This document shows positions 1 to 64,000 of a stretch of DNA of 64,000 bases, piece after piece (position 1 is the first letter of the stretch; every line of letters starts with the position of its first letter). The position numbers were made by a program, and so were the translations under genes. The DNA is taken from contig JAJTUP010000015.1 in assembly GCA_021399435.1 (NCBI GenBank), forward strand, positions 806,001 through 870,000, read 5' to 3'. This DNA comes from Diaporthe sp. PMI_573 (Eukaryota > Ascomycota > Sordariomycetes > Diaporthales > Diaporthaceae). The notes below the pieces were generated by a model, which was not told the DNA's origin, did no database searches, and worked only from the letters and a program-made list of their open reading frames with translations.

Positions 1-530
1 ACAGCCCTCTTCAGTGCTGATACCCACAATTACGTTCCATCCGTGTGGATGAAATGCTTGACCCAGAACCCTCTCGGTCCAAACACCCTTGATCTTTCTC
101 TGGATCGTGCAACGACCGTGGATGTATCCTGCGTACTCAACTAGAAGAGACCAGGGGACATGAACATCGTGGAACTCGTTGTCGTTGCAGGCGTACACGC
201 CGATGTTGTTCTGGCAGCTGTAACGGAAGCACCAGCGCCCGCCAGGTTGGTGGCCGAGTATGGCATTGCCTTTGAGGCCCCTGAGATGACTGATGAGGCT
301 CTCGTAGTGGTCCGTACCACTGTCTCTGTAGCCAGGAACACCGCAAATGGTGCTGAACTGTGCGTGGGACAGTGTTAGAGTGGTGGTGCGGGTGAAAAAC
401 ACATGCCGCTTACAGGGTAGTTTGGCAGGAGCGTGGGTTCAGCACGGATGGTCTCAACTCCAGTTGATATCGCTGCACCCGTGAGCAGGAGGCCGGTAAT
501 GAGTGCCAGGAGGATCCGTTTGGGAGACAT
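1..530 (-). CDS. Small secreted cysteine-containing protein (partial, 3' end outside window)
   Basis: Reading starts at the ATG ending at 530. Exon 1 is 414-530 and exon 2 runs from 357 to the left edge; the 56-nt intron (358-413) has a GTAAGC donor and a CAG acceptor and joins in phase 0. The first ~24 residues form a signal peptide (MSPKRILLALITGLLLTG...), so the protein should be secreted. The mature part has several cysteines and the motif WCFRYSCQNNIGVYACNDN. I have seen similar C-x-R-x-S-C...C-N-D-N patterns in many small secreted fungal proteins of unknown role, some treated as candidate effectors. No enzymatic motif is visible. At least 158 residues are encoded; the stop codon lies outside. 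Function unknown; effector-like status is inference from secretion, size and cysteines. Confidence 0.75.
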
Positions 531-1743
531 GTTGTCGGCAGGTGTTGTGGGTGCTGAGTGATGGATTCTAGACAGTCGGTCGATACAAGCTGGGAGACAA
601 TCCGTAGAAGAGTGGAAATTCTAGATCCTTAGTGCGTTGGAAGAAACCCTCAATTTGAACAATATCAAGGCATTCAATGAGTTGTTCTCTAACCTGGTTC
701 ACTGCCGATGGGCCGGTCTGCTTATATGGTTGCTATAGACAAGTGTCCGCATTGCAGGCAGGCTACGATGCATGGTAACTGCAATTAAATTTGGAGACTC
801 GCCAGTCTGATTAATCCCAAGCAAATTGAAATATCAAAATGTAAGTCTTTGTGCGTTTATCACTGTGTGAAAAGGACCGCCGACAGCTATATAAGGGTAA
901 AAATACAGAGGTACATAGGTAAGGAACGTACACGGAGTAGGAGGTTGGCAACGATAATCTCTGATTATGAGTTCTCAATACCAGCACGGGATTAAGTTGC
1001 TGAAAGGTTGATCCAGTACTTGTGCAATATAATGCAAAAATATGCTTGAGGATGCCACATAATTGATCCGTTGCGACAATCTTGAAATTTGCTCCAAGAT
1101 TTGCAGCGATCTAAACGGCGTCCAGATATCTGCGTCCAGATATAACGGCAATTGAAACAAAAACGACGATCCGACACAAAGGAAAATCTGGGCAAAAAGA
1201 CTGCGTCTGATATCACTGGTGTAGGACAAGTCGGCATCGCCGAACAGGGACTGATGTTTAGCCACCCTCGGGCATGCATTCAGACCTGTTTAGGCAACGC
1301 CTGAATAAAGAGATCTCAGTCACAGTAATCATCCACCATCTCATACAACTTACCGACTATGCAAGATGACAAGCACAGCCATGGGAGGGTGCATTAGGGT
1401 GCCACAGGAGATGCAGCCTGAAAGAAAAGTGCAGTTTTAGGACATGCAAGACTGCCTGCGGCCGTTTGCTCTCCTAACATGCAGACCACATTGATGTGAC
1501 TGCTCACACTTGTGCTCTGGTCATTTAGTGTCCGTGGAATTGTACTAAATGACATGACTGCTCACATATGATAGGGTCTGTTTCCATTGCTCCATGCAAA
1601 CGCACCAAACATTCTACAAAACAAGCCTCGGTACCTCAGTTTGCTCCGCCGGATTTTAGTATCATTGCATCCCGCCGAACCATATCCTCTTGAGAAGCAT
1701 CATCCCGAGGCCGTGGCCGTGGCCATCCCATGCCGCCTGCATC
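531..1743. other. Intergenic region, no gene recognised
   Basis: This stretch separates two divergent genes and should hold both promoters. A TATATAAG element lies near 887-896 on the plus strand, but it is too far from the 1744 start to assign. A minus-strand ORF of 96 codons at 975-1265 has no recognisable motif and is probably chance. Confidence 0.4.
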
Positions 1744-2711
1744 ATGGCAATCACGAACAAGCAGCAGGAGACCGGCACCAGCAATCAAGTTTTAGATCCG
1801 GTCAAACCACAAATTCCAGTTCTCGATGAAATCAGCAGTTTCCATGAGATTCTAGAGACAGAACGGGTGCACAGGGTTTTGGTCAAATGGCGCAAGAGGA
1901 AGCGCGACGAGGAGGTCAGCAACGGAACGGCAATCCTGGAGAAGATCCTGCAAACGCTGCATGACGAGGTTGAGAGCCGCAAAGAGCGGTCGGAGCTCTG
2001 GGACAAGGCCTTGATTGCTGAGCTCAAGCCGGACAGGGCGCGACTGGAACTGGAAAGTCGTGCCGCCGCGTCTGCCATGTCCCCAGAGAAGCAGACACAG
2101 GTTGTGCAGGTTGTCGCGTCCGTCTTGAACATTGAGATATCAGGCCAGGAGTTGGGGAAAATGTTGTCAAAGACAATGGCTTCAAAAGCCCCGGCCGCGG
2201 AGTCTCCCAGGTCCATGCCGCCGACACCCCCGGCTGATCAGCGCAGTCCCGTCACGCCTCACAACATTAGACCGTCAGAGGTTGACACCCGCATCAGGGA
2301 GCCTGAACCCAGAAGACCGCCAGTTGCACCCCGCAGTATGAGACCACCAGACATTGACACCTACATTAGGGAGCCGGAACCCAGAAGACCGCCGGTTGCA
2401 CTTGCTCCTCGCCTGTCGGTAACACCTTCAAGACCGGCCAGCCGGGGGCCAAGCCGTGACGACTACACACTAGGCCTTAGACCACAGGGCCCGGGTGATG
2501 TAAGCCCTTGTTCGCTTCGTTGGGAGGATTCGTTCAGCTGACACACTCGTGCAAGAAGACAAGGTCACCAACTCGGACCGAGACGGCCGATCACTACGCT
2601 TCGACGCCGCCAAACAAGAGGCCGAGGACGGACGGCCCATCGGCCCTGAAGACAAACACCCCTGAGAAGAAGCCTGCCCGTACGGTTCGCAATGTTCGTG
2701 TTTCATATTGA
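1744..2711 (+). CDS. Hypothetical protein, coiled-coil N-half and proline-rich repeat C-half
   Basis: The first ATG of the open frame is 1744 (MAITNKQQ...). Exon 1 is 1744-2499 and exon 2 is 2556-2711. The 56-nt intron starts GTAAGC, has a CTGAC branch site at 2538-2542 and ends in AAG; both exons are in phase 0, giving 303 residues. Residues ~35-110 are charged and helical (ERVHRVLVKWRKRKRDEE...), probably coiled coil. The C-half carries two near-identical ~30-residue repeats built on IREPEPRRPPVA, followed by a basic stretch (NKRPRTDG) that could be a nuclear localisation signal. Without the intron the frame would end at 2541; the spliced C-terminus fits the basic, low-complexity style better. 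I do not recognise the family. A nuclear scaffold role is only a guess. Confidence 0.6.
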
Positions 2712-3882
2712 AGAAGTCCGATTCTGGTCGAGGTGTCCTCGTGTCTGAGTGATCTCGCTTGGGAACGATTTTCTGACGCGTGAATACCCGCTCGTGTCCG
2801 GAGGCTTGTCCATTCGGTTTGGAATAAGGCGACTGTACGTACGGCCGCTGGAGAGGGAACGCGACGTCGGCCACGGGCATCGGCGTATGAGCGAGATCGG
2901 ATTATGCGCAGGTAGCCGAGACAGGTAGACTCCTCGTTTGGGATGGTTGCCTCGAATGTCCTCCGTGCCAATGATCCCACTCTACCTCCACCCTCTGACA
3001 TTTGGGAGGACACGGGAATCCTGCCGAAGGTGATGTGCAGGCGTGTAAGGAAAGAATGTGGAGTGCACCTTGGCACAGCATCTCGTAGGGCCTATTTGCC
3101 CACCGGGAGGGTATGCACGGTAGATCATATGCGAACCATGGGAGACTGGCCACTAGGCTCTCAACGGCGGCTGCCCCGGCAGTTGTGATTTCTTGCCTGT
3201 TGTTCCCTGAATCGCCACACCTTCTTCCAGTGCGTCACGGCCATTATGGTGATGACTCGGTCGTGGATGGCAGCGTTTGAGGTGTTGGGATGCTACCCAC
3301 AAAGGGTATCAACGGATGGTGACGAGGCGATGCTGGCGCTTAGAATATTTGGCATCAGGTCATCAACATGTGCCATGTCTCAGACGCTGCCGGATTCAGC
3401 TGCCATGCCTTGCTGCTTCCTGGCTTTGGGGCTGTGATTGGGTCGGGTGGTTTTCCCTAGTGCCGGTACTTCGTCGTGGTATGGGTGGCCCGATCCGACC
3501 AGATCTGAATAGGTATGCACCCCCAGACAGATGCAAGTCGTTGGGGACCTGCATTCGTGATCCGGAGGCTCCAAAGAACGGACGTGATTTGCTGTGAAAT
3601 TGTCTGGGTCTTGCCAATAGCGAAGGACGGACGACTGCCCATCATCCTTGCCCACCCCTCCTCGATGCGAGAGTTGGTGTTGACGTGGAAAAGAGAGAAT
3701 CGATCAAGATGACCAAGTCCAGGTAGGTGAGTGATCTTATAGAGGGCAGGGCCGCGGAGAGTGCCTCCAGGAAACTCTGGCCGAGCGAGTCCTCTTCATC
3801 TTGATCAACTTGTCTCAAAAACAGCACCTAGTGCATCCACCGACGAGTGCGCTGAAGAGGCATCTCAACCCATATTGTGAAG
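2712..3882. other. Intergenic region, no supported gene
   Basis: Several overlapping 60-160-codon ORFs exist on both strands, none with a recognisable motif, and they contradict each other. The region is not A+T rich by eye. I see no repeat or RNA gene here. Confidence 0.4.
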
Positions 3883-4145
3883 ATGCAATGGACAGTAGTG
3901 ACCGTGATTCCGCTGGTCAGTCTGATCCTCACAGCCATCCTCGCGCCACTTGGCTGGGTGATACAGCGATACTGGACCTCTAAAGGTGAGTCGTGCCTTT
4001 CACTGCCTGTTGGTGCCGGATCCTAATTCGGCGCTTTCAAGACAGTCGCACAAGGTGTGATCCTGACGATATTGAGCTGATACACGGCTATGAGATAATT
4101 CAGCGGAGGCGCCGACCGAACTATGGCAGAGGATGGCCAGTCTGA
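3883..4145 (+). CDS. Possible small one-helix membrane protein (two exons)
   Basis: An ATG at 3883 opens a frame coding for a strongly hydrophobic N-terminus (MQWTVVTVIPLVSLILTAIL...), ending at a good donor (G|GTGAGT) at 3985. Splicing to the acceptor at 4041 (intron 3986-4041, CTAAT branch at 4023-4027) continues in phase for 34 further residues rich in Asp, Arg and Tyr, ending at 4145; total 68 residues. One predicted membrane helix with a charged tail is all that can be seen. It may be a degenerate fragment of a longer gene, since no further exon is evident. Acceptor choice is uncertain: using the AG four bases later (4045) gives a different, shorter tail. Low confidence. Confidence 0.3.
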
Positions 4146-4532
4146 GGCATCTCTCGAGGTCATCCACGTGGCATTCAACTCCACAATTGGCGACTTGACG
4201 GCGCGGAATTCTCAAAAATACCGGCGAGATTGAAGATAGTGGGTGGGATGTTCATGTATTCGAGTCTGAGTGACCGAGGCGGACATACGGGATGGTAATT
4301 GTTTCCACGTGGCTATTATTGGACTGGTCTATGCGAGAAGTTGCATTTCTGACTGCAGTTTGAGTCCTGCTTGTTTTGCATTAGATCAGCAGAATAGAAA
4401 AAGACGGAGAGAGACCGCAAGGTCATTATGAGGCCACCAGAGTCCGCCCCCTTCCCCCCAAATCCGAGGCGAGGAATATTTGAAGAGGTCAAGGGGTCAG
4501 ATTATACAGCATTCTTTCTTAGACGTTGCAAT
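4146..4532. other. Short intergenic region
   Basis: Contains the 3' flank of the GFA gene. No gene, repeat or RNA was recognised. Confidence 0.4.
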
Positions 4533-5000
4533 TCAAGTTCCGTAACTCTGTTCCTTCAGAGGTCCTCTGGGATGTCTCTCGACGACGCCATCCTTCTTGG
4601 ACACAGACAAGTTGGGAAGCCAGTGAGACTTGGTTTCGATATATTGCTCCTTGTTCGGCTTCCACCAGTCAGTCCCGTTGTCCAGGGTGCCACTAAGAAC
4701 AGAGACGATCTCTTCCACGACAGGCGTGGTGATATGCGTCGGGCTGCCGCAATCGCCACAAAAGTGCCTGTATAAAGGCTGTCCAGAGTCTGTGTCCATG
4801 TCCTGGAATTTTCTTGGTGTGCCCGAGGTCAGGGTAAAATGCTGTTTTGGAAAGATGCTCGAATTGACCATGTGCGTGCCGCTTGATCTCTTGCAGTTGA
4901 AGCAGTGACACACTACATTGTAGATCGACTCGTCTACAGCAAGTCTGTACCGGATCTTGCCACAGAGGCAGCCTCCTTCCAGTGTGCTCTTCTCAGGCAT
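4533..5000 (-). CDS. GFA/CENP-V domain protein (glutathione-dependent formaldehyde-activating enzyme-like)
   Basis: A single-exon frame of 155 residues starting at the ATG ending at 5000 (MPEKSTLEGG...). It has the zinc-binding layout of the GFA family: C11-L-C13 after a Gly-rich turn, C31-H-C33-x2-C36, and C81-x2-C84 near the middle. Family members bind structural and catalytic zinc and act on small aldehydes or their glutathione adducts; most fungal paralogues have no tested substrate, so detoxification is inferred only at the family level. Length matches the usual 130-170 residues. No signal peptide, so cytosolic. It is divergent from TRM6 with 294 bp between the two start codons. Confidence 0.9.
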   Translation of the reverse strand: MPEKSTLEGGCLCGKIRYRLAVDESIYNVVCHCFNCKRSSGTHMVNSSIFPKQHFTLTSGTPRKFQDMDTDSGQPLYRHFCGDCGSPTHITTPVVEEIVSVLSGTLDNGTDWWKPNKEQYIETKSHWLPNLSVSKKDGVVERHPRGPLKEQSYGT

Positions 5001-5294
5001 GGCCAATTATTGCTGAGCTTCTCGAATCGGTGAAGTGAAAGGATGTGAGGTGACGAGGCGGCGGGACAATTGGAGCTCCAGAGCACCACAATCACGTTAA
5101 CAGGGAATGACGTGCACTGTGGGACGCTGAAGCTCCCCCGCAATCCAGATGTCCTCAGGGTGGGGCACCCGAGCAGGGGGCCTCGGAAGCAACCGAACTG
5201 ACTCTCAGCTCCAAAACTTTTTTTCCCTCTGGTCGAGTCTCCGACGCAGGTCGGTCGTCACAACGGCATACACCACAACCGGCGGGCGTGGAAT
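5001..5294. promoter_or_regulatory. Shared divergent promoter of GFA gene and TRM6
   Basis: The 294 bp between the two divergent start codons must contain both promoters. No clear TATA element was seen; a T-rich tract lies near 5218-5225. The assignment rests on geometry only. Confidence 0.5.
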
Positions 5295-7337
5295 ATGGAG
5301 ACACACTCCTTGATCGAGCCCAACTCATGGGTCGCTTTGCGACTTCCCAATGGAACCAACCGTCTGCTGCAGATCGTTCCCAACATGTACGGCTCCGTTT
5401 CTCCCTTGTGGCGTCACTCAGACCTGTTGACGATGCTGACCGAGTAACTCGGCGTACACAGGATGATCTCCCTTGGCAGATATGGATCTTTCCCCAGCAA
5501 TTTGATCATACACCGTCCCTACCACCTCACATATGAGCTCAATGAGAAGAGTCCATCCAGCGACGCCTTCACACGCCTGCGCGTTGTGCCCGTCGCCGAA
5601 CTCCACGCCGACGTCCTCGCAGAAGAAGATGCAGCAGCTCCATCGTCGTCCCGCCCGGACAGCGCTGCCCCAGAAGAGTCCGTAATATCTGCTGCCGACG
5701 GCATCGAGTACAGCCTGGTCGACAACGAGACCGGCGCCGTTGTGGTGCGGTCCAACCGTGAGATTATCGACGACAACGCCCGGCAGACCTTGACATGGCA
5801 GGAGATCGAGGCCCTGAAACGTGATGGTACGGATTCTGGGAAGGACTTGATCGCGAAGCTTATGCTTTCACATACGGGCATGGACCAAAAGACGACGTTC
5901 AGCATGGCCAAATACAAGCTTCTGAAGGAGAAGAAGTTCCTGCGCAGGTTCACAGTTCTGCCGCTGGACGTGAGCAATTTCGGGAGCTATGCGCTGTACG
6001 AGAGGGACGCGAACAAGATTTTGGAGATGAGGGAGGAGATGGTTGGCCTCTTGGGCTGCTGGGCCAACGTCCACTATAGTGGCGTGGGTCATGCTGAGCT
6101 TGACGCACCAGAGACGCCGGCGAAGACGGAGCAGGAGGAGATGGACGAGATCAAGAAGCCGAAACAACCTGGGGGGACGAGGTATCTAGTGGTGGACGAT
6201 ACGGGTGGATTTTTGGTCGCTGCGCTGGCCGAGAGAATGGGAATTCTGTACCCAAAGACGTCCGAAGAGAAGGAGGCCAACGGATTACTCCAAACGCACG
6301 ACGGCGCCCAGAAACAGGCTCCCGCACCCAAGGTGGCTGAAGCCGAGGACAGTGTCATGGCCAACACAGAGGGGGCACCTCAGCCAGAGTTGACTGCTGC
6401 TGTCAAACGAGACCGCGACGGGAATGCAAAGGACGACGCCGGAGCCAAGTCCTCGGACGGCGCAGAGAAGCCCAAGAAGCGCCCAGTACAACGGAAACCC
6501 GACTTCCACATCCCATTCGCCACCACCAACACCATGACTCTTGTCCATACCAATGGGCAGCCCAATCTTACAGCCCTAAACTATTGGGGCTACGACAGCA
6601 CAAATCCCAACCATCCACCGCATCCTTTACTCAACCATCTGCTACCCCTCAGCTGGCTCCAACTCGTCGAGCCCGAACTCGACACCGTCTACGCGACTGA
6701 GCCCACCATCAAGAGTGCCGAAGAGGTAGCGTCGTGGAAGCCCAATCGGCGGGGAAATTACCACCGCAAGCGGAGAAGATGGGCCCGCACAAGGTACGTC
6801 GCCGACACGGCGCGCGCAGGCGGCTTCAGCGGGCTGGTGGTGGCCAGCGTCATGGACCCCATCTCGGTGCTGCGGCCCCTGCTGCCGCTGGTGGCCAGCG
6901 GCGGGCCGGTGGCCATCTACAGCCCGCACGTGGAGCCCCTGGCGCAGCTGGCCGACTGCTTCAGCGTGGCGCGGCGGGCGGCGTTCATGGCGCAGCCGGA
7001 AGTCGCAGGCGGCCGGACGGCGGAGGAGCTGGAGCGGTGGGAGGGCACGGACGACTTCCCGCTCAACCCGGCGCTGCTGCTCGGCGTGCAGCTGCACACG
7101 AGCCGCGGCCGGAAGTGGCAGGTCCTCCCCGGGCGGACGCACCCCGTCATGACGGCCAAGGGCGGCGCCGAGGGCTACGTGCTCACGGGGTGGAAGGCGA
7201 GGCCGGCCGAGGGGAAGATTGCCGCGAGGGGCAAGTTCCAGAAGAAGGGGAGGTCTGCGGGCATCGGCACGTCCGAGGCGACGCCTTCCGCTGGGGCGGC
7301 GACCGGGACCGCAACACCTGCAAGCGCGGAGCCCTAG
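5295..7337 (+). CDS. TRM6: tRNA (adenine-58-N1) methyltransferase non-catalytic subunit Trm6/Gcd10
   Basis: Exon 1 is 5295-5386 (METHSLIEPN...) and exon 2 5462-7337; the 75-nt intron has a GCTGAC branch site and rejoins inside Met31, giving 655 residues. The N-terminus (LIEPNSWVALRLPNG...ISLGRYGSFPSNLIIHRPYHLTYEL) is the typical Gcd10 fold entry, and the C-terminal half holds the Rossmann-like region (ARAGGFSGLVVASVMDP) and the conserved end GAEGYVLTGWKA. Trm6 pairs with catalytic Trm61 to place m1A at position 58 in the T-loop of many tRNAs, including initiator tRNA, in the nucleus. Family members are ~480-600 residues; this one is longer through low-complexity acidic inserts around residues 290-350 (with a KPKKRP basic stretch). 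The C-terminus ends in a low-complexity Ala/Thr/Gly tail whose last codons are part of a tandem repeat. Confidence 0.93.
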
Positions 7338-7364
7338 GAGCCCTAGGAGCCCTAGGAGCCCTAG
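7329..7364 (+). repeat. Four tandem copies of a 9-bp unit containing the TRM6 stop codon
   Basis: The unit GAGCCCTAG occurs four times head-to-tail at 7329-7337, 7338-7346, 7347-7355 and 7356-7364. The period is a multiple of three, so each copy places a TAG in the TRM6 reading frame; the first is the actual stop. Confidence 0.95.
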
Positions 7365-7792
7365 GAGGCCGCGGTGATCCTAGGGTATATACTGCTTTGG
7401 AATGAGTGGCTCGCCATTGCTGCTAGCACGGTCGGCATCCGATGACGAGGTAGATAGGTACGGTACATATTTCATGGAATGAATGATACCCCCCCCCCGG
7501 TTGTTGTGTTTGGGACACGGAAATGTCGGTGGGACTCGTGCCCCGGCAAATAGTCTAGACAATGCGATATAATTCTCATCGGCTCGCTCTCGCCCTTGAT
7601 CGATAGCTACTTTCCCTCATGCTGTCTTCCGGACAGGTGCTCTTCCCGTCATGGTCTCTCATCGTACCCGGCCGTAATTTGGTTGTTTGTTTCACCGCAA
7701 GATACGCATGGCGGTGGTAAACTTTCAAATGCTCCTCTAAAGATCTCGTTGACTCCCTGCCTACACCCCCGCCCCGGGAAGGTATCCCCAGC
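7338..7792. other. Convergent 3' flanks of TRM6 and ARPC3
   Basis: 455 bp holding the 3' untranslated regions of two convergent genes. A run of about ten C residues lies near 7489-7498. No gene seen. Confidence 0.5.
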
Positions 7793-8584
7793 TCACAGCG
7801 ACTTCCCCATGAACTTCCTCTTGTTGAAGCTGAGCCACCACTTGCTTGGCTTGTCGTCTTGGTCGGCATAGACGCGCGCCAGTAACCTCGTGGCAAGCTC
7901 CTGGCGCACCTGGGACATGTACTGCTTGAGCTGTTCTGCGTCTTGCCTGTCGCGCGGGGGCTCGTACATCTAAGGAGAGCACCGTTAGCTTCACTTGTAC
8001 TCGCCTTGCCATTTTATCTACCCCGGCGAGATCCCAAGGACGGAGCGATTGATTGATATCAAGGAGAGAGGGCCGCAACGCACCTGGTTCAGAGGCCAGC
8101 CCGGGTCTCCAGGGATGGCAAACTGCAGGTCCAGGGCCAGGTTCATGACATCCTTGGTTGCGGTCCTTAGGTCGGCGGTGGGCTTGATCTTGGTCAGGCA
8201 GTCGCTGACGAACCAGATGCCGTAGACGAGCAGGCGGTCGGCATAACCCTGCAGCTCAAAGTTGCGGAAGAAGGTGTTTGCGCGGAAGAGGGCGAGCACC
8301 TCGTCGAGGATGTCGTAGCTCTCGGACTCGGCGTCGGGGGACTCGTTGGCGGGCAGGGGCGGGTTGGGGAAGGGGAGCGTGTATGCAGGCCCGCGGGTCT
8401 TTGTGCGCAGGGGAAGCAGTGGGAAGTTCCCAACCAGGCGCGGCTCGTTGGGGTCGGCGTTGAAGATGGAGTTGTAGGCCTGCAAGGGGCGAGAGTTAGC
8501 TGGTGTCTTGTCTGCATTTGGGTCATGTCTGGCCTGGGAGGGAGTGGGGAGCACAGAAGAACGGATGGACGGCCTTACAGGCAT
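7793..8584 (-). CDS. ARC18: Arp2/3 complex subunit 3 (ARPC3, p21-Arc; yeast Arc18)
   Basis: Three exons: 8579-8584, 8084-8479 and 7793-7969, all joined in phase 0, giving 192 residues. The first coding exon is only ATGCCT; splicing yields the classic start MP-AYNSIFNADP. Intron 1 is 99 nt and intron 2 is 114 nt. The rest matches ARPC3 throughout: LVGNFPLLPLRTKTRGPAY, SYDILDEVLALFRANTFFRNFEL, YADRLLVYGIWFVSDCL, PGDPGWPLNQMYEPPRDRQ, and the end KWWLSFNKRKFMGKSL. Family length is ~175-190 residues. The protein is a structural subunit of the seven-protein complex that nucleates branched actin filaments, needed for endocytosis and polarity. The unusual feature is the 6-nt first coding exon, which automated prediction tends to miss. 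Confidence 0.95.
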
Positions 8585-9648
8585 TGTGACTTATGCGCCA
8601 CCAGGCAGGCTGCTGCTGATGTGTTTGTGTTTGTGGTTGGTGTTGGCGGGATGGTGAGAGGGCGAAGCCGTGGAGGGGTTGGATGCCTCTTCGTAGCTCT
8701 ATACCGTACTGCCCCTGACACGGGTATAACAACCTAGTAACAAGCAGTTGACTGAGGACCGAGCGAGCGACTGACGTCTCTCCTTGGCGGACATGTAGTG
8801 CGCTAAACCGTATCTGTACACCTAGGGCGCTAACCGTTATGGGATGGTGTGGGACCAATCTGAGTCAGCGGCGGCTAGGCTCGGAGGCTGGATGAGCCAC
8901 ACTGAGTGGGGTAGCTCAAGCAGCGCGGGAAATGGGTGAGGCTGGTGCCTACGGTCATGTGAATTAGCGTCAAGGTCGTGAATCCCAGGCAAAGGCCCCT
9001 GGCAGGATGAGAAGGACAGGACTGTGTTGGGGGTGAGGCCCAAAAGGTGGGGTGGCGAGTCACCAAACATCAACGGTGCTGGCCGCCCGTCCATTGGCTG
9101 GGGGCTTGGTTTGTGTGCTGTGCTGTCAGCGCGTCACTCGGCACAACATCCAGGACCTGTGCATCCTCTCGTCCATTCTGGTGTGGACGGTAACTGCAGC
9201 ACTGCATTCATAAAGGGCGACGCGACCCCCTGGCCACCACTTCTGCCGCCTGATTTCCCATGCGCGACCCGTCTCAAGCCCCATCCGCGACCGTCAGTCC
9301 GTCTCAGTCAGCCTTCTTCTCCGTCTCCGGCTCATGACTGCCTGCATCCTTAAAACTACTGCCTCGCCACCACCAACAACGCGGTACAATTTCCTGCATT
9401 TTTTGTTACAAAGTGCCAAAGAGAGCCACCACACCTGCAGACCTGCAGACCTGCAGACCGGCAGACCGGCAGTGTGCAGGGGCCCACTTTTGCGTGTGCA
9501 GCTTTGACACTTGATCGTCTTGTGAAGAAGCAACACAGCGACCGCTGTTGCAATCCAATCCGGGCCTCCTCCTTCTCAATCGGCCGTCCAAGACGCTGCC
9601 GTATTGAACCCCGAATCGGCCACAACACTCGCCCAGAGACCCTCCTCA
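8585..9648. other. Intergenic region between divergent genes
   Basis: About 1.06 kb holding the promoters of ARPC3 (minus) and the gene starting at 9649 (plus). Apart from the short tandem repeat at 9433-9472 nothing specific was recognised. Confidence 0.4.
9433..9472 (+). repeat. Five tandem copies of an 8-bp unit
   Basis: ACCTGCAG occurs three times (9433-9456), followed by two ACCGGCAG variants (9457-9472). The tract lies ~180 bp upstream of the following gene, probably in its promoter or 5' leader. Confidence 0.9.
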
Positions 9649-11399
9649 ATGCAGCAATTATTAGAGTAAGTAACCCACTCCGAGTCTCGTGCTGCCGTCG
9701 TCTTTGTCGCGGCCCACCCTGGCCCATCACAAAGAGCTCGGCATGTCAAAGCAACACCCCCCGGGCTGCCCCACCCGCGCGCAGCTATCCACCCACGGCT
9801 TGTCCCTTTTGCTGACGCGACGCGCCCAGGTCCTTGCTCAATCGCAGTCCTCTTCTTGGCCAGCTGCTCAGCTTTGTTGACATGACCGGCCTCACAAGTT
9901 TCAAGATGGCGCCCCGGACACCACCGCCATCCCAAGGCGCCGACCCCATGCCCCCAGAGGACCATTGCGCCGCCATTGCTGGCCACCCATCACCAGCTGC
10001 TCCAATATCGCCTCCAGAGAACACAGCACCTAGGAAGCAAAGACGCGTCAATCGCATCATCCGGCCCGAGCCTGCCTCCCTGTACGACATCCTCCATGAG
10101 AACCAGGGGGAGTCGCTGTTCATCATCCCGATATGTTGGCAAGATCAGCACGCCCGTCTCCTCGGAGTGCGATGGGATCACAACTCTGCCATCCGCAGAC
10201 CGGTCCCCGACTTCAATTCCATGTCCTCCAAGTACCCGCCACGTCCCACAAAGGTCGCTACCGACCTGAGTAGGGATCTCACCACCGTCCTGGCCACGGA
10301 TCCCAGCCCAACTCAGATCGCTGCACTCAAGAGTGTCATGTCAACACTTTTCCCCGCCACACTGTCGAGGGCGAGATCCGAACTCAACCTTGAGATCCGG
10401 TTTGGGAACCAGGTCCTAAAGCGCGGCGTACGCGTGCCCATCGTGTGGAAGCAGTACGATCAGAACAGCCGCTCCTTCGACAGTGCCTCCACCAAGGTCG
10501 CAAGCTCCTACGGTCGGATACCTGGCAGCAGCCAGCAGTCCTTCGCGAGCCAGAACAGCGACTGGGGTCGCGGTGGCTCTCAGTCGTGGTCAGACCAGCC
10601 TGTACTGGCCTTCGTCAACAGGACCCATCTACACCAGGTGCGCAGCAACTTGTATCGTGTGATGCCCGGACCGAACAACAGCGTCAACGTCCCGGTCGAC
10701 AATCTTCAGAAGCTGCGGTGTAAACGCCTCGTCCCGCAAAACGCTGACCAAGACTCCTACCTTGTCGCCGTCATGCTGGCCCTCGCTCAGTGGCAGTGCT
10801 ACCCCCAGCGATCGAAGTACTCTTCGAGGTGGTCGTCGCAGACTTCATCACAGGCATCTCAAACGGGACAGGATGCATCTTTAGCTCAGCCTGAGTTTCG
10901 AGATGTTCCCGTCAAGGTCATCACACAAGACCAAGGTGCGGCTGAATTTGTCATCTATAGCGCTGTTGTTAGCGCCGTCTTCCTCGAGCGATTTGCGTGC
11001 CCGTCAAAGGCTCCCAAGGCCACGGACTTGCAGGACGGTGGCTTGGACATCAGCGTTACCAGGGTACAGATCTGGCCTGTTCTTGGCCTGAAGGAGCGGC
11101 TGGCCAAGGCTCTCGGCACCGAGATTGCTGGTGACTTGGCTTGCCATGACACGGCTGATACGGACATCGAGACGTGGGAGACGGATCAGGAACGTGCTTT
11201 CCGCCTCGGAAACCTCAAGAGGAAGAGGGAAGCGCTGTCAGAAGTGTTCAACAAAAGCTTCGAATCTACCGAGGGCGCCTCACCTGTCACTGTCGGCCTC
11301 GAGTCGGGGCTGGGTATCACCGTCGCCTCACCCCCAGTCTCACCGCGGACACCCAAACGGAGACGCACGCAGTCGAATACTCAATTGGAGGTCTGCTAG
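9649..11399 (+). CDS. Hypothetical protein, nuclear-type basic C-terminus
   Basis: The main frame runs from before 9882 to the stop at 11399. Two starts are possible. ATG 9882 gives 505 residues. A better model adds a 17-nt exon 9649-9665 (MQQLL...) joined over a 164-nt intron (9666-9829, GTAAGT donor, GCTGAC branch, CAG acceptor) in phase to a Leu-rich segment, giving 528 residues; I prefer it because all splice signals and the phase agree. Visible features: Pro-rich N-terminus, a central region with WKQYDQNSRSFDSAS and a Ser/Gln-rich linker, then RDVPVKVITQDQGAAEFVIYSAVVSAVFLERF, and a basic end (TPKRRRTQ) that could be a nuclear localisation signal. I do not recognise a catalytic domain. 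It looks like a conserved fungal protein of unknown function. Confidence 0.75.
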
Positions 11400-12405
11400 T
11401 CACAAGCATCGCCTTTTTCGCCGACACCTCCGCGGTGCATGCGCGAAGGTTGCAGGTGCCGGTCCTCGCCGGTTAGCAGCCCCGGGGGGCAAGGAAATGC
11501 GGGATGAGCAGGCCTCAGCCTTTTCGGGGTTGCTGCTGAGGGACCTCTTCTTTTCTCCCTCTCGCGGCTTTTGAATTGGCTCAATTCATGTCCCAGTTCT
11601 TTTCAGTTGGATTTATTACATATGAACCATGACACAAGAGTGGATCGGTTTCTTCATTCGGGTTGCAAGGCATTGGATCATGACGAAGCGGGATTCTGAT
11701 ATTTGATACCCTGGTTGCCTCATGGAAAGGATAGCTACGGATGCACGGGACTGCCAAACTCGCGTCGGCTTACTAGGTATGGAGTACCACGGAACGGTGA
11801 ATTCGCATTAGACAGGTACTGTCTAGCTGGCGTTGGGGGACCGCGGACAAGATAGGCACATTCAATACAAGGTTATATCATTCTAACAGAAGTCCTTTGA
11901 TTCTGAGTGATAGTTCGCATGGAACTTCTGGGTTGCGACCAGACTGCTAGTATTCCTTTGTGTAATCGCGTCATAAAGACAGTGAACAGGAGCGACGAGA
12001 TTTACGATGACAACTCTATGTTGATGTTCTCTTCCCGAGGGTTACCGTATGGTCAACTGGTGTAATACTGCTCATCTCATGTGATCACTATGATAATCGA
12101 CCCAATATTTGGAATCCAGAGAGGCAAAAAAAAAAAAAAAAAAAAGAAACGAAAAAGAAAAGGGGGGTGGTGGGGGCAGCACTGTTTTCTTTCATTCCAG
12201 TTGGGAGATAGGAAACATATACTCGAACGGCTGAATATGCTCAAGTCAAATTCGTTTGTCTATTGCACAGGGAAGGATATATGGTCTTCTCATTACCCTG
12301 GCCTCAGTCTTTTGCTACATTTCACGACGCATTGTGTCCCGAATTGTTTGTTCGGACATCCGCTACAAGACATGATCCAACCCGTATAAGACATACATTC
12401 GTACA
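11400..12405. other. Intergenic region with A20 tract
   Basis: About 1 kb between convergent genes. It contains a run of 20 A residues at 12126-12145 followed by purine-only sequence to about 12170. No gene recognised. Confidence 0.45.
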
Positions 12406-13353
12406 TCAACCGACTCGCTCGACTTCGAATGACAACCGCCTCCTAGTCGCAACATCCCATCCCCGTCTCGACTCGGCAATTCCCAGGCCCTTGTCAAGAG
12501 TCGCCTTACACTCGAACTTCAGCCCTGTACGCCCCGATATCTCTACCCACATCTTGTTGAAAGACTCAACGTTGTGAACAAAAATCTGAGCTCCAGGCTT
12601 CATCCCCCCTTCCACATCCCCCACAGCCTGGCCAAGGATCATCGTGCCGGGGGACGCAGGCCTGAGCAGTTTCACACAGTTCTCCAGCAGGTCACGCTGC
12701 CTTTCCCAGCCGAATAAATGCACAACCTGACCCATGTGGATGATATCCACCTTACCCACGAGCCCGCTCAGGGGGCTGCCATCGCCGAGGTCGAAAGCAT
12801 CGGCCTGCATCAGCGTCGCCTCGAGAGTATCCCTGTCCCGGAAGAAATCGTACCCGAGCCTGATAAATTCCCCTTGCAGCTCCGCGCCGTGCAGATTACC
12901 ACCTGGGGCGCCGTCGTGCGCCAGCTTGCGGATGTCCTGGCCGATGCAGCAGCCTATATCGAGGTACGTCGCCCCCTCCCTGATGCGCGACAAGATACTC
13001 GCGTACGAGGGTTTCTTACTCAGGCTGAGGTTGAGGAAGCGGAACTGTCCTATACATGGGTAGGGGAAGATGTCCCATGCCTTGTCGCGCTGCGAAAGGT
13101 TGGCGGTTCGGTTCAGTTGTCTTTTCATCTGTGCGCGCGGGAAGACAGGTCGGAGAGAAGGAAGTTTTGTTGGGCCCAATCATACCATTGCGATCACATA
13201 CTGGTCCACATCCTCAGATGGAATTCGCGAGTACTCCTCGAGGAGCTTGCGGGCCGCGGGTTCAATACCGGGGAAGTGCGTGTCGTACCAACCTACGCTC
13301 TTGTCCTTCGAGCCCACCTTGGGCGGCCGCACGGTCGCGCTTGGCTCGTCCAT
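12406..13353 (-). CDS. Class I SAM-dependent methyltransferase
   Basis: Exon 1 is 13186-13353 (56 codons, MDEPSATVRPP...) and exon 2 12406-13089; the 96-nt intron (GTATGA...CGCAG) joins in phase 0 as VIAM-RDKAWDIFPYPCIG, giving 283 residues. The SAM-binding motif I is YLDIGCCIGQDIRKL (Asp-x-Gly-x3-Gly-x-Asp), followed by an acidic residue at the end of beta-2 (HGAELQGEFI) and the DIIHMGQVVHLFGWERQ segment. The N-terminal pattern (GWYDTHFPGIEP...FPYPCIGQFRFLNL) is typical of fungal methyltransferases often found in secondary-metabolite clusters. No cluster backbone gene (PKS, NRPS, terpene cyclase) is in this window, so the substrate cannot be inferred. No signal peptide; cytosolic. Confidence 0.85.
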
Positions 13354-13946
13354 TGTCTTATCACGTCTGATTATTCTAAGCGAAGAGGAGAGAGCCAAGA
13401 ATGGAGTTCTTCCTGACTCGATGTAGGTCGTCCCAACTGCCGGGTCAAACTCGCACTAACCAGTGTCCTGGACCGTCATCGACGGGAGACGGCTAAGGCG
13501 GCTACGCGGACGCTACGATGGCGAATTAGGGTTTCATTAGTGGTTTCGAATACATGTCTAGCAACACACTTCCTCTAGTCATCCCGAGGTCAGCTTCAGT
13601 TGGGTATACTTGACTGGATATCCGTGGAGGGGATCAAAGATGTGGAACATGGTGCAGGTTCAGGTTGTCGGCCCGGAGTCTTCTTTCCATGACTCACCAT
13701 AAGTTTTACGGCAGGGTGGTTTTGCACAGCTGGCTGCATCCATATACCCTGGCAATATATTCATACATATCTGTGTGGTGTTTCCCAGCGTTGAGGCCAT
13801 CGGAAATGCTGTTAACATAGTGTGAAAGTATCATTCATGCCGTGGGAAGTTGAAAGGAACATGTTCAAGAAAAGAATCAATTGGCCCGATAATTGTTCTC
13901 GGAATCATGTTGTCAGAAGGCAATGTCAGACTTCGTGCTTCTCAGT
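13354..13946. other. Intergenic region
   Basis: 593 bp holding the promoter of the methyltransferase gene and the 3' flank of the permease gene. No gene or repeat recognised. Confidence 0.4.
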
Positions 13947-15854
13947 TCAGGTCTTCTGAACAATATCTGTCTGCAGCTCGTTGCCAGTTGAATGACTTTC
14001 CGGGACCCCCTCATGGACTACAATCTCACGTTTCTGAGCTTCATACATAGCTTTCGCAGATTCCGTGGTCCGCATATATGCGATGCGACCTTTTGTCAAC
14101 CAGAAGCCAATAGAAACCACCAGCATGACGGCGAATACCGCGATTGCGTAGTTCATGTCAGCGGCAGCCGGAGCGGGCCCACCGGGAAAGAAGAAAAACA
14201 CAGTCGTAATGGCACAATATATGACTGACGTCCAGTTTATCAGGGGACCCAGCGATCCCAGTCGGAAACCACCAGGCGGGAGTTTATCACGTCCGGCAAT
14301 CATAAGGGTTATGATCGGTAGGGCATATGATACTGTAAGCGCGATCGTTGCTGTGCTGATGATGGCCTCCAATACGGTGTTTGCAAAGAGGTATAGGATT
14401 CCAACAAGAGCCACAATAACGCCTTGCAGCACTATAGCTCTCGCCGGAACCTTCCAAGTGGAATCGACCTTTGCGAAGTAGGCGCTGAACGGTATTCCGC
14501 CGTCTCTGGCAAAGCCCCAGGTGAGCCGCGACCCGGTGGTGAAGACACTGATACCTTGGCCGAGGCCGTTGAAGATGAAGAGAGCCAACAGCACGGCGGC
14601 GCCCTGAAGACCAATTGCATCCTGGACCAGCTGCATGAAAGGTAGGTCTGAGCTGACGACAGAGTCCAAGTCTTGGATACAGAACAAGCAGACGAGCATG
14701 AAGATGAACCCGCTAGTGGCGCCAGTGACAACGGCAAGCCACATTGCTCTGGGTGCATTCCGCCGCGGTGCTGGTATCTCCTCAACCATGTGAATGACCG
14801 AGTCGAAGGCTGTTAGGCCATAGGCAGCCTGCAGCAAGCCCGTGAACCACTGCAAAATAGTTGTCAGACGACATGTTGTAGCTGGGTGACAGACAAAACA
14901 ATTCGAGGGACATGTTTACCGTTACGCCGTCGCTCCAACCTGTCTGGTTGATCCAGGTTCCAAAGACGAATCGCCCAGGTTGGAACTCGAGACCGGACTT
15001 GGTGCCCACAGCAATCAGGAGTGCCAGGCTGAGAACCACGAAGAGTCCCACAAAGCCAATGCCCACGAAGTCATTGAAAAGCGGCAAAACCCTGTCCTTT
15101 CTGCACGCGACCAAATTGAAAACTGTGAAAAGGGCGTTCACACCGAGGTACACCAGGAACTGGACCCAGCCGCTGCTCGCGCCTGTCCATTCCGGGTCGA
15201 ACATGACCTTCATGCCAAGCAGGAAGCTTGTCATGAACGCCGTCTGCGATGCAGTGAGCGTCCACCACCCGAAAGTGTTGATCCAGGCGCATATGTACGA
15301 TGTGAATCTCCCCCAAGGCGAGTCCCAGAGCCTCAGGACCCAGTAGGCTTGCCCCAGCGCTGTGGGCATGCTGCTGCACAGCTCGCCCAAGGAGACAACA
15401 ACACATATGTTGCAGATGGTCACAAGACACAGACCCCAGAGGATACTGATTGGGCCGCCGTTGGTCAGCCCGCTGCTAAGGTCCTGTAGGAATCAGACTG
15501 GGTCAGCATCCTGTGCTCTTGTTTTTTTTTTTTTTCCAAATTTACCATTGCAGCTGTAGCGATAGCTTTCGAAGCATTCGAAGCAGTCGCCGGACTGAAC
15601 GTTCGCCGGCCGCGGAGAACAAAGTAGAAATGGCCACCTGTGCTTACCTGCGCAAACGTTGACCATGTTCCCAACACACAGACTGCCAGTGCGAGGATAC
15701 TCCAGATGTCGAACTTCCGAGTGAGGCTTTGGTCGTGGCCGAGAGCAGCCAGGTCGCAAGCATCGACTACGTTCTGATCGACGGCGTCAACAGCTTCGGG
15801 GGCCGCCTGCGCCGTAGTCTCCTCCGCGGGTTGAGCTTTGCTTGAGTCCATCAT
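13947..15854 (-). CDS. APC-superfamily permease (amino acid/choline transporter type)
   Basis: Three exons: 15648-15854, 14920-15483 and 13947-14849, all phase 0; introns of 164 nt (GTAAGC) and 70 nt (GTAAAC, CTGAC branch). The product has 557 residues with a soluble acidic N-terminus and about 12 membrane helices. Diagnostic segments are FDIWSILALAVCVLGTWSTFAQ (helix 1), the Gly-rich loop SSGLTNGGPISILWG, SLGELCSSMPTALGQAYW (helix 3 consensus), and HMVEEIPAPRRNAPRAMW. These match the fungal Hnm1/GABA-permease branch that imports choline, GABA or amino acids at the plasma membrane with protons. The exact substrate cannot be told from sequence. The last ~40 residues form a cytosolic tail. Start is the first of two adjacent ATGs. 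Confidence 0.9.
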
Positions 15855-17664
15855 CAATGAACAGCGTGCAGCGGGAAATGCAGGTACAGAGCTACCACAG
15901 CATGGTGCCTGGACATCCGGGCACTTTGTGTTGTACTGAGAACAGAATTAAAACGTGCTCCCCAAAATGAGAACCTTTAGCCCGATGTGTAAACTGCCTA
16001 ACCCAAGGCCAAGGTCACTAAACTTCCCATGGTGAGGGTGCTGATAACGGCTGCGGCAATTTAAGTACCTCAGATAGCCTGTCCCCATTGCCGGGCCACA
16101 CTGTACTAGTAGTGTTGCATCCAGATTTTGTGAGGGGACAAACAACGTCGACCATATCCTTGCTGGTCCTAGCACCCGAGAGCCGTCCACAAAGAGCGGC
16201 AAGCGGAGGCTGGCGCCGAGTTTACTTTTACGTTATCGACTCTTTGATAGATAAAGGTAGATTAGATGTTTTACGTGAAGTCCTGCACTGCTACGGTGCG
16301 TGATTCCCCAGGTGGTGCGTGTGGTGACCGGTCATGGTAGCGATGCAAGCAGCATGCTGATAAGGGGCCTGGCTCGGCCCCATAAGGTCGACGGCTTTGA
16401 AACCAGATCGAGACTTGCGTGGTCGGAGACAGGGTGTAGTATTTGCCCCACAACATAGACCCTAGATCCCCCAGGCCAAGGTAGACTACCACCTGCAGGG
16501 GGCCTCAAAGGTTTCCAGATTCGGTAATGTTTGTGAATGATGAGAGGGCCAGAGACGACTTGTCTATATTAAAATCAGTTTGTTCAGTGGTTAATTACCT
16601 GACAGGGATTGCCGTTCCTAGGAGATGATTCTACAGAAGAAATTTCACACATACGCGATTGGGCCTTATTAGTACTGAGGAGGTCATCCCTTGGAAGGTG
16701 GGAGGACGTTAATCGCCCTTTTTGAAAATGACAAAGTTCTCCTACGGCAAATTTCGGACTAACCAAGGTATGTTGAGGTGTTTGGGAGTTCTGCACGCTA
16801 CGCTTGCACCTCGAAAAGACCTCTTTCCTGGCTAACAGCCTAGTATTTTGAACTGTGTGTGGAATACTGCCCAGGTGGAACATTGTTGGCCATAATATTG
16901 TGTCCTAGTAGCTTTGCCGTCTGCATTGGGCTTTTGTTCAATTCTGAGTCCCTGAAGGTTAGAGCACTAGGCTGGGGATCTCGGCATTTGACGATGAGGT
17001 CTTGGTAATCGACTCGAGTGTTGTCTCCTACTAGTAGTCCACATGTGCACTCTGAACACAGTTCATGACTATGGTTGTTGGATGTTTTGAGATACGTATG
17101 CATTGATCAGCTCGTATTACCAGCACCATCACGAATTCCTAAGCCCCAAAGGAAGACTCATTGCAACATGCCTAGCTGCCTTGAGTGACCAGTGTGGGTA
17201 AGAATATAGCCTGTGATGTGAGTCAGCGGCAGGCCACTCAAAACTCGCTTCCTATTCATCAGCTGAACACTAGTCACAAATGTTATTCCGGGAAGAGGTA
17301 AGCACGACACGATACCACCTTCATAGTATTTGTGTATCGCCATCAAAATCGGGCCTCTTGATATGCTCAGGGAATGCGGTCCGAAAACGTAGTATCTCAC
17401 CTGTAAGCGGCTAGTACGGTGCAGTAGGAGCTTGGTAGCCTTTGCTCCTTCGCGCCGTGTTCTAACTATTCTAACCGCCAAGTCGTATCCTAATTCTGTA
17501 TCGCCGCGTGACTCAAAGTATGCCTGGAGTGGTCCGACTCCTTCAGGGTTACGATGCTTCTGGCGTGATATAAAGCACCCCCCTAGGGCAACTGATAACA
17601 ACAGCGGAAATGTGCGCCAACCTTTCACCGCATTTCTGTCCTTCAGACTCCAAGCCGCCTCACC
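15855..17664. other. Long intergenic region, no supported gene
   Basis: 1.8 kb. Minus-strand ORFs at 16584-16883 and 16840-17103 lack motifs. A 283-codon minus frame at 17158-18009 overlaps the gene at 17665 and appears to be its shadow plus upstream sequence. Nothing else seen. Confidence 0.4.
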
Positions 17665-18327
17665 ATGAAGACGACTCTCCGCAGCATTTTCGGCCGAAAG
17701 CCTAAGCACCAGGGCCCAGATGCAAATCCGCGATCCAACCCAAAACAAGCCCCTGCTACGGCACCCGGGTCTGGACCTCAACAATTCGTCGCTCCGGATC
17801 CATTCGAATCGGAGGCGCAATTCCAGGCCGTCAAGGAACACCTGGACAACTTGGCAGCAACAAACCCAGAGCGATTTGCCATGATCGCCCGCCCAGGAGC
17901 CTTCAGAGCCGCGGAGTTCTGGATGAAAGAGAACTTCCCAGGTGCACAGGTCGTAAACGCCGGGTGCTTCCCCGGCGACATCACCACGCTGGGCAAGGAT
18001 GTGCAGCAAGAAGACACGCAGTTCTTGGTCGCGATGGACGCCGAAAACCCGAGGAAGTTTATCGCCGTCAACCTGGTAGTGTTTAATCTTGCTTTCTCAT
18101 TACCAGGCAGGAGCGGGTCAGCTCTGGAAACACCAGAGATCAAGGCTGCGGAGGACGGGCTACTGGAAATGTTGAAAGGGTGGCACAATGATGGGATGAG
18201 TGACGGATTCCTGGTTCTGGTGTCCATGGGGGTGGATCTGACCATTTACAGGTTTTCGGGGAAGGACGGGCTGGTTGACATTCCTGAGGGTGTGGATATT
18301 GTGTCGAAGAAGGTGGCACCGCATTAA
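17665..18327 (+). CDS. Hypothetical protein, 220 residues
   Basis: Single-exon frame starting at an ATG in good context (CACCATGA). The N-terminus is basic and Pro-rich (MKTTLRSIFGRKPKHQ...), possibly disordered; from residue ~45 there is a compact alpha/beta-looking domain with ATNPERFAMIARPGAFRAAEFWMKENFPGAQ, a Cys in VNAGCFPGDITTLG, and GMSDGFLVLVSMGVDLTIYRFSG near the end. No signal peptide or membrane helix; the overall composition is that of a soluble protein. I do not recognise the family. Codon use is G/C-biased at third positions like its neighbours, which supports a real gene. Confidence 0.65.
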   Translation: MKTTLRSIFGRKPKHQGPDANPRSNPKQAPATAPGSGPQQFVAPDPFESEAQFQAVKEHLDNLAATNPERFAMIARPGAFRAAEFWMKENFPGAQVVNAGCFPGDITTLGKDVQQEDTQFLVAMDAENPRKFIAVNLVVFNLAFSLPGRSGSALETPEIKAAEDGLLEMLKGWHNDGMSDGFLVLVSMGVDLTIYRFSGKDGLVDIPEGVDIVSKKVAPH

Positions 18328-20100
18328 TGGCGCAGTTCAGAGCTGTAATTGAGGTTAAGGTACCTGTTGTGACGGCATGATTAACGAGTGAATGAGAACA
18401 GGGGGGAAGACAGGTTCGCAGTGCTTAAATTGTTTCATACCCGGGGAACTGTATGTGTTGAAGTTTTGGGTTAGACATTGGAAGAGCAACACATGAAAAT
18501 CGTTAGAGCATTCGAGAGTTGGGAAGAAATCCATACAGTATTTCTTCCGTCTGAGCGGCCGTCAACAAGTCTGTTGTCTGCTTGCACTGGGCCTTTAACT
18601 CTCCCGGCGCGCTCGCTCAATGTCTTGACACTTCAAATGAGGTTATTCACAAGGTAAGGTTCGGGGCGGCGGGCTTCGGTCAAGTACAATGGCTGAGAGG
18701 TGATTTGACATGCCGTCAATTAATAACTGCCTGCAGACATGTAACAATTGATTCTTGAAAACGTAGCATATCATTAGATACGGAGAGCTAGTTGAGCCTC
18801 TCCTCGATTGGTGGCCAGACTCATGAAAGGGAGGTGTGCCCCGGCCTGACGGCCATAGGAAGATTCTTTTGAATTTATTCCACGAGGTTTGCCATCTCAC
18901 ATGATGCTCACAATGGCATAGCAAAACAATATCAACTTATCAGGCTGACCCTGAAGGAATAACGCATGTGAGACCCAATTGTGTCTCTGATACTGTGACG
19001 CATTTTGGAATGCGCCGATATCGCATCTACGTGGTGAGGAAGCTGAGACACAGGGCGGCCGAGAACCTTGATGGCTGACGACGTATGTTCCTAGCCGCGG
19101 CTTGGCCATCTGGGGTGACTGCACGTGTTCTCCGTTTCCCGGCATGATGAGACTCATTTTGGGCTGCAGTCAGCTCATCATATCTGGTATACTGGCACGG
19201 GGGAGAAGAGTAGTAGATCTGGGCCCAGATCACGCCACCCGGAAGCTCAAGAGGCGGGATCCACTCCAGAACGTCATCTGGGGAAAAGAGGTCGTGATTT
19301 GGAATCGGTCGGGCGAATTGGCATCTATGTTTGGTATCTGGGCGTCCACTGTGAAGTCCATATTATAAGATCTACCATCATGAAAGTAGATCAAAGAGTG
19401 TCTACCTAGGTATGTCACAAGAGGCGTATTTGTCAGACTGTGGATTTTAGATGTCAAGCCTGGGTGGATTGTCCAGATAGAGGAGGCCCGTCGTGAGGCC
19501 CGGAATCCCGGGACAGCACCGGGAAGGGACCACTCGCGATATCAGAATGGAGAAAATGGTTTAAAATCAGACGTGTTAGATGTCAAGGATTATCCAGCGC
19601 GACTTGGTCAAACAGGGCGAGGCCCACATTTCCGCAGGCACCATGTAAGGAAGGACGCGACCCACCAAGGCGCGACGGATGGCGTTATCGTCACTTATCG
19701 GAAAAACCGGGCCTGAAGTTTTCTCTCGCTCTTTGTCTCCTTTTCTGTCAGAGCTCCAGAAGTTTCCGCTGCCCGTACCCACCACCCTCACCATTCGTGT
19801 GGACCTTCACTTGGTCAACTTGTTCAAGCCGAACCCAGTCCTTCTGGCCGAGCGGACACACATTGGCCTTGCGAGATCGGGATCACGGACTTTTATACCC
19901 TCAAAAGTGGGCTCGATTCTCTGCAGTTCTGTCATTGACGCGTTATCTAATCGCATCTCAACGTTTTTCACCTCTCCTGTCTGTCTCAAAAGCGTCCAGC
20001 TTGGCCTCATCTCGCGGCTGCAAGCTCCTCAAGCTCATCCTCGCCTACTACGCCTTACACCACTCCTTATTCTTCCACATTCCCGTCAACATCAGTCAAC
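18328..20100. other. Long intergenic region with the peroxiredoxin promoter
   Basis: 1.77 kb. The last ~400 bp before 20101 are C/T-rich, as expected for a strong fungal promoter and 5' leader, with a TTTTATACC element near 19888-19896. The rest holds no supported gene. Confidence 0.4.
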
Positions 20101-20937
20101 ATGTCCAAGGCATTTGTTCAGAAGCCCGCCCCTGCCTTCACGGCGACCACCGTCCTTGAGCACGGTGAGTTCAAGGAGGTCTCCCTGTCCGACTTCCAGG
20201 GTCAATGGTGAGTCCACGCCCAAGCCTGTGTGCAGTCTGTTACCACCGCCCCGTCCTTGCGCTCTCGTAACGATCTCGAGCCTCGGCCACAAGGCAGGAT
20301 CAGCTATCCTCCCTGATTGCCTGCCTGCCTGCCTGCGAGACACCCCCTTCACCCCACATGGACGCTCGCTCACCTCACTCACAGGGTCGTCCTCCTGTTC
20401 TACCCAATGGACTTCACCTTTGTGTGCCCCACTGAGATCCTCGCCTTCAACGACGCCCTCCCCAAGTTCGAGAAGCTCAACACCACCGTCCTCGGTGTCT
20501 CCACCGACAGCCACTTCACCCACCTGGCATGGCGCGAGCGCCCCCGCAAGCAGGGCGGTCTCGGAGACGACCTAAAGCTGCCCCTGGTCGCCGACAAGAA
20601 CTTCAACATCGCCAAGGACTACGGCGTCCTGATTGAGGAGGAGGGTATCGCCCTGCGCGGTCTCTTCATCATTGACCCCAAAGGCACCCTGCGCCAGATC
20701 ACCGTCAACGACCTGCCCGTCGGCCGCAACGTCGACGAGACCCTCCGTCTCGTTGAGGCCTTCCAGTTCACCGACGAGCACGGCGAGGTCTGCCCCGCCG
20801 GCTGGCAGTCCGGCGGCGAGACCATGAAGGCTGACCCCAAGGGCAGCCTCGAGTACTTCGGAAAGCAGGGTGGTAAGTCTCGGCCCCTCAGCAGCGGAGA
20901 CGCGTCCCCCATTGCGAAGCGTCCACGTATTGAGTAG
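20101..20937 (+). CDS. TSA1: Typical 2-Cys peroxiredoxin (Tsa1/thioredoxin peroxidase type)
   Basis: Exon 1 is 20101-20207 and exon 2 20385-20937; the 177-nt intron (GTGAGT...CACAG) splits the Trp36 codon, giving 219 residues. The peroxidatic cysteine is C50 in [14 protein letters not shown] and the resolving cysteine C172 in GEVCPAGW. Both hallmarks of hyperoxidation-sensitive eukaryotic enzymes are present: GGLG (residues 93-96) and a C-terminal YF. The enzyme reduces H2O2 and alkyl hydroperoxides with thioredoxin and at high peroxide levels can act as sensor or chaperone. Unusual is a ~20-residue extension after the YF helix, ending AKRPRIE, which resembles a short nuclear signal. A good donor-like GGTAAGT at 20873-20879 lies just before this tail, so an alternative C-terminus by splicing is possible. 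Confidence 0.93.
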
Positions 20938-22819
20938 AGGGTTTTCCCACGACAGGTCAATAAACAGTGATATGAGAGAGGCATGTGTTTTGTGACGCAA
21001 GACCGAGGAGCAGCCCCGATTACGATGACTCCAAACAGAGAGTCAGCACCGGTGGCACTTGAAGGACTGCATGTATTGCCGGCGTTGAGCAGATGGACGC
21101 ACCGACATAGACCATAGAAGCTAGAGCTCAATATATCCCTGGGTCCCCGGGGCCCGGACCTGTTGTATTTGCGTATCTGCCTCTCAACCCAGTTGAGTGC
21201 ATGTTCCAATTCCGCCTTCGCTTGAATCCCAGTGAGCCCTTTCTACCACCAATTGCAATTTGTCCCCAAAGCTTTCAATTGCTGACGCCGCCGTTGAGTC
21301 CACAACTCCGATCCCAATGCTAAACTGCAGCTTGCGATATTGCCCACCAGATGGTAGCCACCAGCCTACTCCGACGATAGCTGCACCCCAAATCGGCACC
21401 AACACCGTCTTAGTAAAGTCCCAAATCAGTTGAGCGTCGCCGCTCCACATTCGATGGATCCGAGTTGGGAGTCGATGGTCGAGAGCCTCGACTGCGCCTC
21501 TCCGGAGGTATACCCAGCGCCGCCCATCGATGTCCGGCGTCCATCAAGCCGACTCAGCCATCCCACAGAACTTTATGCCACAGGGGATTATCCCCCGAGA
21601 GGTTATCCTGTAGAACGCCATCCCACGGGATGTGATTTCCTAGGAAGGGGGGATGATCAATGATTCGGACACTAGACTCGGACCGGCCATATCGTCTAGT
21701 ACCCGGGTGTCCTGTTGAATATCAAGTGTGGATTCGGGCCCGAACGGTCGGACATCATCGACGGGCGGAATAGCGAGATGGTATCTTCCTCGAACAGCGC
21801 CTGCTTGGGGGGTGTCCTTGGTGGCGACGACGTGGTCGACACCCGCGGGACGTCGTCGAAGGGGCTCCCGTGGCCGGCGAACCTCATCGGCCGCGCACTC
21901 TTCTTGGAGCTTCTGTTCTTGAATTTGTTCCTCATTCTTCGCCACCAACCCATCTTGGCTCAGATCATGAACTGGGCTTCTTTGTCTGCAACGTTTGGAC
22001 TCAAAAGAGGTACGAACCGAAGATGGCCACGGTGCGTCCGATGGCAGACCAGCTCGCGTGAAAGAAACTGAAGAGGAGAATTCGACAGATGATGAGATGC
22101 CAATCCGCAGGGTCCGGAATGAGCAGCGCAGCTCAGCGCAGCCAGCGCTGCTGAAATCGCAGTTTCGTGGTGTTTACACAGCCACGCATGAATGCGTTGT
22201 CCCGCTTTGCCAGGGTCTCCCCTTCGGAACTGAAGGGAGTTTCGTTGCGGAAGCCTCGTCTTGGGGTTTTGCCACCACGCCTCGCGTGTCCCGGAAATCT
22301 AGCCTGTGTGACCTGGAAGGACGAACCCGGGCTTGTGTGAATCTAAGCTTTGGCAGACCCCTTCGAGCCCTTGTATTATCTGACAAGCCACGAATCGCAT
22401 TCTGGGTGCATTGATACAACAGCGTGGCTTGGCCAGAGGAGTCTGGATGCATATTCGACTCAGGGGTGAGCTCCAGACAAGCGGAGAATTTGGAGCGGGA
22501 CGGTTTCCGACTTGTTTCGCTGGTCGATCTCGTAGGCTTTGCGTGACAAGCGAACGATAATAGGCAACCCGACACGGCCGAGTCGAAATACTCTGGCTCT
22601 AATTGTGCCATGTATGCATTAGCACCAAATTTGACAGCGTCGCACTGCGTTTCTCCTGGAGTGTCAATCAGCGACTTCCCCTCACGGTCCCAGCTGTCGT
22701 TGATATTCTAATCCCGTATCGACTGACTGTGCATACCACCCTCCATTTGGGCAATGCCTACGAGAAAGAGCAATCTCGAAAGCTAGAAGCGTGTATAGTG
22801 GCATGTTACCTGCCGGACC
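20938..22819. other. Intergenic region with only weak ORFs
   Basis: 1.9 kb. ORFs at 21184-21450 (minus, hydrophobic segment) and 22174-22611 (minus, 145 codons) have no recognisable motif. The 21696-21953 ORF is listed separately. Confidence 0.35.
21696..21953 (-). CDS. Possible small basic protein, 85 residues
   Basis: An ATG ending at 21953 opens an 85-codon frame: a very basic N-terminus (MGWWRRMRNKFKNRSSKKSA), a Ser/Thr/Pro-rich middle (RVSTTSSPPRTPPK) and no membrane segment. Third codon positions are G/C rich. No homologue is known to me and no intron is needed. It could be the start of a longer spliced gene or a chance frame. Reported only as a candidate. Confidence 0.22.
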   Translation of the reverse strand: MGWWRRMRNKFKNRSSKKSARPMRFAGHGSPFDDVPRVSTTSSPPRTPPKQALFEEDTISLFRPSMMSDRSGPNPHLIFNRTPGY

Positions 22820-25368
22820 TCACCAAAAAAAGAAGTCATCCGGCTGGAGCATATTGTCCATCCACACCAAAGGGTTCATGCTTTCACGTCTATTTCGACC
22901 AGCCCCCAGGCCGTCTGAAGCCACATGATTGGACATTTGACCCGGATCACCACCTTGTTGCTGCTGAGTGGTCAAATCGGACACGGTAATGCCGAGCATT
23001 GACAAACACGAATCCATCTCTGCGTTGGCGTGGATCTGCTCTGCCCCGCCGTGAGTTGTGCGGATGTCGACATACTGCAGTGCCACGTTGTAAAGGGCAT
23101 GGAAGAGTCGTTGCATCTTAGCTACCGGTCCTGAGCCGGGTGCGGCCAAACTGAGCAGCGTATTGAAGTCGTGAAGACGAGCCAAGTCGGAACGATTGAG
23201 TGTCTCAATCGAGTTGCAAAACATGACGATGAAAGGTATTGGAGAGTATAAAAGGATGCTGTAATACTTAGCAGTGGGCATCAAGGCTATCAATTCTCAT
23301 TTTGAACTCACTTGTATGCAATTGCTGGAACATGTCCAGTGTCATTCTGCATCAGCTTCAAAAAGCCGTGCAGTCGCTCCAGAGTTGCCCGGGCCTTGTC
23401 CATGCACTGCTCACTGAAGGTTGAAGACATTGATACGCGCGGAGCAGCTCGATAAACCAACGTAAGGAGCGACATGTGGGCGATATCATGTGATCGGAGA
23501 AGGAGCAAGTTTGAATGTATAATTCCCACGCCAGTATTCAGTCTTTCTACGGTTTTCTATATTACCCAATGTCAGTGTCTTCCAGTGGGAGGTCCTCATC
23601 AACGCGGTAAGGACACTCACGATTGAGGCTTCTATTTCCTCGCCTAATTCGCCCAGTTGGTTTTCCAGGATCTGTACACGCGAGTACCGAGTCTGGTCTG
23701 GCAAGACGAGAGATGTCGAGCTGTATAGAAGCTCGTGTATATTCCCTTGACAACGAGCAATCTTCACACCCAGAGCCAACAGCGACATCAGCCCCTGGCC
23801 TGACGCCTGATTACCGGGCGTGGATTCCGGCAGAGGGATGGTCACATCCCAGTCTTGGATAGTAGATGCCCGGCCAAGACGAAGTGACAAGCCCTTGTCC
23901 ATGACGTACAGGAACCAGAAGAGGTTCTGCTTGTGGCTCAATTCTCCTTTGGAGTCATCGCTCTTGCGTCCGATGTGGTGATAACCCAGGGTTTGGCACA
24001 GTTCGGAGGCTTTAGTGACCAAAGTCCACGCCAGATGTGGCTGTGAGATGTCGAGAGAGTAATATGTCTGAATTTTATGGTCAGTCCGAGGGTATATCTC
24101 ATCACTCAAGTAGTACTTACACCACAGAGAAGAGCGACAATTGTTCCAACAGTGGGTGGCAAGTAAAGCGGCAGATTCGAAAGGCCGGTATCAATATTAT
24201 TACGACACATGCCTGCGAATTGAAGGCAATTTTCCCGTTCCGCTTCCGTGACATAAGAAGAGTATGCTTGGAAGAGATAATGAAGACCAACATTTACCGT
24301 GATAAAATCGGTCTCAGAATATTGCTGCGAAAAGTAAACACCAAGACTCAGATCTGCAAGGTTGTCTATTTGGAAGAAGTGAAACAGTCCCGAGGTCCTC
24401 ATTATGTCTTGATCTGAACAAGAAAGGGCGTCAGTCAATTCTTGTATCTCACTTTAAAGAGGACAGAGATTGATAGTGCGCCTTGAAGAGACAGAAATCT
24501 TGCTGTAGCTTACAGTTGGGGTTGCGAATGACTTCAACGACTTTCTCGATGGGAGGCATTTCAAAACCACGCAGAGAGGGGCGTTGGGTTGGGGTGGCAT
24601 GGGGGTAGGATATCTCGGTGGGCAAACCGGATGGTCCAAAAGACCTGATAGTATCCTTCAATTCGTCGAAAAATTTGCGCATCTCTAGGTTGTGGCTCAT
24701 CGAAGGGTCGGTTGTTAAGGTCCTTTGAATAATATCACGGGCGAATTCAGAGTGTGCAGCCATGGTGGAGTCGGACTGGCTGCCGGGAATGATGTTGGTG
24801 ACCTGAGGTGTGAACGAGCGGCCAGGCGGTCTTTCTGCACTTGGAAGGGCACCTTCAGGAGTGTGTGCTGTCTTTTTGGGTGAATGGCTTTGCGTAGGCG
24901 AGCTGTTCTTCAATTCCTCGAGCATTTCCACGATATCGTCCAGCCGGCGATCCATGCGATCGAGCTTCTTCTCACTATCGTGTGGAGTGTAAGCAAAGGA
25001 AATACAGCATTAGATCCAGGGCTTACTATTGGGGAGTAAGCAGAATCCGTGTGCGTTTCTCCCTTGATTGACCGGCGGTAAACGTGCATACTAGGCCAGC
25101 ACGAGAGCAATGAGCGCAAGGTGATTCCTTGTTGCATCGTATCTGGTAATTTTCATGTTTCAGTACAGAGTAGCTGCGATTGAGGAAAGAATGTACCTTG
25201 CGTTCATGACAAGCATCGCACTGGGTACGTCCCTCAGTCAGCAAAAGAGTATCATTGCACATCAGATCAGTTAGAGCTTACAGCGCGGCGACTCCTAGCA
25301 TCGGGCGGACCAGATCGGGGCTCAAGGGAATCTTCGTGGACACTAGTCCCAGTCGGGTGATCAGCCAT
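22820..25368 (-). CDS. Zn2Cys6 transcription factor with fungal-specific transcription factor domain
   Basis: Eight exons: 25282-25368, 25197-25220, 25027-25142, 24514-24974, 24121-24413, 23621-24067, 23312-23556, 22820-23258; seven introns of 52-100 nt, phases all consistent, 703 residues. The binuclear zinc cluster C-x2-C-x6-C-x5-C-x2-C-x6-C spans residues 30-56 (RRACDACHERKIRC...) and is split by a 24-nt exon 2. A short coiled coil follows (EKKLDRMDRRLDDIVEMLEEL), which normally dimerises these factors. The Fungal_trans domain is marked by TYYSLDISQPHLAWTLVTKASELCQTLGYH starting near residue 328. The gene is divergent from the MDR transporter at 25920, with 551 bp between starts, so it probably controls that gene. 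Ligand unknown. Confidence 0.92.
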
Positions 25369-25919
25369 ATCGTACTTGAGGAACATAAGAGCGAATCAAA
25401 GTTATCTTGTTTCGCTCGACGCTGTTGTGAATGGATGATGAAAGGAGAGGACATCGGATCGAGGAGAAGTCGGCCCCGAGAAATAAGTTGGCGATGCTGC
25501 TAGTGATCCAGATGGGCCCATATATTCGCTTGCGTCGACGAATCAGGTTATACGCTGAAAATACCGTTCGGCGGCCGAGTTCGCCGTCCGCCGCACCCCA
25601 TCCCGTGCTTGTGACTTTCTCACACCCAGGCCAGTTGAGATGGGTAATCTGGAAATGAACTCAGCAGACTTTATTTTCTCCTATTTCCCCCTTCTGTTTA
25701 CAATACTTAAGCCTTCTATTACCCGGACAATCTTTTGACCACCCATCATCCGTGCTGTCTGCACACTTCTTTTCGTTCTTCCTTGTGGCCTACCTGCATT
25801 GTCTCTCCAATTGAGACGTAATATTAATCTACCTGTACATGTACATGTGTATTCAAATTATCCCACTGCTCTGGTATCTCGCCATTACGTGCTGAAGGTT
25901 ACGAGTCATCTCAAAAGTC
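25369..25919. promoter_or_regulatory. Divergent promoter between Zn2Cys6 factor and ABC transporter
   Basis: 551 bp between the two start codons. It contains the CGG inverted repeat at 25569-25593 and an alternating GTACATGTACATGT tract near 25835-25848. Both genes must be driven from here. Confidence 0.6.
25569..25593. promoter_or_regulatory. Candidate Zn2Cys6 operator: CGGCGG-N13-CCGCCG inverted repeat
   Basis: CGGCGG at 25569-25574 and CCGCCG at 25588-25593 form a perfect inverted repeat with a 13-bp spacer that itself holds CCG triplets. Zn2Cys6 dimers typically bind CGG half-sites in inverted, everted or direct arrangement. The site is ~200 bp from the regulator start and ~330 bp from the transporter start, a fit position to serve both. 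Confidence 0.45.
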
Positions 25920-28900
25920 ATGGCCGTCAACATTGAACCCAAGGAGAAAACGGATCAGGGACTGGAAACACCCCCCGATGCCTCCACTACTGCTATCAGT
26001 CCAGCACTCGTCGCCGAGCTGCCCCAAGAAATGGGCGCATTCCAGGCCTACAAGGTGGGACTGCCTGATACCAAAATACAACAGTATGAGACTGATCGAA
26101 CTCGTCCAGACAATCTTCCGGTATGGGTCAAAGATCGATCACGTGCTTCAAGGCATAGCAGCTGTGGCAGCCGTTGCTTCTGGTGCTGGTATTGCCATGC
26201 AGACCTTGATCTTCGGTAGCTTTATCACGACAATGAACGACTTCGCGGGCGGCGTGTCGTCTGCTTCTGACTTCCGCGGAGAGGCCGGACATCTAGCGTA
26301 AGCCACCGCCTCTAACCTTCTCCCATCGGCAATACCAGTCGAAGATACATTTTCCTGACATCTGCCCAGACTTTACTTCGTCTATCTTGGAATTGCAAGA
26401 TTCGTGCTTTCCTATACGTACAACCTGCTTTTCACATACACAGCCCATCGTACCACTCGCAACATTCGCTGCGACTTTCTTCGTGCTGCCCTACGGCAGG
26501 AGGTTGCTTTCTACGATTTTGGTACTGGCGGCTCTATCGCAACTCAGGCCACTTCAAATGGCCGCTTGATCCAGAGCGGCATCTCCGAGAAGCTTGGTCT
26601 AGCATTCCAGGGCATATCTGCCTTCATAGCCGCCTTCGTCGTTGCGTTCGCGGTCCAGTGGAAACTCGCCCTCATCTGCCTGTGTATCGCCCCGACCACT
26701 CTCCTCATCATGGGAGTAGTCTCGGCTATGCAGACAGGCTTGCTTATAAAATCAATTGGCATCTATATGCGCGCGAACTCCTTCGTCGAAGGGGTCCTGG
26801 GGAGTGTTCGGGCCGTCCACGCCTTCGAGATTAGGGAGAGGCTTGTCCAAAAGTTCAGTGAACAACTAGACCAAGGTCGGCTTGTCGGCAAGAAGCTTTC
26901 CCCCTTGCTGGGTATTATGTTCTCCTCTCAATTCACCATCATTCAACTTGGCTTCGGGCTTGCTTTCTGGCAAGGTGTCCACATGCTTGCAAGTGGGGAG
27001 ATCGAGGACTCCGGGAAAATTTTCACGTAAGCGTTTACTTCCCGTCCTGCTGCCTTAACTACCTTACCTTACTGATTGGTTGAATTGTGCACAGTGTGTT
27101 GATGTCGATTATTCTTGCCTCCACCAACTTGACGTCGCTTGCCCCCCATTTTGTAGACTTCAGCCAGGCCGCATCTGCTGCTTCCAAACTGTTCAGTCTC
27201 ATCGACCGCACATCTGCTATTGATTCTTTGAGCACGGCCGGTGAGAGGCCGTCGGAAGTTAATGGTATTATTGAATTGAATAATGTGAGATTTGCTTATC
27301 CCACCAGGCCGGACACAACTGTTCTGCAAGACTTTTCTCTCAAGATCCCTGCAGGCAAAGTGACTGCCCTAGTGGTAAGTATCACCTTCCGGAGTTCAAC
27401 ATGCCTCAGAAGCTGATATATTCGATTGTAGGGTCCTTCTGGCTCGGGAAAGAGCACCATCATTGGACTGCTTGAGCGATGGTATAATCCACTTTCTGGT
27501 TCCATTAAGCTAGACGGTCGCCCGCTTGATCATTACAACCTCAACTGGCTTCGCATGTCGGCGCGCCTTGTGCAACAGGTAAGTTTTAAGCTTTGATAAT
27601 TACGAGGAAAGATTTGCAAGGCTGAAGTCAGGCTCAGGAACCGGTCTTGTTTCGGGGAACGATATTCGACAATATCAAGCAGGGCCTAGTCGGCACTCAA
27701 TGGGAAGAAGCTCCCAGGGAGCAGCTAATGCAGAAAGTTCAAGAGGCTGCGAAAATATCATTCGCGCACGACTTCATCACTGAGCTTCCCGATGGTTATG
27801 ACACTGAGATTGGACAGCGTGGCGGGCTCCTTTCCGGAGGACAGCGCCAACGCATCGCCATTGCTCGCAGCGTCATTTCTGAACCCAAGATCCTCCTTCT
27901 TGACGAAGCCACGAGTGCGCTTGACCCCCAGGCTGAGGCCGTAGTTCAGCAAGCTCTCGATCGGGCTTCTGAAGGCCGCACCACGATTGTTATCGCCCAT
28001 AAGCTTGCCACCATCCGCAGGGCGGACAATATTGTCGTCATGAGCAAGGGCCGAATTGTAGAACAAGGGGACCATGACTCCCTGCTTGCTAACAACAACG
28101 TCTATGCCAAGCTTGTGCGGATCCAAAGTCTCACAGTCGGAGCAAATGAAGACGCAGAGTCTATCGCCCTCACCGACAAAGAGAGTGATGATGAGGCTGA
28201 GACAAATGCAGGCGGCGAGCTTGACAAACCGCTCACTCGTTATCCGTCTTCGGTCCAGGAGCTCATGGAGAGGAAGAAAGATCAGTATAAATACGACCTT
28301 CACAAACAGTTGGGCATCTTGGCGGTCATCCACCGGCTTGTTAAAGAGACTCCAGGAGCCACTTGGTCGTATGTCTTCGCTGTGCTTGGTGTATTAGGGG
28401 GAGGTTAGTTCACATGGATTCCTGTGGCCAGTGCTAAATTTCTGACGCAGTTCTAGCGACCGCTTATCCCGCCCAGGTAATCCTCATTTCCAAAGTGGTC
28501 ACGGTGTTCAACTATCCCGAGCCCAAGCTCACCGATGACGGAGACTTCTTTTCGTCGATGTTCATCGTCCTAGCCGCCGGCTGCCTCTTATCTTACTTCT
28601 CGCTCGGATACGCAACAAACAACATCGCACAGCAGCTCAATTACAAGTATAGGAAACAGGTGTTCCATGACATGATCCACCAGGACATACAATTCTTCGA
28701 TCGAGCAGAGAATAGCACCGGTGCTTTGGCCAGTCGGGCGGACTCTTGTCCTCAATCTATCCTTGAGCTGATGGGATTCAACATAGCCCTGATAAGCATC
28801 TCGGTGCTCAATCTCGGGGCATGCAGCATTCTCGCTTTGGCGTACAGCTGGAAGCTTGGTCTGGTCGTCGTCCTAGCTGGGCTGCCGCCTACGGTCATTG

Positions 28901-30365
28901 TCGGCCTTCTCAAGATTCGTTTCGACGCGAAGCTCGATCGCGATAATTCTAAGCGTTACTCAACCAGTGCGGCCATCGCCTCTGAGGCTGTAACCGCAAT
29001 TCGAACAGTCTCCTCGCTAGGTATTGAGAAATCTGTCCTGTTGCAATATGGGACAGAGTTAGATCGTGCTGTTTCGGAGTCGAGGTCACCACTATGCCAG
29101 CTCATGATCTGGTTTGCCATGATGCAGGCTATAGAGTATTGGTTCATGGCTCTCGGTTTCTGGTAAATCTATCCCACGACCCAGCGCCATTATGACACAC
29201 CTTCCTCACCAACTTCCGCTAGGTACGGCTGCCGACTACTCTCTCTTCATGAGGTTGAGTTGGACGCATTCCTCATTGCCTTCCTCGGCGTCTTCTTCGC
29301 AGGCCAAGCGTCCTCGGCCTTATTCCAGTTCTCAACTAGTAAGAGGGAAAGAATGTTTGAACCGTGCTAAGATCCTGTCACACTCACCACCGTTGCTAGG
29401 TATTACCAAGGGCGTGAATGCGGCCAACTATGTCTTTTGGCTCAACAGTCTACAGCCAAATGTTCGACCTACAGCTGAAAACCAGGCCCGTGGTCCTACT
29501 AGTGGATATTGTGTAGATCTCAAAGATGTCCGCTTCTCTTATCCGTTGCGGCCCGAGATTCCAGTCCTGAGAGGTTTAAATCTTAAAGTATGTTTCCACA
29601 ACCCAATTACTGGAACGCACCCAATTACCCATTAACCCAGGCATGGCTGACCACTCCCTGTAGGTCAACAAGGGCCAATTCATTGCTCTTGTAGGCGCCT
29701 CTGGATGTGGCAAATCAACTATCATCGGACTGCTCGAACGCTTCTATGACGCGACCACGGGTTCCATTACAGTCGATGGCTCAAGCTTGCCTGCGCTCAA
29801 CCCCCGGCGCTATCGTCGCATCGCCGCCCTCGTCCCACAGGAGCCTGCTCTTTTCGATGGGTCCATCCGTGAGAACGTCGCCTTGGGCATCGACGATACC
29901 GAGCACGACGAGACAGGTTCACCGAAAGACCTCTCAAATACTATTTCTGACGCCACGATCGAGGGTGCACTTCGTTCCGCCAACGCCTGGGACTTTGTCT
30001 CTTCCCTCCCCGAGGGCCTCAACACAGATGTCGGCTCTAATGGCTCTCAACTCTCAGGTGGGCAGCGGCAGCGTATCGGTATTGCACGAGCTCTGGTCCG
30101 CAACCCCAAGATTCTGCTCCTTGACGAGGCAACGAGTGCTCTGGACACCGAGAGCGAGAAGATTGTTCAAAATGCATTGGACGAGGCGGCCAAGGATGGC
30201 GACAGGATTACATTTGCCGTTGCCCACCGTCTCAGTACTATCAAGGGCGCTGACGTTATCTGCGTCTTCCAGCATGGCAAGATCGCGGAGGTTGGGACAC
30301 ACGCCGAGCTTGTCGCACAGGGTGGCATATATCGAGGCATGTGTGAGGCACAAGCTCTTGATTAG
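25920..30365 (+). CDS. ABC-B (MDR/P-glycoprotein type) full-size transporter
   Basis: Ten exons: 25920-26054, 26110-26297, 26370-27026, 27095-27374, 27432-27578, 27638-28403, 28451-29162, 29223-29338, 29400-29587, 29664-30365; nine introns of 47-76 nt in consistent phases, 1296 residues. Order is TMD1-NBD1-TMD2-NBD2. NBD1: Walker [10 protein letters not shown] near residue 421, signature LSGGQRQR near 534, Walker [16 protein letters not shown]2: Walker [10 protein letters not shown] near residue 1074, signature LSGGQRQR, the same Walker B. Both ATP sites look intact. Such pumps export drugs, toxins, pheromones or lipids across the plasma membrane. Divergence from a Zn2Cys6 regulator suggests substrate-induced efflux. 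The first intron is easily missed because its donor is GTGGGA. Confidence 0.95.
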
Positions 30366-31899
30366 GCAAGTGTAGTTCTAATTGTTGCACACAAAGAATG
30401 GGGACCCTCTGGTAATTACACGGCCAATAAAGTACGATTTTATTGGAAGCATAGCACCAAACTTTGACGCGTCCATTCGGGCTGGGCTCGGCGCAGTGCA
30501 GGGCGCCGTAATTCTGAAAAGGTCACCACGTGTATTAAGTTTCACCTTCATTCCAACTATAGGACCATTGTGGCACCTCGAAATATTTATTCAGGTGCTT
30601 GTTCCGACAACGCAAACATGTGCGCTCTCAACGATTGCAAACCTTCAAGGTTGGCAGTCCGATCGGGATCGCGGCGTTATGAGCAGGCATGCCCTCAGAC
30701 CGTCATGCGTCGCGCAGGAATGACAGGGCCAACTGAAAACTCTGATATGTATGCAGATTAAGCATTGATGCGCTTATGGTGCGAAAGCACAGCACACATT
30801 CGCCCCTTGCCCGTGTGTAAGAGTGTCACGCCCGAGACGTCGACTGTGACGGAGCATGCGGGTATGATTCGTCCAACCGCTGAGCAGTCAGAGGTATCGC
30901 CACCCGGAATCTTTTTCGTTTCCCACCTCGCGGATGATCGGGCCATAGCACGGACGCTTCCAAACCGAGAAAGCTACCGTACGCCGCGTCCATCCCAGGA
31001 GTCAGCATCAGCATGGACATTGCCAGCACAACGACCAGGACTCGTCCGAATCATAGGAAACATCTGACTTGACCGGCTGCATTCGGTCTCCCGAGAGGCT
31101 TCCGTCGATGCATCAGTACTGTTTCTGGCTGCAGGTGACGGCTCCCCGAGGTCTGGGAGTCACGGTCATGGTTTTGACATGGGGGTGAATGATACGAGTC
31201 CAAAGTCCGGATATCTCAACTCCGCCCAGACGAGATAACAAAATAATGTCTCTGTTAATAACCTCTCGTCGGTGCCTCTTACGTCACCGAACACGAGGTG
31301 TAGTTGGCTTGCGGCTATAACCGTGGGTCAGGTGCAGACAAACTTGGAGGAGGAAAACTCAATCTCGATGGACTAGTCTTGATATGGCCGCGCGGGGTCC
31401 AGTTCTCGGCAATAAAGGGCGATTCGATGGAACCATGAACGAAAGATAGTGAGGATTGACTTTTCACTGCGTAGCGAATCCACGATCGGTTGTTTTTGCC
31501 CGTGGGGGCCTGTACACTATTCAACGGCAGCTTGATCGCATCGGCATGGTATCCTGGTTGACAGGTCGCTAGTAACCCTTGAATTCTTGGGTCGCTGTCG
31601 CCCACACCCGTTCGAAAAGTTGGAGTCGAGCTCTGAAACTGGGCCGGTTGGCACGTTCAAGGTGCATCCCACGGAGACTCTCCGAACCCAATTTGTACCC
31701 AAAGGCCGTAAAGAAGAAGGCAAAAAGTGAGACACGAGCACGGCATATTGCACGGTGTCTGACTATTGAACGCCGTGGCTTCGCAGGCCTACACTCTGCT
31801 AGTCCAGCCGGTGACTATATCAATATAGCCAGCATGGGTCCTTGATCCACTGAGCTCGACGTTCTTCAGTTCCCTAGTACCTCAGCACAAGTCCCTTCT
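30366..31899. other. Intergenic region, no supported gene
   Basis: 1.5 kb with short conflicting ORFs (for example 30382-30723, 30765-31067, 31315-31605), none with a motif. No repeat or RNA gene recognised. Confidence 0.4.
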
Positions 31900-32673
31900 A
31901 TGTCCGATGACCTTCCTCCTATCCCTGGGCTCTATCCAATCATGAAAAAGACGGACTCTACTGCAGTAACTGCGGGCTCAGGCTCCATTTCCTCAAGCCG
32001 TCGCCATGACAAGGAAAGATCCAGCGGCCGCAGCCGTGACGCTGATCTTGTCGACTATGTCCATGACAGAGACAGGGTTCCTCGCCCTTCTCTAAAGCAC
32101 AGAGAATCGAGCCGCGAGGGCAGGCGTCGCCACGAATACCGCTACTACGAGCCGCAGCCGGGCCGTGAACGCGTCCGCAGCGAGGAACGCCGAAGCCCAG
32201 GCAACTCGGCAAGGCCGATGAAGCCAAACAGCCCCGACACAAACGGAGACTCCGAAAGGTCTGCTCCGAAAGAGTCCAGGGGCAGGAGGAGGCACACTTC
32301 GGAAAGGTCAAGCGAGACCCGCAGCCGGAGCGAGGACAGGCGTGACGACCGGCGTGGTGACCGGCATGGCGACCGGCGTGGGAGCCGACGGCCCAGCGAC
32401 GATAGCCACGGGAGGAGGCGGTCGGCCGCGGCGAACTTTGGCAAGGCCGCTCTGGCCGCTGGTGCTATGGAAGCTGTCAAGCAAAAGGGACGCAAGGAAC
32501 GGGAGACTGACGCCTGGAAGAGGGTTGCCACCGCTGCCATTGGAGCTGCTGCCATTGATGCTGCTGCAGGAAAGGCCAGAGGCAAAGACCCCAGGGACAG
32601 AGGCAAGGGGTCCCTTATCGGGGCGTCCATTGGAGGCTTGGTCTTGGACAGTCTTGTCAACAAGGTGCGATGA
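31900..32673 (+). CDS. Arg/Ser/Asp-rich low-complexity protein with glycine/alanine-zipper C-terminus
   Basis: Single exon, 257 residues from ATG 31900 (MSDDLPPIPGLYPIMKK...). Residues ~35-185 are a disordered stretch rich in RS, RD and ER dipeptides, with short repeats of the type RRGDRHGDRRGSRR, resembling RS-domain proteins. The C-terminal ~70 residues are different: Ala/Gly-rich helices (AAANFGKAALAAGAMEAVKQ, VATAAIGAAAIDAAAGKARG, KGSLIGASIGGLVLDSLVNK) with small residues at regular spacing, as in glycine-zipper or DUF3824-like fungal proteins. No RNA-binding domain is visible. The role is unknown; nuclear or membrane-associated location are both possible. Confidence 0.75.
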   Translation: MSDDLPPIPGLYPIMKKTDSTAVTAGSGSISSSRRHDKERSSGRSRDADLVDYVHDRDRVPRPSLKHRESSREGRRRHEYRYYEPQPGRERVRSEERRSPGNSARPMKPNSPDTNGDSERSAPKESRGRRRHTSERSSETRSRSEDRRDDRRGDRHGDRRGSRRPSDDSHGRRRSAAANFGKAALAAGAMEAVKQKGRKERETDAWKRVATAAIGAAAIDAAAGKARGKDPRDRGKGSLIGASIGGLVLDSLVNKVR

Positions 32674-33990
32674 TGTCTCCGGTGGGAGTGGCTGGCACGA
32701 TACAAGTACGACGGTACCATGTATAAATGGGACGTGATTCTTAAGTAGAAAGTTCTAATAATCCTGCAGAGGAGTTTGAGGTTTGGTTATTAGCTGGTTC
32801 CATTTGATATTGCAATAAAAGTTCATTCTGTGCTTTCTCACGCCGAAAGCGCTTTTATTTTGTTGTATCAAACACCCGAAAAAGCACAGCCAAACCCTTC
32901 AAGGTTTTCCATTGGGCCTGGCTCACAGAGCAGGAGACATGATGCACAAGACGGACCACATTGTGCTTTTATCGGCTTTAGGGTCACCATGGATCTTCCA
33001 CTGCCTACCTTCTTGTTGCGAAGAAATTTTGGTCGTTTCCACATTCTTCCGAGCTGGCATCTACTGCCACAGGCCTCCACGTTTGAATCATGTCTCCGAC
33101 TCATTCTTGCCCAGATTGCTCTATTACGACAGATTCAGCTGCAATCCTCCAGTAAGAGCGCTGCATGCGGCATGCACAAGTTCTGCAAGATCATCATGAT
33201 TCCCAGTCGTGGATCTCTATGTTTACTTGATGTGGAACACTGGCATAGTTCCTTCCCGTTTGTGTTTCAATCGGTCTTGTGATCAACAGACCACACCTCA
33301 CCACCATGAAGCCAAAGGATTTGAGGAAGTATGTGTGTTGCCGGATAATTCAGTTGCGAAACTCTCTAAGCTTAATCAGACCTTACTCAACTCTGCCAAC
33401 AAGAGCTGTCAGACATGATTGTGATGGAGACGATATCAGCGTGAAAGTTCGGGTTGAAAATTCCGAACGTAGCTGTGTACTCCGGGCTGAGATAGCTCTT
33501 GATTCGACCAGGGGTTGGTCAATATAGACCACCGCATTCTGAGCATGGGCAAACCGGAAACGGCGGATTCTCAGTTGGAGATCGCCATGTTAATAGCATG
33601 ACATCCTGCTGGCAATTCAGATGAGACTCCAATATTCAAATTAGTCGACGGAGTTTCTCCAAAGATATTCGGTTTCATAGGCTGGTCCCAGATGTAAGCA
33701 TGGACAAGCTCCTCTCGTCGACGTGAATGTTGCTCAGAGGGCGATGGAAGCCCTCATTTGAGATGATATATTGTCTTGATACTTATCGAAGTTTGCAGGA
33801 ACCTCCTCCACGATCATAGGAGCAGAGGAAAAGAGAACAGAGGAGTCGGGCCACGATGTACACTCAATCGATATCTCCTGAATTGACGAAAGTAAACGCT
33901 TCAATAAATTTCTCACCAGTCATGCCATCGTAGGATGTGATTTGATGCATACAGCTGCGGTGTGATTCACAGAAACACGTGAATCTCAAC
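32674..33990. other. Intergenic region, no supported gene
   Basis: 1.3 kb with short ORFs without motifs, including a minus-strand 60-codon ORF at 33734-33916 just downstream of the PDI-like gene that does not splice convincingly to it. Confidence 0.4.
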
Positions 33991-35342
33991 TCACAGCTCC
34001 TCGTGTATAATCCCACCATCTTCAGCTGTGGTCATCCCGTCCCACGGCTTGACTTTGCCCGCACTGATGTCATTCAAAAAAGCCTCGACCACCGCCGACG
34101 TTAGGTTCTTGCTTCCTCTGTATGGGTAGACACCACCGGTGCTTGGGCTCGACACTGCCAATACCTTTGCCGACGCAGCCTGGTGGCCCATGACAGCCGG
34201 CATCTCAGGATATTGGTTGACGTCCGTGGTTGCGAAGATGAGATAGTCTTTGAACTTCTTCGCGAGGGGCTTGATATCGGCTACGTAGGCGTCGCGATCC
34301 TCGTCGGCGGATACGAAGTAGTGCACGATGCTCTTGCCCACCTGAATGTAGCGATTGGTTAGATCACTTAGTCTGCGGCCTTGACGAATCAAGTTCATAG
34401 ACTTGAGATGAAAACTCACCCTCATATACTCAGCTTCATTGCGCCTAGTCAGCTCCGGCACCAAAGGCCGCGCACACTGCTGGACGAAGTTCTCAATTGC
34501 TGCTGGGTTTGACAGCTGCGTGGTGGAGAACTGTTCCTGGTTCGCATTGTTGATACACTGCAGAGACGAGCTTTGAGCTGCAACTGGGCCAATGGCAAAA
34601 GAGTGTCGGTCATGATATTGGTACGCTACGTCCAGGTAGCGATCTTCGAGGGTATGGTCACCGTTCGAAAACTGAGCAATGAAGACTATGTCATCTGCCT
34701 TTGCAAATGAAGTTATGTTGTTCTCGTTCACCACCGATAGTGGTGATCTCTTCATGCGCTCGAGGAAAGCTTGTATTCTGGTTACTTGGGTTAGTCGGCG
34801 AGCAGAGATCGACAGGGTATTGGGACATACTCTTTGGCTTTCCGCGGCCCACGATAGCGTTTAAAAGTGTCATCCTTCTGGTGAAGCCTAATGGTCGGGA
34901 AGGATACGATGTCAAACTCGCGGCATATCTTTGCGTTGTTCGAGCATTCTACAGCCAGTAACGTATCCGCCTCTGCCAACCTCTGAACCGACGACCATTC
35001 CTTCTCGAGGCTCGCATACGTTTCACTGCTAATGATGAGCTTCCTTCCGTTCAGAGGCGCTCCAAGACATGCTACTTACTCAGCTGTCTTTGTTGGAAGA
35101 TCCAGTCAGCAGGCACATTCACCAATTTTGGACGGGAAACCATACCGATATGTCTGCAAATGACAACAAATTAGACTTGGCTCGAAAGCAAATCTGATAC
35201 AGGCGCTCGACTTACATGCTACCAAAGTTTGCTCATTGGTGTTGATGGCATCCCGAAAAGCACTCTCATCAACTACTGGCCATTTTGCCAGGGCGATTGG
35301 AGCCAGGAGACCGATCAATGAACATGACCTTGTGACTCTCAT
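33991..35342 (-). CDS. Protein disulfide isomerase-like protein without a CXXC site, ER retained (HEEL)
   Basis: The ATG ending at 35342 begins a signal peptide (MRVTRSCSLIGLLAPIALA). Firm exons: 35216-35342; ending at 34831 (containing SLEKEWSSVQRLAEADTLLAV and ICREFDIVSFPTIRLH); 34420-34777; 33991-34341. The part from ~34980 to 35153 is unresolved. Exon 2 starts at 35153 (phase fits), but the best splice sites (GTATGG at ~35145, AAAGACAG at ~35080, GTAAGT at ~35076, TTAGCAG at ~35028) do not give one open frame. The first thioredoxin domain keeps the cis-Pro motif SFPTI but shows no CXXC. Two more thioredoxin-like domains (b, b') follow and the protein ends in HEEL, an HDEL-type ER signal. 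A catalytic a' domain is absent. It may act as a chaperone rather than an oxidase, or be decaying. Confidence 0.7.
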
Positions 35343-35822
35343 TGTGATGAACTACATTTACTGTTTGGAGATGAAAGGTGCGTCGTTGAAATCATGACTA
35401 CTGGAAATACTACTTTGAGGTGGAAAGAAGCTTCTCTTCTAAAAGGCGAATGTTGGGGTAACAAGGATTGGGTGCTTGTGGAGTTCAGACAAAGATTGGA
35501 CGACGGTGCCGCATCAGGGGTCGCGCCAGGTGTTGATCAGACGGATCCGACCCCCTGATGTGCTGACTTGGGAGCGACGATGAGACCTGAGCCGCAACTC
35601 GGGACAAGCGCAAGCGGGCCAGCAATGTTTCAGCCATGGAACCCTACAGATGTTGCTTTGAGACCCACAGGCTCACATTTGTAGTTCTTCGCCATGACGA
35701 GAGTCATTCTCAAAAGGCACTGTCAAGCCGGTCCAGGCAACCCGTGATACCAACAACTTTAAAACCAACTCCTATCAACCGAGCGTTTGGAATTCGCCAG
35801 TTTGCGACCAAAAGACACGAGT
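35343..35822. promoter_or_regulatory. Divergent promoter of the PDI-like and prolyl-hydroxylase genes
   Basis: 480 bp between divergent start codons of two secretory-pathway genes. I looked for an unfolded-protein response element (CAGNGTG-like) and saw none that I would call with confidence. Confidence 0.4.
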
Positions 35823-36648
35823 ATGAAGCTGCCAAGTGCTTTTATCGTTGCAGCTGCCGTCTTCGGTAGGGCAAATGCATCTCAGAAGCCCCTGGCCGAT
35901 GAATACATCTGCGAGCACCCTCCGTATACCGTCTCGCTGGTGTCCAAGTCGCCGCTGGTGGCGTACCTTCAAAATTTCATCACTCTGAGTGAGAGAGCTC
36001 ATCTGCAGGAGGTGACGTGAGTGCACCTTGCCATTTTGAAGTCCTTTTAGTCGATTCTGAACCATGCTCTACAGTCAAGACAGCTTTACCCGTTCCGGAG
36101 TCACGGGGGCCGATGGCGAGCACTCGGTGCGGACGTCACAGTCCACATCCGTGACACCAGACGACGTTGTCAGGTGCATCGAGGATCGAGCACTTGCCTT
36201 CCAAGGTTACGATGTCCGGCGTAGTCACGTCGAGCCGTTGCAGCTCGTCAAGTACGGCAAGGGGCAGCGATATCACTTCCACACAGACTGGTTCACCGAC
36301 CCAGCACATGCCACAGCAGAACTAGGCGGAAACCGAGTGTCGTCCTTCTTCGCATATGTGCACGTGTCGAACGACACAACCGGGGGAGGGACAAACTTCC
36401 CGATGCTGGACGCCCCGAGGGATCCCCGCTGGTGTGCCACACTGGACTGCGATGAGCCGTATGGGAACGGGGTGACCTTCAGGCCCATTGAGGGCAATGC
36501 AGTGTACTGGGAAAATCTTTTCCCGAACGGTTTGGGTGATGAGAGGACCCTGCATGCTGGCCTACCAGTGACGACGGGGCAGAAGACGGGCATGAATATA
36601 TGGACTAGGCAGGGACCGCTCAGTGAGGAGTTTCGGGGCGACAAGTGA
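35823..36648 (+). CDS. Secreted prolyl 4-hydroxylase alpha-type 2OG-Fe(II) dioxygenase
   Basis: Exon 1 is 35823-36016, exon 2 36075-36648; the 58-nt intron (GTGAGT...CTACAG) splits Thr65; 255 residues. The N-terminus is a signal peptide (MKLPSAFIVAAAVFGRANA). The P4Hc core is complete: H134-x-D136 in RYHFHTDWF, the distal His in RTLHAGLPV, and the Lys that binds 2-oxoglutarate in GQKTGMNIWTRQ. The typical ACATL-Cys pair (WCATLDC) is also present. Such enzymes use Fe(II), O2 and 2-oxoglutarate to hydroxylate proline or related residues in secretory proteins. No KDEL-type end, so it may be secreted or a lumenal resident. Divergent from the PDI-like gene; animal P4H pairs with PDI, which makes the neighbourhood notable. 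Confidence 0.9.
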
Positions 36649-37285
36649 GGTTCCTGGAGGTAGAACGACCGAGGTAAAAAAAAAATAATAAAAAAATTGA
36701 AAAAAAAATAAAATAATATTCACCGGTTTGTCCAGCAGCTCTTCATTCCATGCAACGGGATTACGGGAGGGGAGGGAGAGGGTGTATCTGGGCCTGTCGT
36801 TCCGGTCAAGGGGTCAAACCCTGAGATGGTGGGTTTGCCTTTGCTGACCAGCGCCTACAGCTTCATGCTGGCTGATGTCTTGGAAACACGTCACCAGAAA
36901 GTCGAGCACGGGCATCGAATGCCATGGAGCCACTGAACTGTTAACATTATGTCAGTCGTGGGGAAACAAAGGGGTCGGGAGTCGCGATGGAGCCTCACGT
37001 CAAGCCCCGGGTCAAGGTTGCGATCTAACCGAATCGAGTTTCTGCCGAGGTCCGGGAAAAGCGGCTACGCTCGGGCGGCGCTGACAGTTCTCGGGATCCT
37101 CCCTCCAACCATCGTGGCGCCTCATCCCGTCTTCACATGCCAGCTGGGTCTTGTCTTCCGTATACGTTTTCATTTATATTCCATCTCTTTCGAGACTTTT
37201 ACCTCTTATACCCACTGAGAACAGCAAAGAGCGGCCAGAGGCCCGAGGATCAACCACACTTCGTCACTCAGCAACCTTGAGCACC
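36649..37285. other. Intergenic region with A/T-rich patch
   Basis: Begins with an almost pure A/T patch at 36676-36720 just after the hydroxylase stop, likely its polyadenylation region. The remainder is the citrate synthase promoter and leader. Confidence 0.45.
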
Positions 37286-38782
37286 ATGGTCGCCATCAGC
37301 AAGCGTCCTTCCCTGACCGTCGTCGACAACCGCACGGGAAAGACATACGAGGTCCCCATCAAGAACAACTCCATCCTTGCAACCGACTTCAAGAACATCA
37401 AGGCCCAGCCAGAAGGCAACAGAGCAGAAGATGAGACCGAGCAGGGGCTCCGTGTCTATGACCCGGCTTACATGAACACAGCCGTCGTCCAGAGCAAGAT
37501 CACATACATCAATGGCCTGGATGGCATCCTCAGATACCGGGGCTACCCCATTCAACAGCTTGTCAACAAGAGCAACTTCCTCGAGACTGCGTTCCTGCTC
37601 TTGTACGGAGAGCTGCCGACAACTTCCCAGGCCCGGAGCTGGCAAAATGAGGTCATGCACCATAACTATGTCCACACAGATATCGAGGACATGTTCAAGT
37701 CGTTCCGCTACGACTCACATCCCATGGCAATGATGACATCCGCGTTTGCGACCCTCGGCGCCTTCGCCCCTGAGTCAAATCCCTCATTGGCCGGTCAGAA
37801 GCTGTTCACAAACGCAGCATCTGGGGACATCGAATCACTGAAGCTGCTCGACAAGCAAATCCTGAGGATCATCGGCAAGGCGCCAACCCTGGCAGCTGCC
37901 TCATACAGGATGCGCCAAGGTCGGCCGTTTAACCGGCCGGCCCACGGCTTGTCGTACACCGGTAACTTCCTTTACATGCTCGACAATCTGTCAGGCAGTG
38001 AATACCAGCCTCACCCCGTGCTGGAAAAGGCACTTGATGCACTGTTCATCATCCACGCCGACCACGAGGTGAACTGTTCTACCGCGACTGTCTTGCAAGT
38101 TGGAAGTTCTTTGGTCGACCCTTACTCGGTAGTCGCAGCCGGATGCGCCGCACTGTACGGACCGTCTCATGGAGGTGCTTCAGAGAGCGCTATCCGCATG
38201 CTGATGGAGATCGGTTCCCCCGAGAATGTCCCGGCGTTCATGGAGAAGGTGGAGAAGCGCGAGCGAGTCTTGGTTGGCTTCGGCCACAGGGTGTACAAGA
38301 ACGTCGACCCGCGGTCAACAGCGATCCGCCAGCTCGCAGAAGAGGTCTTCAAGGTCACAGGGCGCAACAAGCTCCTCGACACGGCCTTGACGCTCGCAGA
38401 CTACGCAAGGAAGAGCGAGTTCATGAGGAAGCGGAACCTCTACCCCAACGTCGACTTCTACTCCGGCCTAATCTACCAAGCTATGGGGTTTCCCCTCGAT
38501 TTCTACCCGGTCCTGTTCGCCGTGCCACGATGCGTCGGGTGGCTTGCTCACTGGAGGCAGCAGATGCTGAACCCGTCCGGCGTCAAGATTTGGAGGCCCC
38601 GACAGATCTATCTTGGTGAAAGCGAGAGGAACTACGTCGAGGAAGACAAGAGGAGAGAGAAGCCAGCTGCCACCATTTTTGATGCCCCTGTCGCTGTTGA
38701 GCACGGTGGTGACAGCAAGAGGAATCAGCTTGCGACATACAAGGATGAGCGCGGCCGGTCATTGACAAAGAGCAAGCTGTGA
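37286..38782 (+). CDS. Citrate synthase, peroxisomal (C-terminal SKL)
   Basis: Single exon from ATG 37286 (good context, CACCATGG), 498 residues. It resembles the bacterial GltA-type enzyme: ITYINGLDGILRYRGYPIQQL at residues 72-92, the oxaloacetate site HADHEVNCST (257-266), GPSHGG with H295, and the catalytic Asp in VDPRS (D341). There is no mitochondrial presequence (it starts MVAISKRPSL), but the last three residues are SKL, a classic PTS1 peroxisome signal. The enzyme condenses acetyl-CoA and oxaloacetate to citrate; in peroxisomes this serves the glyoxylate cycle and export of acetyl units during growth on fatty acids or acetate. No intron was seen, unusual for a fungal gene of this length. 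A 2-methylcitrate synthase activity cannot be excluded from sequence. Confidence 0.93.
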   Translation: MVAISKRPSLTVVDNRTGKTYEVPIKNNSILATDFKNIKAQPEGNRAEDETEQGLRVYDPAYMNTAVVQSKITYINGLDGILRYRGYPIQQLVNKSNFLETAFLLLYGELPTTSQARSWQNEVMHHNYVHTDIEDMFKSFRYDSHPMAMMTSAFATLGAFAPESNPSLAGQKLFTNAASGDIESLKLLDKQILRIIGKAPTLAAASYRMRQGRPFNRPAHGLSYTGNFLYMLDNLSGSEYQPHPVLEKALDALFIIHADHEVNCSTATVLQVGSSLVDPYSVVAAGCAALYGPSHGGASESAIRMLMEIGSPENVPAFMEKVEKRERVLVGFGHRVYKNVDPRSTAIRQLAEEVFKVTGRNKLLDTALTLADYARKSEFMRKRNLYPNVDFYSGLIYQAMGFPLDFYPVLFAVPRCVGWLAHWRQQMLNPSGVKIWRPRQIYLGESERNYVEEDKRREKPAATIFDAPVAVEHGGDSKRNQLATYKDERGRSLTKSKL

Positions 38783-39550
38783 TCGGACGCGGTGAGAGGT
38801 GTCCAGGAGGCCTTCCCAAGATTGTGATTCTGCAGCATTACGCATTAGATCAAGCCTGTTCCTGGGATGATCGAGACTAATGTAATTTATACTTGTTTTC
38901 AATAACAAGTCCATGGCCGAGCTTGCCACAAGTCCAAAGCAGCTAGCTATAGGTGCTTCTCCGTATGCCGATAGGATATGACCGACTGATGCGTTTTGCC
39001 TTATTCGAGAGCATCCAATCACGCATGAATCAACAGACTTCCTCAAGCGACAGAGCCCTTTCCATTATGACCGTGAATGCGACAACTCCGTCAAATATCA
39101 CATGTGCAACATCTCCATGATCGCAAAAGCGGTGAAAGGGCCTGCATTAGTAGAAGGCACGTGTATTGTAAGTCGAAGATATCGTTGGCCTGACTGCCCG
39201 TACACGTGTGTGGATCGACAACTGACGGCGTCAAAACGACCGAATCAAATGCTCCTGGACAATGGCCCACGGCGACCGGGACGAAAGGGGCAAGTGGGCC
39301 AGGACCCTAGAATTTAGTTCACCCAGCATCAGCGGATCCACAGAATTTTCCTGTGAGACTCGGAGGTATTTTAACATCAACCTTTTCCACGCCTCTGCTC
39401 CTTGCTAAGTTTCGACTGATCACTAGCGTCTCTGTTCACAATTGCTCGACCTCCCGCGCCGTGCGTGACTGTCTTTCTACTCTTTCTTTTTAGATTTTTT
39501 TTTAATCCATTCTAAGCGGGACACTGAGCGACCGTACCAGGGGAGCGAGG
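38783..39550. other. Intergenic region
   Basis: 768 bp, with a T-rich tract near 39489-39505 shortly before the next start codon. No gene recognised. Confidence 0.4.
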
Positions 39551-40162
39551 ATGACCGTCAGACAGCCACCGGGGCCAATATCAATTTCGAGGTACAACGC
39601 AGTCCCGGCGGCTGGCGAGACCAGTCCATCTGGCGAAAATGCAAGGAATCATGTCGACAGCCCGGGCTCTCGAAACAACGAAACAGGATATTTTGCGCCA
39701 GTTCCGCTTTCACCCATGTCTGAGGACAGGACAACAACACAGCTCGAAGTGACAACACAGCCCTCTCAGTACCATCATGGTGCCCCGAAGGTGGCACTTG
39801 CACGGGAATCCGTCGTTTCTGGAGTCTCAGGCTTCTCAGGTGCCAGAGATGACTCGATGAGGATGGCGGGATCGGATCCTGAGGAGCCGATGTTGCCAGG
39901 CAATCTGAAATCAGCTTTCGATGACGATGTACTAGCGAAGCCGAAACAAAGAGTTGTTCTCTGCGGAGTACAGCGATCCAATTTCTTTATACTCCTGGTG
40001 CTGTTTCTTTTCCTTATCGGAGTCGGGGTCACTGTAGGAGTCGGCGTGGGACTAGGCATGTCGAAAACGGGCAACTCGAGCCCATTTTCGAAGCGGCCAC
40101 AGGAAACAGCTTCATCGACAGGTTCAGCTCCCGCACCAACTCCCACAACAGACACGGCATAG
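39551..40162 (+). CDS. Single-pass membrane protein of unknown function
   Basis: Single exon, 203 residues from ATG 39551. A Ser/Pro/Thr-rich soluble N-part (~130 residues) is followed by KQRVVLCGVQRSNFFILLVLF..., one strong membrane helix running into a Gly/Val zipper (GVGVTVGVGVGLGM), and a short Ser/Thr/Pro-rich C-terminal tail. The C-G-x2-R/L motif just before a Gly-rich helix is common in fungal single-pass proteins of unknown role. No signal peptide, so the N-part is probably cytosolic (type II). The gene may extend through a further exon, because the tail looks short for this class, but no clear donor was seen. Confidence 0.65.
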   Translation: MTVRQPPGPISISRYNAVPAAGETSPSGENARNHVDSPGSRNNETGYFAPVPLSPMSEDRTTTQLEVTTQPSQYHHGAPKVALARESVVSGVSGFSGARDDSMRMAGSDPEEPMLPGNLKSAFDDDVLAKPKQRVVLCGVQRSNFFILLVLFLFLIGVGVTVGVGVGLGMSKTGNSSPFSKRPQETASSTGSAPAPTPTTDTA

Positions 40163-41165
40163 TACTCGCACCGATGGAGTCGAGATTAACTTTTCCGGTA
40201 CCAGAGGTAGTCGCGCTGGGCAACGATTCGAAACTTCTGTTGCGCTTGGATTCAAGAGCGACGTTCAAGCCTCCCTGAACAAGGTCGATTTCAAACAAAA
40301 AGTTCAGTGGATTTCTCTACTTTGTCTGCAACGCAGACGTCTTGCTGCACAATATCAGAATCACACGACGATATTGGGTTGGTTCTTTACTTCGTGGCTG
40401 CGGGCAGCATAGACTAGGAAGAGCAGCAATGGGGGGTAGGAAACAAAACACGGCGTAAGTTCAAAGAAATTGAGGAATCGTGAGATTAAACATTGTAGTA
40501 CACATCTCGAGAGTCCGAAGACTGATATAAGCCAGTGGACTACTGCCCCACCGCCAGGACATCGCTCTAGTCGACAGGTGAGCCTAGCATACGTGTCCCG
40601 ACCTACTCAAACTTCAGGTCCGAGTCACATTTCAAATACGGGGAGGAAGCTGACAGAGCTCAACGATGGAGCAATACACAATCCTCTCCACACAGTGATC
40701 CTGGGCATTCAGTTGGCTTTGACCACAGTAGTCATTGAATCTGCAATGTCGTGTTCACCAGTGGAAGCCATGTCATGCTATTATTGGCGCAGTCCCTCTG
40801 GTGGCAACATTGGAGCTCTTAAATTAAATCAAGTCACCGAAGATGTTCCAAAGTCTTCATATTCAAGCAAATGTTAACGCTGAACTGGGTCTCATGGTTC
40901 CATTGCCTACTTCTTGGACATCTTTCCTAGATTTGGAAATAGGCAAGTCGGGGGTCAGATATACCCTGATATACCCTGGCACTTCTGGCCGCGTCTAGAT
41001 CCGCGCCAAGACGCTTCATTTTGACTGACGACGACGGCCCGCTCTCGTGGAACATCCGAGCGCGCACAACTTCCAACCTTCGTGACTGGCATGATTGCCT
41101 GCCACACCTTTTGCGCGGTACACAGATCCGCCTAGTGTCGAACCAGATCTTATCAGGCGGGCCAC
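40163..41165. other. Intergenic region
   Basis: 1 kb without a recognisable gene; an imperfect ATATACCCTG direct repeat lies near 40959-40979. Confidence 0.4.
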
Positions 41166-41810
41166 ATGCGCCTAGTCACAATGCAAGTCGACGGACCCCA
41201 CACGGACGAGGAAGCAGCGCGGTTCCGTGTCGCTTTGGAGCGCAACACCACACTGATGGAAGTCCTGCGCCGCGCAGCCACCATGAATCTCCCAGGATGG
41301 TACCTAGCTGCCGGCGCTCTGACTCAATCGGTCTGGAACTACGTCACACGGCAAGATCCAGAGAACGGTATCGACGACTACGATCTCGTCTACTACGATG
41401 ACTCAGACCTGTCCTGGGAAGCGGAGGACTCGGTGATTCAACAGGGCGCCAAGGTCTTTGCAGACCTCCCCACGAGGGTGGAGATCAGGAACCAGGCTCG
41501 AGTACACCTCTGGTACCCGCAGAAATTCGGCATTCCGTGTCCGCAGCACACCTCAACTGAGGGGGCGATGATATCTTGGCTTTCTGGGACGGCGTTGTTT
41601 GGCGTCCGGCTGCTGCCCAATGGTGACTGGAAAGTGTTTGCTCCCTGGGGCTTTACCGACATTCTTAACTTGACGGTGCGTCCGAACCCGGTAAGCGGGA
41701 CTCGTGTGGCCTACGAGAAGAAAGCTGCGAGGTGGCAAGCTATCTGGCCGGATTTGAAGGTCATTCCATGGCCAGCGGGTACCTCATTGAATGCAAAAGA
41801 TGGGAAGTAG
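41166..41810 (+). CDS. Nucleotidyltransferase-family protein (NTP_transf_6 type)
   Basis: Single exon, 214 residues from ATG 41166. The segment NLPGWYLAAGALTQSVWNYVTRQDPENGIDDYDLVYYDD is the signature of this family: a Gly-rich strand followed by an Asp-x-Asp-like pair (DDYDLVYYD) that corresponds to the metal site of the nucleotidyltransferase fold. Downstream, RVEIRNQARVHLWYPQKFGIP and the S-T-E-G-A segment are also conserved in bacterial and fungal members. The reaction and substrate of the family are not established to my knowledge. No targeting signal. It sits at the edge of the repeat-rich region and could have been acquired horizontally, because most members I know of are bacterial, but that is inference. 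Confidence 0.82.
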   Translation: MRLVTMQVDGPHTDEEAARFRVALERNTTLMEVLRRAATMNLPGWYLAAGALTQSVWNYVTRQDPENGIDDYDLVYYDDSDLSWEAEDSVIQQGAKVFADLPTRVEIRNQARVHLWYPQKFGIPCPQHTSTEGAMISWLSGTALFGVRLLPNGDWKVFAPWGFTDILNLTVRPNPVSGTRVAYEKKAARWQAIWPDLKVIPWPAGTSLNAKDGK

Positions 41811-42449
41811 AGGGATCTGGTTGAAAGGATAAAGAAGCCATAGATTATTTAGACGAGACTCAGGGAGTATCAACTTGAAGATGAGACCTGCAAACTAAGA
41901 CTGGCCCCCTCTCTCCTGGAACTTGTACATCGAACGCCGTTGCGTTCTTGATTATCCTAGACCACTCTACTGCTCTAGAGCCTTCAGCTTGAGGCTGGTC
42001 CAGCTGCATCTATCAGAATCGCATAACATCTTTCATTCCCTATACTTGTGAATTCACATTTACAGGTGAATGATATCATGACATAAAGAGGAAGGTCGAT
42101 ATGTAAGACAAGTAGCTATCTGCCCGCCGTTTGTCGGATCCACCGTGCTCCAGATTTGGATACTACACCTACTTTGCCATGCGCCTGTCACAGATAGGAC
42201 ATAACACGGGTCCAGATCAAGCATTAATTCAAAAATCAAAATCGAGAGAAGACTGCAGCCATTGAGGGCTGGATATCTAAGGCAATCGCAAGAGGCTCTA
42301 GACAGTAGACACATTCAGCTCAATCCACAAGTACTCTTTCTCATCAATAATAAACAGCAGTAGGTTCAAATATTAGTCTACCTTCTACCTGGTCAAACAG
42401 CTAGCTGCAAGGGTGTCAGCTAAGGCATGATTGACTGTAAGATGTAGAA

Positions 42450-42795
42450 CAATCAACAGTGGGTTGACAACTGCCTAAAAGTTAACTATAGGATGTTCAA
42501 CAGTAGGATAATTAACAGTAGGACAGCCTCATAGAGCTCCTATAGATAACCTCCTACAGGATAACTTCCTAACCTTCTATAGGATCAGCTCCCACCTTCT
42601 ACCCTCCCACCCTCCCACCTCCTATCCTCCTACCTCTTATTCTTCTATCCTCCTACCTCCTACCCTCTTACCTCCTACCTCCTACCTCCTACTCTTCTAC
42701 CCTCCTACCCTTCTACCTCCTACTCTCCTATCCTTCTACTTTCTATTCTCTTACCTTTTATCTCTCTAATATTCTACTTTTTATAAAATAATCTA
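42450..42795. repeat. Degenerate minisatellite passing into a (CTCCTAC)-type pyrimidine tract
   Basis: From 42450 to ~42585, units like AACCTCCTATAGGAT recur with variation; from ~42586 to 42770 the plus strand is almost pure pyrimidine built on CCTCCTACC. The first part resembles the repeats at 49725 and 53285. Confidence 0.7.
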
Positions 42796-42829
42796 CTATA
42801 GGGTAAATGAGCCGGTTTAAAGAATTACT

Positions 42830-42990
42830 GCTAGCAAATTTCACTGCTTGGCTAAAAGACCAGAATTCTAAATTAACATTTGGCATTCCTGTGACGGTAC
42901 AGGTCTTATATACTGCTTGGAATACTAAATGTCGATTTAGAATTCTAGTCTTTTGGCCGAGTAGTCTACTTTGCAAGCAGTAAGTAGATT
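42830..42990. repeat. Long inverted repeat around the MITE end
   Basis: The arm at ~42830-42888 is the inverse complement, with scattered mismatches, of ~42918-42990. Both arms share the GAATTCTA core and the TCTTTTGGCC motif. The loop is the left terminal repeat of the MITE. It looks like one MITE copy inserted in or fused to an inverted partial copy. Confidence 0.65.
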
Positions 42991-43032
42991 CGTCTCAATT
43001 CCAAGCAGTATACAAGACCCGTGCAGTCACAG
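42889..43032. mobile_element. MITE, 144 bp, with ~35-bp terminal inverted repeats
   Basis: The left end starts CTGTGACGGTACAGGTCTTA and the inverse complement of the right end starts CTGTGACTGCACGGGTCTTG; about 31 of 35 positions match, extending through TATACTGCTTGGAAT. The interior has no coding capacity. A partial copy lies at 59322-59420. The superfamily cannot be named from the ends, and no clear target duplication was found. Confidence 0.75.
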
Positions 43033-43289
43033 TAAACTCTTAATAGCTAGCCTCTTATAAGATAATCTTTTATAATATAATACTTTTTTTACTTTAGCTA
43101 AGTATTTTTAATTTTCCTACCCTCTAGAAATGATAGCAACAACATATAGCTGAGCTTTATTCTCCTTCTCCTATAATTGCCACTAAGTGGCTGAAGCTCT
43201 AATAAAAAGCCCCTCCCCTAATCTTCTCTTCTTAAACTTTACCTTTCCGACAGCAAGCTGCTTGATCAGGAACCACTTCTTTGAGTTCT

Positions 43290-44470
43290 TTCAGTAGCCT
43301 GTTAACAAAGAGTTTATATAGATCAACGCCAGGGGCTCCTCAAACAGCCACTGTGAGTGGATGCCAGTGACGTTTACAAAGAAACACTTAGATGTTTTCA
43401 GGAACCTGTCATACTTAATGAAGTCATACAAAGGGATCCCAGGCGGACTGCCAGAGAAGATAAGTCTAGGATTATTCTCGCCCAAAGCATAATAGCCGTG
43501 AGGCCTGGCCCCATTGACCGTGCCTGCCTTCTAGAGAGTCTACCAGATGACTTCGGAGAGCTTCAGAGACGTCTATATATTGCTAGTCGCAGGGAGGACT
43601 TTTCTCATGTGTCGTCGAGACTCGAAGCGCGACCTTTGAGCTCCATAAGATCCCGGATCGGGCCTGCCATTTTACAGAGCTAGATCTCCGGCAGAAGATC
43701 CTTCCTCGGGATTGCCTTGAGGCTGCGGTCCGAGTTGAGCTCAGGGACAGTGGTGTGACGCACACCACCGGATGCACTCGACACGTCGGTGAGGTTGAAG
43801 ACCTCGACTGGGTGAGTCCGCCCTAGGATGGTGAGGAGCGGGGCGCGCCAATGAAGTGGCCCGGAACTTGTTGGCGTTCATGGTCGCCGACATGACGACC
43901 AGCTTCAGGTCTGGGCACCGTCCGCATCTAGGCTTTACCATAGCCAATAGAAAACCGGTGGCAATAGTGCTCTCGTGAGCCTCCAGATGTCGTCCATGTT
44001 GATGCAGCTGTACTTCTGCAAATTACGGTCGGCCTTCAACTCTTGCAAGAGGGGACTGTCGGTGGTGTATAAAACAAGTCTCCGAAGATCGGACCAGAGA
44101 AATTTTCATCTCGGAATTGATATCCAACCTCCTCGCCCAATTTTACATCAAGCCGGCTGGGCGGGTCTGCCTGGTTTACAGGCTCTTCATCATCTCGGTC
44201 CTTACGTCGGATAATAGCAACCTTGGCCTTCTTCTTCTGAAGCTTCTTCATCTTCTTCTGCACGCCCTTCTGCTAGAATGGCTGGTGATTTTCGCCTGCA
44301 GGGTATGGGACATTGACTGTGTCCAGGAGGTGGCGCTTCTTTACTTGGCTTAGGTGAAGTCCTTCGCTCTGCAATAATCGCAAGAACCAGCAGGCCTGGG
44401 AGAAAGCCCCGATTCCTAATCTTCGAGCACTCGAAGATCAGAAATCCAATCCTAGTGTGCTGAAGTGGTT
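43290..44470 (-). pseudogene. Relic of a DEAH-box RNA helicase gene
   Basis: Pieces of one helicase appear in order on the minus strand but in different frames with stops. They are an N-terminal linker (VKKRHLLDTVNVPYPAGE..., an in-frame TAG near 44275, MKKLQKKKAKVAIIRRKD...ADPPS), GEEVGYQFRDENFSGP, a damaged motif II region (EAHESTIATGFLLAMVK), motif III (PDLKLVVMSATMNANKF near 43865-43915), and the C-terminal OB-fold region (LGENNPRLIFSGSPPGIPLYDFIKYDRF). The Walker A region is missing between ADPPS and GEEVGY, so there is an internal deletion. The gene cannot make a working helicase. A second partial copy is at 53605-54258. Confidence 0.8.
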
Positions 44471-45675
44471 GACATGCGCGCCCAGGGTGTCACGCAAGAG
44501 ATATGGCGATGCCTGACTACGGGCCTGACATTCCTGGGTTGCACATCGTGGGGATGCTGTGGTTTGTATAGACATCAGCATTTGGGAAAAGTGATGGTTA
44601 CAATATCCCAGAGCAAATCGCCATGTTAGAGTGTTCAGATTGAGTTGTTGTGTGAACATTGTCTTGAGCGCAGTTGTGTTTCTGATAACTCTTATAGCTA
44701 AGTTTGATTAGCGACTGGGCGTGGAAACTCCATAATTGAGCCATATGTAATTCATGTTTCTATCACGTCATTCTTCAGCTTTGTAGTTGCGACGTGCAAT
44801 GTGCTTGAATGAATAAGAATATAAGCAACACTTGAGCGGAGGCCTTGATAAGACTCAGTGAAAGAACATGGTATAAGAACCAGGTTAGCTTCAACAGCGA
44901 GGAAAGTCATATGATGGGAAACCTTGATTAATTTGCAACAAACGTGCATGCCTTATCCAGCGCTCTGGCAAATGTATTTGCGGGAAGATTGTAGGAGGAA
45001 ACAAGAAGTTGAAATCATTGAGCCCACGGTAAATAGAACAAGCCGATAAGAATGGCTCGAAGATATGGCTCAAAGGTTATAGCATGTGGTATCAGATCAG
45101 CACCGGGGGAATAGGCAGCAAAACATCCGATGTTTCCCAAACATCACACGTTTATACCCTCAAATTCCCGCTGCTGATGCCCACTCGAAAGGATTCGAGT
45201 CAAACCACTAACAACGCCCTGTACAACTAAAGGCTAATTACATAGTAGAAGATACCTGGATAGTATTTACAACTAGCTAATGAGAGTCTGAGGTGCTATG
45301 TTTTATGAAATCATGTCTGATTTCCTTAGAAATCTGTTGGGACCCAACGTGGACTTTCATAAGTTTCGGCCGTAATTACTACCTATTATATTGTTCAAGA
45401 TAAACTTTGTTGGCCACTCGAGAGGCAGCAACATGTTCGATTTGATGTCATCATGTCCTCAAAGTCAAGGCTAGGGTGTAGGAGAGTGCTTTTTTTGCCA
45501 GATGACCTCAGCCAACACGAATGCAACGTTGGAAAACATGCTTGGATTGATGGACTTTTATGTAGTTTCCTTCATATATACAGTAGCTAAGACATCAAAA
45601 TTCATGGCATTTGACATAAGGGCCCGACCCTCATTACTCGTAACTCGTTCATCGTATCCTATTTACAAGAGAGGA
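44471..45675. other. Intergenic region, gene-poor
   Basis: 1.2 kb between the helicase relic and the esterase. No gene, RNA or clear repeat recognised. Confidence 0.4.
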
Positions 45676-47460
45676 TTAAATGTGGAGCGAAGCGATGTTC
45701 TCCTTGATGAATGCGTAAGTATCGCTCCGGAAGTCATCAGCAAGGTAGTTTTGAGAGAGCGCGTAGAACTGAACGAGCTGGTTTCCGCGGCCCGTGTCTT
45801 TCCACTGCGGCCAGTTAGGGTAGCTGCCGTAGCCGACGTTGGGGTCCAGGTTGTACAAGAAATTGTAGTAGTATGTCCTTATACTCCTCGCGGCGTAATT
45901 GTCGTAGATCCCGAAGAACACCTGCAGCAGGTCGCTACCGTGGAACGTGCCCAGGAAGGGGGTTCCGTAGTTGTAGCTTGCCAGGTAGCTCCATGACGGG
46001 ACGCCTGGGTTGGCGGCGTTTGTGTTCTCGAGGAAACCCCGGCGAGAGAGTGTGAAGACTAGATCACCAAGCAACGCGGATATCCGCTTGAATTGAGGGT
46101 ACACTTCATTGAGGATTCCGGTCCTGAAGGGCGATCCTTGTGTGATGTCCTGAGGATAGGTCTCGAGCAGGGCTGTCAATTGCTCTTTGGAGGCACTGTT
46201 GAAGTAGTAAGTCGCTAAGTACTCCAAAAGGTCCTGAGTTGTGGTCACGTTGGAGGTGAACAGCGTGAATATTGTGCCTTCGTCCTCCTGGTCGCCGTTG
46301 ATCATGGGCACTGCGGCGTATCGGCCTTGGGCCGCCAGCACCTCAGGGCTGTCAGGAAGCACTGTGCCATCGGGCCGTGGGAGATATGACAGAGCCACAG
46401 ATTGGTATCCGAGGAAGCCTGGGACCGAGTTGGCCGCGTCCAGGAATTTGTCGTACGGAAGAGCCCGAAGACACTCGAGTGTGTCGCTCGCTCCGGAGCA
46501 GCCTCCCTCCCTCACGACTGTGTCATAGATGACTTGGCCCTTCGGACAGTCGACTGGATCCGCAGGTACAATACTTCCAGAGTTCATGATGGCTCCCCGG
46601 AAAAGTGGCTTGCCGTTGTAGGTGTTGTCCCCGCCGTACAGAGCCATCTGGTCGAAGACACTGATAGCCCCTGCGGACTCACCCCAGAGCGTCACCTTGG
46701 ATGGGTCACCGCCAAAAGCCTCGATATTGTCAGCTACCCATTCCAGACCCATTCTCTGGTCAAGGAGGCCCAGGTTCGAGGAGCCATCGGCCAGGATCTC
46801 CTTGCCGGGCATAAAGCCGAATCCAGCAACACGGTAGTTGATCGCGACAAAAATGTAGGGCTGGTCTTGGTTGATGGCTTGGTCAAGCAGATCAGTTCCA
46901 TCGTACATGGCAGCCCATCCAAGCTGTGTTTTAGTTAGTACCTCGGCATTGAATTCCGTAGTTGGGGGAGTTCAGGTTACCTCGAACGCGCCTCCGAAGA
47001 TCCAGTACAAGACTGGCAAGTTTGCGCCAGCCTCGACACCTGCCGGCCGGATGACGCTGACCGTCAAGCAGTCCTCACTCTGGTTTGTCGCGGCCTGGAT
47101 AATGGGCAGGGTGACAAGATCACCAAGAATCCGCAAGAACAGGTTCTGGTTCTCGCCTGTCGAGACAAGCATCTGTGGGCAGGCTGCTGCTGGGTTGATT
47201 GCATCATAGGCGTCGCCAAGGTTCGTCGTCAATTTCTTCGGGGGCTTGAGTCGTAAAGACCCAGTAGGTGGGTCTGCAAACGGGATACCTGCAAACTTTT
47301 CAACCTTGCCGCTCGCCAGCCCAACAACGGTGTTGGATGGTGAGAGAACGACAGTTGGCGAGACTGCTCTCCCGTTGAGCACGGGGGAGCCCTGGCGGGC
47401 CGGCAGGGCCAGGACGCAGGCCACCAGAGAGGCCCAAGCCGAGATGGAGAGTACCTTCAT
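45676..47460 (-). CDS. Secreted type-B carboxylesterase/lipase
   Basis: Exon 1 is 46981-47460, exon 2 45676-46923; the 57-nt intron (GTAACC...CACAG) joins in phase 0 at GGAFE-LGWAAMYDG; 575 residues. The signal peptide is MKVLSISAWASLVACVLALP. Alpha/beta-hydrolase hallmarks: the first signature SEDCLTVSVIRPAG, the oxyanion-hole GGAFE, the nucleophile elbow LWGESAGAIS (S243), acidic residue region QEDEGTIFT, and the His loop GTFHGSDLLQVFFG. The layout resembles the Candida rugosa-type lipase branch. Such enzymes hydrolyse esters of fatty acids or plant polymers outside the cell. Length is the usual 540-580. It stands alone in a gene-poor region. Confidence 0.93.
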
Positions 47461-50400
47461 CGTTGCTCCGGGCTGTCCGACGGAAAGATCTGCAAACAAC
47501 AACCAGTCGATGATGCTGGAGCCAGGCCGGTGCGGGAGACAAATTCACCGAGGCGAGACTGACCGTGCTGAGGCTGGGAGCCATCGTGGAAAATGAAGAG
47601 GCGTGGTTGCTCATTTTTATCTACGAGTTTGTTCATCGGATTGCTTTCTCCCCGAGGCCCCAGTCGTCTCTTCCACATGTAATGGATGGCGATCATAGGC
47701 GCGAGAAATGTGCACCGTCTGCATGGGAATTCAATAGATTCCCGATTCATGGTGCCCAAAAAAAGGCCAGCTGACTCTCAAAGTGAATGGGCGTATTGAC
47801 GATACGGGCGTAGTCTCCGGGTGCCACGCCGGACCGTTGCCCTTTTTGGGCAGGCTACCTGCCACGCAGCTTAGATCTCTGCGACGCTGCGCTGGGGATT
47901 GCGGGGATCCCAATTGATTACCCCGTGGGGTAGGAACTTTTCTCGAAGACTGGATAGGCGGCACAGGCCTTCACCCCGACGTGCCGGCACGATGTCGCTG
48001 CGTGATTTCCCACAATGGCACATGCAGCAGGGGCTCGTCGGCAGTCGAGATGTCGATGACCTCATCAGGTTCGTTGCGGAACATGCAAGGTGAAAAGCAG
48101 CACTTTGCGGTTGAAGCAAATGAGCTTACAGGGCATGCTGGTTGTTGGACTTGGACTTGAACGCCTGAAGGGTCGATTGATTTTAGACTCAAAACCACAA
48201 CTCTTTCAAGAGTTTTCCGTCCGCTCCGTCCGTTGCGACCAGCCCACACAGCCTAGTTCCTGACGGATCGTCAACCGGGCCCGAATACAACGGTCGATCA
48301 AGTGAGTGTGCCTGGAGCGGTCAAGCAAAGACAAGCATGTGAAGATCTTTCATCCAGTTCCTCCAAGATGACGACCAGACCTCGGCACTGGAGAGGTTCA
48401 TCCAACCTAACGTGCCACACCTTTTGGATGGTTCGGGCAGCCGGGCAGATCATAGCAGACGTCAGCCCCTCACACGTTGGGGTGCTGGCGCCTAGCGGAC
48501 AAGATGGAGGGTAATAAGCAGCTCCCAAGCCTCCTCTGCTGGGCAAACGGGGCCCGGAGGAGCATGCAACACGAACAGCTCGGCGGGACGGCTGAGTTTG
48601 TCGAATCACGACCACCGCCTCAAATCAACCTGGTTGCAAGCCATCCCTTTGGCAGCCGGGTTGACCCTGAGAGGGCTGGGGAACGTGAGGAGACTGAGCT
48701 CTTCAGAAGTTGCGGGGAAAGTCAGTGTGATCCCCACTCTTGGGCTTCGACTTCGTCTTGCGCGAACGCTTGTTCGTGTTGTTCGGCACCGGTTAACATC
48801 CGTAAATATGCCCCCGGCTGCCCTGGTTCCTGCACGCAGCGCATGGTTGGGTGGCATGCGGGTTGGGAGTGCACAACACCATCTCTGAGGTCAGCAACGA
48901 TGCGGGGAAATGGCTTAAATGCGGCGGCCAATATTTCCTCTTCCAGCGTCGACACGTCAGCTGACTGGCTGTGTTTACCGAGCCCGTCCGTGAGAAGAGG
49001 TATTTGAATCATTCACACGACAGGTCTGCAGATCATCTGAGTAGTAAGGCGTGCACAACCTTGCCAGTCGTATTCGTATGTTCCAAGGAGTTCCAACTCG
49101 CGTCCGAACACCACCAAGCTCCTCGGAGACTAACAGGTCATGTATGGCACCAGTTCGGGCGAGACTACCATCGATGTGACGATTGAAAAAAAAAAATACC
49201 ATGTGACAGTGAGTGCGGAATTTCCTGAAAGACTCGGAGCGTGGGTTGCCTTATCCGCTGCGCGTTGAGCAAGGGCATCTCACTCGAGTATGCAATAGTG
49301 CGTTAAATCACTTGTTTGTATCACTCGAGACAAACTTCTCCTTGATCGTATCACTGTGCGCTCAGATAGTATTCAAGCCCTGAGTGTGAAACAACTCAAT
49401 CGACCGGCTGGTTTCCTTGTTGAATCGCGCGAAAGTTGTGTACTGTTTGACTCGCTTGGCACCATGACTGTTCGTACGTCTCTGCCGACGAGACTCAGAG
49501 TTCGGAGATCACCTGAAAACTTCCCTCGGCACACAGCCATCACGCCTTGGGCCAATTGTGTGAGTGAGGGCACCGCACCTGCAGTATCACATGTTCGGAA
49601 TGGCAATACGAGCTCAAGGGTGTCAGGATCTCGGAAACCGCACGGCAGGCGGCACTATGCCCGAATGATTCTTCAGTTGTGGGTCATCCTCACTGGGGAT
49701 TTTAACTTATTATACTAGAAGAGGCTACACCTGAGAAGGCTATTCCATAGGAGGGTATCCCAAAGGGAGTTATACCATAGTAGACCTTCCCAAAGGAGGC
49801 TTTTCCACAAGATATTACTTATCGCCTAAGAGACCATTACAGTAGCAATTCTCCCACAAGAGATTATTACACAAACAAACATCCATAGAGGCTATTACAC
49901 TGTGCTTGGTTGGTAGTTTGACAAGAGGCTATTCTAATCAAGTTCTCCTTGGACACGATCACATGAGAATTTGCCATTCTCACACAGCAGATTATCCAGC
50001 CGGGAGTTTGTAGCTTTGGAGAAGCTAAGCCTAGTATACAGAAGTAGGCATGCAGACAATGGGGCTTGCTCTAATAGATTCCCAAGACGTCGGCCGAGGG
50101 GAGGGTGGTAACGTACATTGTGCATGGATCTACTCTTGGCTGTGAATCTGCCTAGACTGCTTCTGTAGTGGTCCTGCCATGTCATGCGTTGCCACCTGTC
50201 CCGAGGACCACAAGACAGTGACCAGGTACCCAGGCTCAAGAAGCCGGGATAGAGACATATAGCTTGTCAAACCACCTCTTTAGTCTCAAATGTGGCACTG
50301 GACTGTGCTTCTGGCTGCAGCTGATGGATCTGCTACTAATTAGCAATTTGCATATTGTGAAGGATTTGAGAACAACCAATCCATGGGCCAACACCGCCAT

Positions 50401-50958
50401 TTCATGTGACTCCGACCCATGTGGGAATCTGAGACCGGGAGCATCAGCCTCATATTTTCGTTCCAAAACAGATGTCTTTACATGTGGTGTTGTCCGAGGC
50501 TATTGGATCATGTTAATACACTCTGGGAAAGCTACTAGCTTGTGGGCCAAACACTAATAGTGCTTCCCAAGAAAGATCTCAAGCGCAGGGTGCCGAGCGA
50601 CATCATAAATCTCTCCATCTCCGAAATATTGGTCTACTCATGATTCTTGAAGTTGAAAACTCGCATGTTCTCCGTCTATTATACTAAGTGTGTAGTCTGT
50701 GTGTATCCCATGTAAACCTGCCAGACCTGTTGTTGCGCTGGGTATCGAGCTGTGAAAGCCGGTCTTCCATATGTGAGGCCTGTGAAGGCCAAAGTATTCC
50801 TCAAGTATGTCCCCACACAGGAGGATATGTGCCTGGAGATAGTCACATGCCAGAGTAGCCGTGTCACCAAACCTCTCAAGTGCTTCTTGATATATCTGTC
50901 TGTTTGTCTTTGCCGCGGTTGTGATCGCTTCGTAAATCAAAGCTGGTCGTGAACGTGC
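47461..50958. other. Long gene-poor region with minisatellite
   Basis: 3.5 kb. Only conflicting short ORFs. One short frame at 47991-48093 (plus) reads like an N-terminal protein fragment (MSLRDFPQWHMQQGLVGSRD) but ends without a credible continuation. A repeat lies at 49725-49915. A run of A residues lies at 49187-49196. Confidence 0.45.
49725..49915. repeat. Degenerate minisatellite, unit about 17 bp
   Basis: Units such as GAGGCTATTCCATAG, GAGGGTATCCCAAAG, GAGTTATACCATAGTAG and GAGGCTTTTCCACAAG follow one another with 15-18-bp spacing. It is the inverse-complement form of the CCTCCTATRGGATAA units at 53285-53545. Confidence 0.7.
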
Positions 50959-51430
50959 TTATGATCGGGCCTTGGGGAGTCTCTGCTTGCCCATGCCTTG
51001 CAAAGCCGAGACATCCTGTGAAGTAAGTCGTCAGTTTGGTTTTCTTCTGCGTATCTTCGAGGAAGGCTGTGCTCACCTGAGCAATTGGGACACCAGCTGC
51101 TTCTGCTCCTGTTCCTGCACCACCTTCTCCCCCTGCTGCTCCGCCCTCTCCAGCTCCAGCACCTCCCTCTCCAGCGCCTGCACCACCCTCTCCAGCTCCA
51201 GCGCCTCCTTCGCCAGCGCCTGCACCACCCTCTGCACCTCCAGCACCACCCTCTGCGCCGCCGGCACCGCCTTCCGCGGCACCTCCCTCGGCCTCGCCAC
51301 CGCCGAAAGAGATTTCACCATCACCGACCACCAAGGCAGGAGAGTAAGCGCCCAGGTTGATATTAAGGGGTGCACCTTGGGTCAGCCACGCAAGTGCGCC
51401 CAGGTAGAGGAGGATGCTGCGAGTGTACAT
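50959..51430 (-). CDS. Small secreted Gly/Ala/Glu-repeat protein
   Basis: Exon 1 is 51077-51430, exon 2 50959-51015; the 61-nt intron (GTGAGC, CTGACG branch, CACAG) joins in phase 0, giving 136 residues. Signal peptide MYTRSILLYLGALAWLTQGAP, then a short conserved-looking segment (LNINLGAYSPALVVGDGEISFGG), a central array of 18-bp repeats coding GGAGAGE and variants, and a spliced C-terminus DVSALQGMGKQRLPKARS. Without splicing the frame would run to a different, 184-residue end; the spliced end looks far more natural. The repeat array is internal tandem duplication at DNA level. Function unknown; possibly a cell-wall or effector-like protein. Confidence 0.75.
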
Positions 51431-51550
51431 CTTGTGGAGTTTGGCTGCTGAAGGGGGGTATATGTAGGTTTATTATAAAGTAGGAAGACGCGGTAATAAG
51501 CGGTTCCAGACCAGCTTGAGAAGAGAAGTGAATGACAAGATAGAGTTGAA

Positions 51551-51574
51551 GTTGAGGTTGAGGTTGAGGTTGAG
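51551..51574 (+). repeat. Microsatellite (GTTGAG)4
   Basis: Four perfect copies of the hexamer GTTGAG, with a degenerate copy on the left. Confidence 0.9.
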
Positions 51575-53284
51575 AGGAGCAAGTTGGGATGAGGGGGCAC
51601 TGGGGATCTTATCAAGGACCCATCTGTTGAAACATCGTTGGCGAGTTCAAGGATGTGTTGCCTCAAGTGGGCCCGCTCGTGCTCCCACGGGGCTCCAGAC
51701 TGGGATGCCTTCGTGGGTGCGGTGCTAACGGTATCCAAGTTGAGGTCCGTGAAGACGGTCCGGTGAATCAGTCAGTGTTTGACACCCTTACGAAAAAAAG
51801 TCTTGGACAGCGGCGAGAAACAGGAACGCCTGGGCTCCGAGACCAGATGGTGCCGAAAAGTTCTGGAGAAGGACTTTGCTCAGACAGCTTGGCGGACCTT
51901 GGCAGCAGTCAACTTGGCGATCCAGCGCCCCGGGTGTCTGACCGACCTCCGGAGAGCCTTGACGGACTGGAGCCATATCAAGCATTGTTATATGGCCTTG
52001 CTACCAACCCAGCCGAGTCATACCTTGCAATAGTGGTAGTGGTGATGCCAAGAGCCGTTTTGCAAGTCTTCATTGCTGACTCAAGTCCCGGCGCAGAATT
52101 CGCCTCCCAACCATGGTCAAAGCAGCCAGCGCACTATCCCGAGGCTGCAGAGCGCCCGTCTCTCTCAAGACACCTGCGTCTAACACTGAGGCATGCCTAG
52201 TAGTCTGCAAAACAGACTAAGGTTATATCAGCACCCATTTTTATCTGCTCCCATCACTTGGGGCAAAGTATGTTCATCGTCCGGGGGTCTGGATCTTGAA
52301 AGATCAGCTTCGTCTGAACTACTGGGCCCAAAAATATCTTAGAGAAGGCCAAGAGTCCTGATGTTTGGGCTAGGTGGCAGGGATCCGCGAACCTGGAGCT
52401 TTCTGAGACAAGACTCTCGGGCATCGACCTCAGAAATCTCCACGCCCACAATTTTGCTTAATCGCGGCCAAGCTTTCGCATAAAGCTAGGCTGCACCTCT
52501 GGAGGATAACCAAGAGTTTCGCCTATCATCTTGTCACCTCCAGAGTCGTACGGAAGATCTCGCCAAGTCCTGTGGAGGCATTAACAAGCCTCGGCCGCCG
52601 CGTCCCACAGACGGTGGCGAATCAGGTCGACTCAGCTGCAATCTGTGCCTACGCTGTTGCTAGTCTACGTCTTTATCACGACAAAAAAGTTTATTGCGTT
52701 CAAGAACAATCGTACTCATGCGTCTTGGTGAAGTAGCTGTTGCTTGTCTTATACTTTAAGAGTTGGCTTGACGTAAAGCCTAAATTTAGATAGAGCCTCC
52801 GGGAGTAACAGCAAGGATGTCAAAAACACGGGGCAAGCCTGCGACGTGGGCAAGTAGTGAGAGAGCCAAGGACTGGTGACATGGCCAGAACTTTAAAAGA
52901 CTTGGTCAAAACGACTCTATTTATTCTCGTCTCACGAAAGACGATGGCTTCATTTGTTCCAGGCGCAAGCGTCGTTCTCTCAGCTTTTGGAAGGGGCTGG
53001 ACCACGATGCATTCATGCGTCCTCGCTGACGCCAAATCCTCATCGCGGTCATAAGCCAGAGTGCAAGGACTGGTCCATGGTCGGGTGCAAAAATTGATAT
53101 TTCGGTCCCGTCGACGACTAGTTTCCGTGATATCTTTTGCACGTGATCAACCGTTCATCAAAGACGACGAGCTCTGTGTCCGCTCCGCGATAACAGCATC
53201 TACATGTCTAGGTACGTGGGGTATCACCTGTTGGTTGATCACTGCCCACTGCCCAACTTGCTATGGAGTAGCCTCTGGCATGAC

Positions 53285-53545
53285 ATAAAATGAAACAGCC
53301 TCCCATGGGATAATCTGTTGTTGAATAAATCAATGAATAACCTCCCACGGAGTAATCTCCTGTTATGAAATCGCTTCCTGTGGAACAATCTCCTATGAGA
53401 ATGATCTCCTATAGACTGGTCTATGAGATGATGTAGAATGACCTCCTATTTGCCAAATTACTACGGCATAGCCACTGACTGAAATAATTGTAGAATAACC
53501 TCTTGTGGCGTAATAACCTGCCATAGGATAAATGGATGAAAGGGC
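53285..53545. repeat. Degenerate minisatellite, unit about 17 bp with palindromic core
   Basis: Repeated units of the form AACCTCCCATGGGATAAT, TAACCTCCCACGGAGTAAT, AATCTCCTATGAGAATG and TAACCTGCCATAGGATAA. The core CCTCCYATRGGA is nearly self-complementary. Confidence 0.7.
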
Positions 53546-53604
53546 AATACCCTTTAAGGGCTCCGCAGTGACATTTCTGGATGTACTTTTTTTTGTTTTT
53601 TTTT

Positions 53605-54258
53605 TTAAAAAAAAAGGGTGCTATATGGGCAAACCAAAAACTCTGGGTAGTACTTGAAGCCACCCGGGAACGGAAGGTGGAGCTGGTGGATGGTGTCGGC
53701 GGGCTCCTCATGAAGTGCATCCATCTGTCCCGTGGCGAGGTCAAAAGGTCCCAGGAGACTCTGGGCGGCAACAATGTTGTCGTAACGCTCGATGTTGTCC
53801 CCAATGATCAGCGAAGGTGGGTCTGCTGTGTCTACAGGCTCCTCATCCTGTCGGTCCTCCCGTTGGACAATTGCCACCTTGGTCTTCTTCTTCTGAAGCT
53901 TTTGGAATAGCTTCTTCATTCTCTTCTGGACCCGCTTCTGCCAGACTAGCTGGCCACTCTCGCCTCCAGGGTACGACACGTTGATGACGTCCAGCAGGTG
54001 GCGTTTCTTCACCAGGCCTGGGCGAAGGCCGTGGCTCTGCAGTTGTGAAAAGAAATAGCAGGCCTGGGAGAAGCCCCCAATTCCCCATTTTCCACCACGG
54101 CGCAAATCGACGATCCATCCCCAGTGCTTGCCAAAGTGTTCGACCCATACGCCCGGGTTGTTCATGACATCGGTGTTCTGCCTGGCGACCTCGCGTTTCT
54201 TGTCGCGACGCTCCTCCTTCGCTGTGTTCTCTAGGTACTCGAGACTGTATGGAGGCAT
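53605..54258 (-). pseudogene. Second partial copy of the DEAH-helicase gene (N-terminal part)
   Basis: The open frame from ATG ending at 54258 gives 218 residues: MPPYSLEYLENTAKEERRDK..., then NNPGVWVEHFGKHWGWIVDL, FSQACYFFSQLQSHGLRPGL, VKKRHLLDVINVSYPGGESG and MKKLFQKLQKKKTKVAIVQR...ADPPSL. The same segments, more decayed, occur at 44036-44470, so the loci are copies. This copy stops soon after ADPPSL, before any helicase motif, and runs into a T/A homopolymer tract and minisatellite. It is thus a truncated copy; whether the small product is made is unknown. The dispersed, truncated copies suggest a multicopy gene family or carriage by a mobile element. Confidence 0.7.
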
Positions 54259-55269
54259 CGTGGTTCTCTTTCTCTTCAACGGCTACAGGTGCAAGTAAGT
54301 TTCGGGTCGGTATTGGTGGTGTCAACTCGGTTGCTCACAGATAACTTTTCAAGCCTTTCCTGTCTCTCGCAGGCAATGATCGCGGAGGCTCGGCTCGGCT
54401 CGGCTCCGAACTGTGGTTGCAAGTATTTCCGCGCAGAAGTAAGTCTTGCTTCGACGAGGAGTAGCTATCGACGAGGACTAGTTGGAGTTTTTGAAGCTAT
54501 CGGTAAGTGCGTGGGCCAGGGGAATGATGCTGGAGGTGTCGAGGAGAAGGCTGACTGTCAACGAGGAAGTTTGAGAGATCGCGGTCCATGGGGAAACTTT
54601 CAGAAAGTTCTGGTGAGAAAAGACGTCTTACCCCCAAGCTCGGATGAAAAGCTCAGCTCAAGCCAGCAAAGTTGCTTTCACTCGCCCTAAAGTCGCGCAC
54701 CTTATCAATTTAATTGCCCTCTCTTCCTCCTATGCACATCGTGGATTCGACTCTCGCTTGTCCGCCTACAGGCTTAGCCGTCACTATCAGCAATTGTCTA
54801 AGCTGTTCAGCTCTCTTTCAGCTCTCCTTCTTTCATCAATGGAGGAGTAGAACTGCTCCCGACGGGCTTTTGAATCCCAGCAGGGAATATTTGGCTTTCC
54901 ACTATACCCACTAGGTGATTTCAATAGCTTTTGTCGCTCGTCGTAGATGGCAGTCGAAGATCAGGGAAAATTGGGGAGCGTCCTGAAGTCGGCGATGCTC
55001 GGCGATCGTCAAGAGTTCTCACACAGAACCAGCACTTTACTCCAAATAATCAGAGTATCGGCACCACGTAAGCAAGAGGCTGGGCAAACCCAAGTCCACC
55101 CCAAAGGACTCCAGCACGAACAAAGTAAGGTTGCAGATCATAGACCTATCCCTATCCGTCTCCAAGTGCTACCGGAGGCCGTCGGACTCAGAGGTGATCG
55201 CCATCAAAGCTGATTCCGTGAAGAGCGTCGGGTCAAGAAGTCTCAATACGGGCGCTCCTTTTTGTCTCA
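54259..55269. other. Intergenic region
   Basis: 1 kb without a supported gene. A short direct repeat CGGCTCGGCTCGGCTC lies at 54390-54406. Confidence 0.4.
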
Positions 55270-55796
55270 CTAGCTAACGACAGCCCATACTTCACATTCA
55301 TATAGTATGTCTCCTTTGGCCAGGCTCGCGACTCCCACGACCGTGTCTGGTGGGCGATGACCATCAGCAGTCCTATCCATGAAATCCATCCACAATTCAC
55401 CCCAACCGCGATCCACTACGTCCAGACGATCGACTTCCGCGTCGCCTGTCTCCTTCACAATGTAATGCTTGACCTGGTTGACGCCCACTGGTCAGTGCCT
55501 GCAGCTCGAGTGGGAGGATCAGAAGTGCGGACTCTCACCTGTACAATATCACGCGGGGTGGCACCCGCAGCGGCAAGTGCCTTGCGGATGTTCTCGTATG
55601 CAACAGGGGCTTGTTCTTGGACCGTGTGTGGGTTGTCTGTTCTTGCGGGATCGCACCCGGTCATCCCAGCCAGCGTGATAAGCCGGGAGGATGCGACAAG
55701 AGGGGTAACAGCGACTTGGTTGTACGTCGGTGGTGGTAGCCACACCCCTTCCGGATTGAAAGTGCGTGGCTTTGTTGATCCCATATTGCTTGCCAT
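55270..55796 (-). CDS. RidA/YjgF/UK114-family protein
   Basis: Exon 1 is 55539-55796, exon 2 55270-55473; the 65-nt intron (GTGAGA...AACCAG) joins in phase 0 as RDIVQ-VKHYIVKET; 153 residues from ATG at 55796. Family signatures: LITLAGMTGCDPA, Q-x-P-VAYENIRKALAAAGATPRDIV, and the end DTVVGVASLAKGDILYECEVWAV. Related proteins hydrolyse reactive enamine/imine intermediates from PLP enzymes, or act on related substrates. The active-site Arg of true RidA is usually in an R-T/V-x-V segment near the C-terminus; here that region reads PPDTVVGVASL, so classical deaminase activity is doubtful. Upstream minus-strand frames (55549-55884) show no further exon. Confidence 0.82.
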
Positions 55797-57119
55797 GTCG
55801 ATAATGTTCGAGACGTCTTTGGTCACCTGTTGATTCGCCCTGGTGCTCTCGATGGGTGGGGTTGAATCTCAGGTGAGTGGGCATTTAAATCCCTGGCTTC
55901 CGCCAAGCTTACGAATCGACTTGATTACGCAACCTGCACAGTTGCACCAAGAAACCCTGGGATTCTAATGGTTCCGGGCAGTGCTTTGATTCGGCCGTAC
56001 CTCAAGACGTCCGCTACATATCTCGTGTCCGTCAGTGTGATCACTTGCTTATGTCTGTTAATACAAGAGGACTCGCATATCTTCCGGAGGATATGGTTTC
56101 TCCACGGTGAACAATAGCTTTTCGATGTCAGCAGCAAGGGCACAGTATGAGGAGCCATCGGACGACCGCGATACGAGCGTCTATCTACCTCGATACATTG
56201 TTGTAACCACAATGCCTATCGATTAAGAACACAGTGTGGCGTTATCTATGTTAGCCCTTGTCCTCCGAATAAACAGAGAATAGCAAACCAAAACGCAGAG
56301 TTCATCCCATCGGACTTGAGGATCGTCGTCGGTCGGACAATTTTTAATCTCCCCCTCACGGGAGTGCCGCGTGGCTAGACAATCCAAGCATGAGTTCGCT
56401 GGAGCCCCTGCAGGGTCTACAGGGGCCTGTCCTCTGGGGTCTGTGCCATATGTGCAACTTCCAAACGTCTCAAAGAGTTCCTCGCGTGCAACAATTCTGG
56501 GTCCAAAGTGTCGCGTCCCGTGGGGCTACGGCTAACCCGTGTTCAATCGTTGCAACAACACAGCCCCCTGGCGTACCTCATAAGCTCATGCATAGTATGC
56601 TGCTCTATTGGGCATATTCAATCCCAGAGTGACTCCAGACAACATACGCGGATTTGCTATGGCTGAGCCGGCAGTGGACCCTTGATGGTGGCTGCGTGGC
56701 CTTCTCGAGACCTCACTGACCCCATTGCACAGAGCGTGGTGGCTGGTCACTTGCCAGCACATGTTACGTTGAAGGTTAATCTCTTCGTAAGCTCCCCTGC
56801 GTAGTGTCTATTCCGCACGTAAACGCAAACCAAGGCAGGGTTTTGGTGATGACGAAGTGTGTACCGGATTGTGGGCGGACATGAGAGCCTCCAAGTCAAC
56901 ACATGCAACATGCCGTTTACACAGCCGTTGTCTCCTTGTTCGCCTTCAAAATTTCTCTCAATGAAGTCCTTGGTGGATATAAGGAAGAGGGTGCACATTC
57001 AAGTTATCATTCTTTGCGTTCAATCCTTTAGTAGATTGAAACAGCCTTCAATCTCACTGCCCGAATTGGCGAGCACGCTCATTTGCTGTCTTTCGTTACC
57101 CTAGCTGCATTCACTCGCT
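55797..57119. other. Intergenic region between divergent genes
   Basis: 1.3 kb holding the promoters of the RidA-family gene and the tyrosinase gene. Short ORFs at 55925-56212 (minus, non-ATG start) and 56390-56632 lack motifs. Confidence 0.4.
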
Positions 57120-58276
57120 ATGCATCTGTCTTCCACTAACGTGGTATTATCTGGCCTTCTGGTGGCCTCTTCGTGCGCCCAAGCACACCTTATACCTCGA
57201 CAGGACACGGAGGCTTGTGCCTCGCTCAGCCAAAGGAAATCATGGTGCGTGTCGCACTCGAATAAACGGCAGGATCTTTCTGCTGACTTTCGTTCCAGGA
57301 CTGCCCTCACCAGCGAAGAGAAGCAGGCATACATTGAAGCTGAACTATGCCTCATCAGCTCGCCTCCAAAGACTGGCACGATCGAGGGCGCAATCACGCG
57401 GTGGGACGAGCTTCACTATTCGCATATTGTACAGACAAATGTAGTCCACGACACTGGGTCATTTTTGCCTTGGCACCGACTGTACATGCGAGCGCACGAG
57501 ATCCTCTTGCAAACCGAGTGCAACTATACCGGGGCACAGCCGTACTGGGACGAATTGTCCACCACCGAGGACATAGCTGCGGGCATAGCGTTCAATGAGT
57601 CCGCAGTCTTTGATCCTGATACTGGCTTCGGTGGCACTGGCACTGGCGACGATCTCTGTGTCACAGATGGTCCGTTTGCTAATCTGACACTGCACATGAA
57701 CCGCACAAGCAACTACGCCGATTATTGCCTCAGCCGAGATTTTAGCCCAACATCCATTCAGAACGGGAACAGCACATACGTAGATACATGCTTTGTGTCT
57801 GCCAACTACTCTGAGGCCTGGCAGTGCTACAAGTCTAAGCCCCATACCGCTGGCCATGCAGCTATAGGCGGAACGGTAAGTATCTCTTGCTCATTTGTCG
57901 CCATGACACATGTTTGGATGAATTTCGAGGAGAAAGTTCTGATAATTATTTCCAGATGCTTGATGGTTCGGGAAGCCCTGGTGATCCACTATTTTTCCTG
58001 CATCACACCAATCTCGATCGGCTCTGGTGGGAATGGCAGCAAGCCAACTTGACAGCCCGGCTGACAGACATGACGGGCCGCAACGTGCCTCTGGCAAACT
58101 TCCTCCTAACAAACCAGGTTCCGTACCCTAGTTCTGCAGTTCTGGACTATGATGGAGACCCAGGAAACACAACGACCCTCAACCACACGCTTTGGATGGC
58201 TGGGATCATCCCCAATGCGACAATTGCGGAGGTAATGGACCTTGGTGGAGATCTAATTTGTGCTGAGTACATTTGA
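57120..58276 (+). CDS. Secreted tyrosinase (type-3 copper oxidase)
   Basis: Three exons: 57120-57244, 57299-57875, 57956-58276; introns of 54 nt (GTGCGT, GCTGAC branch) and 80 nt (GTAAGT); 340 residues. The first intron is not obvious because the frame stays open through it, but removing it restores QRKSW-TALTSEEKQAYIEAELC, the family consensus. Signal peptide MHLSSTNVVLSGLLVASSCA. Copper A ligands lie in DELHYSHIVQ and VHDTGSFLPWHRLY (H84, H92, H101); copper B in HTAGHAAIGGT and DPLFFLHHTNLDRLWWEW. The enzyme oxidises phenols to quinones, as in melanin or secondary metabolite formation. Short secreted forms like this lack the C-terminal shielding domain of the mushroom enzymes. Many N-glycosylation sites (NxT/S) support secretion. 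Confidence 0.93.
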
Positions 58277-58611
58277 GATGTGGGAAAAGGTTGTATAATG
58301 AGAAGAGATGTGAGGAATAGGAATATGGACAGAGGTCATGCAGACCCAGTCTGATCATCTTCACCCAGGCGGGTCAATCAATTTTTCTTAAGCATTCTCT
58401 AATATTAGATTGCCTGGGAAACTTACATTGTACATAATCAATGCACCAGCCTGTCCAGATCCATAGGAGAAGCCTAAATAGTACTCCAAAACAGAAAGGA
58501 GTGTGATTTCAAGGCTTGAAAATTAATTATTCCTCCACTTTGATCAATCATCTAAAACAAGGTATGCTCTCACAATGGTTCGAACTCGAGCTCTACAGCG
58601 TGAAAAAGGGC

Positions 58612-58617
58612 AAAAAA
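58612..58617 (-). terminator. T6 Pol III terminator of the tRNA gene
   Basis: Six T residues on the minus strand, 10 nt after the tRNA discriminator base. Runs of T5 or more near tRNA 3' ends terminate RNA polymerase III. Confidence 0.7.
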
Positions 58618-58642
58618 GATGATGGTCGCCCGACGTGGGACT

Positions 58643-58696
58643 CTGGTGTTTGTTAGTCACCAAGCTTTGGTTGGAGGTTTGGGGTGGATGGCTTAC
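58643..58696 (-). other. Spliceosomal-type intron in the tRNA T-loop
   Basis: 54 nt, starts GTAAGC, contains GACTAAC (branch A at 58653), ends CACCAG. It lies between G57 and A58 of the tRNA and splits the B box (GGTTCG|AGTCC). Donor, branch and acceptor match those of the protein genes in this window. Confidence 0.8.
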
Positions 58697-58716
58697 CGAA
58701 CCCACAACCTTGGGAT

Positions 58717-58742
58717 TGCTCTTTAATACGTAAGATTACGTA
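58717..58742 (-). other. Canonical tRNA intron at position 37/38
   Basis: 26 nt directly after A37. It contains a perfect 7-bp inverted repeat (TACGTAA/TTACGTA) and the segment AAAG, complementary to CTTT of the anticodon loop, as expected for the anticodon-intron pairing recognised by tRNA endonuclease. Confidence 0.75.
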
Positions 58743-58763
58743 TAAAAGTCACACGCTCTAGCC

Positions 58764-58820
58764 CTAAAGAAAAGGAGGGTCAGGAAGGGTTTTTGTTGAA
58801 TGGGAACACAGATTCCTTAC
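58764..58820 (-). other. Spliceosomal-type intron in the tRNA D-loop
   Basis: 57 nt, starts GTAAGG, has a CTGAC branch site (58779-58783) 16 nt before the 3' end, a pyrimidine-rich tract, and ends TTTAG. It lies just before G18G19 and splits the A box (TAGCTCAAT|GG). Confidence 0.8.
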
Positions 58821-58864
58821 ATTGAGCTAGCCGGGCTGTTGTAACATCCTGGTATTTTGCAAAC

Positions 58865-58871
58865 ATATATA
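58865..58871 (-). promoter_or_regulatory. TATA element upstream of the tRNA gene
   Basis: TATATA on the minus strand about 29-35 nt before the tRNA 5' end. In fission yeast, upstream TATA boxes help recruit TFIIIB to tRNA genes; here it could compensate for the interrupted internal boxes or drive Pol II. Confidence 0.5.
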
Positions 58872-59714
58872 CAGTGCTCAAGCGTGCTTACTAAGCCACT
58901 TCCCTGCCTAAAATGCTTGGCACTCTGATGGATGCTACTTTCTACTATAATCAAGAACTTGGTGAAATGAGTAGTCTGTATCTAAAGGTAGGAAGATGTT
59001 TGTTTATATTAGGTACTCTCTTTGAATACCTGCCATATCAGCATGGTATCACCATGACTCTATGCAGGAGTAATAGTAAAAAGGTCTTAAGCAGGAACCG
59101 CTGTAAGTCAAATGGTGCCCAGTCCTTCAGTGGGTAAGGACAAGGGCAGGCCCCAAACGCTCAACGACACCCACCGCTGGCAAGTGCTGGGCCAGTAAGC
59201 CAAGATGGTGGTTATCAGGGGCTCGGTGTCCTTGTGCACAAACATGCTCACAGGTGTGAGGCCGATGGGCACACCGTGGGCGATAGTCGCCATGCCACCA
59301 ACCACCAACAGACTTAGGCTTTGTGACGGTACGGCACTTATATACTGCTAGGGATACCTAATCTGATGATTGCAAATTCTGGTCTTTTGGCCGCCACATT
59401 TGTTTTGCTAGCAATGGCCAAGCCGTGTCAGGCTTCTCCCCATGCCTGTTCCTGAACATGCTCGAGAGAGTACTTGTAGCCAACTTGAGACATTTTTTTT
59501 GAAAGTTGCAGCTATGGCATTGTGCAGGTGGCATATTGGTTTTATAAGGTGCTTGGAAAAGTGACAATTGGGTTTGGCAGGCGAGGCTCTGCTGATTGGA
59601 ATTTATGCCGTATTACAACGGCTGTGCACATTTCAATATGGCTGGCTCCACAACTATATAACGCTTGGTACAGTACAATCAACCACTATTTCCATGGACA
59701 CGCCAGCGGGCCTC
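58872..59714. other. Intergenic region with MITE fragment and a possible protein relic
   Basis: Contains the partial MITE at 59322-59420. Just left of it, minus strand 59160-59305 reads MATIAHGVPIGLTPVSMFVH and further hydrophobic sequence, which looks like part of a membrane protein but is not a whole gene. Confidence 0.4.
59322..59420. mobile_element. Partial MITE copy (left half)
   Basis: Begins TGTGACGGTACGGCACTTAT and continues with TATACTGCT, TTCTGGTCTTTTGGCC and TTTGCTAGCAATGGCC, matching the left half of the MITE at 42889-43032 and its inverted arm. The right terminal repeat was not found. Confidence 0.6.
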
Positions 59715-61194
59715 TCATCTCTTCTCTTGCATATTACTTTGTTCCGGCTTGTCCTTCTTGCCATCCTCCGTCCTGAACCACAGCGACCAGCCTGACTTCC
59801 TGCTGTCATCATCCGAAGAGCCTCTCTTGGATTTGAACAAGTCCAGGGGTGGCTGCAGGAGGAAGGCAAAGGAGAAGCGGCTTTCCCTAGGCGACGAGCC
59901 ACCGCATGTCGTGCATGACGACACTGATGACACGCTGCCCCGGTCCGCTGGTGCGTGGCCGCCATGTTTCGTACATGGACGCGGGTCGGTGGAGTTGTGC
60001 AAGCGGAGCTTGTTCTGCAGCTTCTGCACCGGGCAGTTGACGGAAGCTGCGGGTTCGACCTGCTGCGCCAAGGGCTCTCGCGACTCGTTGGTCTGTAGCA
60101 CCGGCGACAGCGGTACTACGAGGTTTGTATCGGTGGTCTGTGACATGACCGATCGAGCTTCGGGCACTGGCGACAGCGTGCTCCCGACAAAGAAGCCGTC
60201 CAAGTCTCGATCCAAGGTCTTCTTCGGTGTCCCTCGACGGCCGACCAGGCCCTTCAAGGACCTTTGGATAACTGGTAGCGGCCTGTCGAGGATCGGGGGG
60301 GAGGCTGATCTGTCATCATCATCGTAATCCCACGCAGATGGTGATCGAGTCCTGCTCAGTCTGTCTGCAGAGGGCCCCGCAGCAGGCATACGGGACTCGC
60401 TCATTTCTGGCTCTGGGGTCGATGTTCGGCTTGGAAGTCTCTTCCTGCGGCCCATAAAATTTCGGGAACTCTTGAATGGCCTTTTGAATGATCGCAGGTA
60501 ACCTCGTCTCCTGAGGCGGAAAATAACCAGGATCAAAGTGCCGATCATGGCTACTGCAGAAACACTGCCAACTAATGACACACATTAGCCCGTTGTTCAG
60601 GTCTACATAGGCACTCCTGCACTTACCAGCTATTCCTGCCATCTTTCCAGATGACATGACAGGTCCAGGTGAGGAGGCATCATTATTGTCGGCTACTGCA
60701 GATTGTATAGGAACTGACGCCAGGGATGATGGAGGAGCCAGCTCTGCTACTGGTGAGCCACCAGCGGGAGTTGGTACGACAATGGGAAGTGGCACAGGTG
60801 GAGGAGTTGTTTGAGGCAAGAGTGAGACCTGGGTTTGGGCAGCCAGGGGTGGCGTTGAGGGATTTGGTGAAGAAGAAGCAGCCGGTTCCTGTTGCTGCGG
60901 CGTGCTGGTTGATGATGGAGGTAGGCTTGAGGCCAAAGAGGTTGAAGAGGTCGCCGTCAATGTGGATGACGGTGTGGTTTGTTCGGGAGGAGGTGGTGGC
61001 GGCGGCAATGGCGGTGGTGGTTGGGCAGCAAGAGGCGGCGTTTCTGGTGCGGGAGGGGGAGGGGGCGGTGGTTGTTCAGTCGGTTGTGCTTCGGGTGTGG
61101 AGGTCGAGGTCTGCTCTTCGGTCGTGGTCGTAGACGTTGACTCCTCTGACTTCGACTGATTGTTGTTGCCGTTATTATTATTATTATTGTTATT

Positions 61195-61226
<32 letters not shown>

Positions 61227-62088
61227 CCGGAAACTGCTGGTTTTGTGTCTGTCCCTGTCCCCTGTTGCCCTGATTCTGCTGGCCCTGATTCTGCTGGCCT
61301 TGACCTCGATTGCCATCCTTGTTCTGACCTTGATTGTTGTTGTTTTGGCCCTGGTTATTGTTGTTGTTCTGACCTTGGTTGTTGTTGTTCTGGCCCTGAT
61401 TATTGTTCTGGCCCTGGTTGTTCTGACCTTGGCCCTGGCCTTGTTTCTGGCCTTGGTTCTGGCCTTGATTTTGACCTTGGTTTTGTTGACCCTGCCCTCT
61501 GTTCTGGTCCTGGTTCTGGCCTTGATTCTGTTGACCTTGGCCTCGATCGCCTTGGTTCTGGCCACCGTTCTGGTTCCCATTCTGATTATTTTGCCCCTGC
61601 CCTTTCCCTTGCCCCCGATTCCTGTCACCGCCCTGTTGGCCTCCTGGCGGTCCTCCGTTCGGTGGTCCGTTGACCTGATCTCTTTGTCGATCAGCATCCG
61701 GACCGGGACCCGGGCCACCTTGAGAAGATGGCGGCCCACCTTGACCTCGTCCCTGTCCATTGCCGCCGTCGGGGCCCTGTCCTCCGCGACCATCGTTGTT
61801 GGAATCGGGTCCCCCTCGGCCACCGCCCTGTGGAGGGCCTTGTGAAGGGCCTTGTCGATCAGGGCCATCGGGTCTCGACTGGCCTCCGCCTCCGCCTCCG
61901 TTTCGCTGCCCATCACCACCGTTGCCTCCTCCTCCCCCTCCCCCTCCCCCTCCCCCTCCTCCTCCTCCGCCGCTGCCGCCGTTTCCATCTCTGCCTTCAC
62001 CATCTTTGTTCTTCCCTTCTTGTCGGCGTTGTGCGGGCATGAAGCTGCCCTGGGGCCACCGAAGGACTCCCATACTCCAGGTCGACAT
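59715..62088 (-). CDS. Gly/Asn/Gln/Pro-rich single-pass membrane protein
   Basis: Exon 1 is 60627-62088, exon 2 59715-60571; the 55-nt intron (GTAAGT...CATTAG) joins as MAGIA-VGSVSAVAMIGTLI; 772 residues from ATG at 62088. Residues ~25-290 are a low-complexity array: poly-Gly, then dozens of short NQGQ/GQGQNN repeats and a poly-Asn run, followed by a Ser/Thr/Pro-rich region (~300-470), one membrane helix with basic stop-transfer (GTLILVIFRLRRRGYLR), and a ~260-residue cytosolic tail with Ser/Pro-rich and acidic patches (WDYDDDDRS). The layout resembles mucin-like cell-surface sensors. No signal peptide is seen at this start; an upstream exon may be missing. The N/Q-rich part has prion-like composition. 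Confidence 0.7.
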
Positions 62089-64000
62089 GGATAGCGACCT
62101 CTTTGATGAGCGCGGGATAGTAAAATAACGGCAAACGCTGATCAATCCTCGATACCGTAATTAATCCCGTCACCACAATCGAAGCATCGTGTCCGGTGAT
62201 GCGAGCACTCGGAAGCTTAGGAGAGAAGCGGACCCGGAGAAACGCGCCCTGCTGGGGAACGAGTACATTAAGGGCTTGTCTAGCGGCAGAAAGAAACATA
62301 TGAAAAGCCAGGCCGGCCCGGATTCAGAATGCATCTGTGCTTCCTGTCGACGACCCCGGTGGTGAAACATCCTCGGCGGGCGCGGGGGTTGGCACTGGCA
62401 CACTTGGACTGATGTGCTCGCTTCTCCTGACCCCCCGTCTGTGCCCTCCTTTCCAGCATTGCCATGCAACCATTAAACTCCCGTCAACTGACATGGTGTT
62501 CGGCCTCTTTGGAACCCAATCTATCCACGGGAGATCTGCCGTGTTGGGATTGTTGGCAAAGCCGACTCAGGGGCTGAAAGTTGGTGATTGGAGGCTGCTT
62601 GAATGTTGGCTGCAGGTGGCAGAGCTGCGTTTCGACTCTCAAACGCCAGGCGCTGTTTGCAGGCATGGGTCTGCTAGGCAGGCCGACTTTGTATGGGGTA
62701 AGCTTTGGCCTAGAGTATCGGGCCAAACGTGGAATTTTCAGTCCAAACGAAACCAAGCACTAGCCACGGGCACGGATGTGTAGCGTCCGAGCAGCTGTGG
62801 CAGCGTGCCAGCGTGCAGAGCCGGGGTGTGCACAGCCGGGGGTGGGTCTCACGTCCTCCACACTCCAGTCTTGGGGAGCATTTGCCGCCTGGGACGACTT
62901 CAGATGAGAACAGCCGTGCTGAACCAACGGCGACATCCTCAGCTCGTCAGTTAGTCTCGAACTGCTGGCCTAAACGGGCCAAGGTTTGAATTTGCCTCTT
63001 ATTAGACTTTAGCATTAATCATTTGATGTTCGTGACTTTGCCCAATCTTGCTGGAGTTCGATATGTTCGATGCCGGGAGATCTTCTATGCCTATTCTCGA
63101 AAAAGCAAGGTGCTCATGCAACGGACGCTAGATCGTGTCCCATGTATGTACTACGAGCTGTTCGTGGACGTTTTGAAGCTCCGACGCATCATCCAACCGC
63201 CACCAAAGACGAGTTGCTTCTACACAGATGCCGCGGCCAAGCTCGAATGCCTCCTCAGCAACAACAGCAGAAGCTGGTAGGCAAGTCGACGTCCTCGCGC
63301 TGCTAAACTCATTGCCGGCAGATAATGGCAAATGGAAAAGTGGCCCTCATACCCTTGGCTACGTGCAGTTCCGGCTGCCGAGGGTGGGCTGTGTCACAAA
63401 TTCAGCTCAAAACACCAGGGTTTTTTTTAAGCTCATGCCCCCTGCCCTGTTCGGGGATTTTCCTCTGCCGTTCGTGCATTCGGTACCATTGCAGTGCGCA
63501 GACGGCACAGAAACATCAAAGGTGACTGCAGATCGGACATGCCATATGTTCACGTCCTATTGCATTGGGCAATGCGTGAACCTCAGGAAAAGGACGCAAG
63601 GTAAGTGTGTGAGATATAGTGGTCACCCAAATGCGAGGCATTGGATTTGGTGTGTGGGTTTCGAGGACTGCAAAGCATTAAGCACAGCCTCAGAATTTGA
63701 GTCTGTGCTGAACATGCTCATCTGAACCCAGCATGGATGAAGTCTTGGGGTGGCACTTTGCCTCTGTTACAATCACTACTACTGCTGTGTCTTGACATGT
63801 TAAACCACGCCTATGAATGTGGCACAATCTACCCTGGTTCATCTTGCTTCTGGATACCAAGTGCGTGCCACAATTCGAGCCCTGTGGCATGCCTGGATAT
63901 GTCATGTTTGTTGGGCCACTCTCGTTCGCTGGCAGTGCTATTATATGCTAGGATGCGGCGCAGACGGGAAGGAGTGGACAGCATGGCGCCATATCAGCTG
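62089..64000. other. Right-end region, no supported gene
   Basis: 1.9 kb. The first part should hold the promoter (and perhaps a 5' exon) of the preceding minus-strand gene. A 165-codon plus frame from ATG 63228 to 63725 has no recognisable motif and contains an awkward T-run; I do not call it. Confidence 0.4.

Follow-up and report, generated by a model that had tools for sequence, protein, structure and literature searches.

In the accepted view, the introns of tRNA genes are the business of the tRNA endonuclease, and spliceosomal introns are a property of mRNA genes, the exceptions being U6, U3 and some rRNA genes; in fungi the canonical tRNA intron sits at position 37/38. Fungal U6 snRNA genes have been described with spliceosomal introns (Tani and Ohshima 1989; Canzler et al. 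2016; both as cited in an excerpt of PMC5832005), and the same excerpt describes such introns in fungal U3 snoRNA genes and states that, among small structured RNAs, frequent interruption by an intron is known for U3 and U6 alone. In lichen fungi, according to an extract of PMC8527467, the rDNA carries ectopic spliceosomal introns which are taken out by the host spliceosome. Several introns per tRNA gene, at positions in the D- and T-arms, occur in archaea, nucleomorphs and Cyanidioschyzon, as given in parts of PMC4090602 and PMC3978253; the former, a review, treats those of nucleomorphs and Cyanidioschyzon in the D- and T-arms as a matter of the splicing endonuclease, and the string 'spliceosom' does not occur in it.

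The locus compared here with these systems lies in a stretch of 64,000 nucleotides from Diaporthe sp. PMI_573 (the window) and comprises a tRNA-Lys(UUU) gene with three inserts (Table 1). Like fungal U6, it combines a small structured Pol III RNA with GT-AG introns that have a branch site, as we also read in U6 copies of this genome; yet U6 is itself part of the spliceosome, whereas the window RNA is a tRNA with two such introns (D- and T-loops) beside an intron that is likely of the endonuclease type. As far as the excerpts describe them, fungal U3 shares spliceosomal introns in a small structured RNA but is not a tRNA, and the lichen rDNA shares spliceosomal introns in a non-mRNA gene, which is however a Pol I rRNA gene as opposed to a Pol III tRNA gene. 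The introns of archaea, nucleomorphs and Cyanidioschyzon are alike in their D- and T-arm positions and in being several per gene; in the same excerpts they are of the bulge-helix-bulge kind or short and are ascribed to the endonuclease, while the D- and T-loop inserts of the window are GT-AG with a branch site and show no such helix. Only the 26-nt insert resembles the canonical fungal 37/38 intron. Among the matches listed from the open-access literature, none described a spliceosomal intron in a nuclear tRNA gene, so these are known introns in a gene class where we found no earlier report. We put at about 80% the probability that the only Lys(UUU) gene found is split by two GT-AG inserts and a likely 37/38 intron, with a transcript likely processed by both the spliceosome and the tRNA endonuclease.

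Table 1. Features of the split tRNA-Lys(UUU) gene in the window, and inserts in other tRNA-Lys genes of the genome
Feature	Position	Strand	Basis
Whole tRNA-Lys(UUU) gene, four exons and three inserts	58627..58836	-	spliced fold and homology
Exon 1, tRNA positions 1-16 (acceptor 5′ strand, start of D-arm)	58821..58836	-	
D-loop GT-AG insert, 57 nt, after U16; GTAAGG...CTGAC...TTTAG, branch A at 58780	58764..58820	-	sequence motifs
Exon 2, D-loop GG through A37, holds anticodon TTT	58743..58763	-	
26-nt insert at 37/38, ordinary-looking tRNA intron	58717..58742	-	position and anticodon pairing
Exon 3, A38 through G57	58697..58716	-	
T-loop GT-AG insert, 54 nt, after G57; GTAAGC...CTAAC...CACCAG, branch A at 58653	58643..58696	-	sequence motifs
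Exon 4, A58 through discriminator G73	58627..58642	-	
TATATA at -35 to -30, which may be an upstream promoter element for Pol III	58866..58871	-	motif
T6, likely Pol III terminator, nine bases beyond gene end	58612..58617	-	motif
GAGTTCGAACC, downstream B-box-like motif, 39 nt beyond gene	58577..58587	-	motif
L070, Lys(CUU), GTAAG...AG insert at 53/54	C133:618853		
L071, Lys(CUU), GTAAG...AG insert at 53/54	C134:83772		
L072, Lys(CUU), GTAAG...AG insert at 36/37	C138:451328		

The joined 73-nt sequence and the three inserts

When the three inserts are cut from the minus strand, a product of 73 nt is left, and both this remainder and the coordinates agree exactly with those of an earlier note on this DNA. 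The product has a 7-bp acceptor stem (one G-U), a D-stem of 4 bp and a T-stem of 5 bp, and carries G18G19, the anticodon TTT, the T-loop TTCGAGT and discriminator G73. The earlier note had claimed a full cloverleaf; its acceptor stem, D-stem and landmarks stand, and it had left unmentioned that the anticodon stem has a single mismatched pair, 29-41 (U-C). Since 65 of the 73 positions equal those of the Lys(CUU) exons of this genome, homology and fold together identify a tRNA-Lys, and the locus, with a cloverleaf bearing TTT as anticodon, reads as a tRNA-Lys(UUU) gene. ARAGORN called no gene in the raw stretch and tRNA-Lys(ttt) with the three inserts out; with the 26-nt insert kept and introns allowed, it placed the intron otherwise and called Ala(agc). 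The Rfam tRNA model, run through cmscan, had no match in the window at gathering scores, and cmscan of the raw stretch had no tRNA match at E<=10. Both programs are blind to the raw form, and ARAGORN recognises the spliced one.

The D- and T-loop inserts each contain the 5′ site, branch site and 3′ site of major-spliceosome introns, the branch A lying 16 nt from the insert end in the former, which also has a pyrimidine-rich end, and 10 nt in the latter. A GTAAG start with a placed YTRAY and a YAG end was present in 17 of 2,688,000 window segments (50-70 nt, both strands), some of which may be real introns. The signals on which the mRNA-intron likeness had been claimed (GTAAGG/GTAAGC, CTGAC/CTAAC, AG) are there, and in length and branch site the inserts are similar to two mRNA introns of the window (70 nt with CTGAC, 57 nt with CTAAC); the comparison covers just these two, placed by alignment to proteins of this strain or of D. 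helianthi, and the same alignments gave implausible introns too, so that only the 57- and 70-nt ones were used. A crude intron scan of the window showed no excess (102 versus 104 in shuffles), and a codon-based scan gave nothing and then a noisy list. It may also be noted that a tyrosinase-like gene (57105-58275, plus strand) ends about 350 bases before the tRNA gene and has an apparent GTAAGT...CAG intron starting at 57876, as read by eye.

The 26-nt insert pairs with the anticodon in the predicted fold and passed a simple exon-intron helix test, so it is likely to be an ordinary tRNA-endonuclease intron. Before splicing, the 210 nt are predicted to fold with the acceptor stem, the D-stem and the anticodon-intron helix all formed (z -2.56, with 3 of 200 shuffles equally good). 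As to the architecture claimed in the earlier note, a tRNA-Lys(UUU) gene with two GT-AG inserts with branch sites in the D- and T-loops, it holds. Of the further reading of these inserts as spliceosomal-type introns, the GT-AG and branch-site architecture is supported, and their removal by the spliceosome is what we infer from it.

The tRNA-Lys genes of the genome

The genome was searched as an 83.7-Mb assembly of 217 contigs, the window lying within contig C57. Protein comparison agrees with the strain: a permease encoded in the window is 100% identical to a Diaporthe sp. PMI_573 protein across 86% of the query, and citrate synthase shows 97% identity with a Diaporthe eres cluster. A probe for the 5′ end (at most one mismatch) matched 14 sites. 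Ten of these are exact, eight of them being the window gene and all seven Lys(CUU) genes and the other two decayed copies (L067 and L073); the four with one mismatch do not read as tRNA-Lys. An anticodon-arm probe (at most one mismatch) matched 13 sites, of which the window gene is the exact one, six are genes for Lys(CUU) and the remaining six are non-tRNAs, and an exact Lys T-arm probe matched 24, which are the same eight genes and 16 sites judged to be non-tRNAs by eye or by ARAGORN. As the three probes agree, we see eight tRNA-Lys genes, of which seven are Lys(CUU) and just one, the window gene, is Lys(UUU), in a census that is blind to any Lys(UUU) gene unlike the window gene in all three stretches or lying outside the assembly. 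The Rfam model RF00005 gave 62 matches on the genome (58 above the cut-off), and Lys(TTT) is absent from the ARAGORN calls on these loci. Another T-arm probe had 171 matches as opposed to 42 for its backward control, and 24 of the 32 places fetched from the T-arm matches listed are tRNAs by ARAGORN. The RF00005 set therefore undercounts, and isotypes missing from it mean nothing. BLAST with the spliced 73-mer gave no match and missed the known Lys(CUU) genes as well.

According to the earlier note, several intact Lys(UUU) genes elsewhere would point to a dead copy; the three probes find no other, and by them the window gene lacks the intact counterpart with its own anticodon that a redundant pseudogene would have. 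A dead copy, in which the GT-AG introns sit in a tRNA gene no longer expressed while another, diverged gene reads AAA, is suggested by the U29-C41 mismatch and the split A and B boxes, by the decayed tRNA-Lys copies elsewhere in the genome, and by the fact that a Lys(UUU) gene differing in all three probe stretches would be missed. We nevertheless think it unlikely, as no other Lys(UUU) gene appears by the three probes and AAA is in use (33 AAA and 112 AAG among the 3489 codons of the window ORFs). Also, 65 of 73 positions are retained with every stem pair but one, both introns have complete splice signals and are free of T runs over four, and the TATA and T6 motifs are still in place.

GTAAG...AG inserts are found in four of the eight tRNA-Lys genes, namely the window gene (two inserts), L070, L071 and L072, and all of those listed start with GTAAG, end with AG and contain a branch-site motif. 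Between L070 and L071 all 73 exon positions are identical, 50 of 66 agree in the T-arm insert, with its ends best conserved, and 23 of 42 in the canonical intron. In the flanks, 34 of 40 positions agree near the 5′ end, and 71 of 163 and 94 of 203 further out (about 45%). That the exons are kept better than the insert and the outer flanks is the pattern expected under exon selection, though some of the identity between the exons could be due to gene conversion, since the near flank is also conserved. The last AG of this T-arm insert together with TTCGACCCC re-forms the B-box-like AGTTCGACCCC. By sequence comparison we count four independent insert events, the insert shared by L070 and L071 being taken once. 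With the insert removed, ARAGORN calls L071 Lys(ctt) and L070 Leu(caa) despite the identical exons, because in L070 it puts a 37-nt canonical intron elsewhere. L072 can be read in two ways, either with one 78-nt GT-AG intron or with two adjoining introns, a GT-AG one of 56 nt and a canonical one of 22 nt, and ARAGORN on the raw sequence gives Lys(ctt) with a 78-nt intron; it is possible that this gene represents a step from one intron type to the other.

These genes bear on whether the D- and T-loop inserts could instead be introns of the tRNA type that sit in unusual places and are removed by the tRNA endonuclease, the situation in archaea, nucleomorphs and Cyanidioschyzon. D- and T-arm introns are indeed on record (PMC4090602, in the part cited), and L070 and L071 offer one weak candidate each for an exon-intron helix. 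Against this, L072 offers none, and the simple bulge-helix-bulge test finds no such helix beside the cuts of either GT-AG insert of the window gene, while the 37/38 insert of the same gene passes; moreover, the GTAAG start, AG end and branch-site motif recur throughout and are not required by endonuclease introns. We regard removal of these two inserts by the endonuclease as very improbable. An assembly error or a chance arrangement, which the single copy of the locus in the assembly would allow, has hardly any likelihood at all in our view, since the Lys(CUU) sequence is matched in order at 65 of 73 positions and the same kind of insert is present in tRNA-Lys genes on other contigs.

Other tRNA families were searched for split genes through their T-arms and D-loop junctions. 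The first T-arm search for GT-AG introns gave 38 sites, no excess over the 36 of its control, of which one was fetched and the others were read as listed. The second gave 11 sites (control 24), which are two known genes and nine others, and none of the five fetched from these nine reads as a tRNA. The search for D-loop GTAAG junctions gave 23 sites as opposed to 38 for its control; apart from the window gene there were 22, and none of the 20 fetched from these 22 reads as a tRNA. Within the limits of these T-arm and D-loop junction searches, then, no GT-AG introns were found in other tRNA families, and the readings rest on the eye too, because ARAGORN cannot see split tRNAs. Three side observations may be added. 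The canonical introns of the Lys(CUU) genes L064, L065, L066 and L069 vary in sequence and have in common a stretch like GATTCTGACAG. Repeated tRNA-like sequences on many contigs (L003-L007, L016, L047, L048, L053-L055, L057-L059 and L061) have T runs behind them, some lie near contig ends and some are called Leu(gag) by ARAGORN, so that they look like a tRNA-derived repeat family. The near-identical loci L049 and L050 are called tRNA-Arg(gcg) with a 76-nt intron containing a second T-arm-like stretch, possibly an internal duplication.

Probable transcription and splicing, and the U6 genes

The T-loop insert splits the B box of the gene and the A box is also split, so transcription may perhaps start from the upstream TATA element. 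TATA-like motifs occur at -50..-18 in 13 of 68 upstream regions as opposed to 2 of 68 at -120..-88, the 68 being 74 regions minus near-duplicates and including some doubtful ARAGORN calls. CAACA directly precedes the first base of the window gene. Downstream, GAGTTCGAACC is the sole GAGTTCGANNC in the window, and one may guess that it could serve as an outside B box. T runs longer than four are absent from the five GT-AG introns listed. The gene would be transcribed by Pol III, perhaps from the upstream TATA element; the 54- and 57-nt introns would be recognised by the major spliceosome in the nucleus, and tRNA endonuclease and ligase would take out the 26-nt intron. Insertion is the likely origin of the introns in the D- and T-loops, in line with what has been proposed for U6.

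Because two mRNA-like introns lie in the only Lys(UUU) gene found, the tRNA that reads AAA likely must pass the mRNA-splicing machinery before use, and AAA decoding likely needs mRNA-type splicing. The wider reading, which we consider probable with less assurance than the splitting and processing of the gene itself, is that AAA is read only via a tRNA that passes the spliceosome twice and the endonuclease once, that nuclear tRNA genes can be invaded by introns of the spliceosomal kind, with half of the tRNA-Lys genes hit in at least four events, and that AAA decoding is thereby tied to the spliceosome. If true, a single-copy and likely essential tRNA gene with both kinds of intron would demonstrate that such invasion of tRNA genes can happen, and it would offer a natural test of the spliceosome on a folded Pol III transcript and of Pol III on split A and B boxes. 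Also, as RF00005 and ARAGORN both miss the window gene, tRNA finders could then miss essential genes.

The U6 snRNA copies of the same genome were read for comparison. The Rfam model RF00026 gave six matches, three of them above the cut-off. The best-scoring one (L146) is intronless but diverged. The copy L148/L153 (C138:750735), read by eye, consists of three exons, the middle one 9 nt long with a GT-AG intron on each side, and both introns carry GCTAAC and the B box AGTTCGATTCC. Copy L147/L152 has GTAAGC...CTAAC...TAG with a diverged 5′ part, and copy L149/L154 has GTGAGT...GCTAAC...TAG without a recognised 5′ exon. Since U6 copies are thus read with introns, Pol III transcripts likely meet the spliceosome in this fungus.
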